43,817 nt of DNA from an uncultured Lachnospiraceae bacterium (GTDB taxonomy: Bacteria > Bacillota > Clostridia > Lachnospirales > Lachnospiraceae). Of the stretch, positions 1-43,817 are shown one piece after another (positions within the stretch are counted from its first letter, which is position 1; every line of letters begins with the position of its first letter). A program made the translations under genes and the position numbers. Location: positions 1 through 43,817 of the forward strand of contig CATOJE010000028.1 in assembly GCA_951800145.1 (NCBI GenBank), given 5' to 3'. The notes beneath the pieces are model-generated. The model saw only the letters and a program-made list of their open reading frames with translations, was not told where the DNA came from and searched no databases.

Positions 1-235
1 GCGGAGCGAGAGCGCGGTGACGTTGGGACACGGCTGCTGGGGCGCGTAGCTTCCCGGCGAATATGCGCCTGCACCCATACCCCGAAAACTTGGATTCCCC
101 AACGGGTAGCGACGTATACTCAGCTGGCGCTTCCTAACGGGTAACGACACCCACTTGGCCAGCGAATCCTACCAGGCTGCGACACCCACTTAGCTAGCGA
201 TCCCCTAGACGTTCACGATCACAGAGACTAAAGTA
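1..235 (+). repeat. Dispersed intergenic repeat, left copy (partial)
   Basis: The first 76 bases (starting GCGGAGCGAGAGCGCGGTGA) match, with few changes, the reverse complement of 43718-43791 at the other end of the window. The similarity continues through modular sequence (CACTTAGCnAGCGATCCC) to a shared AAATAGCAA near 221-231. The element is therefore at least about 220 bp long. It is probably cut by the window start, because the right copy continues outward beyond the point matching base 1. No open reading frame or transposase is visible in it. What it does is unknown; the inverted copies at both ends suggest a multi-copy element at which an assembly broke. Confidence 0.75.
101..205 (+). 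repeat. Three tandem 35-bp modules inside the left repeat
   Basis: Three head-to-tail units of exactly 35 bp lie at 101-135, 136-170 and 171-205. Units 1 and 2 both begin AACGGGTA(G/A)CGAC. Units 2 and 3 share GACACCCACTT(G/A)GC(C/T)AGCGA. The right-hand copy of the element carries two diverged units of 33-34 bp instead of three. Adjacent units without unique spacers argue against a CRISPR array. Confidence 0.7.
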
Positions 236-336
236 AATAGCAATTTCGCGCTTTACATACTATGGAAAATCCGCTTCCCAAATTAAGTTAATGACATTGG
301 CCGTGAACAGCACTCCTTTTTTGATAGAATACGCCA

Positions 337-365
337 TTGTCTTTTACCGCCTATTGCGTTATAAT
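337..365 (+). promoter_or_regulatory. Sigma-A promoter for gltX
   Basis: TTGTCT (337-342), a 17-bp spacer and a perfect TATAAT (360-365) lie 60 bp before the gltX start. This is the only good promoter seen between the left repeat and gltX. The rest of 206-336 shows nothing I can assign. Confidence 0.7.
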
Positions 366-425
366 GAGGAAAGTGCAAAAAGCCAACGAGCATATCACAG
401 AATGGAATGATAGGAGAGCATAGAG

Positions 426-1877
426 ATGAAAGTGAGAACCAGGTATGCGCCCAGTCCCACCGGACGGATGCATGTAGGAAACTTGAGAACGGCATTATAC
501 GCGTATTTAATCGCAAAGCATGAGGGAGGGGACTTTCTCCTCCGCATTGAGGATACGGATCAGGAGCGTTTTGTGGAGGGAGCCACGGAGATTATCTACC
601 ATACCCTGGCAGAGACCGGGCTGGTTCATGATGAGGGCCCGGATAAGGATGGAGGCTGCGGCCCCTATGTCCAGAGTGAGCGGCAGAAGGCAGGCATTTA
701 CCTGGAGTATGCAAAGCAGCTGGTGGAGAAGGGTGAGGCTTACTACTGCTTCTGCACCCAGGAGCGCCTGGAGACCTTAAAGCATGAGGTGAACGGCGAG
801 ATGATCATGAATTATGATAAGCACTGCTTAAGCCTTTCCAGGGAAGAGGTGGAGGAAAAGCTTAGGGCCGGGCTTCCCTATGTGATCCGCCAGAATAATC
901 CCACAGAGGGAACCACCACATTCCACGATGAGATCTACGGCGACATTACCGTGGATAATGGGGAATTAGACGATATGGTTCTGATTAAATCCGACGGCTA
1001 CCCCACCTATAATTTTGCCAATGTGGTGGACGACCATCTTATGGGAATCACCCATGTGGTACGCGGGAATGAGTATCTTTCCTCCTCCCCCAAGTATAAC
1101 CGCCTGTATGAGGCCTTCGGGTGGGAGGTGCCGGTGTATGTCCATTGCCCTCTGATTACTAATGAGGAGCACCAGAAGCTGAGCAAGCGCAGCGGCCATT
1201 CCTCCTATGAGGATTTGATCGAGCAGGGATTTTTGACTGAGGCGGTGGTGAATTATGTGGCGCTCCTGGGCTGGTCGCCGGAGGGGACTAATGAGATCTT
1301 TTCCCTGGAGGAGATGGTAAAGGCCTTTGATTACCGCCGCATGAGCAAGTCTCCGGCTGTCTTTGACATGACGAAGCTGAGATGGATGAACGGGGAATAT
1401 ATGAAGGCTATGGATCCGGAGCGGTTTTATGAGATGGCCCTGCCGTATTTAAAGGGGGCACTTCATAAGGATTTGGATTTCCGGAAAATCGCAGGTATGG
1501 TGAAGACCAGGATTGAGGTGTTTCCAGATATTCCTGGCCATGTGGATTTCTTTGAGGAGATGCCGGAATACGACGTATCCATGTACCAGCATAAGAAGAT
1601 GAAGTCCACTCCTGAGACCTCCCTGGAGGTTCTTACGGAGGTGCTGCCGATCCTGGAAAATCAGGAGGACTACTCCAATGACGGCTTATACCAGGCGCTG
1701 ATGGCTTACGTGTCGGAGAAGGGATATAAAACTGGCTTTGTGATGTGGCCCATCCGCACGGCAGTGTCCGGGAAACAGATGACTCCTGCAGGAGCCACCG
1801 AGATTATGGAGGTGCTGGGGAAGGAAGAGTCCTTAAAGCGGATCCGGGCAGGGATCCTTAAGCTGCAGGGCTGCTGA
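426..1877 (+). CDS. gltX: Glutamyl-tRNA synthetase
   Basis: This is a class I aminoacyl-tRNA synthetase that attaches glutamate to its tRNA in the cytoplasm. The N-terminus has [16 protein letters not shown], whose HVGN is the HIGH-type ATP signature, followed by [11 protein letters not shown] typical of GluRS. KLSKRSG near residue 255 is the KMSKS loop. A Cys-x-Cys pair (YYCFC) lies near residue 106. At 483 residues the length is normal for bacterial GluRS. The ATG at 426 follows AGGAGAG. Promoter 337-365 lies just upstream and the helicase gene starts 37 bp downstream, so the two are probably co-transcribed. Whether it is discriminating or also charges tRNA-Gln cannot be judged from the sequence alone. 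Confidence 0.96.
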
Positions 1878-1914
1878 GGAGAAGATGATTTTTAATGTAA
1901 TGTGAGGAAATACC

Positions 1915-3807
1915 ATGCCTTTTAATCAAGCGCAGTCCCAGGCAGTGAGCCATGGGAAGGGGCCTATGATGGTGCTGGCCGGGCCTGGTTCCGGGAAGAC
2001 CACTGTGATCGTGGGCCGGGTCCGCCATCTGGTCCGTGAGCAGGGGGTGAAGCCCTCGAATATTCTGGTTATCACCTTTACCAGGGCGGCTGCCAGGGAG
2101 ATGGAGGAGCGGTATCTGGCATTGGAAGAGGGAAAGTCAGGTGGAAGGGTCAGTTTTGGCACCTTCCACTCTGTGTTTTTCCGGATTTTAAAGCTGGCAT
2201 ATCAGTATGATGGATCCAATATCGTAAAGGAAGAGCAGAAAATCCAGTTTATCCGCCAGCAGATGGAGAGGCTTAAGCTGGATGTGGAGGATGAGGGAGA
2301 GTTTATCCAGTCCATCCTAAGCGAGATCAGCGGGGTAAAGGGAGAGATGCTGTCCCTGGATCATTACTATGCGAAGAACTGCTCCGAGGAGATCTTTAAA
2401 TCCCTTTACCAGGCCTACGAGACCCAGATGCGGCAGCTGGGCCTGCTGGACTTCGACGACATGCTGGTGATGTGCTATCAGCTGTTTCGGGAGCGGAAGG
2501 ATATCCTGTCTGCCTGGCAGAAAAAGTACCAGTATATTCTGATTGATGAATTTCAGGACATTAACCGGATCCAGTATCAGGTGATCCGGATGATGGCTCT
2601 GCCGGAGAATAATTTGTTTATTGTAGGGGATGACGACCAGTCTATTTACCGGTTCCGGGGAGCCAGGCCGGAGCTGATGCTGGGCTTTCCGGCAGACTAT
2701 CCGGAGGCAAAGCAGGTGCTTTTAGACACTAATTACCGCTCCACCCCTCAGATCGTAGAGACGGCGGGAAGGCTGATTCACCACAATAAGACCCGTTTTC
2801 CAAAGGATATCCATGCGGCCAAGAAGGGCGGCCGGCCGGTGATTACCAGGATGTGGCAGGACGGGGCGAAGGAGGCGGAGGCCATCTGCCAGGAAATCCG
2901 GGATTATGTGCAGGCGGGGGCCTCCTATGAGGAGATGGCAGTGCTGTTTCGGACCAACCAGGGCCCCAGGCTCCTGGTGGAGAAGCTGATGGAGTATAAT
3001 ATCCCCTTCCAGCTTCGGGATGTGCTGCCTAATATTTATGACCACTGGATCGCGAAGAATATTCTGGATTACATCCTGGTGGCCAGAGGCCATGTGGAGC
3101 GGGCCAGAGTGCTTTCCGTGATGAACCGCCCCAAGCGTTACATCAGCCGGGAGGCGCTGGAGGGGGAGATGGTAAACTGGGAGCAGGTAAAATCCTTTTA
3201 CCAGGACAAGGGATGGATGGTGGAGCGGATCGAGGATCTCCAGTATCATTTATCCATGATTCGGAAGATGGCTCCCGGCGCGGCGGTAAACTACATCCGG
3301 AAGGCGGTAGGGTATAATGAGTACCTGAATGAATATGCTAAATTCCGGCGGATGAAGCCGGAGGAGCTTTTCGAGGTGGCGGACCAGATCCAGGAGAGCG
3401 GGGCAGAGTATCAAACCTGCGAGGCCTGGTTTAAGCATATTCTGGAATACAAGGAGCAGCTGGCAGAGCAGGCCAGGGACCGGAACCAGAAGAAGGAAGG
3501 GGTGTCCCTGATGACCATGCACAGCTCCAAGGGGCTGGAGTTTCGGATTGTTTACATACTGGATGCCAATGAAGGGGTGACACCCCATCACAAGGCGCTT
3601 TTGGACGCGGATATGGAGGAGGAGCGGCGGATGTTCTATGTAGCCATGACCAGGGCCAAGGAGCGGCTTCATGTGTACTGTGTGAAGGAGCGGTATCACA
3701 GGCAGCAGGAGATTTCCCGGTTTGTGCGGGAATATATGCAAGGTACAGAAGATACAAGGAAGGCTCCCGTGCAGCACGACAGGAAGGGGCAGACGGCAGA
3801 GAGGTGA
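1915..3807 (+). CDS. UvrD/PcrA-like superfamily 1 DNA helicase
   Basis: This is an ATP-dependent 3'-5' DNA helicase of the UvrD/Rep/PcrA family, expected to act in DNA repair or replication restart. Motifs appear in order: Q-motif region FNQAQSQAV, Walker A GPGSGKT (residues 23-29), Walker B LIDEFQD, motif III VGDDDQSIYRFRGA, motif IV DTNYRST, motif V MTMHSSKGLEF and motif VI RMFYVAMTRAKERL. At 630 residues it is shorter than PcrA/UvrD (about 720). The C-terminus lacks an obvious extra domain, so I do not assign pcrA. It starts 37 bp after gltX and is followed after 5 bp by the corrinoid adenosyltransferase gene, which indicates one operon. Confidence 0.9.
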   Translation: MPFNQAQSQAVSHGKGPMMVLAGPGSGKTTVIVGRVRHLVREQGVKPSNILVITFTRAAAREMEERYLALEEGKSGGRVSFGTFHSVFFRILKLAYQYDGSNIVKEEQKIQFIRQQMERLKLDVEDEGEFIQSILSEISGVKGEMLSLDHYYAKNCSEEIFKSLYQAYETQMRQLGLLDFDDMLVMCYQLFRERKDILSAWQKKYQYILIDEFQDINRIQYQVIRMMALPENNLFIVGDDDQSIYRFRGARPELMLGFPADYPEAKQVLLDTNYRSTPQIVETAGRLIHHNKTRFPKDIHAAKKGGRPVITRMWQDGAKEAEAICQEIRDYVQAGASYEEMAVLFRTNQGPRLLVEKLMEYNIPFQLRDVLPNIYDHWIAKNILDYILVARGHVERARVLSVMNRPKRYISREALEGEMVNWEQVKSFYQDKGWMVERIEDLQYHLSMIRKMAPGAAVNYIRKAVGYNEYLNEYAKFRRMKPEELFEVADQIQESGAEYQTCEAWFKHILEYKEQLAEQARDRNQKKEGVSLMTMHSSKGLEFRIVYILDANEGVTPHHKALLDADMEEERRMFYVAMTRAKERLHVYCVKERYHRQQEISRFVREYMQGTEDTRKAPVQHDRKGQTAER

Positions 3808-3812
3808 TATGA

Positions 3813-4379
3813 ATGGAACAGAACAAGCTTGGCCTGCTTCACATCTACTGTGGGGATGGAAAGGGAAAAACCACGGCGGCCCTGGGACAGGCGGTCCGGG
3901 CAGCGGGGCGGGGATATAAGGTGGGTATTGCCCGGTTTTTAAAGACAGAGGATTCCGGGGAGGTGCTGGCCTTAAGACAGGTTCCGGGTATCCAGCTTCT
4001 GCCCTGCGAGAAAAGCTTTGGCTTTACCTTTTGCATGACGGAAAGGGAGCGGGAGATGGCCGCCAGCTACTATAATGAATACTTTGATCTGGCAATATCC
4101 CGGTGGGGGCTATGGGAGGAGCAGGAGGCGGGAGCTTTTCCAGGCTCCGTTGATCTGGTGATTCTTGATGAGATACTGGGAGCCTGCCAAAGCGGGCTGA
4201 TCCCAAGGGAACGGCTGGAGCAATTCCTGGTAAAGCGAAGGAGTAATCTGGAGGTGATTCTAACCGGGAGAAGGCCCTGGGAATCCCTTCTGGAGCTGGC
4301 AGATTACGTGACTGAGATGAGGGCGGTAAAACACCCATATACCAGGGGAATCAAAGCCCGGGAAGGAATTGAGTGGTAA
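3813..4379 (+). CDS. cobO: Cob(I)yrinic acid a,c-diamide adenosyltransferase (CobA/CobO/BtuR type)
   Basis: This protein is predicted to transfer the adenosyl group of ATP to reduced corrinoid, making adenosylcobalamin precursors. It has the family P-loop GDGKGKTTAA near residues 14-23, an acidic Walker B-like stretch VDLVILDEI, and a typical C-terminal KHPYTRGIKAREGIEW. At 188 residues it is normal for the family. The ATG at 3813 follows GAGGTGAT, 5 bp after the helicase stop. No other cobalamin gene is visible nearby, so it may serve salvage of imported corrinoids; that last point is inference. Confidence 0.88.
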   Translation: MEQNKLGLLHIYCGDGKGKTTAALGQAVRAAGRGYKVGIARFLKTEDSGEVLALRQVPGIQLLPCEKSFGFTFCMTEREREMAASYYNEYFDLAISRWGLWEEQEAGAFPGSVDLVILDEILGACQSGLIPRERLEQFLVKRRSNLEVILTGRRPWESLLELADYVTEMRAVKHPYTRGIKAREGIEW

Positions 4380-4432
4380 TCCGGTACAGACAGCAGGACA
4401 GGCGCATAAAGATTTAGAGAGGTTGGAAAAGA

Positions 4433-5836
4433 ATGATAACAAAGGTGAAACAATTATTTGCACAGGTGGATATGACGGAGGGGACGCCATGGGAGAAGAT
4501 CGTGGCATTTACCATCCCCATGCTCATCGGGAATATTGCCCAGCAGCTTTACAACACAGTGGACAGCATCGTGGTGGGACGGTATGTGGGGGACAATGCC
4601 CTGGCGGCAGTGGGAAGTGCAAGTCCGATTTTGAATCTGCTGCTGGTGCTGTTTGTGGGGATCGCCATGGGCGCCAGCATTATGGTTTCTCAGTATTTCG
4701 GCTCCCGGGACCGGGAAAACTTATCCAGGACCATCGGAAGCACTATCACCCTGACTGCGGCCTCCTCCCTGCTCCTGATGGTGTTAGGCGCAGCCCTGAT
4801 CCGCCCGGTACTCATCCTTCTCAATACGCCGGAAAGCATCCTGGACTGGTGCGCCTCCTACCTGTTTATCCTGCTGATGGGCATCGCCGGGGTGGCCTAC
4901 TATAACATGTTCTGCGGGATTTTAAGAGGGCTTGGGGACTCTCTGTCAGCGCTGGTGTATCTATTAATTGCCACGGTATTAAACATAATTCTGGATGTGT
5001 GGTTTGTGGCCGGCTTTCAGATGGGAGTGGCCGGGGTGGCCCTGGCTACGGTGATCGCCCAGCTTGCTTCCGCCCTGCTCTGCCTTCTGAAGCTGCGAAG
5101 GATGACCCACCTGTTTGACATGAAGCGCAGCTATTTAAAGCCTCACCGGGAGAATATTCTGACAGTCCTGCGCCTGGGGCTTCCCTCGGGAATTACCCAG
5201 GCGATCTTTTCCCTGGCTATGGTGGTGGTCCAGTCCCTCACCAATAGCTTCGGGGAGCTGGTGATCGCTGCCAATGTGATTATCATGCGGGTGGATGGCT
5301 TTGCCATGATGCCTAATTTCTCCTTCGGAACAGCCATGACCACCTACGCGGGGCAGAATGTGGGAGCAAAGCAGTATGACCGGGTCCATCAGGGGGCGAA
5401 GCAGGGAACCCTGATCGCAGCCGGGACCTCCGCTGTGATTACCGGGCTGATCCTGGTGTTCGGCCGCTACTTAATGGCGATTTTTACGAACACAGAGGAG
5501 CTGGTTATCCTGAGCGCTAACATGATGGGGATTCTGGCTGTCGGGTATATCGCCATGGCAGTGACCCAGAGCCTTTCCGGCGTGATGCGGGGAGCAGGGG
5601 ATACTATGACTCCCATGTGGATTTCCCTGGCAACCACGGTGGCTGTGCGGGTCCCTCTGGCTTACGGCATTGCCTATCTCACCAGAACTCCGGAGCTTCC
5701 TAATGGGCGGTATGAATGCATCTGGCTTTCCCTTTTGTGCTCCTGGGTACTGGGAGCGGTGATCACCGTGATATTTTACCGGATAGGGAAGTGGGAGAGA
5801 ACATCTAAAAGCCTTGCTTTTTCCCAAAATGTTTGA
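4433..5836 (+). CDS. MATE family multidrug/sodium antiporter
   Basis: This is an integral membrane efflux transporter of the MATE family (NorM/DinF-like), exchanging Na+ or H+ for organic substrates. Twelve or so hydrophobic segments are evident. The family pattern FTIPMLIGNIAQQLYNTVDS near residue 27 and VGRYVGDNALAAVG are visible, and the second half repeats the layout (ITQAIFSLAMVVVQSL). Length 467 is typical. The substrate cannot be read from the sequence. The gene lies 53 bp after the adenosyltransferase and 58 bp before the DUF1292 gene on the same strand. Confidence 0.9.
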   Translation: MITKVKQLFAQVDMTEGTPWEKIVAFTIPMLIGNIAQQLYNTVDSIVVGRYVGDNALAAVGSASPILNLLLVLFVGIAMGASIMVSQYFGSRDRENLSRTIGSTITLTAASSLLLMVLGAALIRPVLILLNTPESILDWCASYLFILLMGIAGVAYYNMFCGILRGLGDSLSALVYLLIATVLNIILDVWFVAGFQMGVAGVALATVIAQLASALLCLLKLRRMTHLFDMKRSYLKPHRENILTVLRLGLPSGITQAIFSLAMVVVQSLTNSFGELVIAANVIIMRVDGFAMMPNFSFGTAMTTYAGQNVGAKQYDRVHQGAKQGTLIAAGTSAVITGLILVFGRYLMAIFTNTEELVILSANMMGILAVGYIAMAVTQSLSGVMRGAGDTMTPMWISLATTVAVRVPLAYGIAYLTRTPELPNGRYECIWLSLLCSWVLGAVITVIFYRIGKWERTSKSLAFSQNV

Positions 5837-5894
5837 TAAAGTAAGGGAGTACTCTAAGGGAGAAATGAGGGAAAGAATCTTAGGAGGAAGAATC

Positions 5895-6233
5895 ATGAAG
5901 GACGATAAAAAACGGAACAATAATTTTTCCGGAATGGGAGAAGAGCCGGAGGAGACCACAGTAACCTTAACATTAGATGACGATACCACCTTAGAATGTG
6001 TTGTCATTAACATCTTCCAGGCCGGGGAAAAAGAATACATCGCCCTGCTTCCCATGGAGGGACCAGCAGCGGAGGAGGGAGAGGTGTATCTCTACCGCTA
6101 CTCAGAGGATGCAGACGGGCAGCCGAATCTGGAAAATATCGAGGATGATGAGGAATTTGAGATTGTGTCCGACGCGTTTGATGAGATGCTGGATGCGGCG
6201 GAGTATGATGAGATCGTAGGAGAAGAGGAATAG
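5895..6233 (+). CDS. DUF1292 family acidic protein
   Basis: This is a 112-residue, strongly acidic cytosolic protein of the DUF1292 (YrzB-like) family, whose function is not established. The N-terminal part has TVTLTLDDDTTLECVVINIF followed by KEYIALLP, the beta-strand pattern of this family. The C-terminus is almost all Asp/Glu with hydrophobic spacing (FDEMLDAAEYDE). I chose the ATG at 5895 because TAGGAGGAAG precedes it; an upstream in-frame start at 5814 would overlap the MATE gene and has no ribosome site. The terminator at 6251-6298 follows directly, so this is the last gene of the gltX run. Confidence 0.8.
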   Translation: MKDDKKRNNNFSGMGEEPEETTVTLTLDDDTTLECVVINIFQAGEKEYIALLPMEGPAAEEGEVYLYRYSEDADGQPNLENIEDDEEFEIVSDAFDEMLDAAEYDEIVGEEE

Positions 6234-6514
6234 GTGGAATATAAGAATAAGGGTACCGCCCGATCATCGATTCGGATGATCCTGCGGTGCCCTTTCATTT
6301 TCCTGTCCACGGTCACGCCGTTCACAGCGACAAAATGTGACGGCGGCAAAATCCCTATGGAGGATATGAGCGGCCTGCCATAGCCGCCCTGGAAAGTCGG
6401 GAGGGGGTTTTGGCTTACTTTGCGTATCCCTTTCAGAATCTGAATCTGGGAGGAGTGATCCAGTTTTTTTAAATCATTTTTTGCGTCTTCGAGGAATTCA
6501 ATCTGCCAGGTCAT
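6098..6514 (-). pseudogene. RelE/ParE-family toxin remnant
   Basis: The first 49 residues look like a RelE/ParE mRNA interferase. MTWQIEFLEDAKNDLKKLD, ILKGIRKVSQNPLP and GGYGRPL are typical of Phd-partnered RelE toxins of clostridia. After GGYGRPL the family sequence stops: the expected C-terminal strands with catalytic basic residues are not recognisable. The frame runs on through the DUF1292 terminator and then antisense through the DUF1292 coding region as a Ser-rich tail, giving 138 residues instead of about 85-95. I read this as a 3'-deleted toxin whose frame continues by chance. It overlaps the antitoxin gene by 17 bp, the usual arrangement for such pairs. Confidence 0.6.
6251..6298 (+). 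terminator. Rho-independent terminator after the DUF1292 gene
   Basis: GGGTACCGC (6251-6259) pairs with GCGGTGCCC (6284-6292), with one G-U pair. An inner stem GATCATC/GATGATC lies inside, and TTTCATTTTCC follows. It sits 17 bp after the DUF1292 stop. It also lies inside the antisense toxin remnant, which fits with that gene no longer being functional. Confidence 0.75.
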
Positions 6515-6833
6515 TTATTTGGATGGCCTCCGTTTCGTTGAGATCTGCTTCACTGAGACCTAAATCATCCATAACGGACTGAAAGGAGAGGGCAGACTTT
6601 CCGTGGTTTTCTTCCAAACGTCTGCTGGCTTCCAGAAGGAGCGTGTAGTCTTCTTCAATCTCAGCAAGACGGGCATATTCTTCCGGTGAGAGGATGACTG
6701 CGGAGGGCTGGTTGTTTTTTAGTACAATTAGCTGGCGTTCAGAGTGCAGCCGGTCAAAAATCCGGGAAGCCTGACCACGGTTGAACTGTGTAATAGGAAC
6801 AAGACTTTGTAATAAGTCGGTTGTAAATGCCAT
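6498..6833 (-). CDS. Phd/YefM-family antitoxin
   Basis: A 111-residue protein with the Phd/YefM antitoxin fold: VPITQFNRGQASRIFDRL, then QLIVLKNNQPSAVILSPEEYARL, then a helical C-terminus that would wrap the toxin. Members bind their own promoter and neutralise a RelE/YoeB-type toxin. The start at 6833 is preceded on the minus strand by AGGAGG at an 8-bp distance; the longer in-frame start at 6863 has no ribosome site. The downstream toxin appears broken, so this antitoxin is probably an orphan. Confidence 0.8.
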   Translation of the reverse strand: MAFTTDLLQSLVPITQFNRGQASRIFDRLHSERQLIVLKNNQPSAVILSPEEYARLAEIEEDYTLLLEASRRLEENHGKSALSFQSVMDDLGLSEADLNETEAIQINDLAD

Positions 6834-6920
6834 AGGGAAAACCTCCTGAAATGGATTCGTCACATAGTATTATATGCTGCATGAGGAAAAATATCAATAA
6901 AATAAGTATGATTTGTCGCT

Positions 6921-6946
6921 AAAAAACCATTACTTTTTATTGTAAT
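6921..6946 (-). terminator. Possible weak terminator after ychF
   Basis: On the minus strand ATTAC/GTAAT (6929-6946) forms a short AT-rich stem, followed by a T-run (A-run at 6921-6926 on the plus strand). The stem has only five pairs, so this is a weak call. Confidence 0.3.
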
Positions 6947-7008
6947 AAAGGCGCGATAAGGAAAGGCTCTTTCATTTTCCAGCAGGACATAACAAATCTT
7001 CCAGGATA

Positions 7009-8106
7009 TCAGACATTAAACCGGAACAGGATCACATCCCCATCCTTTACCACATAATCCTTCCCCTCCAGGCGCACAAGCCCCTTTTCCTTGGCGGCAG
7101 GGTATGTCTTGCAGTCTAAAAGATCCTGGTAATTTACCACCTCAGCCCGGATAAAGCCCCGCTCAAAATCGGAGTGGATTTTCCCGGCTGCCTGGGGAGC
7201 CTTGGTTCCCACTTTAATCGTCCAGGCCCGGGTTTCTGTGACGCCGGCGGTTAAGTAGCTGATTAATCCCAGGATCCGGTAGCTTGCGGCAATCAGCTTG
7301 TCCAGTCCGGACTCGGTCAGCCCCAGATCCTCTAAAAACATGCTCTTTTCTTCTTCATCCAGCTCTGCGATCTCCTGCTCGATCTGGGCGCAGATCACAA
7401 AGACCTCCGACTGGTTCTCGCCGGCAAACTTTTTCACACTCTGCACATAAGCATTCTCCGCTCCGTCGTCTGCCAGATCCGACTCTCCCACATTGGCTGC
7501 AAAGATCACCGGCTTCCAGGTTAAAAGATTTAAGGACTCTACAAAGGCCAGCTCGTCCTCATCGGCTGTCTCCATGGATCTGGCCAGCCTTCCGTCCTCC
7601 AGCCAGGCCTTGATCTTCTTTAAAAGCTCCACCTCTTTTGCCAGCTCTTTATTATTAAAGGCGCCTTTGGATGTCTTTGCAATGCGCCGCTCCAAAATTT
7701 CTATATCCGAGAAGATCAGCTCCAGATTAATGGTCTCGATATCCCGCAGGGGATTTACGCTTCCGTCCACATGGATCACATTCCCATCCTCAAAGCAGCG
7801 CACCACATGGATGATGGCATCCACCTCGCGGATATTGGAAAGAAACTGATTTCCCAGGCCCTCTCCCTTAGAGGCGCCCTTCACCAGCCCGGCGATGTCC
7901 ACGAATTCGATCACCGCAGGGGTGATTTTCTCTGAATCGTACAGAGCCGCCAGCTGCTTTAACCTGGGATCCGGCACTGCAACCACCCCTACATTCGGGT
8001 CAATGGTGCAGAAGGGATAATTCGCAGATTCCGCCCCTGCCTTTGTCAGGGAATTAAAAAGGGTGCTCTTGCCCACATTGGGCAGTCCTACAATGCCTAG
8101 TTTCAT
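7009..8106 (-). CDS. ychF: Ribosome-associated ATPase/GTPase YchF (OLA1 family)
   Basis: This is an Obg-related P-loop NTPase that binds ribosomes and prefers ATP; the family is tied to translation and stress control. Residues 8-15 hold the G1 motif LPNVGKST. G3 is in VEFVDIAGLVKGASKGEG. The middle is the coiled-coil insert of the family. The C-terminal TGS domain ends with AEVVNYQDLL and a conserved short tail ending VILFRFNV. At 365 residues it is full length. It is a single gene with its own promoter at 8202-8230 and a leader of roughly 90 nt. Confidence 0.95.
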   Translation of the reverse strand: MKLGIVGLPNVGKSTLFNSLTKAGAESANYPFCTIDPNVGVVAVPDPRLKQLAALYDSEKITPAVIEFVDIAGLVKGASKGEGLGNQFLSNIREVDAIIHVVRCFEDGNVIHVDGSVNPLRDIETINLELIFSDIEILERRIAKTSKGAFNNKELAKEVELLKKIKAWLEDGRLARSMETADEDELAFVESLNLLTWKPVIFAANVGESDLADDGAENAYVQSVKKFAGENQSEVFVICAQIEQEIAELDEEEKSMFLEDLGLTESGLDKLIAASYRILGLISYLTAGVTETRAWTIKVGTKAPQAAGKIHSDFERGFIRAEVVNYQDLLDCKTYPAAKEKGLVRLEGKDYVVKDGDVILFRFNV

Positions 8107-8201
8107 AGTATATTAAATCTCCTTTGCCTATCTTAATTTTACGATTCCGCCACAAGGTGCTTCATAATTTCTTGAATCATGTTGTCCTTTAAACTTACGC
8201 T

Positions 8202-8230
8202 ATTATAGCATATCAAGGATTAAAAGTAAA
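8202..8230 (-). promoter_or_regulatory. Sigma-A promoter for ychF
   Basis: Read on the minus strand: TTTACT (8225-8230), a 17-bp spacer and a perfect TATAAT (8202-8207). Confidence 0.65.
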
Positions 8231-8450
8231 TTGCAGAATTTCTACAAATCCCTGGTATCAAATTGGTGAAGGAATCAAATGAATCAGGCAGGTAAAAAGT
8301 TACAAGTTAATTGATTTGAAAAAAATATGGGGAAAAAGGTAGAGTTTAATCTCCACTTTACTAATTGGAATTTACTAGAAAATATGGTCGATATATCATA
8401 CAAAAATTGGTTTTTATAGTCGAAATTTCCATATCCGCATTATATCACGC

Positions 8451-8484
8451 CCGGGGCATAAAGTCTACTTTATGCCCCGGTTTT
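8451..8484 (+). terminator. Strong intrinsic terminator upstream of the BTAD gene
   Basis: A perfect 13-bp stem CCGGGGCATAAAG / CTTTATGCCCCGG with a TCTA loop is followed by TTTTG. The nearest upstream plus-strand gene ends more than 2.2 kb away, with its own terminator. This hairpin would therefore stop a transcript that begins within 8107-8450, or act as an attenuator for the operon at 8568. Confidence 0.75.
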
Positions 8485-8567
8485 GTTTCTATAAAAAAAT
8501 ATGTGTTACTGTTTACAGGCAGCTTCCCGACTTGATGGAAAGGCAAGCATAATGATAAGGTGACGTG

Positions 8568-9851
8568 ATGAATAAAGTTCAAAAAAGTGAAGAGCATGTC
8601 CTGCAGATCAAGATGCTGGGCAGCTTTTCCATGGAGTATGACCGGAAACCGATTTCCTTTGAAGGTCTGTACTTCTCCAAATCCATCCAGCTTTTTCTGC
8701 TTCTGCTTTTACATGGGGAAGCAGGAATAAAAAAAGACACGCTGATGGAGTACCTGTACAGACAGGCAAAGGGCCCCAAGGTGAATAATAACCTAAATAA
8801 CATGGTCAGCCGTCTGCGTAAGCAGCTCCAGGAGCTGGGGCTGCCGGAAGAAGACCACATTGAAATAAAGGGCGGGCGCTGCCGGTACGTGAGCAGCAGC
8901 CGGATAAAGGTGGATGTACAGGAGCTGGAGGCCTTTTTAATGAAGGCGGAGGATCCTGAGACAGCCCCCAGGGAGCGGAGAGCCTGTCTTTTGGAGGCGG
9001 TCAGACGGTATCAGGGGGAGTTGCTGCCCAGGCTTTCTCCGGAAACCTGGGTAGAGGCCTGGAGGATGCGCTGTAAAAAGCTTTATGAGGCCGCGCTGAA
9101 TCAGCTGGGGCAGATCTTAAGTGAGGAAGCAGATTTTAAAACCCTTTATCCTCTTTATGCCCAGGCGGCAGGCTGGTATCCTCTGGAGGGCTGGGAGGAG
9201 AAGATAGCCCGGTGTCTGACTGCTATGGGCCAGAAGGAAAGGGCGGCACGGCTTTATCAGGAAACTACACGGCTGTACAGGGAACAGCTGGGGATAGCCC
9301 CCGCGGAACAGACGCAGAAGCGCCAGCGGGAACTGGAAAATAAATTATATGGCTGTCCGAAAAGCCTGGATCTGATCCAGCAGGAGCTTCATGAGGAGAA
9401 AAGGGAGCCGGGAGCGTATTACTTAAGCTTCCCCAGCTTTCTGGACAGCAGCCGGGTTATGGCGCGGTTAATGGAGAGAGAGGGGAAGGAGGCAACGCTT
9501 CTGATATGTACCTTGGAGGAAGGCATTCCGGAAGAGCGGAAAGAAAAGACAGAGAGAGAGACGTCGGGACGTATAGGGGCAGTCCGGACCCCAAAACGGG
9601 AAGGGTGGCTTCGCCGGTCCATATGCAGCAGCCTGCGGCGGGAGGATATCTACACCCGGTACAGCCCCTGCCAATACCTGGCCCTGCTGATGGGAACCGG
9701 CCCGGAGGACGCCTGCGGGATAATATCCAGGATTGACCAGAGATATCAGGAGCTGAGCAAAAGCAAAAAGAAAGAAATCCGCTACGAGATTACCGCTCCG
9801 AAAATGGAACAGGAGAAAAACAGGATATGGGAGAAAAGCAGGAAGCATTGA
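8568..9851 (+). CDS. BTAD-domain (SARP-like) transcriptional regulator with degenerate GGDEF-like C-terminus
   Basis: This is a probable transcriptional regulator of the following surface-protein operon. Residues 10-110 form an OmpR/SARP-type winged-helix domain, starting with the typical LQIKMLGSFSMEYD and containing VNNNLNNMVSRLRKQL. Residues about 115-275 are the helical bacterial transcriptional activation domain, with VDVQELEAF, the helical repeat series and LYREQLGIAPAEQT. The C-terminal third contains LRREDIYTRYSPCQYLALL, which resembles a GGDEF-fold domain lacking the catalytic GGDEF. The ATG at 8568 follows AAGGTGA; a GTG one codon upstream is possible. It overlaps the next small gene by 25 bp, so regulator and operon are probably transcribed together. 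The signal it senses is unknown. Confidence 0.82.
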   Translation: MNKVQKSEEHVLQIKMLGSFSMEYDRKPISFEGLYFSKSIQLFLLLLLHGEAGIKKDTLMEYLYRQAKGPKVNNNLNNMVSRLRKQLQELGLPEEDHIEIKGGRCRYVSSSRIKVDVQELEAFLMKAEDPETAPRERRACLLEAVRRYQGELLPRLSPETWVEAWRMRCKKLYEAALNQLGQILSEEADFKTLYPLYAQAAGWYPLEGWEEKIARCLTAMGQKERAARLYQETTRLYREQLGIAPAEQTQKRQRELENKLYGCPKSLDLIQQELHEEKREPGAYYLSFPSFLDSSRVMARLMEREGKEATLLICTLEEGIPEERKEKTERETSGRIGAVRTPKREGWLRRSICSSLRREDIYTRYSPCQYLALLMGTGPEDACGIISRIDQRYQELSKSKKKEIRYEITAPKMEQEKNRIWEKSRKH

Positions 9852-10042
9852 CGAATAAAGGGCGTTTAGGGACCTTTACGATACAGCTCCACTATCGGGA
9901 GCATGCCACCTGGCAGGGGAAAATCCTGTGGGTGGAGGGGAAGCAGGACAGCCACTTTCGAAGTGCGCTGGAGATGCTGAAGCTGATTGATAGTGCCTTA
10001 GACAAAGCAGAAGGGAAAGAAGAGGAAATAGGAGGAGAGTAA
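9827..10042 (+). CDS. Small conserved-looking protein, partner of the BTAD gene
   Basis: A 71-residue soluble protein with no signal peptide. It contains FTIQLHYREHATWQGKILW followed by FRSALEMLKLIDSAL, a beta-strand pair then a helix. I have the impression that similar short proteins accompany BTAD regulators and surface loci in Lachnospiraceae, but I know of no function. The start ATG at 9827 lies inside the regulator gene, and a TTG at 9848 (after AGGAAG) is an alternative. The stop is one base before the ATG of the giant adhesin gene, so translation is probably coupled. Confidence 0.6.
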   Translation: MGEKQEALTNKGRLGTFTIQLHYREHATWQGKILWVEGKQDSHFRSALEMLKLIDSALDKAEGKEEEIGGE

Positions 10043-10043
10043 G

Positions 10044-13000
10044 ATGTGGAGTAAGATCAAGCCGGGCCTGAAGCGGTGGGTCAGCCGATATCTGGTGGTG
10101 ACCATGATGTTATCCTTTGTGTTTGGCAACTCATATGCCGGTTCTGTCCTTGCCGCGACAGAGGAAGGAAAGAAGGAGGCGGCGACCGCCTCCGACGCCA
10201 TCCGGGACAGCAGGGTAAAGCTGGTGAATAAGGGAAAAGAGGATGTACAGCTTGTGCTGCTGTCAGACAGCGCCGGATATGACGCCGGGGACAGCGTATG
10301 CTTAGAGCTGTACATAAAAAATAACACAAACCAGACCATAACCCATGGCCAGCTGAAATGCAGCGGAGGGAAAATCGCGGAGGGCAGCGCATACTTTGAG
10401 GACCTGAGCCAGCTCTATGAGGAAGAGTCCTGGGCGGAGGATTTTGAGGAGGAGGACTTCCAGCTTCTGGCACTGGAGGATGAACGATTCGCCCAGACAG
10501 GGGAGGAAGCTTCAGAGCAGGAGAAAACCTCCGAAGGGGAGGAAGAATGGGAAGAGGATCCGGAGGATATGGATGACACGCCGGATCACCTGGAGAATCT
10601 GGTCATCCGGCCAGGGCAGAGCTATTATGTGAATTTTTATTACACCATCGATGACGAGGTAAAGGGCATCAAGAGCCAGACCATAAACTTCTCCTTTAAA
10701 GGAAAAACGGAAGAAAAGAAGAATGTATCTGCGAAGGAAACCTTCCGGTATACCATCGGGGCGCTGAACCTTTTGCCGGTGGAATTTGACGGGGAGGGGC
10801 CCTTTTTAACCGGGGAAGAGCATGAGATGGTGCTGGACTTCGATATCGGCGAGCTTCAGGAGATTCTGGAGGAAGCAGAGCTGGAGGCGAGCCATCGGGA
10901 GGAGCCGAAGGAAGAGGCAGAAGAGAAGGAAGAAACCGCAACCGCCCCAGGCGGGGAGACGGCCAGCCCTTCCGATGGCAGACCTGCCAGTCCTTCCCAG
11001 GCAGAGGGAAATACTCCGACAGGGGAAAAGCCATCGTCTGAGAAAAAAACATCATCCGATGGAAAAAGCGGCTCTTCAGGCTATACAGGCTCCAAGGCCA
11101 GCGCCTCCAATGGGTTAAAGGCTACTCCCTCCAATACCTGGGCCCAGTGGGGCGATCCAGATTCCCAGGCTCCGGTGAAAAAGGAGGACAAGCCCCTGAT
11201 CAGCCGGCTAAACTGTCAGGTAGAAACCTATGGAGTGAAGCTGAACGGATTCAAGATCAAAGGCTTTACGGAAGAGGATGATGTGAACTATGGAACCTCC
11301 GTCACCTGTAAGTTCCGGGTAAGCAAGAATACGGCGCCGGGAACCTATTACGGAAAGGTGACCGCCTCCTATAAATATAAAGGGAGAGACTGCAAATCTA
11401 CCCAGGGTTTTCGGATCCAGGTGGCCGGGGAGGGGGAGGTAACCCTGAAGGGGGAGGTAAATGGCACAGAGGTGATTGTCAGCGGTCCGGCAGAATACTT
11501 CCCGGAGGCAGAGGATCTGGAGATCCGGGTGGCTGAGGCAGATGAAGAGCAGCAGCTGCAGGTAATGGAGGCCCTGCAGAAAAAGGCGGAGGAAGAGGGA
11601 ACCCAGATCAAGGATTACCGCGCCTTTGATATCAAGCTGATGGCGGAGGGAGCGGAGACCGAGCCTGGAGGCATGCTGAAGGTGACCTTTAAGAACGTGA
11701 AGCTGGAGGCGGAGGAAGTCCGGACGGCAGCGATGATGCTGGCGGACCAGCCTGACGGGGAGGATGCAGGGCAGGAAGAGGAAGCTCAGGCTCAGGAGGA
11801 AGGCCAGCTCCAGGCTGCGGAAGGCCGTCAGGAGAGCAGCATTCAGGTTTACCATCTGGATGAGGAAACAGTGGAAGTGAATGAGGTGGATACCACCGCG
11901 GAAGGAAACGGGGATGTGGTGACGGCGGAGACGGACCATTTTTCTGTGTATGTGGTGGTGCTGGAGGAAGAAAATTCAGGGCCATACCAGATCGTAGTTC
12001 AGCGATATGTGGAGGTTGGCCGGGAAGGAAATTATACAGATGACGCAATTACTGTAGACAGCGTACGATATGAAAAACGATACCTGGATAGCGAACCAGT
12101 TTCTTTAGGCAGAGAATTTACAGGTGCGAGACTGAATGATTTTACAGAAGAATTAGAGGGTTATAAAGTAGAGCAAATCCAGGTATGCAATATGAATGGG
12201 GAATTGCTGGACACATACCCGAAAAAAGGAGAGAACACACAGGAGGGAGATAATTCACAGCCAGCTACAGAAATTGAAATTCCGATTAATCAGAATGTTA
12301 TGCTGAAGGTATTATATAAGCAATCGTCGACGGAGTATGACAGCGATGTGGTTTTTTATGATTACGATGCAGTCAGCCCTTACGGCAGTAAAGATTCGAA
12401 TGGCAATCTCGTCACTGACACAGGCAATCCAAATAGAGTTTATAATGATGGCTATGACAAAGGCCAATATATTACCAATTCTGAGAATTATTCAAAAAAC
12501 GCAACAAATGGCAGCAGACTGAGTGCGGGGCTGGGGGATGACGTGCCAGTTCAGGCACAGTGCGCTGACGGGCAAGAGAGAACGGTTTATTTAAATGCCA
12601 ATAATACGAACGGGACTTATGCAGGGTATTCCGCTCCAATTATCCGGAGAATTGTTACAGGCCTGGACGGGGAAGATAATCCGATCTACGGGAGCTTTGG
12701 TGGGAGAAAAATATATGATCCAGGATTTTTTACGGATGAAGCTAAGATTGGAAAAAGAATCTATCCTACAGAGGATATCGATACAAAGCTGACATTTGAG
12801 AGAAGGGGAGATTTTCATCAATTAAAATGGGCAGGAGTTCAAGTTAACGGAAGGTGGGAAGGAGCTAGCGCAGACTCAACAAACAATTTTTATCCGTTAG
12901 ATAAACTTCCAGGCGCACAAGGACATTATAGGCCTGGTGAAAAGCAGAAACCCCATAACTGGTTTTTCGGAATGCGCTATACCTTTAATTTTACTGTGGG

Positions 13001-15137
13001 TGATTATACAGGTCCATTAACCTATACCTTTTCCGGTGATGATGATCTATGGGTATTTTTGGATGGCAAGCTGATTTTAGATTTGGGAGGAGAGCATAGC
13101 GCGTTTCCTGATGTATATAACGCAGGCTTTAACATAGGGAAGCCATGGGAGGCGGTTTGGAGAAACGATGTAAATTTATGGTGGTTTTTAAACGATTCGA
13201 GCAGAACCATTGATGGGTATGATGCTCAATTATCGGTAAGTAAAGCAGAAAAACGAAGTGAAAATATGGGAAATCCAGACACGCCGCACCAGATCACAAT
13301 TTTGTATATGGAACGGGGCGGCATCGATTCCAACTGCTCTATGAAATTTGTCATTCCTGGACTGAAGCCGGTAAATGTTGAGCCGATCCGAGGACAGAAA
13401 AGTATTTCTGTAAGAAAGGAATGGGTCGGTGATGATGAGTCTTACCGTCCCAAGGAAGTTACGGTAAAGCTTCAGAAGAAGGTGGGTGCAGGTAATAACG
13501 GTTACGAGGATGTAGGAAAACCGGTGACATTAAGTAAGCCAACATGGTCGTATGAGTGGAAGAATCTGGATAATGGGGAATACCGGGTTGTGGAAGTAGA
13601 TGTTCCTGCTGGTTATCAATCAGCAGTGACATCGGAAAGCAATAAGTCACACTTTATCATAACCAATACACTAACCGATACACAGCGGGTAGAGGTGGAG
13701 AAGAAGTGGGAGGATGGAAATGACCAGGATAAAAACCGGCCGGAATCCGTTACTGTGCAGCTGTATTGGTCTGAAGTGGGAAAAGATTTATGGCATCCAT
13801 TCACAGACCGGAAGATTGAATTAAATGAAACCAATCAATGGAAAGGCGCTTTTGATAATCTGCCCCAATACATGTACCGGAAGGATGGAACAGCCTTTGC
13901 CGTAGATTACATGGTATTTGAAATGAATGGTTCGGTGAATATTTTAGAAAACGGCCATTTACCAGGCAAGAAAGGAGAAAACTGGCCCTATACAGTAACC
14001 TATGAGCGGAGCAGCTCAGCAAGTGGAAGTAAGAATACGACAAATGTGACTGTAACGAATGCATATGCTCCCAAAACCATGTCCCAGACCGTAGAAAAGG
14101 TATGGATTGGGGTGCCTGAAGGCATTCCTGCAAAGGTAACGATTGGATTATACCGCAAGACAGGAAGCAATTATCAATTAGTAAATAATCTGCCTAAAAA
14201 TTCTGCAGGAGAGGATCAGCAAAATCCGGTTACATTTCAGATAGCAGATGCAAAAAAGAATGAGGATGGAAATCGAATCAACAAGTATACATGGGAAAAT
14301 TTACCCGTTTACGATGCAGGAAGCCTTATTGAATATCGAATCTGCGAGATGGAATATGGTGAAAACGGAGAGTTCAGCCCTATCAGTGAGCCGGGCAGGG
14401 GAAACTGGACGGTAGCGTCAGATGGGTATCAGTATCAGATTGGCTATGGGGAGCCTGAGGAAAGGAAGGATCCTGCAACCCAGGTAAACACTTCTGTGAA
14501 AACTACCATCACCAACACCCTTCAGGCCGCCGCCCTGCAGATTAAAAAGCTGGTAAATCCAGACGGGGAGCCGGTTGATTTTAAACACAACTATAAATTC
14601 CTGATCGAGGTAAAGGACGGAGAGAAGGCCTATACGACAGTTGCATTAACGGACGGAGGCATCAGTGAGACGATCATAATCTTCTTCACAAAGGAGGATG
14701 TTTCTAGTGGAAAAACCTTTACCATCCATGAAGCGGTCCCCATGGAATACACTCTGGCAGGAATGGAGTCCGATGCTCCTTCCGGACAATTTAGCTGGGA
14801 TAATACAGAAAAAGCCGGAAGAATTACCTTAAAGCCAGGCAACCACATTACAGTCACGGTTAGGAACACGATGGAGCACAAAAGTTACTTCCACCACACC
14901 GCTTTAGTAACCAACGTGAAACAGCCGCCGGATGGCTCTGGTGAATGGAGTGTGGAGACAGCTCCATTTAAAAAGAATGAATACACAGAGCCCCATGGAG
15001 AAGGAAGCTCCAGCTCCGGCAGAAGCCCGGATCATGGGGGCGGAGGGCCGATGGCGTTTGAAGAACCCTATATGGGGGAGGAACGATTCGGGTTTAGAGA
15101 AAAGGTATTAGATGAGGAGGTGGCGCTGTATGGCTAA
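10044..15137 (+). CDS. Giant secreted fibro-slime / Cna-B repeat adhesin
   Basis: A 1697-residue secreted protein. Residues 1-38 are a Sec signal peptide (basic start, hydrophobic core, VLAA cleavage). Residues 40-265 form a beta-rich region with acidic inserts. Residues 265-370 are a Glu/Ser/Pro/Thr linker. Residues 395-650 form further Ig-like beta domains ending in DHFSVYVVVLEEE. Residues about 760-1110 are a fibro-slime/PA14-like domain (GDDDLWVFLDGKLILDLGG near 997). Residues about 1118-1612 carry four Cna-B-type domains with Lys in V-x-K-x-W and Asn in ITNT/VTNAY/VRNT, the pattern of internal isopeptide bonds. The C-terminus is Gly/Ser-rich and ends DEEVALYG with no LPXTG or membrane segment. 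Bases about 11990-14520 are clearly AT-richer than the flanks. The start at 10044 follows GGAGGAGAG; the stop overlaps the next gene by 8 bp. Confidence 0.85.
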   Translation: MWSKIKPGLKRWVSRYLVVTMMLSFVFGNSYAGSVLAATEEGKKEAATASDAIRDSRVKLVNKGKEDVQLVLLSDSAGYDAGDSVCLELYIKNNTNQTITHGQLKCSGGKIAEGSAYFEDLSQLYEEESWAEDFEEEDFQLLALEDERFAQTGEEASEQEKTSEGEEEWEEDPEDMDDTPDHLENLVIRPGQSYYVNFYYTIDDEVKGIKSQTINFSFKGKTEEKKNVSAKETFRYTIGALNLLPVEFDGEGPFLTGEEHEMVLDFDIGELQEILEEAELEASHREEPKEEAEEKEETATAPGGETASPSDGRPASPSQAEGNTPTGEKPSSEKKTSSDGKSGSSGYTGSKASASNGLKATPSNTWAQWGDPDSQAPVKKEDKPLISRLNCQVETYGVKLNGFKIKGFTEEDDVNYGTSVTCKFRVSKNTAPGTYYGKVTASYKYKGRDCKSTQGFRIQVAGEGEVTLKGEVNGTEVIVSGPAEYFPEAEDLEIRVAEADEEQQLQVMEALQKKAEEEGTQIKDYRAFDIKLMAEGAETEPGGMLKVTFKNVKLEAEEVRTAAMMLADQPDGEDAGQEEEAQAQEEGQLQAAEGRQESSIQVYHLDEETVEVNEVDTTAEGNGDVVTAETDHFSVYVVVLEEENSGPYQIVVQRYVEVGREGNYTDDAITVDSVRYEKRYLDSEPVSLGREFTGARLNDFTEELEGYKVEQIQVCNMNGELLDTYPKKGENTQEGDNSQPATEIEIPINQNVMLKVLYKQSSTEYDSDVVFYDYDAVSPYGSKDSNGNLVTDTGNPNRVYNDGYDKGQYITNSENYSKNATNGSRLSAGLGDDVPVQAQCADGQERTVYLNANNTNGTYAGYSAPIIRRIVTGLDGEDNPIYGSFGGRKIYDPGFFTDEAKIGKRIYPTEDIDTKLTFERRGDFHQLKWAGVQVNGRWEGASADSTNNFYPLDKLPGAQGHYRPGEKQKPHNWFFGMRYTFNFTVGDYTGPLTYTFSGDDDLWVFLDGKLILDLGGEHSAFPDVYNAGFNIGKPWEAVWRNDVNLWWFLNDSSRTIDGYDAQLSVSKAEKRSENMGNPDTPHQITILYMERGGIDSNCSMKFVIPGLKPVNVEPIRGQKSISVRKEWVGDDESYRPKEVTVKLQKKVGAGNNGYEDVGKPVTLSKPTWSYEWKNLDNGEYRVVEVDVPAGYQSAVTSESNKSHFIITNTLTDTQRVEVEKKWEDGNDQDKNRPESVTVQLYWSEVGKDLWHPFTDRKIELNETNQWKGAFDNLPQYMYRKDGTAFAVDYMVFEMNGSVNILENGHLPGKKGENWPYTVTYERSSSASGSKNTTNVTVTNAYAPKTMSQTVEKVWIGVPEGIPAKVTIGLYRKTGSNYQLVNNLPKNSAGEDQQNPVTFQIADAKKNEDGNRINKYTWENLPVYDAGSLIEYRICEMEYGENGEFSPISEPGRGNWTVASDGYQYQIGYGEPEERKDPATQVNTSVKTTITNTLQAAALQIKKLVNPDGEPVDFKHNYKFLIEVKDGEKAYTTVALTDGGISETIIIFFTKEDVSSGKTFTIHEAVPMEYTLAGMESDAPSGQFSWDNTEKAGRITLKPGNHITVTVRNTMEHKSYFHHTALVTNVKQPPDGSGEWSVETAPFKKNEYTEPHGEGSSSSGRSPDHGGGGPMAFEEPYMGEERFGFREKVLDEEVALYG

Positions 15138-15747
15138 GATGGATTTCAAAAAGAATAAGCTTGTGCTAACCATAGCGCTGCTGGCTGCCGCTGCGGTGAT
15201 TGGGAACACTGCAGCTACAGTTCTCCATAAGATGACCCTGGAAAATCCTATCAAGACGCCGTCAGTGACAGGAAAAATTGAAGAACAGCCAGAGATCCTG
15301 GAGCGTGGAGATAAAAAAGTAACCTTTATAAATGAAGGGGAAGCGGATGTATTTATCCGTGCAGCCTATTCGGAAAAATGGACCAGTGGGAACATGATAC
15401 TGCCAAATCCGCCAGGTGTAAGCCCAAAGATCAATTCCGATGACTGGGTTAAGGGAGATGACGGCTGGTACTATTACCGGTATGTGCTTCCCGGCTCTGC
15501 TTCCGGAAAACCGGAGGATAAGCGAAAAACATCATCCTTTATTGAGAAGGTCACATTTGGAACGTTAGATGAGACCTACAAGAAGGCTTCCTACGAAATT
15601 CACGCGGTTATGGAAATCGTCCAGGCCAGCGATGATGTGATCGTGAGTCAGGAGGCGGTGAAGGAGCTGTTTGGGAAAAATATTACTGTGCCAGAGGGAT
15701 GGAATGGAAATAAATACACCTATACCGTCTCATGGCCAGTTCAGTAA
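15130..15747 (+). CDS. TasA/camelysin-like secreted protein 1 (SipW substrate, diverged signal)
   Basis: A 205-residue exported protein of the same layout as its three downstream neighbours. It has a basic start, a hydrophobic core (LTIALLAAAAVIGNTAATVL), NPIKT after the core, then a beta-rich domain containing NEGEADVFIRAAYSEKW and a terminal region with VMEIVQAS. The core lacks the GGTxAY cleavage signature of the others, so this is the most diverged paralogue. I chose the ATG at 15130, seven bases after AGGAGGTGG; the upstream in-frame ATG at 15112 lies before that ribosome site. It overlaps the adhesin stop, so expression is likely coupled. Confidence 0.65.
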   Translation: MAKMDFKKNKLVLTIALLAAAAVIGNTAATVLHKMTLENPIKTPSVTGKIEEQPEILERGDKKVTFINEGEADVFIRAAYSEKWTSGNMILPNPPGVSPKINSDDWVKGDDGWYYYRYVLPGSASGKPEDKRKTSSFIEKVTFGTLDETYKKASYEIHAVMEIVQASDDVIVSQEAVKELFGKNITVPEGWNGNKYTYTVSWPVQ

Positions 15748-15760
15748 GGAGGTGGCAGCT

Positions 15761-16510
15761 TTGGAAGGAAAAGGGATGAGAACGGCTTTAAAGGGAAAGA
15801 AAATGCTGGTGCTGGGGACTGCTGCCGCCGCCTTAATCGGTTTCGGCATCACCTGGGCATATTACAGCAGCAAGCAGGCTCTGGCAAACCCGCTGACCAC
15901 AGCTCACAGCGGTGCGGCCATTGTGGAGGAATATAACCCGGACAGCTCCTTCCTCCCGGGAGAGCTGGTGACGAAAAGAGTTGCCCTCCAGAATACCGGG
16001 AAGATGGATATCTTCCTCCGGGTGGAGGTGATGCCGGAGGAGGGCTGGTATCAGGAAGATGGGAGCGAGATACCAGAGCTTAAGACCCTTAAGGTAGAGA
16101 AGGGATGGACCGACGCGTGGGGCGAGCCAGATATCCCGGAGAATGCCAGTCAGCCCATACTGCCTGAGACGGCGTATGGCGGCACAGAGGGGGCGGAATG
16201 GACAAAGGCTTATAAGGATGCAAATGGAAAATACTACCGGTATTATAAAAGGATTCTTCCGGCCGGGGAGATGACGGCGGATATTCTGGAAAGCATCAAG
16301 CTGAGCCCGGATGTTTCGAATGACCGGCATGCCGCGGATTACAGTGACAAGCACTACCGCCTCACCTTCCATGCAGAGGCAGTCCCTGTGGAGGACCATG
16401 GAGGCCAGCCAGGAGTCCAAGCCTCCTGGAACATGTCCGTATCCTTAAACAATGACGGCAGCTTAACCTGGACCCAGGGGACATCCCGGTCCGGCAGCCA
16501 GGCTGATTGA
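15761..16510 (+). CDS. TasA/camelysin-like secreted protein 2 (SipW substrate)
   Basis: A 249-residue exported protein with a SipW-type signal: basic start, core MLVLGTAAAALIGFGITWAYY, then ANPLTTAHSGAAIVEEYNP. The mature part has the TasA-family feature of a proline-glycine turn followed by KRVALQNTGKMDIFLRVEV, and an aromatic YYRYYKRILPAGE segment before the last strands. The best start is TTG at 15761, five bases after AAGGAGGTGG. An ATG at 15776 is an alternative, and the longer frame upstream would overlap the previous gene without a ribosome site. It lies 13 bp after gene 1 and 18 bp before gene 3. Confidence 0.75.
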   Translation: MEGKGMRTALKGKKMLVLGTAAAALIGFGITWAYYSSKQALANPLTTAHSGAAIVEEYNPDSSFLPGELVTKRVALQNTGKMDIFLRVEVMPEEGWYQEDGSEIPELKTLKVEKGWTDAWGEPDIPENASQPILPETAYGGTEGAEWTKAYKDANGKYYRYYKRILPAGEMTADILESIKLSPDVSNDRHAADYSDKHYRLTFHAEAVPVEDHGGQPGVQASWNMSVSLNNDGSLTWTQGTSRSGSQAD

Positions 16511-16528
16511 AGATAAGGAGGAAGCAGG

Positions 16529-17491
16529 ATGAAACGGATCATAAAAATAATCCCCTTAGGGGGAATCCTGGCAGTGGCCGGCATCGGCGGGACCTTCGCG
16601 TACTTCAATCAGACCCACACCAAAACCAATGAGTTTACCACCGGAACCTACGACACAGTGCTGGTGGAGGACTTCCGTCCGGAGGACGGGGAGAACTGGA
16701 AGCCGGGGGCCACAGTGAATAAGGATGTGACTGTAAAGAATGAGGGCACCCTCCCAGTGGTGGTCCGGGTGAAGTTCCAGGAAACCTGGGTCAGACGGTC
16801 GGACAGCTTTAAGCTGTACGATGTGGACACCACGCTGCAGAAGGAGAAAACCGGGCTGGGGGCCACGCCAGACGCCAGAAATAAATTTGAAAATGTCTAC
16901 CAGCAAGATCCCGGGGATGGAAATGCGGGAACCGAAATCGACGATTCGGTGGTACATAAAATCATGGATCCGGATCAGCTGTGGGTCTATAACCCGGCGG
17001 ACGGCTACTACTATTACAAGCAGATACTTCCCGGAAAGCAGGAGGGGGGAGAAGCCCCGGAGACCGCAAGGATCCTGGATGGGGTAAGGCTGGATGAGAA
17101 TATCGACATGGGCGCCTACATTGAGCGGAAGTACTATGCATGCACCGAGAGCGAGGAGCCGCCGGCAAAGGACAGCAGCGACTGGGTAGAGTTTGAGAAG
17201 GACGAGACCACAGCGAACGGCTATGTGACCACCGCAGAGATGGCGGAGATTGTCCAGAGACAAGGAAAGAAAATCACCTTTTTAAAGGCCTCCCCGGAGC
17301 TTAAGGGGGAGGAGCTTGGAGGATACCGGGACGCAGACTATACCCTTCGGGTGACTGCCCAGACCGTCCAGGCAACCGACGGGGCCGTGGCAGGATTATT
17401 CGGCGACATCGGGACATTTAAGGCGCTGGGATGCCAGTGGGAGCTGATGAGTGAGGATACCCTGTATCAGGGGGACGCCGCCCGGCCGTAG
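16529..17491 (+). CDS. TasA/camelysin-like secreted protein 3 (SipW substrate)
   Basis: A 320-residue exported protein. The signal is basic, with core GGILAVAGIGGTFAYFNQTH; GGTFAYF is the classic SipW-processing signature, and TNEFTTGTYDTVLVEDF follows. The mature domain shows KPGATVNKDVTVKNEGTLPV, VRVKFQETW and a YYYYKQILPGKQ segment shared with the paralogues, then a C-terminal VTAQTVQATDGAV. ATG at 16529 follows AAGGAGGAAG. It is GC-rich (57% in 16801-16860 by hand count), in contrast to the next paralogue. Confidence 0.8.
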   Translation: MKRIIKIIPLGGILAVAGIGGTFAYFNQTHTKTNEFTTGTYDTVLVEDFRPEDGENWKPGATVNKDVTVKNEGTLPVVVRVKFQETWVRRSDSFKLYDVDTTLQKEKTGLGATPDARNKFENVYQQDPGDGNAGTEIDDSVVHKIMDPDQLWVYNPADGYYYYKQILPGKQEGGEAPETARILDGVRLDENIDMGAYIERKYYACTESEEPPAKDSSDWVEFEKDETTANGYVTTAEMAEIVQRQGKKITFLKASPELKGEELGGYRDADYTLRVTAQTVQATDGAVAGLFGDIGTFKALGCQWELMSEDTLYQGDAARP

Positions 17492-17622
17492 GAGAAAGGC
17501 TTCCGGAGCGCATCCGGCAGAATGTTTAACCAGTCTATTTATGCCCTGATTTTTTGAAAACATGGCAGATAGAAGAATAAATGAGCAACAAAGATAACGA
17601 GACAAAGAAGGGAGAATGAGAA
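17492..17622 (+). other. 131-bp gap before TasA-like gene 4
   Basis: It contains a small hairpin CCGGA/TCCGG (about 17503-17517) without a T-run. A stretch TTTATGCCCTGATTTTTTGA around 17537-17556 resembles the core of the hairpin element at 19191-19239. No clear promoter was found. It is the widest gap among the TasA-like genes, so separate regulation or RNA processing here is possible. Confidence 0.35.
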
Positions 17623-18585
17623 ATGAAGTTGAATAAGAAGGCAATCGCAGGAGCAGGTTTAGGCGCGTTGGCACTGGTAGGGGGGACATTTGCGTATTAT
17701 AGTCAGACAGCAACCCTGGATAACCCGTTAAAGACAGGCAGCCATGTGGAGTCATTAGTTGAGGAATTTACTCCTCCGTCCGATGACCAGTTTTTAAAGC
17801 CAGGCCAAACATGGGATAAGGTGGTAGGCGCGGAAAACACCGGCGATTATCCAGTGCTGGTAAGGATTAAGATGGAAGAGAAATGGAATTATACCGGTGA
17901 AACGAATGCATACCAGACCATTCTCAGCAGTAATCAGGAAGCATTTAATAAGGGAAAAGGCGATGGCAATGGCTTTAAAGACGGGATCTTTACTGCAGAT
18001 CAGACATCACAAATCGAGACGGTAGATGGAGAGCAAGTGGACATTGGTGATAAAAATGGCTTGACAGAAAATGATAAAACCGTTGTCTATAAAAATTTAA
18101 ACCTTACAGATGGATGGATCGACGGAGGTGATGGCTACTGGTATTGGAACGGAGTGCTGGAAGCGAAACCGAAGGACGGTACAGCCAACCCGAAATCAAA
18201 AACATCCAAGCTTATGGATAAGCTGATCCTGGCAACAAATGTTGACCTTGGCCTTTATGAGACAACAGAGTACTATGCCTTTGCGGCAGACGAAGCCAGT
18301 ATAAAAGAAACAGACTGGCAAGCCTTAGGGACGCAGGATATCAATGATATCGCTAAAACGATTCCGGAAAATCAGAAATTATTCCGTAAGGCAGAATCCA
18401 AGCTTAGTGATGGTAAGAAGGGATATGCAGATTCTAACTATACTTTGACCATTACCTCAGAATTTGTTCAGGCAACCAAGGATGCAGTAGCAGATAGCTG
18501 GAAAGCAGCAGATGGAACACTATTTGACATTACAAAATTAACCAATGTTAAAACAGATACAGATGGTGTAAATCTGATCAACTAG
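17623..18585 (+). CDS. TasA/camelysin-like secreted protein 4, AT-rich paralogue (candidate major fibre subunit)
   Basis: A 320-residue exported protein with the cleanest SipW signal of the set: LGALALVGGTFAYYSQTATL followed by DNPLKTG and SLVEEFTPP. The mature part has LKPGQTWDKVVGAENTGDYP and VRIKMEEKW, then YWYWNGVLEAKP and a C-terminal TSEFVQATKDAV, all shared with genes 2 and 3. ATG at 17623 follows GGGAG. Its composition is strikingly AT-rich (30% GC in 18061-18120 by hand count) between GC-rich neighbours. The regular, Thr/Asn/Gln/Lys-rich sequence and separate leader make it a candidate for the abundant structural subunit; that role is inference. Confidence 0.8.
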   Translation: MKLNKKAIAGAGLGALALVGGTFAYYSQTATLDNPLKTGSHVESLVEEFTPPSDDQFLKPGQTWDKVVGAENTGDYPVLVRIKMEEKWNYTGETNAYQTILSSNQEAFNKGKGDGNGFKDGIFTADQTSQIETVDGEQVDIGDKNGLTENDKTVVYKNLNLTDGWIDGGDGYWYWNGVLEAKPKDGTANPKSKTSKLMDKLILATNVDLGLYETTEYYAFAADEASIKETDWQALGTQDINDIAKTIPENQKLFRKAESKLSDGKKGYADSNYTLTITSEFVQATKDAVADSWKAADGTLFDITKLTNVKTDTDGVNLIN

Positions 18586-18616
18586 AAAGCACAGCACGAA
18601 AGGCTAACCCAAACCA

Positions 18617-19174
18617 ATGAAACGGATCCAAAAAACCCTGAACATCCTCTCCTGGCCCGTGTACCTGTGCATCATTGCCTACCTGCTCATCGCGGCCCCC
18701 TTACTGGCCGGCTACCGGCCGGTGGTGGTGCTCAGCGGAAGTATGGAGCCCACCTATCACGTGGCCAGCGTTATATATTACAAGCAGGCCCCCTTTGAGC
18801 AGATCTCCGAGGGGGACGCAATCACCTACCAGGCCGGGGAGGATTCCCTGGTGACCCACCGGGTGGCGGAGAAGCTGGAGGTCACCAGACAGTTTATCAC
18901 CAAGGGCGATGCCAACCCCACCCAGGATCCCAATCCGGTATCCTATGAAAACGTGGTGGGGAAGGCGCTTCCCTTCTCCATCCCCTACGCAGGCTATTTT
19001 GTGGATTTCGGCAAGAAGCCGGCAGTGATTGGGGTGATGGCCCTGATACTGATAGGAGGAATGGCGGCAGACTGGCTGGTGAAGTCCGAGAGTGGAGAAA
19101 CGCCGGATAAAGAAGCAGAGAAAAAGAATGCCGGTCCGGACAGGAAAGAAGATATTCCCGGGAAGAAGGCCTGA
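18617..19174 (+). CDS. sipW: SipW-type (ER-type) signal peptidase I
   Basis: A 185-residue membrane serine protease of family S26B that cleaves the signal peptides of TasA-like proteins. Transmembrane segments lie at about residues 12-31 and 133-151. The catalytic serine is in VLSGSMEPT (Ser42). The base is a histidine in VTHRV (His81) instead of the lysine of ordinary bacterial SPases, and the conserved aspartate is in TKGDANPTQD (Asp98). These are the hallmarks of SipW/archaeal-type enzymes. A charged C-terminal tail follows the second membrane segment. The ribosome site (GAAAGG) is weaker than those of its substrates, which fits with an enzyme needed in lower amounts. Confidence 0.9.
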   Translation: MKRIQKTLNILSWPVYLCIIAYLLIAAPLLAGYRPVVVLSGSMEPTYHVASVIYYKQAPFEQISEGDAITYQAGEDSLVTHRVAEKLEVTRQFITKGDANPTQDPNPVSYENVVGKALPFSIPYAGYFVDFGKKPAVIGVMALILIGGMAADWLVKSESGETPDKEAEKKNAGPDRKEDIPGKKA

Positions 19175-19190
19175 GTCAGGAAAGCATAAT

Positions 19191-19239
19191 GTGCTCTCGG
19201 AATCTCTTTGTGCCTGATTTTGTGAGATTCCGGGAGCAC
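19191..19239 (+). repeat. 16-bp-stem hairpin between sipW and TasA-like gene 5
   Basis: GTGCTCTCGGAATCTC (19191-19206) pairs with GAGATTCCGGGAGCAC (19224-19239) with one G-U pair, around a 17-nt loop containing TGCCTGATTTTG. There is no T-run after it, so it is not a standard terminator. A similar sequence occurs at 36615-36656 before ftsW. It may be a dispersed element or an mRNA-processing or stability hairpin. Confidence 0.6.
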
Positions 19240-19263
19240 ATCATATTGACAGGGAGAACAAAT

Positions 19264-20937
19264 ATGAGGAAGAAAAAGAGAGTAATAATCGCAGGCCTGG
19301 CGGCTGCGGCAGCTGCTGCAATGATCGGAGGCACCTGGGCAGTATGGACGCAGCAGATTCAGGCCGGAAATGAATACCAGATCGCCAAATACAGCACCCG
19401 CCTGGAGGAGAATTTCGACCCGCCAGAGAACTGGCAGCCGGGAATCAGCGTGGAGAAGGCAGTCTGGGTGACCAATGACAGCCCCCAGGGCCACGGGGCC
19501 CCCGTCTTGGCAAAGGTAGAGCTGAGCCAGCGATGGATCCGCCAGGAGAATGTATACATGGATACCTTAGACCAGGCCACCGGGGAGATAAAAAGTGTTC
19601 CGGTGGAGCCTCTGGCAGGGGAACCGCTTCCTCTGATCTTCCAGCCGGAGGGAGGGGAGTGCCAGTTTGCTGCGGTTCCCCGGTTCAACCAGTCTGCTGT
19701 GGTCGCCTTAGCCTCCGGGAGGAATCAGGAGCCTGGCCTGCGGCTGGACATCCCCAGTGTCAATTCCATCCAGGAGGCAGAGGGGAAGTGGCTGTTGGTT
19801 AATGAGAGCCCGGCCCTGACGGGAAACTATGTGTTCTACTATATGGGCGTTCTCCAGCCAGGGGAGGCCAGCCCCCGCCTGCTGGAAAGCGTGGCCATGA
19901 ATCCCCTTCTGGAAAATACGGTAAGCGGAAGCTATGGCTATTACGAAAAGCAGGAGGACGGCTACCATTTGATCACCATGGAGACGAAAAACTCCGCCAA
20001 TGGCTATGACAGCTGCCGCTACACCTTAGATGTAACTGCCACCACAGTGCAGAATACAAAAGCAGCTGTGGAGAAGGTGTTCGGCTCCAACAGCATTGAC
20101 CAGACGGTGGTGTCCTACCTGACGGCCATGGCGGATTCAGGTATCGTGGAGTCTGAGCTGACCAAGCGCCTCTCCTTCGAGCGGTCAGAGGGCCGGTTCG
20201 TCTATACCCCATATCGCGATCAGGAAGGCGCAGAGGAGGGGAACTGGTTTATGAGCTTTACTGACATGATGCCGGGCGGCGTTTACCGGGATAAGCTTCA
20301 GATTGAAAATAACAGCTCCAGAGATTTCCGGGTTTATATGCAGGTACTTCCCCGCGCTCAGGATGCCCTGCGGGATGAGCTTCTGAGCATGATTCAGATG
20401 AGCGTATGGCACGACGGGACGCTGCTGTATCAGGGCAATGCCTCCGGCTCTGCCCTGGTGACGGATGAGGGGCTGCAGCGTCTGGTTTATCTGGGACGCT
20501 ACGATGCCCGTTCCTTGGGAGAGATAACCGTGGAGCTGAAAATCGATGAGGAGCTGGCCTTAGACGAGACCGGGACCTGTAAATATGCGGATCTGCTGAC
20601 AAAGATTGACTGGGAGTTTATGGTGACTGAACTGGATTCCCCAGGCGGACCGGGAGGCGGAGGCACCAGAGATCCGGGAAATCCGGGCCGCTCCACCACA
20701 GTGATTACCGACGATCCGGTTCCCTTATCGGTTATCGATGACGGGGATGTACCCTTAAGCGACGGGATGATCATCGAGGATGAGGCGGTGCCCTTAGGGG
20801 CGATGCCTAAGACAGGAGATACCACCCCCTGGATACCTTTGACCGTGACCTTCCTGGTAAGCGGAGGATTCCTTGGGGGAATGATGCTGTTAAGGCGGAA
20901 GGAGCAGGAAAAGGAAAGCGGGAAAATGAAAAATTGA
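19264..20937 (+). CDS. TasA-like surface protein 5 with SipW signal and MPKTG sorting signal
   Basis: A 557-residue cell-wall-anchored member of the set. The N-terminus has a SipW-type signal: basic start, AGLAAAAAAAMIGGTWAVW, then YSTRLEENFDPPENWQPG. The body contains two TasA-like halves, the second starting near residue 275 and containing FMSFTDMMPGGVYRDKLQI and NSSRDFRVYM. Residues about 460-513 form a Gly/Pro-rich and acidic stalk. The C-terminus has MPKTGD (about 514-519), a membrane segment and a short charged tail, which is a sortase signal with Met for Leu. No sortase gene is in the window. I chose ATG 19264 after AGGGAGA; an ATG at 19189 would start inside the hairpin element. Confidence 0.82.
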   Translation: MRKKKRVIIAGLAAAAAAAMIGGTWAVWTQQIQAGNEYQIAKYSTRLEENFDPPENWQPGISVEKAVWVTNDSPQGHGAPVLAKVELSQRWIRQENVYMDTLDQATGEIKSVPVEPLAGEPLPLIFQPEGGECQFAAVPRFNQSAVVALASGRNQEPGLRLDIPSVNSIQEAEGKWLLVNESPALTGNYVFYYMGVLQPGEASPRLLESVAMNPLLENTVSGSYGYYEKQEDGYHLITMETKNSANGYDSCRYTLDVTATTVQNTKAAVEKVFGSNSIDQTVVSYLTAMADSGIVESELTKRLSFERSEGRFVYTPYRDQEGAEEGNWFMSFTDMMPGGVYRDKLQIENNSSRDFRVYMQVLPRAQDALRDELLSMIQMSVWHDGTLLYQGNASGSALVTDEGLQRLVYLGRYDARSLGEITVELKIDEELALDETGTCKYADLLTKIDWEFMVTELDSPGGPGGGGTRDPGNPGRSTTVITDDPVPLSVIDDGDVPLSDGMIIEDEAVPLGAMPKTGDTTPWIPLTVTFLVSGGFLGGMMLLRRKEQEKESGKMKN

Positions 20938-20940
20938 AAT

Positions 20941-21014
20941 GCATAAAGATGCAGGCTGAGACCCAGAATCGTGGATGGATTCATCGAAGAGGGGTTTCAG
21001 CCTGCATCTTATGC
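20941..21014. repeat. Long inverted repeat between convergent genes
   Basis: GCATAAAGATGCAGGCTGAG at 20941-20960 (continuing to 20964) pairs with the complement at 20992-21014, giving about 23 bp with one bulge and one mismatch or G-U pair. A second small stem GAATC/GATTC lies in the loop. It starts 4 bp after the TasA-like gene 5 stop and lies before the convergent ATPase gene. There is no T-run. It may act as a bidirectional transcript end or 3' stabiliser. Confidence 0.65.
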
Positions 21015-21034
21015 GTTACCGTATGAAATATTCT

Positions 21035-22717
21035 CTATCCTATCAACACGGTCTTCCCTATAAAGGCAAACCCGTAATGCCGAATCCGCTCCTTGGGGAT
21101 TCCACGCATTGCCAGAACCGTATCATATGCTTTCTCCTCTATCTGCTGAAGCGCTGCTGTCACAGTATCTGCTAGCGTCTTCTCATCCTCGGAATCATGC
21201 ACCTTGAATTCCAGCACAAAGGCCGGATCCTCATCCTTCAAGGGTTCCAGCATCACATCATATCTCCCCAAACCACTTTCTCTGTTAGAAGTGATGCGGT
21301 ATCTATCTGCTAAATCCACCATTAGACCTAACACAAAGCCATGATAGAAGCGCTCCGGTTCGGCAGCTTCAGACGGCTTGCTGCCAGCATCAAAAAAACT
21401 GAAGGTAGCCAATGCAGTCCGATTCATATAGACATTCATGGCTTTCCTGTCATCCAACAGCAACGCCTTGATAAACGCATTATAAGCCGGCGTATACTCT
21501 GCAAACCAGCCATTTATCATATGCCGGAACATTAACCGTACTTCCTTATTGGTCAGAGACAGTGTATACTCGCATTCACCAGAATCCCCATTGATCGTAT
21601 AAGCCTCCACCTTCAGATAGCCACAGGCCAGGAACAGACTCCAGATAGCATGGAGATTATGGTTCAGCTGACTGAATAGAATCTGTTCATCAATTGCCGC
21701 ATGAAAAGATTTTCCCTGCAGCAAATCTTCCATGATAATTTTTATCTCTGGAATCCCTTCCTGAATCAGCTTCCCCACCAGGCTGTTGGAACTGGTGTTT
21801 GCCCAGTAAGCAGCAAACCGTTGCTTGTCAAGATAATTGATAATGGACCATGGATTATAAATATCACATGTATTTCCAAATGTAAACCCATCATACCAGG
21901 CACGAACCTCTTCCTTTTTTGTAAGTCCGAATTCATCCATGGCGGCAAAGACTTCCAGTTCTGTAAAACCGAAAGAAGCCTCATATTTGCATGAGGTAGA
22001 GGTAACTATCTCTAAATGATTTAAGTCAGAGAAAATAGACTCTTTACTGATTCTTGTAATACCCGTCATGACTGCCCTCTCCATGGACGGATTCGTTTTA
22101 AAAGTAGAATTGAACAGGCTTCGGATAAATGCCGCCATTTCATCCCAATATCCGTGTACATAAGCCTCCTGCATGGGAGTATCATATTCATCTAATAAAA
22201 TGATGACTTTTTTTCCATAATAATTCGAAAGAAATTCTGATAAAGCTTTCAGGGAATAAGAAGCTACAGAATCGCTCATTGCAGGGGATATTTCATGGAA
22301 AATATCTGGAAGTCTTTTTCGATCGGGTCCTCCATCCTGCAAGACTGAAAATCTATCAAACAAACTTTTGATGATACGGCAGATCTTATCCCTTGCATTT
22401 CCAAAGGTTGTTTCCTTCACATCTGCAAAGCTTAAGAAAATTACCGGATAGCTGCCCTGAAGATTACGATATCTCTCTTCTTTCCATATATCTAATCCTT
22501 CAAATAAGACGCCATCGTCTGCATATTCCACAGAAAAAAAATGCTCCAGCATGTTCATTGCCAGTGTTTTACCGAATCGCCGGGGGCGGGTAATCAATGT
22601 TACCTCATCCTGGTTTTCCCACCATTCCTGAATGAACGCCGTTTTATCCACGTAAAAACAATTGTTTCGGATGATTTTTCCGAAATCCTGTATCCCGATT
22701 CCTACGGTCCTTGCCAT
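21035..22717 (-). CDS. AAA-ATPase-like protein with PD-(D/E)XK nuclease-like C-terminus
   Basis: A 560-residue protein of the widespread AAA-ATPase-like (PF09820) plus PD-(D/E)XK nuclease-superfamily (PF08011) architecture. Residues 8-30 hold IGIQDFGKIIRNNCFYVDKT, then the unusual P-loop TRPRRFGKT (about 43-51). IILLDEYDTPM is the Walker B region. Near the C-terminus, RYDVML (Asp487) and VLEFKV (Glu503, Lys505) give the D...E-x-K nuclease pattern. The family is abundant and multi-copy in gut Clostridia and Bacteroides; its function is not settled, and mobile or selfish behaviour is suspected. The start follows GGAGGTG on the minus strand. It is AT-richer than the flanking genes, which suggests insertion between the surface locus and fumC. 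Confidence 0.82.
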   Translation of the reverse strand: MARTVGIGIQDFGKIIRNNCFYVDKTAFIQEWWENQDEVTLITRPRRFGKTLAMNMLEHFFSVEYADDGVLFEGLDIWKEERYRNLQGSYPVIFLSFADVKETTFGNARDKICRIIKSLFDRFSVLQDGGPDRKRLPDIFHEISPAMSDSVASYSLKALSEFLSNYYGKKVIILLDEYDTPMQEAYVHGYWDEMAAFIRSLFNSTFKTNPSMERAVMTGITRISKESIFSDLNHLEIVTSTSCKYEASFGFTELEVFAAMDEFGLTKKEEVRAWYDGFTFGNTCDIYNPWSIINYLDKQRFAAYWANTSSNSLVGKLIQEGIPEIKIIMEDLLQGKSFHAAIDEQILFSQLNHNLHAIWSLFLACGYLKVEAYTINGDSGECEYTLSLTNKEVRLMFRHMINGWFAEYTPAYNAFIKALLLDDRKAMNVYMNRTALATFSFFDAGSKPSEAAEPERFYHGFVLGLMVDLADRYRITSNRESGLGRYDVMLEPLKDEDPAFVLEFKVHDSEDEKTLADTVTAALQQIEEKAYDTVLAMRGIPKERIRHYGFAFIGKTVLIG

Positions 22718-22852
22718 TTGGCACCTCCTGCATTTAACCTGAATGTATCAATCACGTTATTTCGAGTGTACCATATTTTTGAGTGGATGACCATACGATT
22801 GTGCTGAATTATCAATGAAAGACGGATAAAGGGCTGCAGTGTATGGTTTTTC

Positions 22853-22881
22853 TTGTATTTCCGGCATGCTTCGCGTATAAT
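22853..22881 (+). promoter_or_regulatory. Sigma-A promoter for fumC
   Basis: TTGTAT (22853-22858), a 17-bp spacer and a perfect TATAAT (22876-22881) lie 61 bp before the fumC start. It faces away from the minus-strand ATPase gene. The rest of the 225-bp intergenic region 22718-22942 is AT-rich with no other assignable site. Confidence 0.7.
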
Positions 22882-22942
22882 AAGGTCAATGGAGAGGCTA
22901 AGCAGTAACAGGCTGTCCACATTTCCAACACAGGAGGAAAAC

Positions 22943-24310
22943 ATGATGGATTTTCGAATCGAGCACGACTCTATGGGAGAGGTAAGGGTTCCCGCGGATC
23001 GGTACTGGGGGGCGCAGACCCAGCGGAGTCTGGAGAATTTTAAGATTGGAACGGAGAAGATCCCGATGGAAATCATCCGTGCCTTCGGCACCCTGAAGAA
23101 GGCGGCCGCCATAGCGAATCACCGCCTTGGAAGGCTGGATGAGCCCCGCAGGAGCCTGATCTGCCAGGTCTGCGACGAAATTTCAGCAGGCCGGCTGGAC
23201 AGCCATTTTCCGCTGGCTGTATGGCAGACTGGCAGCGGGACTCAGTCGAATATGAATGTGAACGAGGTGATCGCCAACCGGGGGAATGAAATCGCCGGGG
23301 AGGCGCGGCTCCACCCCAATGACCATGTGAACATGTCCCAGAGCTCCAATGACACCTTCCCTACAGCCATGCACATTGGGGCGGCGCTGTCCATTGAGGA
23401 GCATCTGTTTCCAGCCATAGATGACCTGATACAGACCTTTGAACGTCTGATGGAGGAGAATGAGGGGATTGTCAAGACGGGCCGCACCCATCTTCAGGAC
23501 GCCACACCCATTACCTTCTCTCAGGAGATCAGCGGGTGGAAGAATATGCTGGAGAAATCCAGGGAGATGCTTTTTTTAAGCCTTCCGGGCCTTAAGGAGC
23601 TGGCTTTGGGAGGGACTGCGGTGGGCACCGGCTTAAATGCGCCGGCGGGCTTTGACGTGGAGGTGGCAAAGGCTGTGTCAGAGCTGACGGGAAAGGAATT
23701 TCGGACAGCGGAAAATAAGTTCCACGCCCTGACCAGCAAGGACGAGCTGGTGTTTGCCCATGGAGCCCTGAAGGGCCTGGCGGCGAATATGATGAAAATC
23801 GCTAATGATATCCGCTGGCTGGCCAGCGGTCCCCGCTGCGGGCTGGGGGAGATACGGATCCCGGAGAATGAGCCTGGCAGCTCCATCATGCCGGGAAAGG
23901 TGAATCCCACCCAGTGCGAGTCTGTTACCATGGTGGCAGTGCAGGTGATGGCCAATGACGTGGCAGTGGGGATGGCGGCTTCCCAGGGGAATTTCCAGCT
24001 GAATGTGTTCATGCCGGTATGTATTTATAATTTCCTCCAGTCGGTTCGGCTGCTGTCGGATTCCCTGATTTCCTTTAATAAGAACTGTGTGGCAGGGATT
24101 CAGGCCAACCGGGAGAAAATGACGGAAAATTTACATCGTTCTCTGATGCTTGTAACCTGTTTAAACCCTTATATCGGCTATGAAAACGGGGCAAAAACAG
24201 CGAAAAAAGCTTATAGTGAAGGGATTTCCTTAAAGGAAGCCTGTGTTGCTCTGGGATTTTTGACAGAAGAGAAATTTGACGAAATTTTTATACCTGAGAA
24301 GATGGTTTAG
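22943..24310 (+). CDS. fumC: Class II fumarate hydratase
   Basis: A cytosolic, cofactor-free fumarase interconverting fumarate and L-malate, of the fumarase/aspartase superfamily. It shows FRIEHDSMGEVRVPAD at the N-terminus, WQTGSGTQSNMNVNEV, the catalytic-site TGRTHLQDATPITFSQE and the family signature GSSIMPGKVNPTQCE (about residues 312-326). At 455 residues it is full length. The start at 22943 has AGGAGG five bases upstream; the adjacent ATG at 22946 is equally possible. The upstream in-frame ATG at 22853 coincides with the promoter and is rejected. The malic enzyme gene follows after 15 bp, so the pair converts fumarate to malate and then pyruvate. Confidence 0.95.
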   Translation: MMDFRIEHDSMGEVRVPADRYWGAQTQRSLENFKIGTEKIPMEIIRAFGTLKKAAAIANHRLGRLDEPRRSLICQVCDEISAGRLDSHFPLAVWQTGSGTQSNMNVNEVIANRGNEIAGEARLHPNDHVNMSQSSNDTFPTAMHIGAALSIEEHLFPAIDDLIQTFERLMEENEGIVKTGRTHLQDATPITFSQEISGWKNMLEKSREMLFLSLPGLKELALGGTAVGTGLNAPAGFDVEVAKAVSELTGKEFRTAENKFHALTSKDELVFAHGALKGLAANMMKIANDIRWLASGPRCGLGEIRIPENEPGSSIMPGKVNPTQCESVTMVAVQVMANDVAVGMAASQGNFQLNVFMPVCIYNFLQSVRLLSDSLISFNKNCVAGIQANREKMTENLHRSLMLVTCLNPYIGYENGAKTAKKAYSEGISLKEACVALGFLTEEKFDEIFIPEKMV

Positions 24311-24325
24311 AAGGAGGAATCCAGG

Positions 24326-25495
24326 ATGGATGTGAATGAAGCTTCATTACAGATGCATTATGATTTAGGAGGGAAGATCGAGGTGATCTCCCGGAAGCGG
24401 ATAGAGACCAGGGAGGATCTGTCCCTGGCTTACACCCCGGGAGTGGCGGAGCCCTGCAGGGTGATAGCAAAGGATTATGAGGAGTCCTTCCGGCTGACCA
24501 GGCGGTCGAAGCTGGTGGCGGTGATTACCGACGGCACAGCGGTTCTGGGGCTGGGGGATATCGGCCCTGCGGCCGGCATGCCGGTGATGGAAGGGAAGTG
24601 CGCCTTATTTAAAGAGTTTGCAGATGTGGACGCGTTCCCCCTGTGCATTGACTCAAAGGATACAGATACCATCGTCCAGACCATTGCCCTGATCTCCAAA
24701 AGCTTCGGGGGGATTAACCTGGAGGATATCGCTGCCCCCAGATGCTTTGAGATCGAGCGCCGCTTAAAGGAGCTGTGTGATATCCCGGTATTTCATGATG
24801 ACCAGCACGGCACGGCTATTGTGGTGGCGGCAGCCTTGATCAATGCGGTGAAGGTGACGGGCAAGAGGATGGGAGCTTTAAAAATCGTCATCAACGGCGC
24901 CGGAGCAGCGGGAATCGCCATCGGGAAGCTGCTGATCCGCATGGGCTTTGGAAATGTGGTGATGTGTGACATCCACGGCATTATCTGTGAGGGGGATGAG
25001 GGGCTGACCTCTGGCCAGGAGGAGATCTCCCACATCAGCAATCAAAATCATGACCATGGCTCCCTGGCGGATGCCCTGAAGGGGGCGGACGCCTTTGTGG
25101 GCGTGTCCAGGCCGAACCTGGTGACCAGGGAGATGGTGGCATCCATGAATCAGGGCATTGTGTTCGCCATGGCGAATCCCACACCGGAGATTATGCCGGA
25201 GGAGGCAAAGGCCGGAGGGGCTGCGGTGGTAGGAACCGGGCGTTCTGATTTCCCCAACCAGATTAATAATGTGCTGGTATTCCCGGGGATTTTCAAAGGC
25301 GCTCTTTCCGTGCGGGCCAGGGAGATCACAGAATCCATGAAGGTGCGGGCAGCTTACGCCATCGCGGGGATGATCCCGGAGGAATCGCTCCACAAGGAAA
25401 ATATCATCCCCTCCCCCTTAAATAAGGAAGTGGCAGAGGTGGTGGCAAAGGCTGTGGCAGACACGGCAGTGGAAGAGGGGATCGCCAGGATTTAG
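24326..25495 (+). CDS. NAD(P)-dependent malic enzyme
   Basis: This enzyme decarboxylates L-malate to pyruvate and CO2 with reduction of NAD(P). The N-terminal half carries LAYTPGVAEPCR and VITDGTAVLGLGDIG plus GKCALFKEFADVDAFP. FHDDQHGTAIVVAAAL is the metal and substrate region, and INGAGAAGIAIGK (about 190-202) is the Rossmann loop. The length of 389 is that of the short bacterial form. The start follows AAGGAGGAATCC. The stop overlaps the convergent enolase stop by 4 bp. Cofactor preference cannot be judged here. Confidence 0.93.
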   Translation: MDVNEASLQMHYDLGGKIEVISRKRIETREDLSLAYTPGVAEPCRVIAKDYEESFRLTRRSKLVAVITDGTAVLGLGDIGPAAGMPVMEGKCALFKEFADVDAFPLCIDSKDTDTIVQTIALISKSFGGINLEDIAAPRCFEIERRLKELCDIPVFHDDQHGTAIVVAAALINAVKVTGKRMGALKIVINGAGAAGIAIGKLLIRMGFGNVVMCDIHGIICEGDEGLTSGQEEISHISNQNHDHGSLADALKGADAFVGVSRPNLVTREMVASMNQGIVFAMANPTPEIMPEEAKAGGAAVVGTGRSDFPNQINNVLVFPGIFKGALSVRAREITESMKVRAAYAIAGMIPEESLHKENIIPSPLNKEVAEVVAKAVADTAVEEGIARI

Positions 25496-26754
25496 AAGGC
25501 TTCGATCTTTTCCTCAATGCGCAGAAGCTGATTGTATTTGGCGGTACGTTCGCCCCGGCAGGGGGCGCCGGTTTTGATCAGCTGGGTGCCCATGCCCACA
25601 GCCAGGTCCGCGATGGTGCTGTCCTCGGTTTCGCCGGAGCGGTGGGACATGATGGTGGTATATCCGTTCAGCTTTGCTAACTGGATGGCTTCCATGGTTT
25701 CGGTTAAGGTGCCGATCTGATTAGGCTTGATTAAGATGGCATTGGCGCTGTGATCTGTGATGCCTTTTTGCAACCGGTTGGTATTAGTGACAAACAAATC
25801 ATCGCCCACCAGCCGGGTGCGCCCGCCGATTTTTTCCGTTAACAGCCGCCAGCCTTCCCAGTCTTCTTCATCCATGGGATCCTCGATGGAGTAGATGGGA
25901 TAGGAATCTACCAGCTTTACCCAGTACTCCATCATCTGCTCCCGGTTATAGGTCTGACGCTGCTTTGGCAGGGTGTAAAAGCCAGGGCCCAGTTCAGGAT
26001 TCTTCCATTCGCTGGCTGCTGCGTCCAGGGAGATCATAAAGTCAGTTCTCTCCTTAAAGCCTGCCAGCTGAATGGAGGTGAGAATCAGCTCGATGGCCGC
26101 CTCGCCGGAGATGACATCCGGGGCAAAGCCGCCCTCATCTCCCACGGCAGTGGAAAGCTTCTTTTCCTTCAGCAGCTTCTTAAGCACCTGGTAAACCTCT
26201 GCGCACCATCTGGCGCCTTCCCGGAAGGAGGAGGCGCCCATGGGGAGAATCATGAATTCCTGGATATCCACGGAGTTATCTGAGTGGGCTCCTCCATTTA
26301 AGATATTCATCATAGGCATAGGGAGCTTGTTCCCGTATATGCCGCCGATATACTGGAAAAGGGGCATTTCATAGGCGGCCGCGGCGGCCCTGGCGCAGGC
26401 CATGGACAGGCTTAAGATGCTGTTGGCCCCCAGCTTTCCCTTGTTTTCTGTGCCGTCCGCTTCCCTTAACAGGCGGTCGATATTCTTCTGATCTCTGGCA
26501 TCCTCGAACATCAGCACCTCAGCCAGCACAGTATTTACGGAATTTACTGCCCGCTGCACGCCCTTTCCGTGGAAACGCCCGTTGCCGTCCCGCAGCTCGA
26601 TGGCCTCATGCTGTCCGGTGGAGGCGCCGGATGGCGCGGCCGCCCTTCCCCATGCCCCGCCTTCTAAGTGCACCTCAGCCTCTACTGTGGGATTTCCCCT
26701 GGAATCCAGGATTTCTCTTCCATATACTGCAGCAATCTCAAATTTTTCATTCAT
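25492..26754 (-). CDS. eno: Enolase (phosphopyruvate hydratase)
   Basis: Glycolytic enzyme converting 2-phosphoglycerate to phosphoenolpyruvate with Mg2+. It begins with VYGREILDSRGNPTVEAEV and has PSGASTGQHEA, DEGGFAP, SIEDPMDEEDW, GDDLFVTN, IKPNQIGTLTE and the signature SHRSGETEDSTIADLA. It ends with the usual CRGERTAKYNQLLRIEE. The 420 residues are close to the usual 425-435. The ribosome site AAGGAGG precedes ATG 26754 on the minus strand. It is monocistronic and convergent with the malic enzyme gene, with no intergenic space between them. Confidence 0.96.
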   Translation of the reverse strand: MNEKFEIAAVYGREILDSRGNPTVEAEVHLEGGAWGRAAAPSGASTGQHEAIELRDGNGRFHGKGVQRAVNSVNTVLAEVLMFEDARDQKNIDRLLREADGTENKGKLGANSILSLSMACARAAAAAYEMPLFQYIGGIYGNKLPMPMMNILNGGAHSDNSVDIQEFMILPMGASSFREGARWCAEVYQVLKKLLKEKKLSTAVGDEGGFAPDVISGEAAIELILTSIQLAGFKERTDFMISLDAAASEWKNPELGPGFYTLPKQRQTYNREQMMEYWVKLVDSYPIYSIEDPMDEEDWEGWRLLTEKIGGRTRLVGDDLFVTNTNRLQKGITDHSANAILIKPNQIGTLTETMEAIQLAKLNGYTTIMSHRSGETEDSTIADLAVGMGTQLIKTGAPCRGERTAKYNQLLRIEEKIEAF

Positions 26755-26891
26755 AATTAATGGGCCTCCTTATGGTTATCAGTACTTCTCGAATCTATGG
26801 TAAGGATGGCTTATTTTCTGGAATTTATTCTTCTGCTTAAAAAATTCCCTTTTATTGTCGAAAGTCATCGTATCCTGTCAATCGAAATTCG

Positions 26892-26920
26892 TTGCTTTTT
26901 CCCGAGTTTAGGGTTAAAAT
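26892..26920 (+). promoter_or_regulatory. Sigma-A promoter for lgt
   Basis: TTGCTT (26892-26897), a 17-bp spacer and TAAAAT (26915-26920) lie 34 bp before the lgt ATG, in the 200-bp divergent region between eno and lgt. No equally good minus-strand promoter for eno was recognised. Confidence 0.6.
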
Positions 26921-26954
26921 GTAAGAAGCTCGAGGGCAGAGAGGAGTTTTACAT

Positions 26955-27836
26955 ATGACATTAAGTGGAGTAGATATTAGCTTCGTAAATCTGGGGATTT
27001 CCATAAAGCATCTGCAAAACAGCATTACTATATTTGGCTTTCGGATTGCTTTTTATGGAATAATTATTGGCTGCGGAATGCTTGCTGGTATTTATCTGGC
27101 CCAGAAGGATGCGAAGAGACGGGGACAGGATCCGGAGCTGTACCTGGATTTTGCATTGTATGCAATTATTTTTGCAATTATCGGAGCGCGGGCGTATTAC
27201 GTCATATTTGAATGGGACGCATACAAGGACAATCTGCTTCAAATCTTTAACCTGAGGGCGGGAGGCCTGGCGATCTATGGAGGGGTAATCGGAGCAGTGA
27301 TTACCTTGCTTATATTTTCCAGGATTCGAAAAATGTCTTTCTTTTCCATGGCAGATACAGGTGTCCTGGGGCTGACTTTAGGACAAATTATTGGGCGATG
27401 GGGAAATTTCTTTAACTGCGAGGCATTCGGTGGGTATACGGAGGGGCTCCTGGCAATGCGGATCAAGCGTTCCCTGGTGAATCCTTCTATGATATCTCAG
27501 GAACTTATCCAGCATTTAATTGTGGAGGAAGGGGTGGAGTACATTCAGGTACATCCCACGTTCCTGTACGAATCAATGTGGAATCTGTGCCTGTTAGTGT
27601 TTATGCTGTGGTATCGGAAGCAAAAGAAGTTTAATGGCGAGATGTTTTTAATCTATTTACTGGGCTATGGGATAGGAAGGAGCTGGATAGAAGGCCTTCG
27701 AACGGATCAGCTTCTTCTTTTTGGAACGGGGCTCCCGGTTTCTCAATGCTTATCCATGATTTTGGCGGCGGGGGCTGCTTGTATCCTGACGGGAAAGCAT
27801 ATTTGGCTGAGAAAAGAGAAGAAGGAGAATGTATGA
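26955..27836 (+). CDS. lgt: Prolipoprotein diacylglyceryl transferase
   Basis: A membrane enzyme that moves diacylglycerol from phosphatidylglycerol to the lipobox cysteine of prolipoproteins. There are seven hydrophobic segments. Conserved patterns are FRIAFYGIIIGCGMLAG, ARAYYVIFEW, LRAGGLAIYGGVIGA, the Lgt signature GQIIGRWGNFFNCEAFGG with catalytic Arg and Asn, HPTFLYESMWN, and GYGIGRSWIEGLRTD. At 293 residues it is within the normal range. ATG 26955 follows AGAGAGGAG. The stop overlaps the start of the Spo0E-like gene (ATGA), so that peptide is translationally coupled to lgt. Confidence 0.94.
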   Translation: MTLSGVDISFVNLGISIKHLQNSITIFGFRIAFYGIIIGCGMLAGIYLAQKDAKRRGQDPELYLDFALYAIIFAIIGARAYYVIFEWDAYKDNLLQIFNLRAGGLAIYGGVIGAVITLLIFSRIRKMSFFSMADTGVLGLTLGQIIGRWGNFFNCEAFGGYTEGLLAMRIKRSLVNPSMISQELIQHLIVEEGVEYIQVHPTFLYESMWNLCLLVFMLWYRKQKKFNGEMFLIYLLGYGIGRSWIEGLRTDQLLLFGTGLPVSQCLSMILAAGAACILTGKHIWLRKEKKENV

Positions 27837-27991
27837 AGAATCTATCAAAAAAAGAGCTGATTGAGCAGATAGAATCAGCAAGAAATATACTAAATACCAG
27901 TATCGATAAAGGTGAGGATTACGATCAGATCTATCAGTACAGTGTGGCGCTGGACCAGTTAATCGAGCAATACATCACTGCTGGTTTTTAA
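27833..27991 (+). CDS. Spo0E-like aspartyl-phosphate phosphatase peptide
   Basis: A 52-residue peptide of the Spo0E-like family (PF09388), small helical-hairpin phosphatases that remove phosphate from Spo0A~P and delay sporulation. It has the typical IEQIESARNILNTSIDKG helix, a turn, and the signature SVALD (Ser37 to Asp41) followed by QLIEQY. The start ATG at 27833 overlaps the lgt stop and follows GAAGGAG. A terminator at 28053-28079 closes the unit. Whether Spo0A or another response regulator is the target is unknown. Confidence 0.78.
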   Translation: MKNLSKKELIEQIESARNILNTSIDKGEDYDQIYQYSVALDQLIEQYITAGF

Positions 27992-28052
27992 AAGGCCGGA
28001 TGGAACGCCTGTACAACTCAGATAAAATATCATAAAAACTTAGAGGCAACAG

Positions 28053-28079
28053 CAGGAGGGAGTGTCCCTCCTGTTTTTT
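28053..28079 (+). terminator. Rho-independent terminator after the lgt unit
   Basis: A perfect stem CAGGAGGGA / TCCCTCCTG with a GTG loop is followed by TTTTTT. It separates lgt and the Spo0E-like gene from the mraZ promoter. Confidence 0.9.
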
Positions 28080-28104
28080 GTTTTTCCTCTTTTGAGAAAA
28101 ACGC

Positions 28105-28133
28105 TTGCTATTTTGAGGCGAATGTACTAAAAT
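28105..28133 (+). promoter_or_regulatory. Sigma-A promoter of the mraZ division cluster
   Basis: TTGCTA (28105-28110), a 17-bp spacer and TAAAAT (28128-28133). The predicted start of transcription falls at about 28140, just before the MraZ boxes. The -35 context TTGCTATTTT is identical at the ftsZ promoter (40504). Confidence 0.75.
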
Positions 28134-28143
28134 AATTATACAA

Positions 28144-28188
28144 GTGGTGGAAAGTGGTAGGAAGTGGTACAGAAGGGTAGCCAAGTGG
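28144..28188 (+). promoter_or_regulatory. MraZ operator: GTGG direct repeats at 10-bp spacing
   Basis: GTGG occurs at 28144, 28154, 28164 and 28185, with a degenerate GGGT at 28175. The spacing is one DNA turn between neighbours. MraZ proteins are known to bind direct repeats of short G-rich boxes about 10 bp apart next to their own promoter, so this is the expected autoregulatory site. Confidence 0.8.
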
Positions 28189-28222
28189 ATTGGTTGTATG
28201 GGACAGATGCCAGGTGATAGAT

Positions 28223-28648
28223 ATGTTCATGGGTGAATACAATCATACAGTCGATGCGAAGGGACGTTTGATCGTGCCTTCCAAGTTCAGGGAGCAGCTA
28301 GGAGATGAATTCGTTGTTACGAAGGGATTGGATGGCTGCTTGTTTGCGTATGAAAATACCGAGTGGAAATCCCTGGAAGAGAAGCTCCACACCTTACCCC
28401 TGACGAATGCGAATGCGAGAAAGTTCTCCCGGTTCTTCCTGGCAGGCGCCACCTCTTGTGAAGTAGACAAGCAGGGAAGAATCCTCCTCCCCTCTGTGCT
28501 GCGGGAGTTTGCAGGGATCGAGAAGGATGCAGTACTGGTAGGAGTGGGAAGCCGGATAGAGATCTGGGCGAAGGACCGCTGGCTTGAGGCAAATTCCTAT
28601 GACGATATGGAAGAGATTGCAGAAAATATGGAAGGATTGGGAATTTGA
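28223..28648 (+). CDS. mraZ: Transcriptional regulator MraZ
   Basis: An AbrB-like DNA-binding regulator at the head of the division and cell-wall cluster; it binds repeats in its own promoter. The two tandem family motifs are seen as [17 protein letters not shown] (near residue 11) and [18 protein letters not shown] (near residue 85). I start it at ATG 28223, giving [11 protein letters not shown] as in homologues and 141 residues; an upstream in-frame ATG at 28190 lies within the operator region. Its stop overlaps the rsmH ATG (TGATG). Confidence 0.93.
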
Positions 28649-29589
28649 TGGAATTTCAGCATATATCCGTCCTGCTTCAGGAGACCATAGACAGCCTGAA
28701 TGTGAATCCAGGAGGAATTTATGTGGATGGCACATTAGGAGGAGGCGGACATGCGTATGAGCTGTGCCGCCGTCTGGGAAAGGACGGAAGACTGATAGGG
28801 ATCGATCAGGATGAAGATGCCATTGCAGCTGCATCCAAGCGGCTTAAGTGCTTTCAGGAGCAGGTAACCATTGTAAAGAGTAATTATGTTAATACCCCTG
28901 GGATCCTAAGGGAGCTGGGGATCAGTAAGGTGGATGGGATTTATCTGGATCTGGGAGTTTCTTCTTATCAGCTGGATACGCCGGAGAGGGGATTTACCTA
29001 CCGGGAGGATGCGCCCCTGGATATGAGGATGGACCGGCAGCAGGAGAGAACCGCTGCGGACATCGTGAACACCTATGGGGAGATGGAGCTGTACCGGATC
29101 ATCCGGGACTACGGCGAGGATAAATTTGCGAAGAATATTGCCAAGCATATCGTGAGAAGGAGGCAGGAAAAGCCCATTAAGACCACAGGGGAGCTGGCGG
29201 AGGTGGTAAAGGCAGCTATCCCGGCAAAGTTCCGGGTGAATGGCCATCCGGCTAAGCAGACCTTTCAGGCCATTCGGATCGAGCTCAATGGGGAGCTGGC
29301 GGTGCTGACGGCGTCGTTAGATGAGATGATTAGCTGTCTGAAGCCTGGAGGAAGGCTGGCAGTGATTACCTTTCACTCCCTGGAGGATCGGATTGTGAAG
29401 AATAAATTCCGGGAAAATGAAAATCCCTGTACCTGTCCTCCGGATTTTCCAGTGTGCGTGTGCGGGAGGAAGAGCCGGGGAAGAGTGGTGACCAGAAAGC
29501 CGGTGATACCCTCTGCGAAGGAGGAGGAAGTGAATAAACGCGCCAAGAGTGCCAAGCTGCGGGTATTTGAGCGCAGCGCCACGGCTTAA
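28648..29589 (+). CDS. rsmH: 16S rRNA (cytosine(1402)-N4)-methyltransferase
   Basis: A SAM-dependent methyltransferase modifying C1402 of 16S rRNA (formerly mraW). It shows [10 protein letters not shown] near the start, the SAM loop [38 protein letters not shown]-like [10 protein letters not shown] and [10 protein letters not shown]. The C-terminal Cys cluster ([13 protein letters not shown]) is typical of Firmicute members. At 313 residues it is full length. The ATG overlaps the mraZ stop, so the two are coupled. Confidence 0.95.
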
Positions 29590-29626
29590 GAAGGACAAGA
29601 GAAAAATGTAAAGGAGGAAACCTGAT

Positions 29627-30106
29627 ATGGCTGAGAAGAGGAGTTCGCGTCATACAAGAGAATACATTGAGGGGAACACAGTTCGGAAATTGCGGCCGGA
29701 TCAGGTTCCGGTTACCAGGGAGCGGGAGCCCAGGCGGGTGAAGCAGCCTGACTACACGGTGAGGCGAAACCAGGAGAAGGCCCTTCAGATGGATCTGCCC
29801 TTCCTGGTAATGCTTACCATCGCGGCAATTCTTACCTTATATTTATGTGTAAATTACTTAAAGATTCAGTCATCGATTACATCCAGGATCCATAATATCG
29901 AAACCTATGAGAAGGAACTGGAGGTCTTGAAGTCTGAGAATGATGCTCTGGAAACCAGCATCAATACATATGTAGATCTGGATTATGTGTACCAGGTGGC
30001 AACCGAGGAGCTTGGTATGGTATATGCGAATAAAAATCAGATCATAATGTATAACAAGACGGAAAGCGAGTATGTAAGACAGTATGATGACATCCCAGAA
30101 CACTAA
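29627..30106 (+). CDS. ftsL: Cell division protein FtsL-like
   Basis: A 159-residue bitopic membrane protein. The N-terminal cytoplasmic part of about 60 residues is basic, one membrane segment follows (LPFLVMLTIAAILTLYLCVNYL), then an extracytoplasmic coiled coil with heptad-like IHNIETYEKELEVLKSEND and a conserved AxEELGM-like end. This fits FtsL/DivIC septum-formation proteins. Position between rsmH and the transpeptidase genes is the classical ftsL slot. ATG 29627 follows AAGGAGGAAA. It overlaps the next gene by 23 bp. Confidence 0.82.
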   Translation: MAEKRSSRHTREYIEGNTVRKLRPDQVPVTREREPRRVKQPDYTVRRNQEKALQMDLPFLVMLTIAAILTLYLCVNYLKIQSSITSRIHNIETYEKELEVLKSENDALETSINTYVDLDYVYQVATEELGMVYANKNQIIMYNKTESEYVRQYDDIPEH

Positions 30107-32312
30107 GGGGCCGGGAAAGAAGAATCAGAAAGGCGGCCCCAGGTTATTTGTGACTTACATGCAGGAAAAGCTGGCGATTACCGTAATGGTAATTACGCTG
30201 GCTTTGTTTGCATTAATTGTGGTTCTGTACAATATTATCAAGACAAAGCAGGAGGACTATTCCCAGATCGTCCTGTCCCAGCAGGAGTATGACAGCCGTA
30301 CCATCCCCTATCGGCGGGGAGATATTGTGGACCGAAATGGAACCTTCTTAGCCACCAGCGAGAAGGTGTATAATATCATTCTGGATCCCAAGCAGATCAT
30401 GTCAGATCCCCAGTCCTTTTTAGAGCCTACCATACAGGCCCTGGTACAGGTATTTGAATACGATTCCGGGGAGCTGCGCTCCCTGATTGAGGGAAAACGG
30501 GACTCCGCCTATATCCGCTATGCCAGGCAGCTTTCCTATGAGCAAAAGGAAGCCTTCGAGGAGGTAAAGACGCAGATGAATCAGGCGTTTGCAGATGCGG
30601 ACTCAAAGGAGCGGGTGAAAGGCGTGTGGTTTGAGGATGAATACCGGCGGTTTTATCCCTATCATTCCCTGGCCTGTAATGTCATCGGCTTTACCCAGGG
30701 GGACGGGGTTCAGGGGAATGGAGGCATCGAGCAGTTTTATAATGACCAGCTTATGGGCATCAATGGCAGGGAGTACGGCTATCTGAATGAAGAGACCAAT
30801 CTGGAGCGGGTGATAAAGCCTGCTTCCAATGGGAATACAGTGGTGTCCACCATTGATGTGAATATCCAGAAGATAGTGGAGAATTACATCGACCAGTGGG
30901 AGCAGGAGACAGGAAGCGATATGAGTGCGGCTATCGTCATGAATCCCAACAATGGCGAGATACTGGCGATGACTAATAAGAACCGGTTTGATTTAAATCA
31001 GCCCCGGGAGATCGATGGTTATTTTACTGACGCGCAGATCCGGGAATTCGGGGTGTCAGAGGCCATAGACAGCTACCACCGGAAGTATCCGGAGCTGGAC
31101 AAGCTTACAAAGGCCCAGGTTTCGGAGCATTATACCAGTGACGAGGTCTGGTCTCTGGGAATGCAGGTAGCCTGGAATAAGGTATGGCGGAACTACTGCG
31201 TCAGCGATACCTATGAGCCGGGCTCACCCCAGAAGGTATTTACCATCGCCGCCTGTTTGGAGGAGGGGGTATTAAATGGAAGCGAGAGCTTTTACTGTGA
31301 CGGATACCAGGAGGTGGCGGATCGGAAGATCCACTGTGTGAAGCGGAGCGGCCACGGGATGCAGACCGTGCAGGAGACGCTGATGAACTCCTGTAATGAC
31401 GCTTTGATGCAGATGGCGCTGATGCTGGGGAAGGAGAAATTTGTTAAATACCAGAAGATGTTCGGCTTTGGCTCCCGCACCGGCGTGGATCTGCCGGGAG
31501 AGGCGGATACCGGCACCTTAGTTTATGATGTGGATAATATGCGGCTGCCGGATCTGGCCACGAATTCATTTGGCCAGAGCTACAACTGTACCATGATCCA
31601 GATGGCCGCTGCCTACTGCTCCATAATCAATGGGGGATCTTACTACGAGCCCCATGTGGCAAAGCAGATTTTAAATGCCCAGGGCTCGGTGGTCCGCCGG
31701 ATCGAGCCGAAGCTTGTGCGGGAGACGGTGTCTGAGACCACAGCGAATTTTATTAAGCAGGCCCTGTTCCGCACTGTTGCGGAGGGCACCGGCTCAGCAG
31801 CCCAGGTGGAGGGCTATGAGGTGGGAGGAAAGACGGGGACAGCGGAAAAGCTGCCCAGGGCGGAGAAGAATTATCTGGTTTCCTTTGTGGGCTTTGCTCC
31901 GGTGGATAACCCCCAGGTGCTGGTTTACGTTATCATCGATGTGCCTCATGTGGAGAAGAAGGATCAGCCCCACAGCTCCTATGCCACGAAGGTAGTGCAG
32001 CAGATTCTCACCGAAATCCTTCCTTATATGAATGTGTTTCCTGACACGGAGCTTTTGGAGGTGCCGGAGGAGATCGAAAATCAGCTGCCTCAGGAGGAGG
32101 GGATTTCTTCCGGAAGCCCTGTGCCTGAGGAAACCCAGCCGGAAGCTCAGCCAGAGACAAAGGTTTATGAGACCGATGAGTATGTGGAGGGGGAGGAGGC
32201 GCTGAGCCCTGAGGAGTCCTTGCCAGAAGGGGTGGAGGAATCCGCCGGTGAGGAGGAAACCCAGGAGAGCACCCAGGCTGCCGAACACAGCACCACAGAG
32301 GCGGTACCGTGA
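30084..32312 (+). CDS. Class B penicillin-binding protein (FtsI/PBP2-like transpeptidase) with acidic tail
   Basis: A 742-residue septal-type peptidoglycan D,D-transpeptidase. One membrane segment lies at about residues 30-50, a pedestal domain follows (YRRGDIVDRNG is family-typical), then the transpeptidase domain. The active site reads SPQK (Ser381, Lys384) where most relatives have STFK, then SCN (436-438) and KTGT (583-586). The catalytic Ser and Lys are kept. The last 85 or so residues are a Glu/Pro/Ser-rich tail without PASTA domains. It is probably FtsI/PBP2B-like given its position after ftsL, but a second homologue follows and I cannot assign which is vegetative. The start inside ftsL has only a weak ribosome site, so coupling is likely. 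Confidence 0.88.
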   Translation: MMTSQNTKGPGKKNQKGGPRLFVTYMQEKLAITVMVITLALFALIVVLYNIIKTKQEDYSQIVLSQQEYDSRTIPYRRGDIVDRNGTFLATSEKVYNIILDPKQIMSDPQSFLEPTIQALVQVFEYDSGELRSLIEGKRDSAYIRYARQLSYEQKEAFEEVKTQMNQAFADADSKERVKGVWFEDEYRRFYPYHSLACNVIGFTQGDGVQGNGGIEQFYNDQLMGINGREYGYLNEETNLERVIKPASNGNTVVSTIDVNIQKIVENYIDQWEQETGSDMSAAIVMNPNNGEILAMTNKNRFDLNQPREIDGYFTDAQIREFGVSEAIDSYHRKYPELDKLTKAQVSEHYTSDEVWSLGMQVAWNKVWRNYCVSDTYEPGSPQKVFTIAACLEEGVLNGSESFYCDGYQEVADRKIHCVKRSGHGMQTVQETLMNSCNDALMQMALMLGKEKFVKYQKMFGFGSRTGVDLPGEADTGTLVYDVDNMRLPDLATNSFGQSYNCTMIQMAAAYCSIINGGSYYEPHVAKQILNAQGSVVRRIEPKLVRETVSETTANFIKQALFRTVAEGTGSAAQVEGYEVGGKTGTAEKLPRAEKNYLVSFVGFAPVDNPQVLVYVIIDVPHVEKKDQPHSSYATKVVQQILTEILPYMNVFPDTELLEVPEEIENQLPQEEGISSGSPVPEETQPEAQPETKVYETDEYVEGEEALSPEESLPEGVEESAGEEETQESTQAAEHSTTEAVP

Positions 32313-32386
32313 TGCTTCCGGGCATCTGACACATAAAGTGTCCGGGCCGTTCATATAATGAACAAAAAGACAGGGCAGGAGCTGCC

Positions 32387-34153
32387 ATGAATGAAAATCA
32401 GACCTGTCACAGGGGAAAGGTAGCCGTCCTCTATTTCCTGTTATCAATCATGATGATCGGATTAGCAGGGCGGCTTGTTTATCTCATGGTATTCCGCTCC
32501 CAGTACTACTCGGCCAGGGCGGAGGATCTCCACCAGAGGGAGAGGGCTATCAAGGCGGCCAGAGGGAGGATTCTGGATCGGAACGGGGTAGTGCTGGCAG
32601 ATAACCGGACCGTCTGCACCATTTCTGTGATCCACAATCAGGTAAAGGATCCGGAAGCTGCCATCGCTGTGCTGTGCCGGGAGCTGGACCTGCCAGAAGA
32701 GACGGTCCGGAAAAAGGTGGAAAAGCGAAGCTCCCGGGAGGTGATTGCCTCCAATGTGGAGAAGGAGCTGGGAGACCGGGTCAGGAGCTTTGGGCTGGAG
32801 GGGGTGAAGGTGGATGAGGATTATAAGCGGTACTATCCTTACGACAGCCTGGCCTCCAAGGTGCTGGGCTTTACCGGAGGGGATAACCAGGGGATCATCG
32901 GGCTGGAGGTAAAGTATGAATCCTATTTAAAGGGAATTAATGGAACGATTCTCAGTATGGCGGACGCGGCAGGGGTGGAATTAAAGAATGGCCTGGAGGA
33001 GCGGATCGAGCCCATCCCAGGCAATGACCTGATCACCAGCCTGGATGTGAATATCCAGCAGTACGCCCAGCAGCTGGCCTATGAGACCATGGAGAAAAAG
33101 AACGCAAAGGGCGTGTCCATCCTGGTGATGAATCCACAGAATGGGGAGATCCTGGCTCTGGTGAATGTTCCGGAATTTAACTTAAATGACCCCTTTACCC
33201 TGGACCAGAATCTAGTCAGTGAAAGCGCCAGGCTGAAGGCGGAGGAGGAGGTCCTTAAGGGGCTGGATCCCCAGGAGCGAAGAAACCGGATGTGGCGGAA
33301 CAGCTGTGTCAGCGATACCTATGAGCCCGGATCCACCTTTAAGATCATCACGGCCGCCGCGGGGTTGGAGGCGGGGGTGGTGAAGCTGGAGGACCGGTTT
33401 TCCTGTCCTGGCTTCCGGATCGTGGAGGATCGGAAGATCCGCTGCCACAAGGTGGGAGGCCATGGAGGGGAGAACTTCCTTCAGGGGATGATGAACTCCT
33501 GCAATCCTGTGCTGATCGATGTAGGGCAGCGCCTTGGAGTGGATCTCTATTACCAATATTTCCAGCAGTTTGGATTAAAGGGCAAGACCGGCATCGACAT
33601 CCCGGGAGAGGCTTCCACGATTATGCATAAAAAGGAAGCTATGGGGCCGGTGGAGCTGGCTACGGTTTCCTTTGGCCAGTCCTTCCAGATTACGCCGGTC
33701 CAGCTGGTGGCCACGGTATCCTCGATTATTAACGGAGGCCGGCGGGTGACGCCTCATTTCGGCGTGAAGGCCCAGTCTGCTGACGGAACCTGGATGCGGG
33801 AATTTACCTATCCCCTGGGGGACCAGATTTTATCAGAGGAAACCAGCCAGACCATGCGGTATATCTTAGAGCAGGTGGTGGCGGAGGGAAGCGGAAAGCG
33901 GGCCTATCTGGAGGGCTTTCGCATCGGCGGAAAGACTGCCACCTCGGAAAAGCTGCCAAGAAGCCTGAAGAAATACATCTCCTCTTTTATCGGCTTTGCC
34001 CCGGCGGATCAGCCCCAGGTCATCGCCTTAATTACCATCGATGAGCCGGAGGGAATCTACTATGGGGGCACCATCGCGGCGCCGGTGATCGCGGATTTAT
34101 TCCGGAATATTCTGCCAGTTCTGGGCATAAAAGAGAACATGAATTCCGGTTGA
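32387..34153 (+). CDS. Second class B penicillin-binding protein (SpoVD/FtsI-like)
   Basis: A 588-residue transpeptidase paralogous to the one before it. It has a membrane segment at residues 13-33, then ARGRILDRNGVVLADN, and the active site STFK (Ser316, Lys319), SCN (371-373) and KTAT (516-519). The third motif has Ala where KTG normally has Gly. No PASTA domain is present, and the C-terminus ends soon after the domain. In clostridia one of two adjacent copies is often annotated SpoVD (spore cortex) and this could be it; the sequence alone does not settle it. ATG 32387 follows CAGGAG. Confidence 0.86.
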   Translation: MNENQTCHRGKVAVLYFLLSIMMIGLAGRLVYLMVFRSQYYSARAEDLHQRERAIKAARGRILDRNGVVLADNRTVCTISVIHNQVKDPEAAIAVLCRELDLPEETVRKKVEKRSSREVIASNVEKELGDRVRSFGLEGVKVDEDYKRYYPYDSLASKVLGFTGGDNQGIIGLEVKYESYLKGINGTILSMADAAGVELKNGLEERIEPIPGNDLITSLDVNIQQYAQQLAYETMEKKNAKGVSILVMNPQNGEILALVNVPEFNLNDPFTLDQNLVSESARLKAEEEVLKGLDPQERRNRMWRNSCVSDTYEPGSTFKIITAAAGLEAGVVKLEDRFSCPGFRIVEDRKIRCHKVGGHGGENFLQGMMNSCNPVLIDVGQRLGVDLYYQYFQQFGLKGKTGIDIPGEASTIMHKKEAMGPVELATVSFGQSFQITPVQLVATVSSIINGGRRVTPHFGVKAQSADGTWMREFTYPLGDQILSEETSQTMRYILEQVVAEGSGKRAYLEGFRIGGKTATSEKLPRSLKKYISSFIGFAPADQPQVIALITIDEPEGIYYGGTIAAPVIADLFRNILPVLGIKENMNSG

Positions 34154-34226
34154 TTATTCCGGAAAAAAGACGTATACTACATAATGACTTTTTGAGAGAA
34201 TCCTACATAAGAATTTGAGGTGTCCT

Positions 34227-35195
34227 ATGATTAATGAAACCATATTAGCCATTATTATCGCATTCGCCATCAGCGCCCTTTTATGCCCGGTGGTGATTCC
34301 CTTTCTCCATAAATTAAAATTCGGACAGCAGGTGCGGGAGGAGGGGCCCCAGGCCCATTTAAAAAAGCAGGGAACGCCCACCATGGGCGGGCTTATGATC
34401 CTCACCAGTGTGATTATCACGTCCCTGTTTTATATCCCAAGATATCCAAAGATCATCCCTGTCCTATTTGTGACGGTGGGCTTTGGCATCATTGGATTTT
34501 TAGATGATTACATCAAGATCGTGATGAAGCGCTCAGAAGGCTTAAATCCCAAGCAGAAGCTTCTCGGCCAGTGTGTGATCACCGGGATCTTCGCCTGGTA
34601 TCTGGTAAAAGGCGGGGAGGTGGGGAATGGGATGCTGATTCCCTTCACCGGCGGCTTTGAAGAGGGGCTCTATTTAAACCTGGGGATTCTATTTGTCCCG
34701 GCGGTATTTTTCATTGTGCTTGGCACGGACAATGGGGTGAATTTTACCGATGGCCTGGATGGGCTCTGCACCAGTGTAACCATACTGGTGGCCACCTTCT
34801 TAACGATCATTTCCCTGGGAGAGGGAAGCGGCATCAGTCCCATCACAGGCGCGGTGGTGGGAAGCCTTTTAGGATTCCTTCTGTTTAATGTGTATCCGGC
34901 CAAGGTGTTCATGGGGGATACCGGCTCTCTGGCCCTGGGGGGCTTTGTGGCCTCCAGCGCGTTTATGCTGCAGATGCCCTTATTTATTGTGCTCATTGGG
35001 TTTATTTATTTGATCGAAGTAGTATCTGTGATCATTCAGGTGGCTTACTTTAAGAAAACCGGAGGGAAGCGCATCTTTAAGATGGCTCCCATCCACCACC
35101 ATTTTGAATTATGCGGATGGTCGGAGACCAGAGTAGTTGCGGTATTTGCCATAGTCACCGCAGTTCTCTGTATGGTGGCATACTTAGGATTATAG
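34227..35195 (+). CDS. mraY: Phospho-N-acetylmuramoyl-pentapeptide transferase
   Basis: A ten-segment membrane enzyme making lipid I from UDP-MurNAc-pentapeptide and undecaprenyl phosphate. Signature patterns include EEGPQAHLKKQGTPTMGG, FGIIGFLDDYIK (aspartate pair), GTDNGVNFTDGLDGL, FMGDTGSLALGG and APIHHHFEL. The length of 322 is typical. I start at ATG 34227, five bases after GAGGTG; an upstream in-frame TTG at 34215 lacks a site. The next gene begins right after the stop, with AGGAGG overlapping it. Confidence 0.95.
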   Translation: MINETILAIIIAFAISALLCPVVIPFLHKLKFGQQVREEGPQAHLKKQGTPTMGGLMILTSVIITSLFYIPRYPKIIPVLFVTVGFGIIGFLDDYIKIVMKRSEGLNPKQKLLGQCVITGIFAWYLVKGGEVGNGMLIPFTGGFEEGLYLNLGILFVPAVFFIVLGTDNGVNFTDGLDGLCTSVTILVATFLTIISLGEGSGISPITGAVVGSLLGFLLFNVYPAKVFMGDTGSLALGGFVASSAFMLQMPLFIVLIGFIYLIEVVSVIIQVAYFKKTGGKRIFKMAPIHHHFELCGWSETRVVAVFAIVTAVLCMVAYLGL

Positions 35196-35207
35196 GAGGT
35201 TTTGGAT

Positions 35208-36602
35208 TTGAGCAGTCAGAAGGTTTTAGTGGCAGGCACAGGGGTGAGCGGCATCGCGGCGGCAAAGCTTTTGCTGGAGCTGGGCGGCGAGGTGGTGCTC
35301 TATGATGGCAATGAGACGCTGGATGAGAATACCTTAAAGGAAAAGTTTGAGGACAGCCGGAAGGTGTCGGTGGTCCTTGGAGAATTAAAGCGGACAGACC
35401 TGGCGGGGGTGGAGCTGTGCATTATCAGTCCCGGGATTCCCTTAGAGGCTCCCTTTGTGGCAGTGATTGACGAGGCAAAGATTCCCATCTGGGGAGAGAT
35501 CCAGCTGGCCTACCACTGCGCTAAGGGGCGTCTGGCTGCGATCACCGGCACCAATGGGAAGACCACCACCACCGCCCTTGCCGGGCAGATTTTAAAGGAT
35601 TATTTTGAACAGGTCTTTGTGGTGGGGAACATCGGGATTCCCTACACCCAGGTGGCCCTGGAGACCACAGAGGATTCCATCACCGTGGCAGAGGTTTCCA
35701 GCTTTCAGCTGGAGACCATCATGGATTTCCATCCCAATGTAAGCGCGATTTTAAATATTACTCCCGATCATTTAAACCGCCACAGAACCATGGAGCGGTA
35801 TATCGAGATGAAAAAAAGCATCGCCTTAAACCAGACTAAGGAGGACACCATCGTATTAAATTACGATGATCCGGTGCTAAAGCGCTTCGGCCTGGGGGAG
35901 AAGGAAGAAACGGAGCCGGATCCTCAGATCCCGGAGATCGAGCGGAAGGCTAAGGTGATCTTCTTCAGCAGCCGGAACGTGCTGGAGGAGGGGCTTTATC
36001 TGAATGGGGATGAGATCCTCTGGGCTCACGACAAGCGGCGTCAGATGGTGGTCAATGTCCATGAATTAAAGCTTCTGGGCCGTCATAATTATGAAAATGT
36101 GATGGCGGCGGTGGCCATAGGCCGGACCCTTGGGGTGCCGATGGAGTCGATCCGGCGGACGCTCCGGGAGTTCCAGGCAGTGGAGCACCGGATCGAGTTT
36201 GTGGGAGAGCGCAGCGGCGTAAGGTATTACAATGATTCCAAGGGGACGAATCCGGACGCGGCCATCCAGGCGATCCGCGCCATGCCCGGGCCCACCCTGC
36301 TGATCGCCGGCGGTTATGATAAGCAGAATACCTTTGATGAGTGGATTGAAGCCTTTGAGGGGAAGGTAAAGCACCTGGTTTTAATCGGCCAGACCAGGGA
36401 CAAAATCGCTCAGTGTGCAAGGGAGCATGGGTTTACGGAGATTATGTATGCAGAGGATATGCAGGAGGCGGTAAAGGTCTGCGCCTCCTATGCTAACATG
36501 GGGGATTACGTGCTTTTAAGTCCTGCCTGCGCCAGCTGGGGGATGTTTAAAAATTACGAGGAGAGAGGCCGCATCTTTAAGGAATGTGTGGGAAATTTAT
36601 AA
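35208..36602 (+). CDS. murD: UDP-N-acetylmuramoylalanine-D-glutamate ligase
   Basis: The Mur ligase that adds D-glutamate to UDP-MurNAc-L-Ala using ATP. It begins with KVLVAGTGVSGIAAAKLL, has the ATP loop AITGTNGKTTTTALAG, NITPDHLNRH, HNYENVMAAVAIGR, EHRIEF and YNDSKGTNPDAA near the C-terminal domain, and ends with LLSPACASWGMF. Length is 464 residues. I use TTG 35208, eight bases after AGGAGG; a TTG at 35202 is in frame but only two bases from the ribosome site. Confidence 0.94.
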   Translation: MSSQKVLVAGTGVSGIAAAKLLLELGGEVVLYDGNETLDENTLKEKFEDSRKVSVVLGELKRTDLAGVELCIISPGIPLEAPFVAVIDEAKIPIWGEIQLAYHCAKGRLAAITGTNGKTTTTALAGQILKDYFEQVFVVGNIGIPYTQVALETTEDSITVAEVSSFQLETIMDFHPNVSAILNITPDHLNRHRTMERYIEMKKSIALNQTKEDTIVLNYDDPVLKRFGLGEKEETEPDPQIPEIERKAKVIFFSSRNVLEEGLYLNGDEILWAHDKRRQMVVNVHELKLLGRHNYENVMAAVAIGRTLGVPMESIRRTLREFQAVEHRIEFVGERSGVRYYNDSKGTNPDAAIQAIRAMPGPTLLIAGGYDKQNTFDEWIEAFEGKVKHLVLIGQTRDKIAQCAREHGFTEIMYAEDMQEAVKVCASYANMGDYVLLSPACASWGMFKNYEERGRIFKECVGNL

Positions 36603-36660
36603 TGCTTTTTCAGAAGCTCTTTCTGGCTGATTTTGTCAGATTCCGAGAGTACTCTTAAGG
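36603..36660 (+). repeat. Copy of the sipW-region hairpin-type element before ftsW
   Basis: Bases 36615-36656 match 19200-19241 at about 34 of 42 positions, including CTGATTTTGT and AGATTCCG. The long stem of the first copy is only partly kept. The element ends with GAGTACTC, which also occurs at 5847-5854 before the DUF1292 gene. It fills the gap between murD and the ftsW ribosome site. Confidence 0.5.
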
Positions 36661-36677
36661 ATTAAGGAGGACAGTGC

Positions 36678-38303
36678 ATGGCAAATAAGCAGCGGCCAGT
36701 ACAATCCGGCCAGAAGCCCTATGGGGGAAATATCCGTCCTATGAAGAAGCCCGGGGGCGGAGGGAGCCATTCCATGGGAAGGGGAGCCGGGGGCGGGGGC
36801 AGCCGCCCCTCCGGACAGAGGCCGGGGAATGGGGGAAGCCGTCCGCCCGGGCAGAGGCCAGGGAGCGGGGGAGGCAGCCCCTCCGGGCAGAGGCCAGGGA
36901 GCGGGGGAGGCAGCCCCTCCGGGCAGAGGCCGGGAAGCGGGGGAGGCCGTCCGGCGGGATCCGTGCCGGGGAATGGCGGCGCCCGTCCGTCTAAGGCCAG
37001 GCCGGGCTCAGGCGGGAAACGACCGGGGGAGCACAGCCAGGCTGCAATCCGGAATCCCTCCGGCGGACAAAGGCCAGTGCCGTCCGGGCAGCCGGCCAGG
37101 CCCATCCCCATCGACCGGTACAGTTCGGCCCAGCACCAGGAGCCGGCCTCGCCTCAGCCCCAGCCGGGCCGTAAGATGCGGGCCAGGCGTTTTTATGACT
37201 ACAGCCTGCTTTTTGCAATTATCTTTTTAACCGTATTCGGGCTGGTGATGATCTACAGCTCCAGCTCTTATTCGGCCCAGCTAAAGTATGGGGACGCAGG
37301 CTATTTTATGAAGCGGCAGGGATATATCGCGATTGGAGGAGCGCTGATTATGGTGCTGATCTCCAAGATAAATTATCATTTCTTCGCCAAGTTTGCACTG
37401 CTTTCTTACCTTCTTTCCTATGTGCTGATGCTGATGGTAATGCTCACCCCTTTGGGGATTGAAGTGAATGGAAAGAAGCGGTGGCTGAAGCTGGGGCCGC
37501 TCCAGTTCCAGCCCACGGAGCTGGTAAAGATCGCCCTGATCCTTCTTCTGGCAGTGGTGATTACCGAGATGGGGGCGCAGATTAATAAGCTGAAGGCCCT
37601 GAGGTGGATCGCCGTTATTACCATCCCCATCGCCGCCCTGGTGGCAAAGAATAATCTGAGCTCCGGCATTATTATCCTTGGGATCGCCTTTGTGATGTCC
37701 TTTGTGGCCTGTAAGCTCCAGTGGCCCTTTGTGGCCTGTGTGGGGGCGGCAGGCCTTGTGGTAACCTTCGCCGGCCCCATCGCCACAGCCCTGGAACGGA
37801 TCGGGCTGATGCACAGCTATCAGCTGAGCCGGATCCATGTATGGCTGGATCCGGAGGCCTACCCTCAGGATGGAGGATATCAGGTTCTCCAGGGCCTCTA
37901 TGCCATAGGCTCCGGCGGATTAGTGGGAAAGGGGCTGGGGGAGAGCATACAGAAGCTGGGCTTTGTGCCAGAGGCGCAGAATGATATGGTATTTTCCATT
38001 ATCTGCGAGGAATTAGGCATCTTTGGCGCGATTTCCGTGATTTTGATTTTCCTCTTTATCATTTACCGGTTTATGCTCATCGCCAGCAATGCCCCGGATC
38101 TGTTCGGCGCTATGCTGGTGGTGGGGGTGATGGGGCATATCGCCATCCAGGTGGTCTTAAACATCGCGGTGGTGACCAACACCATCCCCAATACAGGAAT
38201 CACCCTCCCCTTTATCAGCTACGGCGGCACCTCGGTGGTATTTTTGATGATGGAGATGGGGATGGTTCTCAGTGTGTCGAATCAGATTAAATTGCAAAAA
38301 TAA
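36678..38303 (+). CDS. ftsW: FtsW/SpoVE-family peptidoglycan glycosyltransferase with repetitive N-terminal extension
   Basis: A SEDS-family lipid II polymerase with about ten membrane segments. The core starts near residue 167 (RRFYDYSLLFAIIFLTVFGL) and includes VNGKKRWLKLGPLQFQPTEL, the long loop with YQVLQGLYAIGSGG, VPEAQNDMVFSIICEELG and the C-terminal LPFISYGGTSVVF. Ahead of the core lie about 165 residues rich in Gly, Pro, Arg, Ser and Gln, with 12-residue repeats of SPSGQRPGSGGG type. The ribosome site AAGGAGGAC before ATG 36678 supports the extended start; no site precedes the internal Met near 37176. Usual FtsW length is about 370-420, here 541. It could instead be SpoVE, the sporulation paralogue. 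Confidence 0.9.
   Translation: MANKQRPVQSGQKPYGGNIRPMKKPGGGGSHSMGRGAGGGGSRPSGQRPGNGGSRPPGQRPGSGGGSPSGQRPGSGGGSPSGQRPGSGGGRPAGSVPGNGGARPSKARPGSGGKRPGEHSQAAIRNPSGGQRPVPSGQPARPIPIDRYSSAQHQEPASPQPQPGRKMRARRFYDYSLLFAIIFLTVFGLVMIYSSSSYSAQLKYGDAGYFMKRQGYIAIGGALIMVLISKINYHFFAKFALLSYLLSYVLMLMVMLTPLGIEVNGKKRWLKLGPLQFQPTELVKIALILLLAVVITEMGAQINKLKALRWIAVITIPIAALVAKNNLSSGIIILGIAFVMSFVACKLQWPFVACVGAAGLVVTFAGPIATALERIGLMHSYQLSRIHVWLDPEAYPQDGGYQVLQGLYAIGSGGLVGKGLGESIQKLGFVPEAQNDMVFSIICEELGIFGAISVILIFLFIIYRFMLIASNAPDLFGAMLVVGVMGHIAIQVVLNIAVVTNTIPNTGITLPFISYGGTSVVFLMMEMGMVLSVSNQIKLQK
36800..37020 (+). repeat. 36-bp coding tandem repeats in the ftsW extension
   Basis: About six units of 36 bp encode variants of SPSGQRPGSGGG. 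The two central units, around 36868-36939, are nearly identical at the DNA level. Outer units are diverged (SRPPGQRPGSGG, RPAGSVPGNGG, RPSKARPGSGG). Such identical units are prone to copy-number change. Confidence 0.75.
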
Positions 38304-38419
38304 CCGGGAATGAGTTACAAAACAAGCCTCCCCTTCATATAGTATTAAGTATAGAAGCGCGCGCTGCTGTTCCCAGCCGGCTGGGAATGGCGGCAAGTAT
38401 GGTTTTGGAGGGAGCTTGT
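38304..38419 (+). other. Gap before murA with an 18-bp perfect palindrome
   Basis: TTCCCAGCCGGCTGGGAA at 38370-38387 is perfectly palindromic and not followed by a T-run. It lies 32 bp before the murA start, so it could be an operator or an RNA hairpin in the leader. No convincing promoter was found. Confidence 0.5.
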
Positions 38420-39685
38420 TTGTCGGAGATTCGCATTTGCGGTTACCGGCCTTTATCAGGCGAGATAAAAATCCAAGGTTCGAAAAACGGAGTGCTGCCC
38501 ATGCTGGCGGCATCAATCCTCCAGAAGGGAACCATGAAATTTACCAATGTCCCCATCATACAGGATGTTGTCTGTATGGTGGGAATTTTAGAATCCATAG
38601 GCTGTCAGTGCTGCTGGGATAAGAATACACTGGAGGTCAATGCTTCGCAGATAACAGGCGCCCGCATCCGGAAGGCGGATATGGAAAAGATGCGTTCTTC
38701 TATCCTGGTAATGGGCTCCCTACTGGGAAGGCAGGGCCAGGCCGTGACCTGGTATCCAGGGGGCTGCTCCATCGGAAGCCGTCCCATCGACCTGCATTTA
38801 AGCGCCTTTCTGTCCCTGGGGGCAAGGGTATGGGAGGAGGATGGGAGGATGGAGGCTTTGGCCCCAGCGCTAAAGGGGGCAGAGATCTCCTTCCCCTATC
38901 CCAGTGTGGGGGCTACAGAAAATGCGCTTCTGGCATCAGTGCTGGCCCAGGGGGAGACCCTGATCCTGGGAGCGGCCATGGAGCCGGAGATCATCAGTCT
39001 CTGCCGTCTGCTGAATCAGATGGGAGGGAAAATCGAAGGGATCGGCACCTCCACCCTCCGCGTCCAGGGGGTAGAGGAGCTTTATGGGACAGAATTTGCC
39101 GTTCCCGGGGATCGGATTGCCGCAGGCACGTATCTCATCGCTGCGGCAGCCACAGAGGGGGATGTCCGGATCCTGGGCGCTGCCTGGGAGGATATGGAGG
39201 AAGTGGTCCAGGTTTTGCGGGAAGCAGGGGCGAAGGTGGAGAGGATTCCAGACAGCAGCGGGGAGGGCGGAGGGATCGCCCTGTCCATGAAGGGGCGGCC
39301 CAGGGCAATGAAGCTTTCCACCAGCCCCTATCCCGGCTTTCCCACGGACCTTCAGTCCCCTATGCTGGCCTGGCTTTCCAGGGGAGAGGGGATCAGCCAG
39401 GTGGAGGAGACGGTATTTGAGGCCAGATTTAAAACCGTGGGAGAGCTATGGCACATGGGGGCGGAGATCCAGGTTCAGGGAAATCACGCAGAGATCTGCG
39501 GGATCCATCGGCTGAAGGGAGCCAGAGTGAGGGCCTGGGATCTGAGAGGAGGAGCGGCTCTGGTCACCGCGGCCCTGGCGGCTCAGGGCGAAACGGTAAT
39601 TTCGGACTGCCAGTATATTGAAAGAGGGTATGAGGACATCTGCCGGGACATCCAGACACTGAACGGAGTGATCTGCTGGTGCTGA
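38420..39685 (+). CDS. murA: UDP-N-acetylglucosamine 1-carboxyvinyltransferase
   Basis: The enzyme catalyses the first committed step of peptidoglycan synthesis, moving enolpyruvate from PEP to UDP-GlcNAc; it is the fosfomycin target. With TTG 38420 as start, Lys22-Asn23 (GSKNGVLPML) and Cys116 (PGGCSIGSRPIDLHL) fall at almost the canonical positions, and the catalytic Asp is in PGFPTDLQ (Asp310). Length is 421. The TTG is five bases after GGAGGGAG; an upstream ATG at 38387 overlaps the palindrome. It takes the place where murG often stands in this cluster. Confidence 0.93.
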   Translation: MSEIRICGYRPLSGEIKIQGSKNGVLPMLAASILQKGTMKFTNVPIIQDVVCMVGILESIGCQCCWDKNTLEVNASQITGARIRKADMEKMRSSILVMGSLLGRQGQAVTWYPGGCSIGSRPIDLHLSAFLSLGARVWEEDGRMEALAPALKGAEISFPYPSVGATENALLASVLAQGETLILGAAMEPEIISLCRLLNQMGGKIEGIGTSTLRVQGVEELYGTEFAVPGDRIAAGTYLIAAAATEGDVRILGAAWEDMEEVVQVLREAGAKVERIPDSSGEGGGIALSMKGRPRAMKLSTSPYPGFPTDLQSPMLAWLSRGEGISQVEETVFEARFKTVGELWHMGAEIQVQGNHAEICGIHRLKGARVRAWDLRGGAALVTAALAAQGETVISDCQYIERGYEDICRDIQTLNGVICWC

Positions 39686-39741
39686 TTGACAGCGCTGCTG
39701 AAGGCTGCCTGGCAAGGCCAATACATCAGGTGAGAAGCATT

Positions 39742-40470
39742 ATGTCAAAAAACATGGAAACGAAAAAAGGGCATATGGGAATTTGGATTGGGGCAGCCTT
39801 CCTTCTGCTTCTGGTTCTGATTGCCCTGTCCTTAAATATCTCCACAGTTACCGTAAGAGGAAATCAGAAATATACGGCGCAGCAGATCGAGGAGATCCTG
39901 TTTGGAGGACGGTGGGATCGGAATTCTTTGTACTGCTACTATCGAAACCGGTTTCAGCCCCCAAAGGAGATCCCATTTGTGGAGGATTACGAAATCATCT
40001 TTCAGAGTCCCACCGAGGCGGAGGTCATCCTCTATGAAAAGAGTGTGGTAGGCTATGTATCCTACATGAGCAGCTATATGTATTTTGATAAGGACGGCAT
40101 TGTGATCGAGAGTGCAAGCAGCCGCCTGGAAGGGATTCCGCAGATTACAGGGCTGACCTTCGGAAGCATTGTGCTGAATCAGCCCCTTCCTGTGGAAAAT
40201 CAGGAAATCTTTGAGCAGATTATGAACCTGACCCAGGATCTGATGACAAAGTCCATCGATGCGGACCAGATTTGCTACGATGACCGGGGGAATGCCACGC
40301 TGGTAATCGGGGATGTGGATGTATATCTGGGGAGCAATAAGGACATGAATGGCAAGATCCACGAGCTTTATAATATGCTTCCTCAGCTGGAGGGCCTGGC
40401 CGGGACCTTATACCTGGACCGGTACGATGAAAACAATAGCAGTATGTGGTATTCTTTCATAAAAAGGTAG
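39742..40470 (+). CDS. divIB: Cell division protein DivIB/FtsQ
   Basis: A 242-residue bitopic protein of the divisome that stabilises FtsL/DivIC. It has a short basic cytoplasmic start, one membrane segment (IWIGAAFLLLLVLIALSL), then a POTRA domain beginning ISTVTVRGNQKYTAQQIEEIL, and a beta domain with AEVILYEKSVVGYV and MYFDKDGIVIE typical of the family. I chose ATG 39742 after AGGTGAG; the upstream in-frame ATG at 39679 overlaps murA. The position between murA and ftsZ agrees with the assignment. Confidence 0.87.
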   Translation: MSKNMETKKGHMGIWIGAAFLLLLVLIALSLNISTVTVRGNQKYTAQQIEEILFGGRWDRNSLYCYYRNRFQPPKEIPFVEDYEIIFQSPTEAEVILYEKSVVGYVSYMSSYMYFDKDGIVIESASSRLEGIPQITGLTFGSIVLNQPLPVENQEIFEQIMNLTQDLMTKSIDADQICYDDRGNATLVIGDVDVYLGSNKDMNGKIHELYNMLPQLEGLAGTLYLDRYDENNSSMWYSFIKR

Positions 40471-40503
40471 GGTATAATTACCAAAAATATATCAAAAAAA
40501 TAG

Positions 40504-40532
40504 TTGCTATTTTCGGGAAAATCAAATATGAT
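40504..40532 (+). promoter_or_regulatory. Sigma-A promoter for ftsZ
   Basis: TTGCTA (40504-40509), a 17-bp spacer and TATGAT (40527-40532) lie in the 148-bp gap after divIB. The -35 context TTGCTATTTT is the same as at the mraZ promoter. The untranslated leader would be about 80 nt. Confidence 0.75.
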
Positions 40533-40618
40533 ATTAGTTAGACTAGAATTTCTATGTGAATAACCATACATTTACGATTGAGGAAGAGAAAACCAGGGAG
40601 AATAAGGAGGAAACGGTC

Positions 40619-41815
40619 TTGTTAGAAATTAAGATAAATGAGTCAGAGAGCGCAGCACGCATCATCGTAGTCGGTGTGGGCGGAGCGGGGAACAACGCAG
40701 TAAACCGGATGGTGGAAGAGGACATCATCGGAGTGGAATTTATCGGTATTAACACGGACAAGCAGGTTCTGGCAACCTGCCAGGCGCCCACCACCATGCA
40801 GATCGGGGAGAAGCTTACCGGAGGAAAGGGCGCAGGCGCAAGACCGGAGGTTGGAGAAAAGGCGGCGGAGGAAAGCTCGGATGAGATATCCCAGGCATTA
40901 AGAGGAGCGGACATGGTGTTCGTAACCTGCGGCATGGGAGGCGGAACCGGAACCGGCGCTGCTCCTGTGGTGGCCAGGATCGCAAAGGATATGGGGATCC
41001 TGACCGTAGGCGTGGTGACCAAGCCCTTCCGCTTTGAGGGAAAGACGCGTATGGATAATGCTCTCCGGGGAATCGACCGTTTAAAGGAAAGCGTGGATAC
41101 CCTGATCGTCATCCCCAATGACAAGCTTTTAGAGATCGTAGACCGCAGGACTACAATGCCCGAATCCTTAAAGAAGGCGGATGAGGTGCTGCAGCAGGCA
41201 GTTCAAGGCATCACGGACCTGATTAATGTTCCCGGCCTGATTAACCTGGATTTTGCAGATGTTCAGACCGTTATGACGGATAAGGGCATCGCCCATATCG
41301 GCATCGGCAGCGCCAAGGGCGATGACAAGGCCATCGAGGCTGTGAAGCAGGCGGTGTCCAGCCCTCTGCTAGAGACCACCATCGAGGGAGCTTCCCATGT
41401 GATTATTAATATCTCTGGCGATATCAGCCTCATCGAGGCGAATGAAGCGGCCAGCTATGTTCAGGAGCTTACCGGTGAGGAGGCGAATATTATCTTCGGC
41501 GCCATGTATGACGAGAGCGCCCAGGATGAGGTTTCCATCACCGTGATTGCCACTGGCCTGGAGACCAGGGGCGCTGCACCTGCAGCAAAGGCATCCGCCG
41601 GCTTCTCCGGCTATAAGCAGGCTCCCAGACAGGCCGCAGCTCCCGCTTACGGAATGCAGCAGCCCTCTATGCCTGCTATGCCCAAGACAGCTCCGGAGGC
41701 GGCTACAGCCGCAGCTCAGCAGCCTTATACCCAGCCTCAGCCCATGCCCCCCTATCGTCCCAGAAATACGGAGGTACAGATCAATATTCCGGATTTCTTA
41801 AAGAATAAGCGGTAA
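40619..41815 (+). CDS. ftsZ: Cell division protein FtsZ
   Basis: A tubulin-like GTPase forming the Z ring. It shows [24 protein letters not shown], the tubulin signature GGGTGTGAA (about residues 107-115), [10 protein letters not shown] and the T7 loop NLDFADV. After the globular part comes a Pro/Gln/Ala-rich linker, and the C-terminal peptide is [10 protein letters not shown], which contacts FtsA/SepF-type partners. I use TTG 40619, eight bases after AAGGAGG, giving 398 residues; a GTG at 40556 would add 21 acidic/polar residues but has no ribosome site. Confidence 0.95.
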
Positions 41816-41848
41816 AGCTGCCGGATTTTGGCGATGAAAAAGGGTAAT

Positions 41849-41894
41849 TTCGTCCCTTGGTTTGACAAACTTTGAAGCCTTTTCTGTTTATAAT
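41849..41894 (+). promoter_or_regulatory. spoIIGA promoter with wide spacer and 0A-like boxes
   Basis: A perfect TTGACA (41862-41867) and perfect TATAAT (41889-41894) are separated by 21 bp, not 17. The B. subtilis spoIIG promoter is known for a 22-bp spacer and activation by Spo0A~P. TTTGACA (41861-41867), overlapping the -35, and TTCGTCC (41849-41855) each match the 0A box complement TTCGNCA at six of seven positions. Confidence 0.7.
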
Positions 41895-41924
41895 GAATGT
41901 TATAGACAGGGAGGGCTTTTTTCT

Positions 41925-42749
41925 ATGGAAATCACGATTTATCCGGATATACTTTTTGCGGTAAACTTTTCCATGGATTTTTTTCTTCTCTGGCTGTTAA
42001 GAATGATTCTTAAGTTAAAAGGAAAGGGAAGCCGTCTGGCTGCCGGGAGCGCCGCAGGAGCACTGCTCTCAGTTCTGCTTCTGTACGGATGGCTTTTGCT
42101 CCTGCCCTCCGGCCTTTTAGCCCTTCTGCTTTGGCTGCCTGCACTGGCCGGGATAGGCGCACTGATGGTGTACATCGCCTTCTGGCCCTTAAGCTGCCGG
42201 GAGTTTATCCGTGCGGAGCTGGGCCTGCTTTTCGGATCCGCCCTGACTCAGGGAATCCTGGAATGGGGAAACCAGGGCTGGATGCTCCTTCATGGCCATC
42301 CCATCTGGAGCAGCTCTCTGGGCTTCGTGGGAATGCTTTTCTTTCTGGCAGGAGGCGTGCTTCTGGCCGAAGCTCTCTGGAAGGGGATCCACGAAGCTGC
42401 TTGTGAACGCTCCTGCCGTTACCAGGTAACCTTATTTTACCAGGGACGTCAGGCAGAGGCAGAAGGGTTTCTGGATACAGGAAACCGGTTAAAGGATCCT
42501 GCCTCCGGCCGCCCGGTCCATGTGGCGGACCGGAGGCTTTTAGAAGCGCTCTGTCCCAAACCAGAAGGGGTGTCCATGATCCCCTACCGAACCATTGACG
42601 GAGGGGGATCGGTGCTTACCGCAGTGACCCTGGACCGGATGGAGGCGGTGCAGGGAAAGCGCTGCCTGGTATTTGAGCGCCCTCTGGTGGCAGTAAGCCC
42701 CGGCGCTCTCAAGATGAAAAACGGCTGCCGGATCCTTTTACACGAATAA
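41925..42749 (+). CDS. spoIIGA: Sporulation sigma-E factor-processing peptidase
   Basis: A membrane aspartic protease that cleaves pro-sigma-E in the mother cell after signalling from the forespore. It has five hydrophobic segments in the first 160 residues (starting IYPDILFAVNFSMDFFLLWL). The soluble domain follows, with the catalytic Asp in EGFLDTGNRLKDP (Asp184). The length of 274 is slightly short of the usual 290-310. I use ATG 41925 nine bases after AGGGAGGG; the upstream ATG at 41862 falls in the promoter. It is followed by sigE, its substrate. Confidence 0.92.
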   Translation: MEITIYPDILFAVNFSMDFFLLWLLRMILKLKGKGSRLAAGSAAGALLSVLLLYGWLLLLPSGLLALLLWLPALAGIGALMVYIAFWPLSCREFIRAELGLLFGSALTQGILEWGNQGWMLLHGHPIWSSSLGFVGMLFFLAGGVLLAEALWKGIHEAACERSCRYQVTLFYQGRQAEAEGFLDTGNRLKDPASGRPVHVADRRLLEALCPKPEGVSMIPYRTIDGGGSVLTAVTLDRMEAVQGKRCLVFERPLVAVSPGALKMKNGCRILLHE

Positions 42750-42750
42750 A

Positions 42751-42795
42751 CGTAACAGCGCAGACGGCAAGAAGCTGCCTGTCTGAGGGGTTACG
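42751..42795 (+). other. Hairpin in the spoIIGA-sigE gap
   Basis: CGTAAC (42751-42756) pairs with GTTACG (42790-42795). Inside, CAGACGGCA pairs with TGCC-T-GTCTG around the loop AGAAGC, with an internal loop between the two stems. No T-run follows. It starts two bases after the spoIIGA stop and ends about 60 bp before the sigE start. Confidence 0.55.
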
Positions 42796-42855
42796 AATTA
42801 AGTAGAATCATAAGAGCTTAAGCGTTGATTGCCAATTATAAGGAGGAGATATTCC

Positions 42856-43596
42856 ATGATATTAAAAGTTTCCGTACCCAGCCGTTTCCAGTTCAAAACC
42901 CGTCCCAGCTTCTGCACCATGCTGATGCAGCGGGAGGGGGAAATCCACTACATCGGCGGCGCTGATATTCTGCCTGCGCCCTTAGAGGGGGAAGCAGAGC
43001 AGGAGATGATCAATAAGCTGGGCGGCCCCCAGGCAAAGGAAGCGCGATCCAGGCTGATCGAGCATAACCTGCGCCTGGTGGTCTACATAGCCAAAAAGTT
43101 TGATAACACAGCCGTGGGGGTGGAGGACCTGATCTCCATCGGCACCATCGGCTTAATCAAAGCCATCAATACCTTTAATCCGGAGAAAAATATCAAGCTG
43201 GCCACCTACGCGTCCCGCTGTATTGAAAATGAGATTCTGATGTATTTGCGGAGAAACAGCAAGACAAAAATGGAGGTTTCTATCGATGAGCCTCTGAATG
43301 TGGACTGGGACGGAAATGAGCTGCTGCTGTCCGATATTTTAGGCACGGATGAGGATGTGATCTATAAGGACCTGGAAACAGAAACCGAGCGCGGCCTTTT
43401 AAATGCGGCCATCAGCCGGCTAAATCCCAGAGAGCAGAAGATCGTGGAGCTGCGGTACGGGCTGAGCAATGAGGACGGGGAGGAGATGACACAGAAGGAG
43501 GTGGCGGATCTTTTAGGGATATCCCAGTCATACATATCACGGCTGGAGAAGAAGATTATGAAGCGGCTTAAGAAAGAAATCGTGAGGTTTCAGTAG
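42856..43596 (+). CDS. sigE: RNA polymerase sporulation sigma factor SigE (pro-sigma-E)
   Basis: The early mother-cell sigma factor, made as an inactive precursor. The first 31 residues form the pro-sequence, ending before YIGG ([14 protein letters not shown] aligns with the B. subtilis cleavage region). Region 2 has [27 protein letters not shown] and [19 protein letters not shown]. Region 3 starts [19 protein letters not shown]. Region 4 ends with [26 protein letters not shown] 42856 follows AAGGAGGAG, giving 246 residues. The dispersed repeat begins directly after the stop, and sigG, often next, is not in the window. Confidence 0.95.
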
Positions 43597-43817
43597 GTTG
43601 CTATTTCAGTGAGTCGCGGATGGTTAGGGATCGCTGGCTAAGTGTATTTTTAAACCCGCCAGGAATCTCTGGCCAAATGTTTTGCAGCCCGTTAGGAGCC
43701 ACAGGCAGCGACAAAAGATGCAGGCGCATATTCGCCAGGAAGCTACGCCCGCGTCAGGCCGGGTCCCAACGTCACCGCGCTCTCGCTCCGCCGAAAGCGT
43801 AGCGGACGCATAAGGTC
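43597..43817 (-). repeat. Dispersed intergenic repeat, right copy (inverted)
   Basis: Read on the minus strand, this copy has an outer GC-rich end (43792-43817, not present in the left copy because of the window edge) and the conserved block 43718-43791. Two diverged modules of 33-34 bp lie around 43627-43693, and GAAATAGCAA lies close to the sigE stop. No terminator other than this element is visible after sigE, so it may serve as the transcript end. Confidence 0.75.

Follow-up and report, generated by a model that had tools for sequence, protein, structure and literature searches.

A SipW-type gene cluster of a Lachnospiraceae bacterium and its candidate wall-anchored, adhesin-bearing fibre of the TasA/BsaA type

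What do five related secreted proteins build when they are encoded together with a SipW-type signal peptidase and a giant adhesin? The question is raised by a contig of 43,817 nucleotides from an uncultured Lachnospiraceae bacterium (GCA_951800145.1, CATOJE010000028.1), called the window here. The cluster is a single plus-strand run of long, closely spaced open reading frames (ORFs; 8565–20937). Every gene listed in a preliminary description (a BTAD regulator, a small protein, the adhesin, four subunits, the peptidase and an anchored fifth subunit) is present there as a plus-strand ORF. Comparison with related loci makes it likely that the cluster builds a surface fibre of the TasA/BsaA type that has several subunits, a wall anchor and an exchangeable tip adhesin. 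This architecture is drawn from the comparison; the polymer as such, the order of its subunits and the role of the adhesin tail are inferred.

Gene layout and control region

The first gene (REG, 8565–9851; all features lie on the plus strand) codes for a 428-aa transcription regulator with the Pfam BTAD domain (39.2 bits, cut-off 22.1), a weak winged-helix match under cut-off and, in its C-terminal part, weak similarity to GGDEF (E 0.0036). Homologues lie upstream of the cluster in L027, L031, L034 and L037, and none was detected in L028. This position suggests that the regulator would switch the operon. A hairpin (8451–8480) precedes REG in the window and two hairpins were found in L019. We rejected a leader terminator as a general feature because none lies close to REG in the four loci with an upstream homologue and because terminator-like sites are not in excess over the region (13 found versus 15.1 in shuffles). 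The next gene (SML, 9827–10042) encodes a small protein of 71 aa without any Pfam or NCBIfam family above cut-off. It aligns to the C-terminal half of longer proteins (145–184 aa) at other loci, two of which were scanned and gave no Pfam match.

The adhesin gene (ADH, 10044–15137; 1697 aa) is followed directly by S1 (15130–15747) and then by S2 (15761–16510), S3 (16529–17491), S4 (17623–18585), the peptidase (18617–19174) and S5 (19264–20937). Judged from the sequence, S1 likely starts at ATG 15130, S5 at ATG 19264 and S2 at either TTG 15761, which has a ribosome site upstream, or ATG 15776; all three starts are later than the first start codon of their ORFs. The S3–S4 gap measures 62–134 nt in nine loci and shows no common hairpin by eye. 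Codon bias, taken as a guide to the shaft subunit, was highest for S3 or S4 in four of six genomes, with S4 second in L037. It gave no such support in the window, where S4 was the lowest of eight genes when scored with a weak reference set of 13 ORFs surrounding rpsG; neither this assembly nor G002 yielded rplB.

Five subunit lineages and their relation to TasA

Four of the five subunits exceed the cut-off (60) of TIGR04090, the BsaA family: S2 (85.0 bits), S3 (182.8), S4 (145.9) and S5 (154.6). S1 also matches the family, with a score below the cut-off (41.4). The model of SipW-type signal peptides (TIGR04088, cut-off 19) is passed by S3 (37.4) and S4 (27.6), while S5 (17.2) and S2 (13.7) fall below it and S1 has no hit. 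The peptidase is of the SipW (Ser/His) type and matches TIGR02228 at 112.8 bits (cut-off 51.85), the sole match above cut-off in the genome. Its catalytic residues, Ser42 (SGSMEP) and His81 (THRV), are invariant in all eight orthologues; its score against the Bacillus SipW equivalog NF046067 is 99.4 bits, under the cut-off of 190.

The preliminary description had proposed looking for the same gene order in other genomes and had made its reading depend on the genes being conserved together. A conserved gene set was found: of the 11 cluster loci examined, 8 have every gene of the order S1-S2-S3-S4-SipW-S5, two others are broken by contig ends and one is without intact S1–S3. At L033, S4-SipW-S5 is accompanied by just a fragment of S3. 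Carriers include the gut clostridia [Clostridium] clostridioforme and [Clostridium] citroniae. The six genes keep their order and position-specific orthology across genera, which is more than chance would produce. The earlier view of the adhesin as a member of the locus is likewise supported. At the level of the order, a search with the S3/S4 profile (A1) over 392 genomes gave hits at E ≤ 1e-15 in four: the source genome itself and G312, G372 and G529, in which the match is short and N-terminal. Four genomes of the same genus (G003, G004, G005 and G007), whose loci were mapped with the window's proteins only, have TIGR04090 matches under cut-off.

In a tree of 52 subunit rows the five position labels need four changes, which is the minimum possible. 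Clade support is 100/98 for S1, 99/96 for S4 and 100/99 for S5. By this tree, the five subunits are old lineages locked to gene position. Together with the family matches, the tree supports the earlier proposal of a SipW-type fibre system with five paralogous substrates and the peptidase among them. In both the tree and the strand comparison below, the window's S1 lacks its first residue (it begins at 15133), and its S2 begins at 15770, just inside the likely start.

The relation to TasA is confined to the N-terminus at the level of sequence. S3 matches the TasA equivalog NF046066 with 26 bits over residues 4–77 (cut-off 450), and S1, S2, S4 and S5 have no hit to it at E ≤ 1. In profile comparisons the similarity to TasA is limited to some 50 residues at the N-terminus, with probabilities of 44% and 32%. 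Searches of PDB sequences did not return TasA with either S4 (best E 1.3, an unrelated protein) or profile A1 (best E 0.14, also unrelated). Within the N-terminal stretch, the position of TasA F29 is F, Y or W in 44 of 51 rows and V or I in six, so that it is hydrophobic in 50 of 51, and the position of F39 is hydrophobic in all 51 (an S1 fragment from L017 was omitted from this comparison). TasA I32 is not conserved among the same rows.

Structure prediction, which the preliminary description had named as a check for the TasA fold, gave a divided answer. The S5 model retrieved the TasA entries 5of2, 5of1 and 8aur in Foldseek with probability 1.00 and target TM-scores of only 0.33–0.35; by E-value the TasA matches rank 12, 28, 29 and 49. 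The AlphaFold2 model of S4 (pLDDT 74.7), however, had no match at E ≤ 0.001 and no TasA among the best 50 of 632 rows. The two models thus lend moderate support to a TasA fold, with S5 for it and S4 not. The S4 result is also what one might expect if S1–S5 were not filament subunits but individual enzymes or adhesins of the cell surface that have only their secretion route in common. Such a reading could further call on S3, which matches Pfam Peptidase_M73 (43.2 bits), a family named for the metallo-endopeptidase camelysin. We consider it improbable: BsaA, which gave the family its name, is described as polymer-forming (PMC7395162), the subunits retain two of the N-terminal strand positions of TasA, and five position-locked lineages that keep one order look like parts of a single assembly.

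Adhesin module and wall anchor

ADH has a fibro-slime/PA14-like region and Cna_B domains. It matches Pfam Cna_B with 79.4 bits over three stretches and TIGR02148 (Fibro_Slime) with 42.1 bits, slightly below the cut-off of 45, which the [Clostridium] citroniae orthologue passes (50.4 bits). By eye its signal peptide is of the ordinary Sec type, and the family scan found no LPXTG match in it. A frameshifted adhesin that lost its LPXTG motif was rejected as an explanation, since orthologous adhesins are also anchorless and end just before S1 or overlap its start.

The 12 adhesins compared from cluster-bearing genomes have unlike heads, but the same C-terminal module, with its conserved tail, occurs in every one. 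The heads annotated with Pfam (adhesins of the window, L027, L028, which has two, L031, L035 and L037) include fibro-slime with Cna_B, VWA with DUF7604, SpaA and SdrD_B; the adhesins of L034, L036, G002 and G865 lie outside this Pfam run, and G865 was scanned by NCBIfam only. In the window this coupling module spans 14529–14924 and carries the tail YFHHTALVTN. Its alignment (A5; nine adhesins from eight loci) has invariant columns that include K7, E68, N113, F121, H122 and N129, of which the Lys, Glu and Asn follow the pattern of CnaB isopeptide domains. To judge from this comparison, the cluster adhesins combine variable heads with a constant C-terminal module and tail, a feature newly reported here.

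A search with the module identified 3 of 250 genomes in the family sample, all three with the subunit cluster. These hits were expected, since sequences of G000, G025 and G248 had gone into A5; independent support comes only from G002, G865 and the absences. Among further genomes G002 was positive, with one adhesin, and 11 others were negative; in the class sample two of 391 genomes were positive, the source genome and G865, which belongs to a different family. The G002 adhesin lies at the edge of a different contig from the subunits, so that adjacency is not established there. In G865 the module is present in two adhesins and retains F121 and N129 but not H122. The locus has two tandem sets of an adhesin, an S1-like subunit, a separate LPXTG anchor, a SipW-type peptidase and a BsaA-type subunit. 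Of its subunits, three were scanned and only one exceeds the cut-off of TIGR04090; in one set the peptidase is visible only as a 126-aa ORF. By its gene content, this locus, reached by the module search and first described here, is a distant, duplicated and simpler form of the cluster. The coupling module co-occurs with the subunit cluster across genomes; an unrelated adhesin lying beside a matrix operon was rejected as an explanation.

S5 is a fusion of a subunit domain, a second beta domain (20167–20640, limits approximate; RLSFERSEG...GNWFMSFTDMMPGG...) and a wall-sorting signal, consisting of MPKTGD (20803–20820), a hydrophobic segment and a basic tail. MPKTG is an imperfect LPXTG; orthologues have LPKTGD, LPETGD, APVTGD, VPATGD and similar motifs. 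Against NF033073 (cut-off 48) the whole protein scores 43.1 bits and the C-terminal part alone 48.6. In L028 and L066 the anchor domain is encoded by itself, in a gene whose product has a signal peptide and an LPXTG-like motif. This standalone form of the S5 anchor half in two other genomes, recognized by sequence comparison, is also new.

The domain arrangement of S5 bears on two other readings. In the first, S3 and S4 would be free extracellular polymers that link cells in a BsaA-style biofilm matrix, with the adhesin and the other subunits as separate matrix or wall proteins. S2–S5 do exceed the BsaA family cut-off, and the excerpted description of BsaA has its polymers as mainly extracellular, formed from BsaA alone in E. 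coli and independent of sortase (PMC7395162). Yet the anchor domain and the S1 type next to the adhesin accompany the adhesin module, including in a distant family, and S5 couples a subunit domain to a sorting signal, whereas BsaA is described there as having no LPXTG-like sequence. We therefore regard a free matrix as rather unlikely. In the second reading, a pilin sortase would link the subunits covalently, in keeping with the Cna_B domains with isopeptide-type residues and the LPXTG-like signal that such pili have, and with the four sortases of the genome (contigs C13, C26, C31 and C118). None of these is on the window's contig (C28), the cluster has no pilin sortase and the scan of its nine proteins gave an LPXTG-type match for S5 alone. 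On these grounds we rejected the sortase-polymerized pilus as very improbable.

Proposed fibre and its comparison with known systems

The anchored multi-subunit fibre that we favour would arise as follows. S1–S5 would be exported and their SipW-type signal peptides cut by the co-encoded peptidase, as its family and linkage suggest. Removal of the peptide would, as in TasA, free an N-terminal strand that completes the next subunit's beta-sandwich, so that the fibre probably assembles by donor-strand exchange; this step is proposed because F29 and F39, two of the three named donor-strand residues of TasA, match hydrophobic positions at the same spacing. S3 and S4 would form the shaft, with S1 and S2 as adaptors beside the adhesin. 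The constant isopeptide-type module and its tail would attach the adhesin to the fibre, with S1 as the simplest binding partner. The association of the adhesin with the subunits is seen in the comparison of loci, and its contact with S1 is presumed. At the base, S5 would tie the shaft to the wall via its second domain and sortase signal, an attachment to which its observed domain arrangement points.

A more specific version is tentative and, on balance, we would not expect it to hold in full. It makes the fibre a Gram-positive counterpart of chaperone-usher pili without chaperone or usher, with donor-strand-exchanged parts in the order tip adhesin, S1, S2, S3/S4, S5 and wall. The subunits would follow gene order, and the adhesin tail, kept despite the exchange of heads, would act as the first donor or docking strand. 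With a form that has five specialised subunits, a wall anchor and an adhesin of exchanged head and fixed coupling end, the TasA/BsaA family, whose fibres have so far been described as biofilm matrix polymers with one or two main subunits, would become a true class of adhesive pili in gut clostridia. The model predicts which protein contacts which, and via which strand, in a form that can be tested. The coupling module furthermore offers a sequence signature for finding such adhesins, which worked in a distant family.

Chaperone-usher pili, with donor-strand-exchanged subunits and a tip adhesin (excerpted in PMC10903470), serve as a working analogy. Unlike them, the nine cluster proteins have no chaperone or usher match in family scans, and the system is not a member of that class. 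Gram-positive sortase-assembled pili, too, are attached to the wall and carry a tip adhesin with domains of the VWA or CnaB type; the cluster differs from them in its single LPXTG-type match, in S5, and in the contig without sortase.

In Bacillus subtilis, tapA-sipW-tasA shares the SipW-type peptidase, subunit N-termini that align with the TasA donor strand and a match of the S5 model to TasA. It differs in having one main subunit plus the initiator TapA, and the accounts of it, as excerpted, describe no adhesin or sortase-anchored subunit (PMC9674648; PMC10151520). The same excerpts describe TasA fibres as non-amyloid and donor-strand exchanged, which corrects the earlier term "amyloid-like"; an amyloid fibre in the narrow sense was also rejected. 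The earlier statement that Bacillus fibres have one main subunit is too simple, since TasA and CalY co-assemble in B. cereus (PMC13082335, excerpted). The TasA/CalY/CapP system resembles the proposed fibre in forming hetero-filaments of more than one subunit, described there as sortase-independent. It differs in having three named proteins, with CapP chaperone-like, and no set of five subunits with an adhesin and an anchored subunit in that account.

The nearest described system is sipW-bsaABCRSD of Clostridium perfringens, which the preliminary description did not name. Its sipW-bsaA yields filamentous polymers, and BsaB, BsaC and BsaD are called putative secreted proteins (PMC7395162). Both systems place a SipW-type peptidase beside TIGR04090 subunits, with several secreted proteins per operon and a clostridial host. 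As described in that source, the C. perfringens system differs from the window, which has five paralogues whose order is fixed, a regulator of the BTAD type instead of a two-component system, a wall-sorting subunit and a large adhesin whose C-terminal module is conserved. The earlier account needs correction in that the family already has a name in NCBIfam, BsaA, taken from C. perfringens; more generally, the earlier observation is confirmed and its interpretation supported in part. Because a simpler five-gene form exists in G865, BsaB, BsaC and BsaD, compared here by description only, may correspond to the adhesin, an adaptor or the anchor.

Gene content and distribution of the cluster

Nine tightly spaced genes, all on the plus strand, occupy positions 8565–20937 of the window in the order REG (BTAD regulator), SML (small protein, 71 aa), ADH (adhesin, 1697 aa), the subunits S1–S4, a SipW-type peptidase and the subunit S5. 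The N-termini of S1–S4 are SipW-type, and S5 carries a sorting motif. The family TIGR04090, titled 'BsaA family SipW-dependent biofilm matrix protein' in NCBIfam, matched S1, S2, S3, S4 and S5 with 41.4, 85.0, 182.8, 145.9 and 154.6 bits, respectively (cut-off 60). The source assembly (148 contigs) is 86% complete. All five of its TIGR04090 matches at E ≤ 0.001 lie inside the cluster, and the single match above cut-off to the signal peptidase family TIGR02228 is the cluster's own enzyme. The peptidase thus appears to be dedicated to S1–S5, within the limits of an 86% complete assembly. An inverted repeat 3' of S5 (20946–21010; AAGATGCAGGCTGAGACCC ... GGGTTTCAGCCTGCATCTT), seen by eye and absent from the list of the terminator scan, may mark where the operon ends.

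With S4 as the query, named genomes yielded seven loci, including those of [Clostridium] citroniae WAL-17108 (L031) and [Clostridium] clostridioforme AGR2157 (L034), two species now placed in Enterocloster. Further loci came from a genome of the same genus (G002, L017) and from other genera of the family (G025, L027; G248, L028), for a comparison set of 11 loci with the window included. The order S1-S2-S3-S4-SipW-S5 is complete in eight of them (window, L027, L028, L031, L034, L035, L036 and L037), with S5 variants: two additional S5-type genes in L037, a subunit-only S5 in L027 and a split S5 in L028. Contig ends interrupt the cluster in L017 and L032, where the remaining part agrees with the common order. 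L033 has S4-SipW-S5 and merely a fragment of S3; neither S1 nor S2 was detected in this locus.

The cluster is rare. TIGR04090 matches at E ≤ 1e-15 were found in 5 of 250 family genomes, three of which contain the cluster; within the genus, 2 of 11 genomes had matches above cut-off and 6 of 11 at E ≤ 0.001. Such a scattered distribution suggests either loss or horizontal transfer. In other genomes of the genus, SipW-type loci of a different kind combine a SipW-type peptidase with weaker TIGR04090 matches (L018, L019, L020 and L021), and L019 has the BTAD regulator and the small protein as well. Downstream of the main cluster of G025 (L027:13669–17565) are a second SipW-type peptidase, more proteins of SipW type and others that may carry sorting signals.

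Adhesin module and proposed wall anchor

The adhesin heads vary among the scanned loci: Cna_B and fibro-slime in the window and L031, VWA and DUF7604 in L027 and L037, SdrD_B in L035, and SpaA in one of the two L028 adhesins, the second having no family match above cut-off. The C-terminal coupling module (~130 residues; 14529–14924, plus strand, in ADH) is constant across nine adhesins of eight loci, with the invariant columns K7, F24, S46, E68, P71, E73, Y74, G104, N113, F121, H122 and N129. K7, E68 and N113 occupy the positions of the isopeptide Lys, Glu and Asn of CnaB domains. The [YF]FHxxxxVxN stretch that follows N113 lies beyond what would form the last strand of a CnaB-type domain; in L027 and L028 it is only 15–19 residues away from the protein end. 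A C-terminal LPXTG was seen in none of the nine adhesins.

The module alignment included rows from the window's own genome (G000), G025 and G248, and its search of the 250 family genomes returned exactly these three; only G002, G865 and the absences are therefore independent of the alignment. Only G002 matched among 12 further genomes, at the edge of a different contig, and G063 and G174, with one TIGR04090 match each, were without the module. Two of 391 genomes matched in the class sample, the source genome and G865, a member of another family. Around the two G865 matches (L066:8204–18576) two five-gene sets lie in tandem, each with an adhesin gene followed by those for an S1-like subunit, a separate LPXTG anchor protein, a SipW-type peptidase and a BsaA-type subunit. 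The scan with TIGR04090 covered three of the four G865 subunits (49.8, 41.3 and 67.8 bits), and one of the three passed the cut-off. For the peptidase of the first set, no more than a 126-aa ORF was seen, which may be truncated. Both G865 modules keep K7, E68, N113, F121 and N129, but not H122. G865 bears out the prediction that the module marks the adhesin of a SipW fibre locus.

In S5, a TIGR04090 domain is joined to a second domain and the sorting motif. L028 has two adjoining genes instead, the first for a SipW-type subunit without the anchor and the second for a protein in which an ordinary signal peptide precedes the second domain and PPKTGD. In L027, a separate protein farther on has a similar-looking domain (by eye) and an LVQTGD motif, and the separate anchor proteins of L066 match the S5 profile with 55.4 and 56.6 bits. 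Such a pattern, one fused gene in some genomes and two genes in others, usually indicates proteins that act jointly. In the split loci, SipW-type signal peptides are found by eye on the beta subunits and ordinary ones on the adhesin and anchor end pieces. A 2216-aa ORF immediately 3' of S5 in L036 (L036:13250–19897), with the sorting-like end TPMTGDERP, may encode another large surface protein at that locus.

Subunit lineages and predicted fold

The subunit tree (52 rows) supported the groups S1 (100/98), S4 (99/96) and S5 (100/99). Support for S3 was weak (71/28), and S2 required two changes, a single S2 group not being rejected (AU p 0.35). Jointly, the five labels needed 4 changes, the minimum possible, against a shuffle mean of 31.9. 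S1–S5 are thus old, position-locked paralogues and no recent tandem array. Their retention in place suggests five distinct roles.

AlphaFold2 models of S4 (pLDDT 74.7, pTM 0.69) and S5 (pLDDT 65.3, pTM 0.53) were built from only 15 and 10 sequences, respectively. Foldseek matched the S5 model to TasA (5of2, two chains of 5of1, and 8aur) with probability 1.00, the sole rows at this value among the 50 best (ranks 12, 28, 29 and 49; E 2.3e-4 to 1.7e-3; target TM 0.33–0.35). TasA was absent from the best 50 of 632 rows for the S4 model. HHalign aligned 51 N-terminal residues of the S3/S4 profile with TasA (E 2.4e-4, probability 44%). The TasA donor-strand residues described as contacting the next subunits are F29, I32 and F39 (PMC9674648). 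When 51 subunit N-termini were aligned with TasA, the F29 position was F/Y/W in 44 of 51, V/I in six and K in one, and the F39 position was hydrophobic in all 51. An Asn two residues before the F39 position is invariant in the subunits, as are a Glu, a Lys and an Asn that follow; the I32 position is not conserved. This N-terminal conservation is consistent with donor-strand exchange.

Regulation, proposed assembly and known systems

As in the window, where REG itself comes first, a homologue of REG precedes the cluster in L027, L031, L034 and L037; none was found before the cluster in L028, and the remaining loci end too near the cluster to judge. The REG C-terminus (9615–9794) weakly resembles GGDEF (NF038266, E 0.0036; TIGR00254, E 0.15; both far under cut-off) and lacks the GGDEF motif. 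The pairing of BTAD with a degenerate GGDEF may be a clue to the regulator's signal. A terminator-like hairpin (8451–8480; 13 pairs, T-rich tail) lies 85 nt 5' of REG, with promoter-like sites upstream of it (8316–8345 and 8371–8399). Hairpins also occur 5' of the homologous regulator in L019; none lies close to the regulator in L027, L031, L034 or L037, and terminator-like sites in the region showed no excess over shuffles. SML (9827–10042), of no assigned family, has conserved TWQG and FRSALE..KL.DSA stretches. SML-type proteins occur near SipW loci in five loci, four of them covered by the alignment, and two had no Pfam match. The homologues (L037:2354–2821, L027:5324–5806, L035:15169–15720 and L019:3140–3574) are about twice as long.

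Sequence comparison establishes the gene set, its order and orthology, the module, the head exchange and the anchor split. In the assembly that we propose, the subunits would polymerise by strand exchange, with S3/S4 as the shaft and S1 as an adaptor, and the adhesin would sit at the fibre tip. Attachment to the wall would proceed via one of four sortases encoded elsewhere in the genome, and REG would control the cluster.

In the open-licence literature, judged mostly by titles and abstracts, we met no SipW system that combines five subunits with an anchored subunit and an adhesin; as evidence of absence this is weak. A TasA/CalY/CapP system is described in B. cereus (PMC13082335). The closest described system is sipW-bsaABCRSD of C. 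perfringens, in which BsaA forms very stable filaments, depends on SipW for its release and does without the neighbouring sortase; mutants in bsaB and bsaC form fragile pellicles (PMC7395162). C. perfringens BsaB–D may correspond to parts of the present cluster, which would lessen its novelty.
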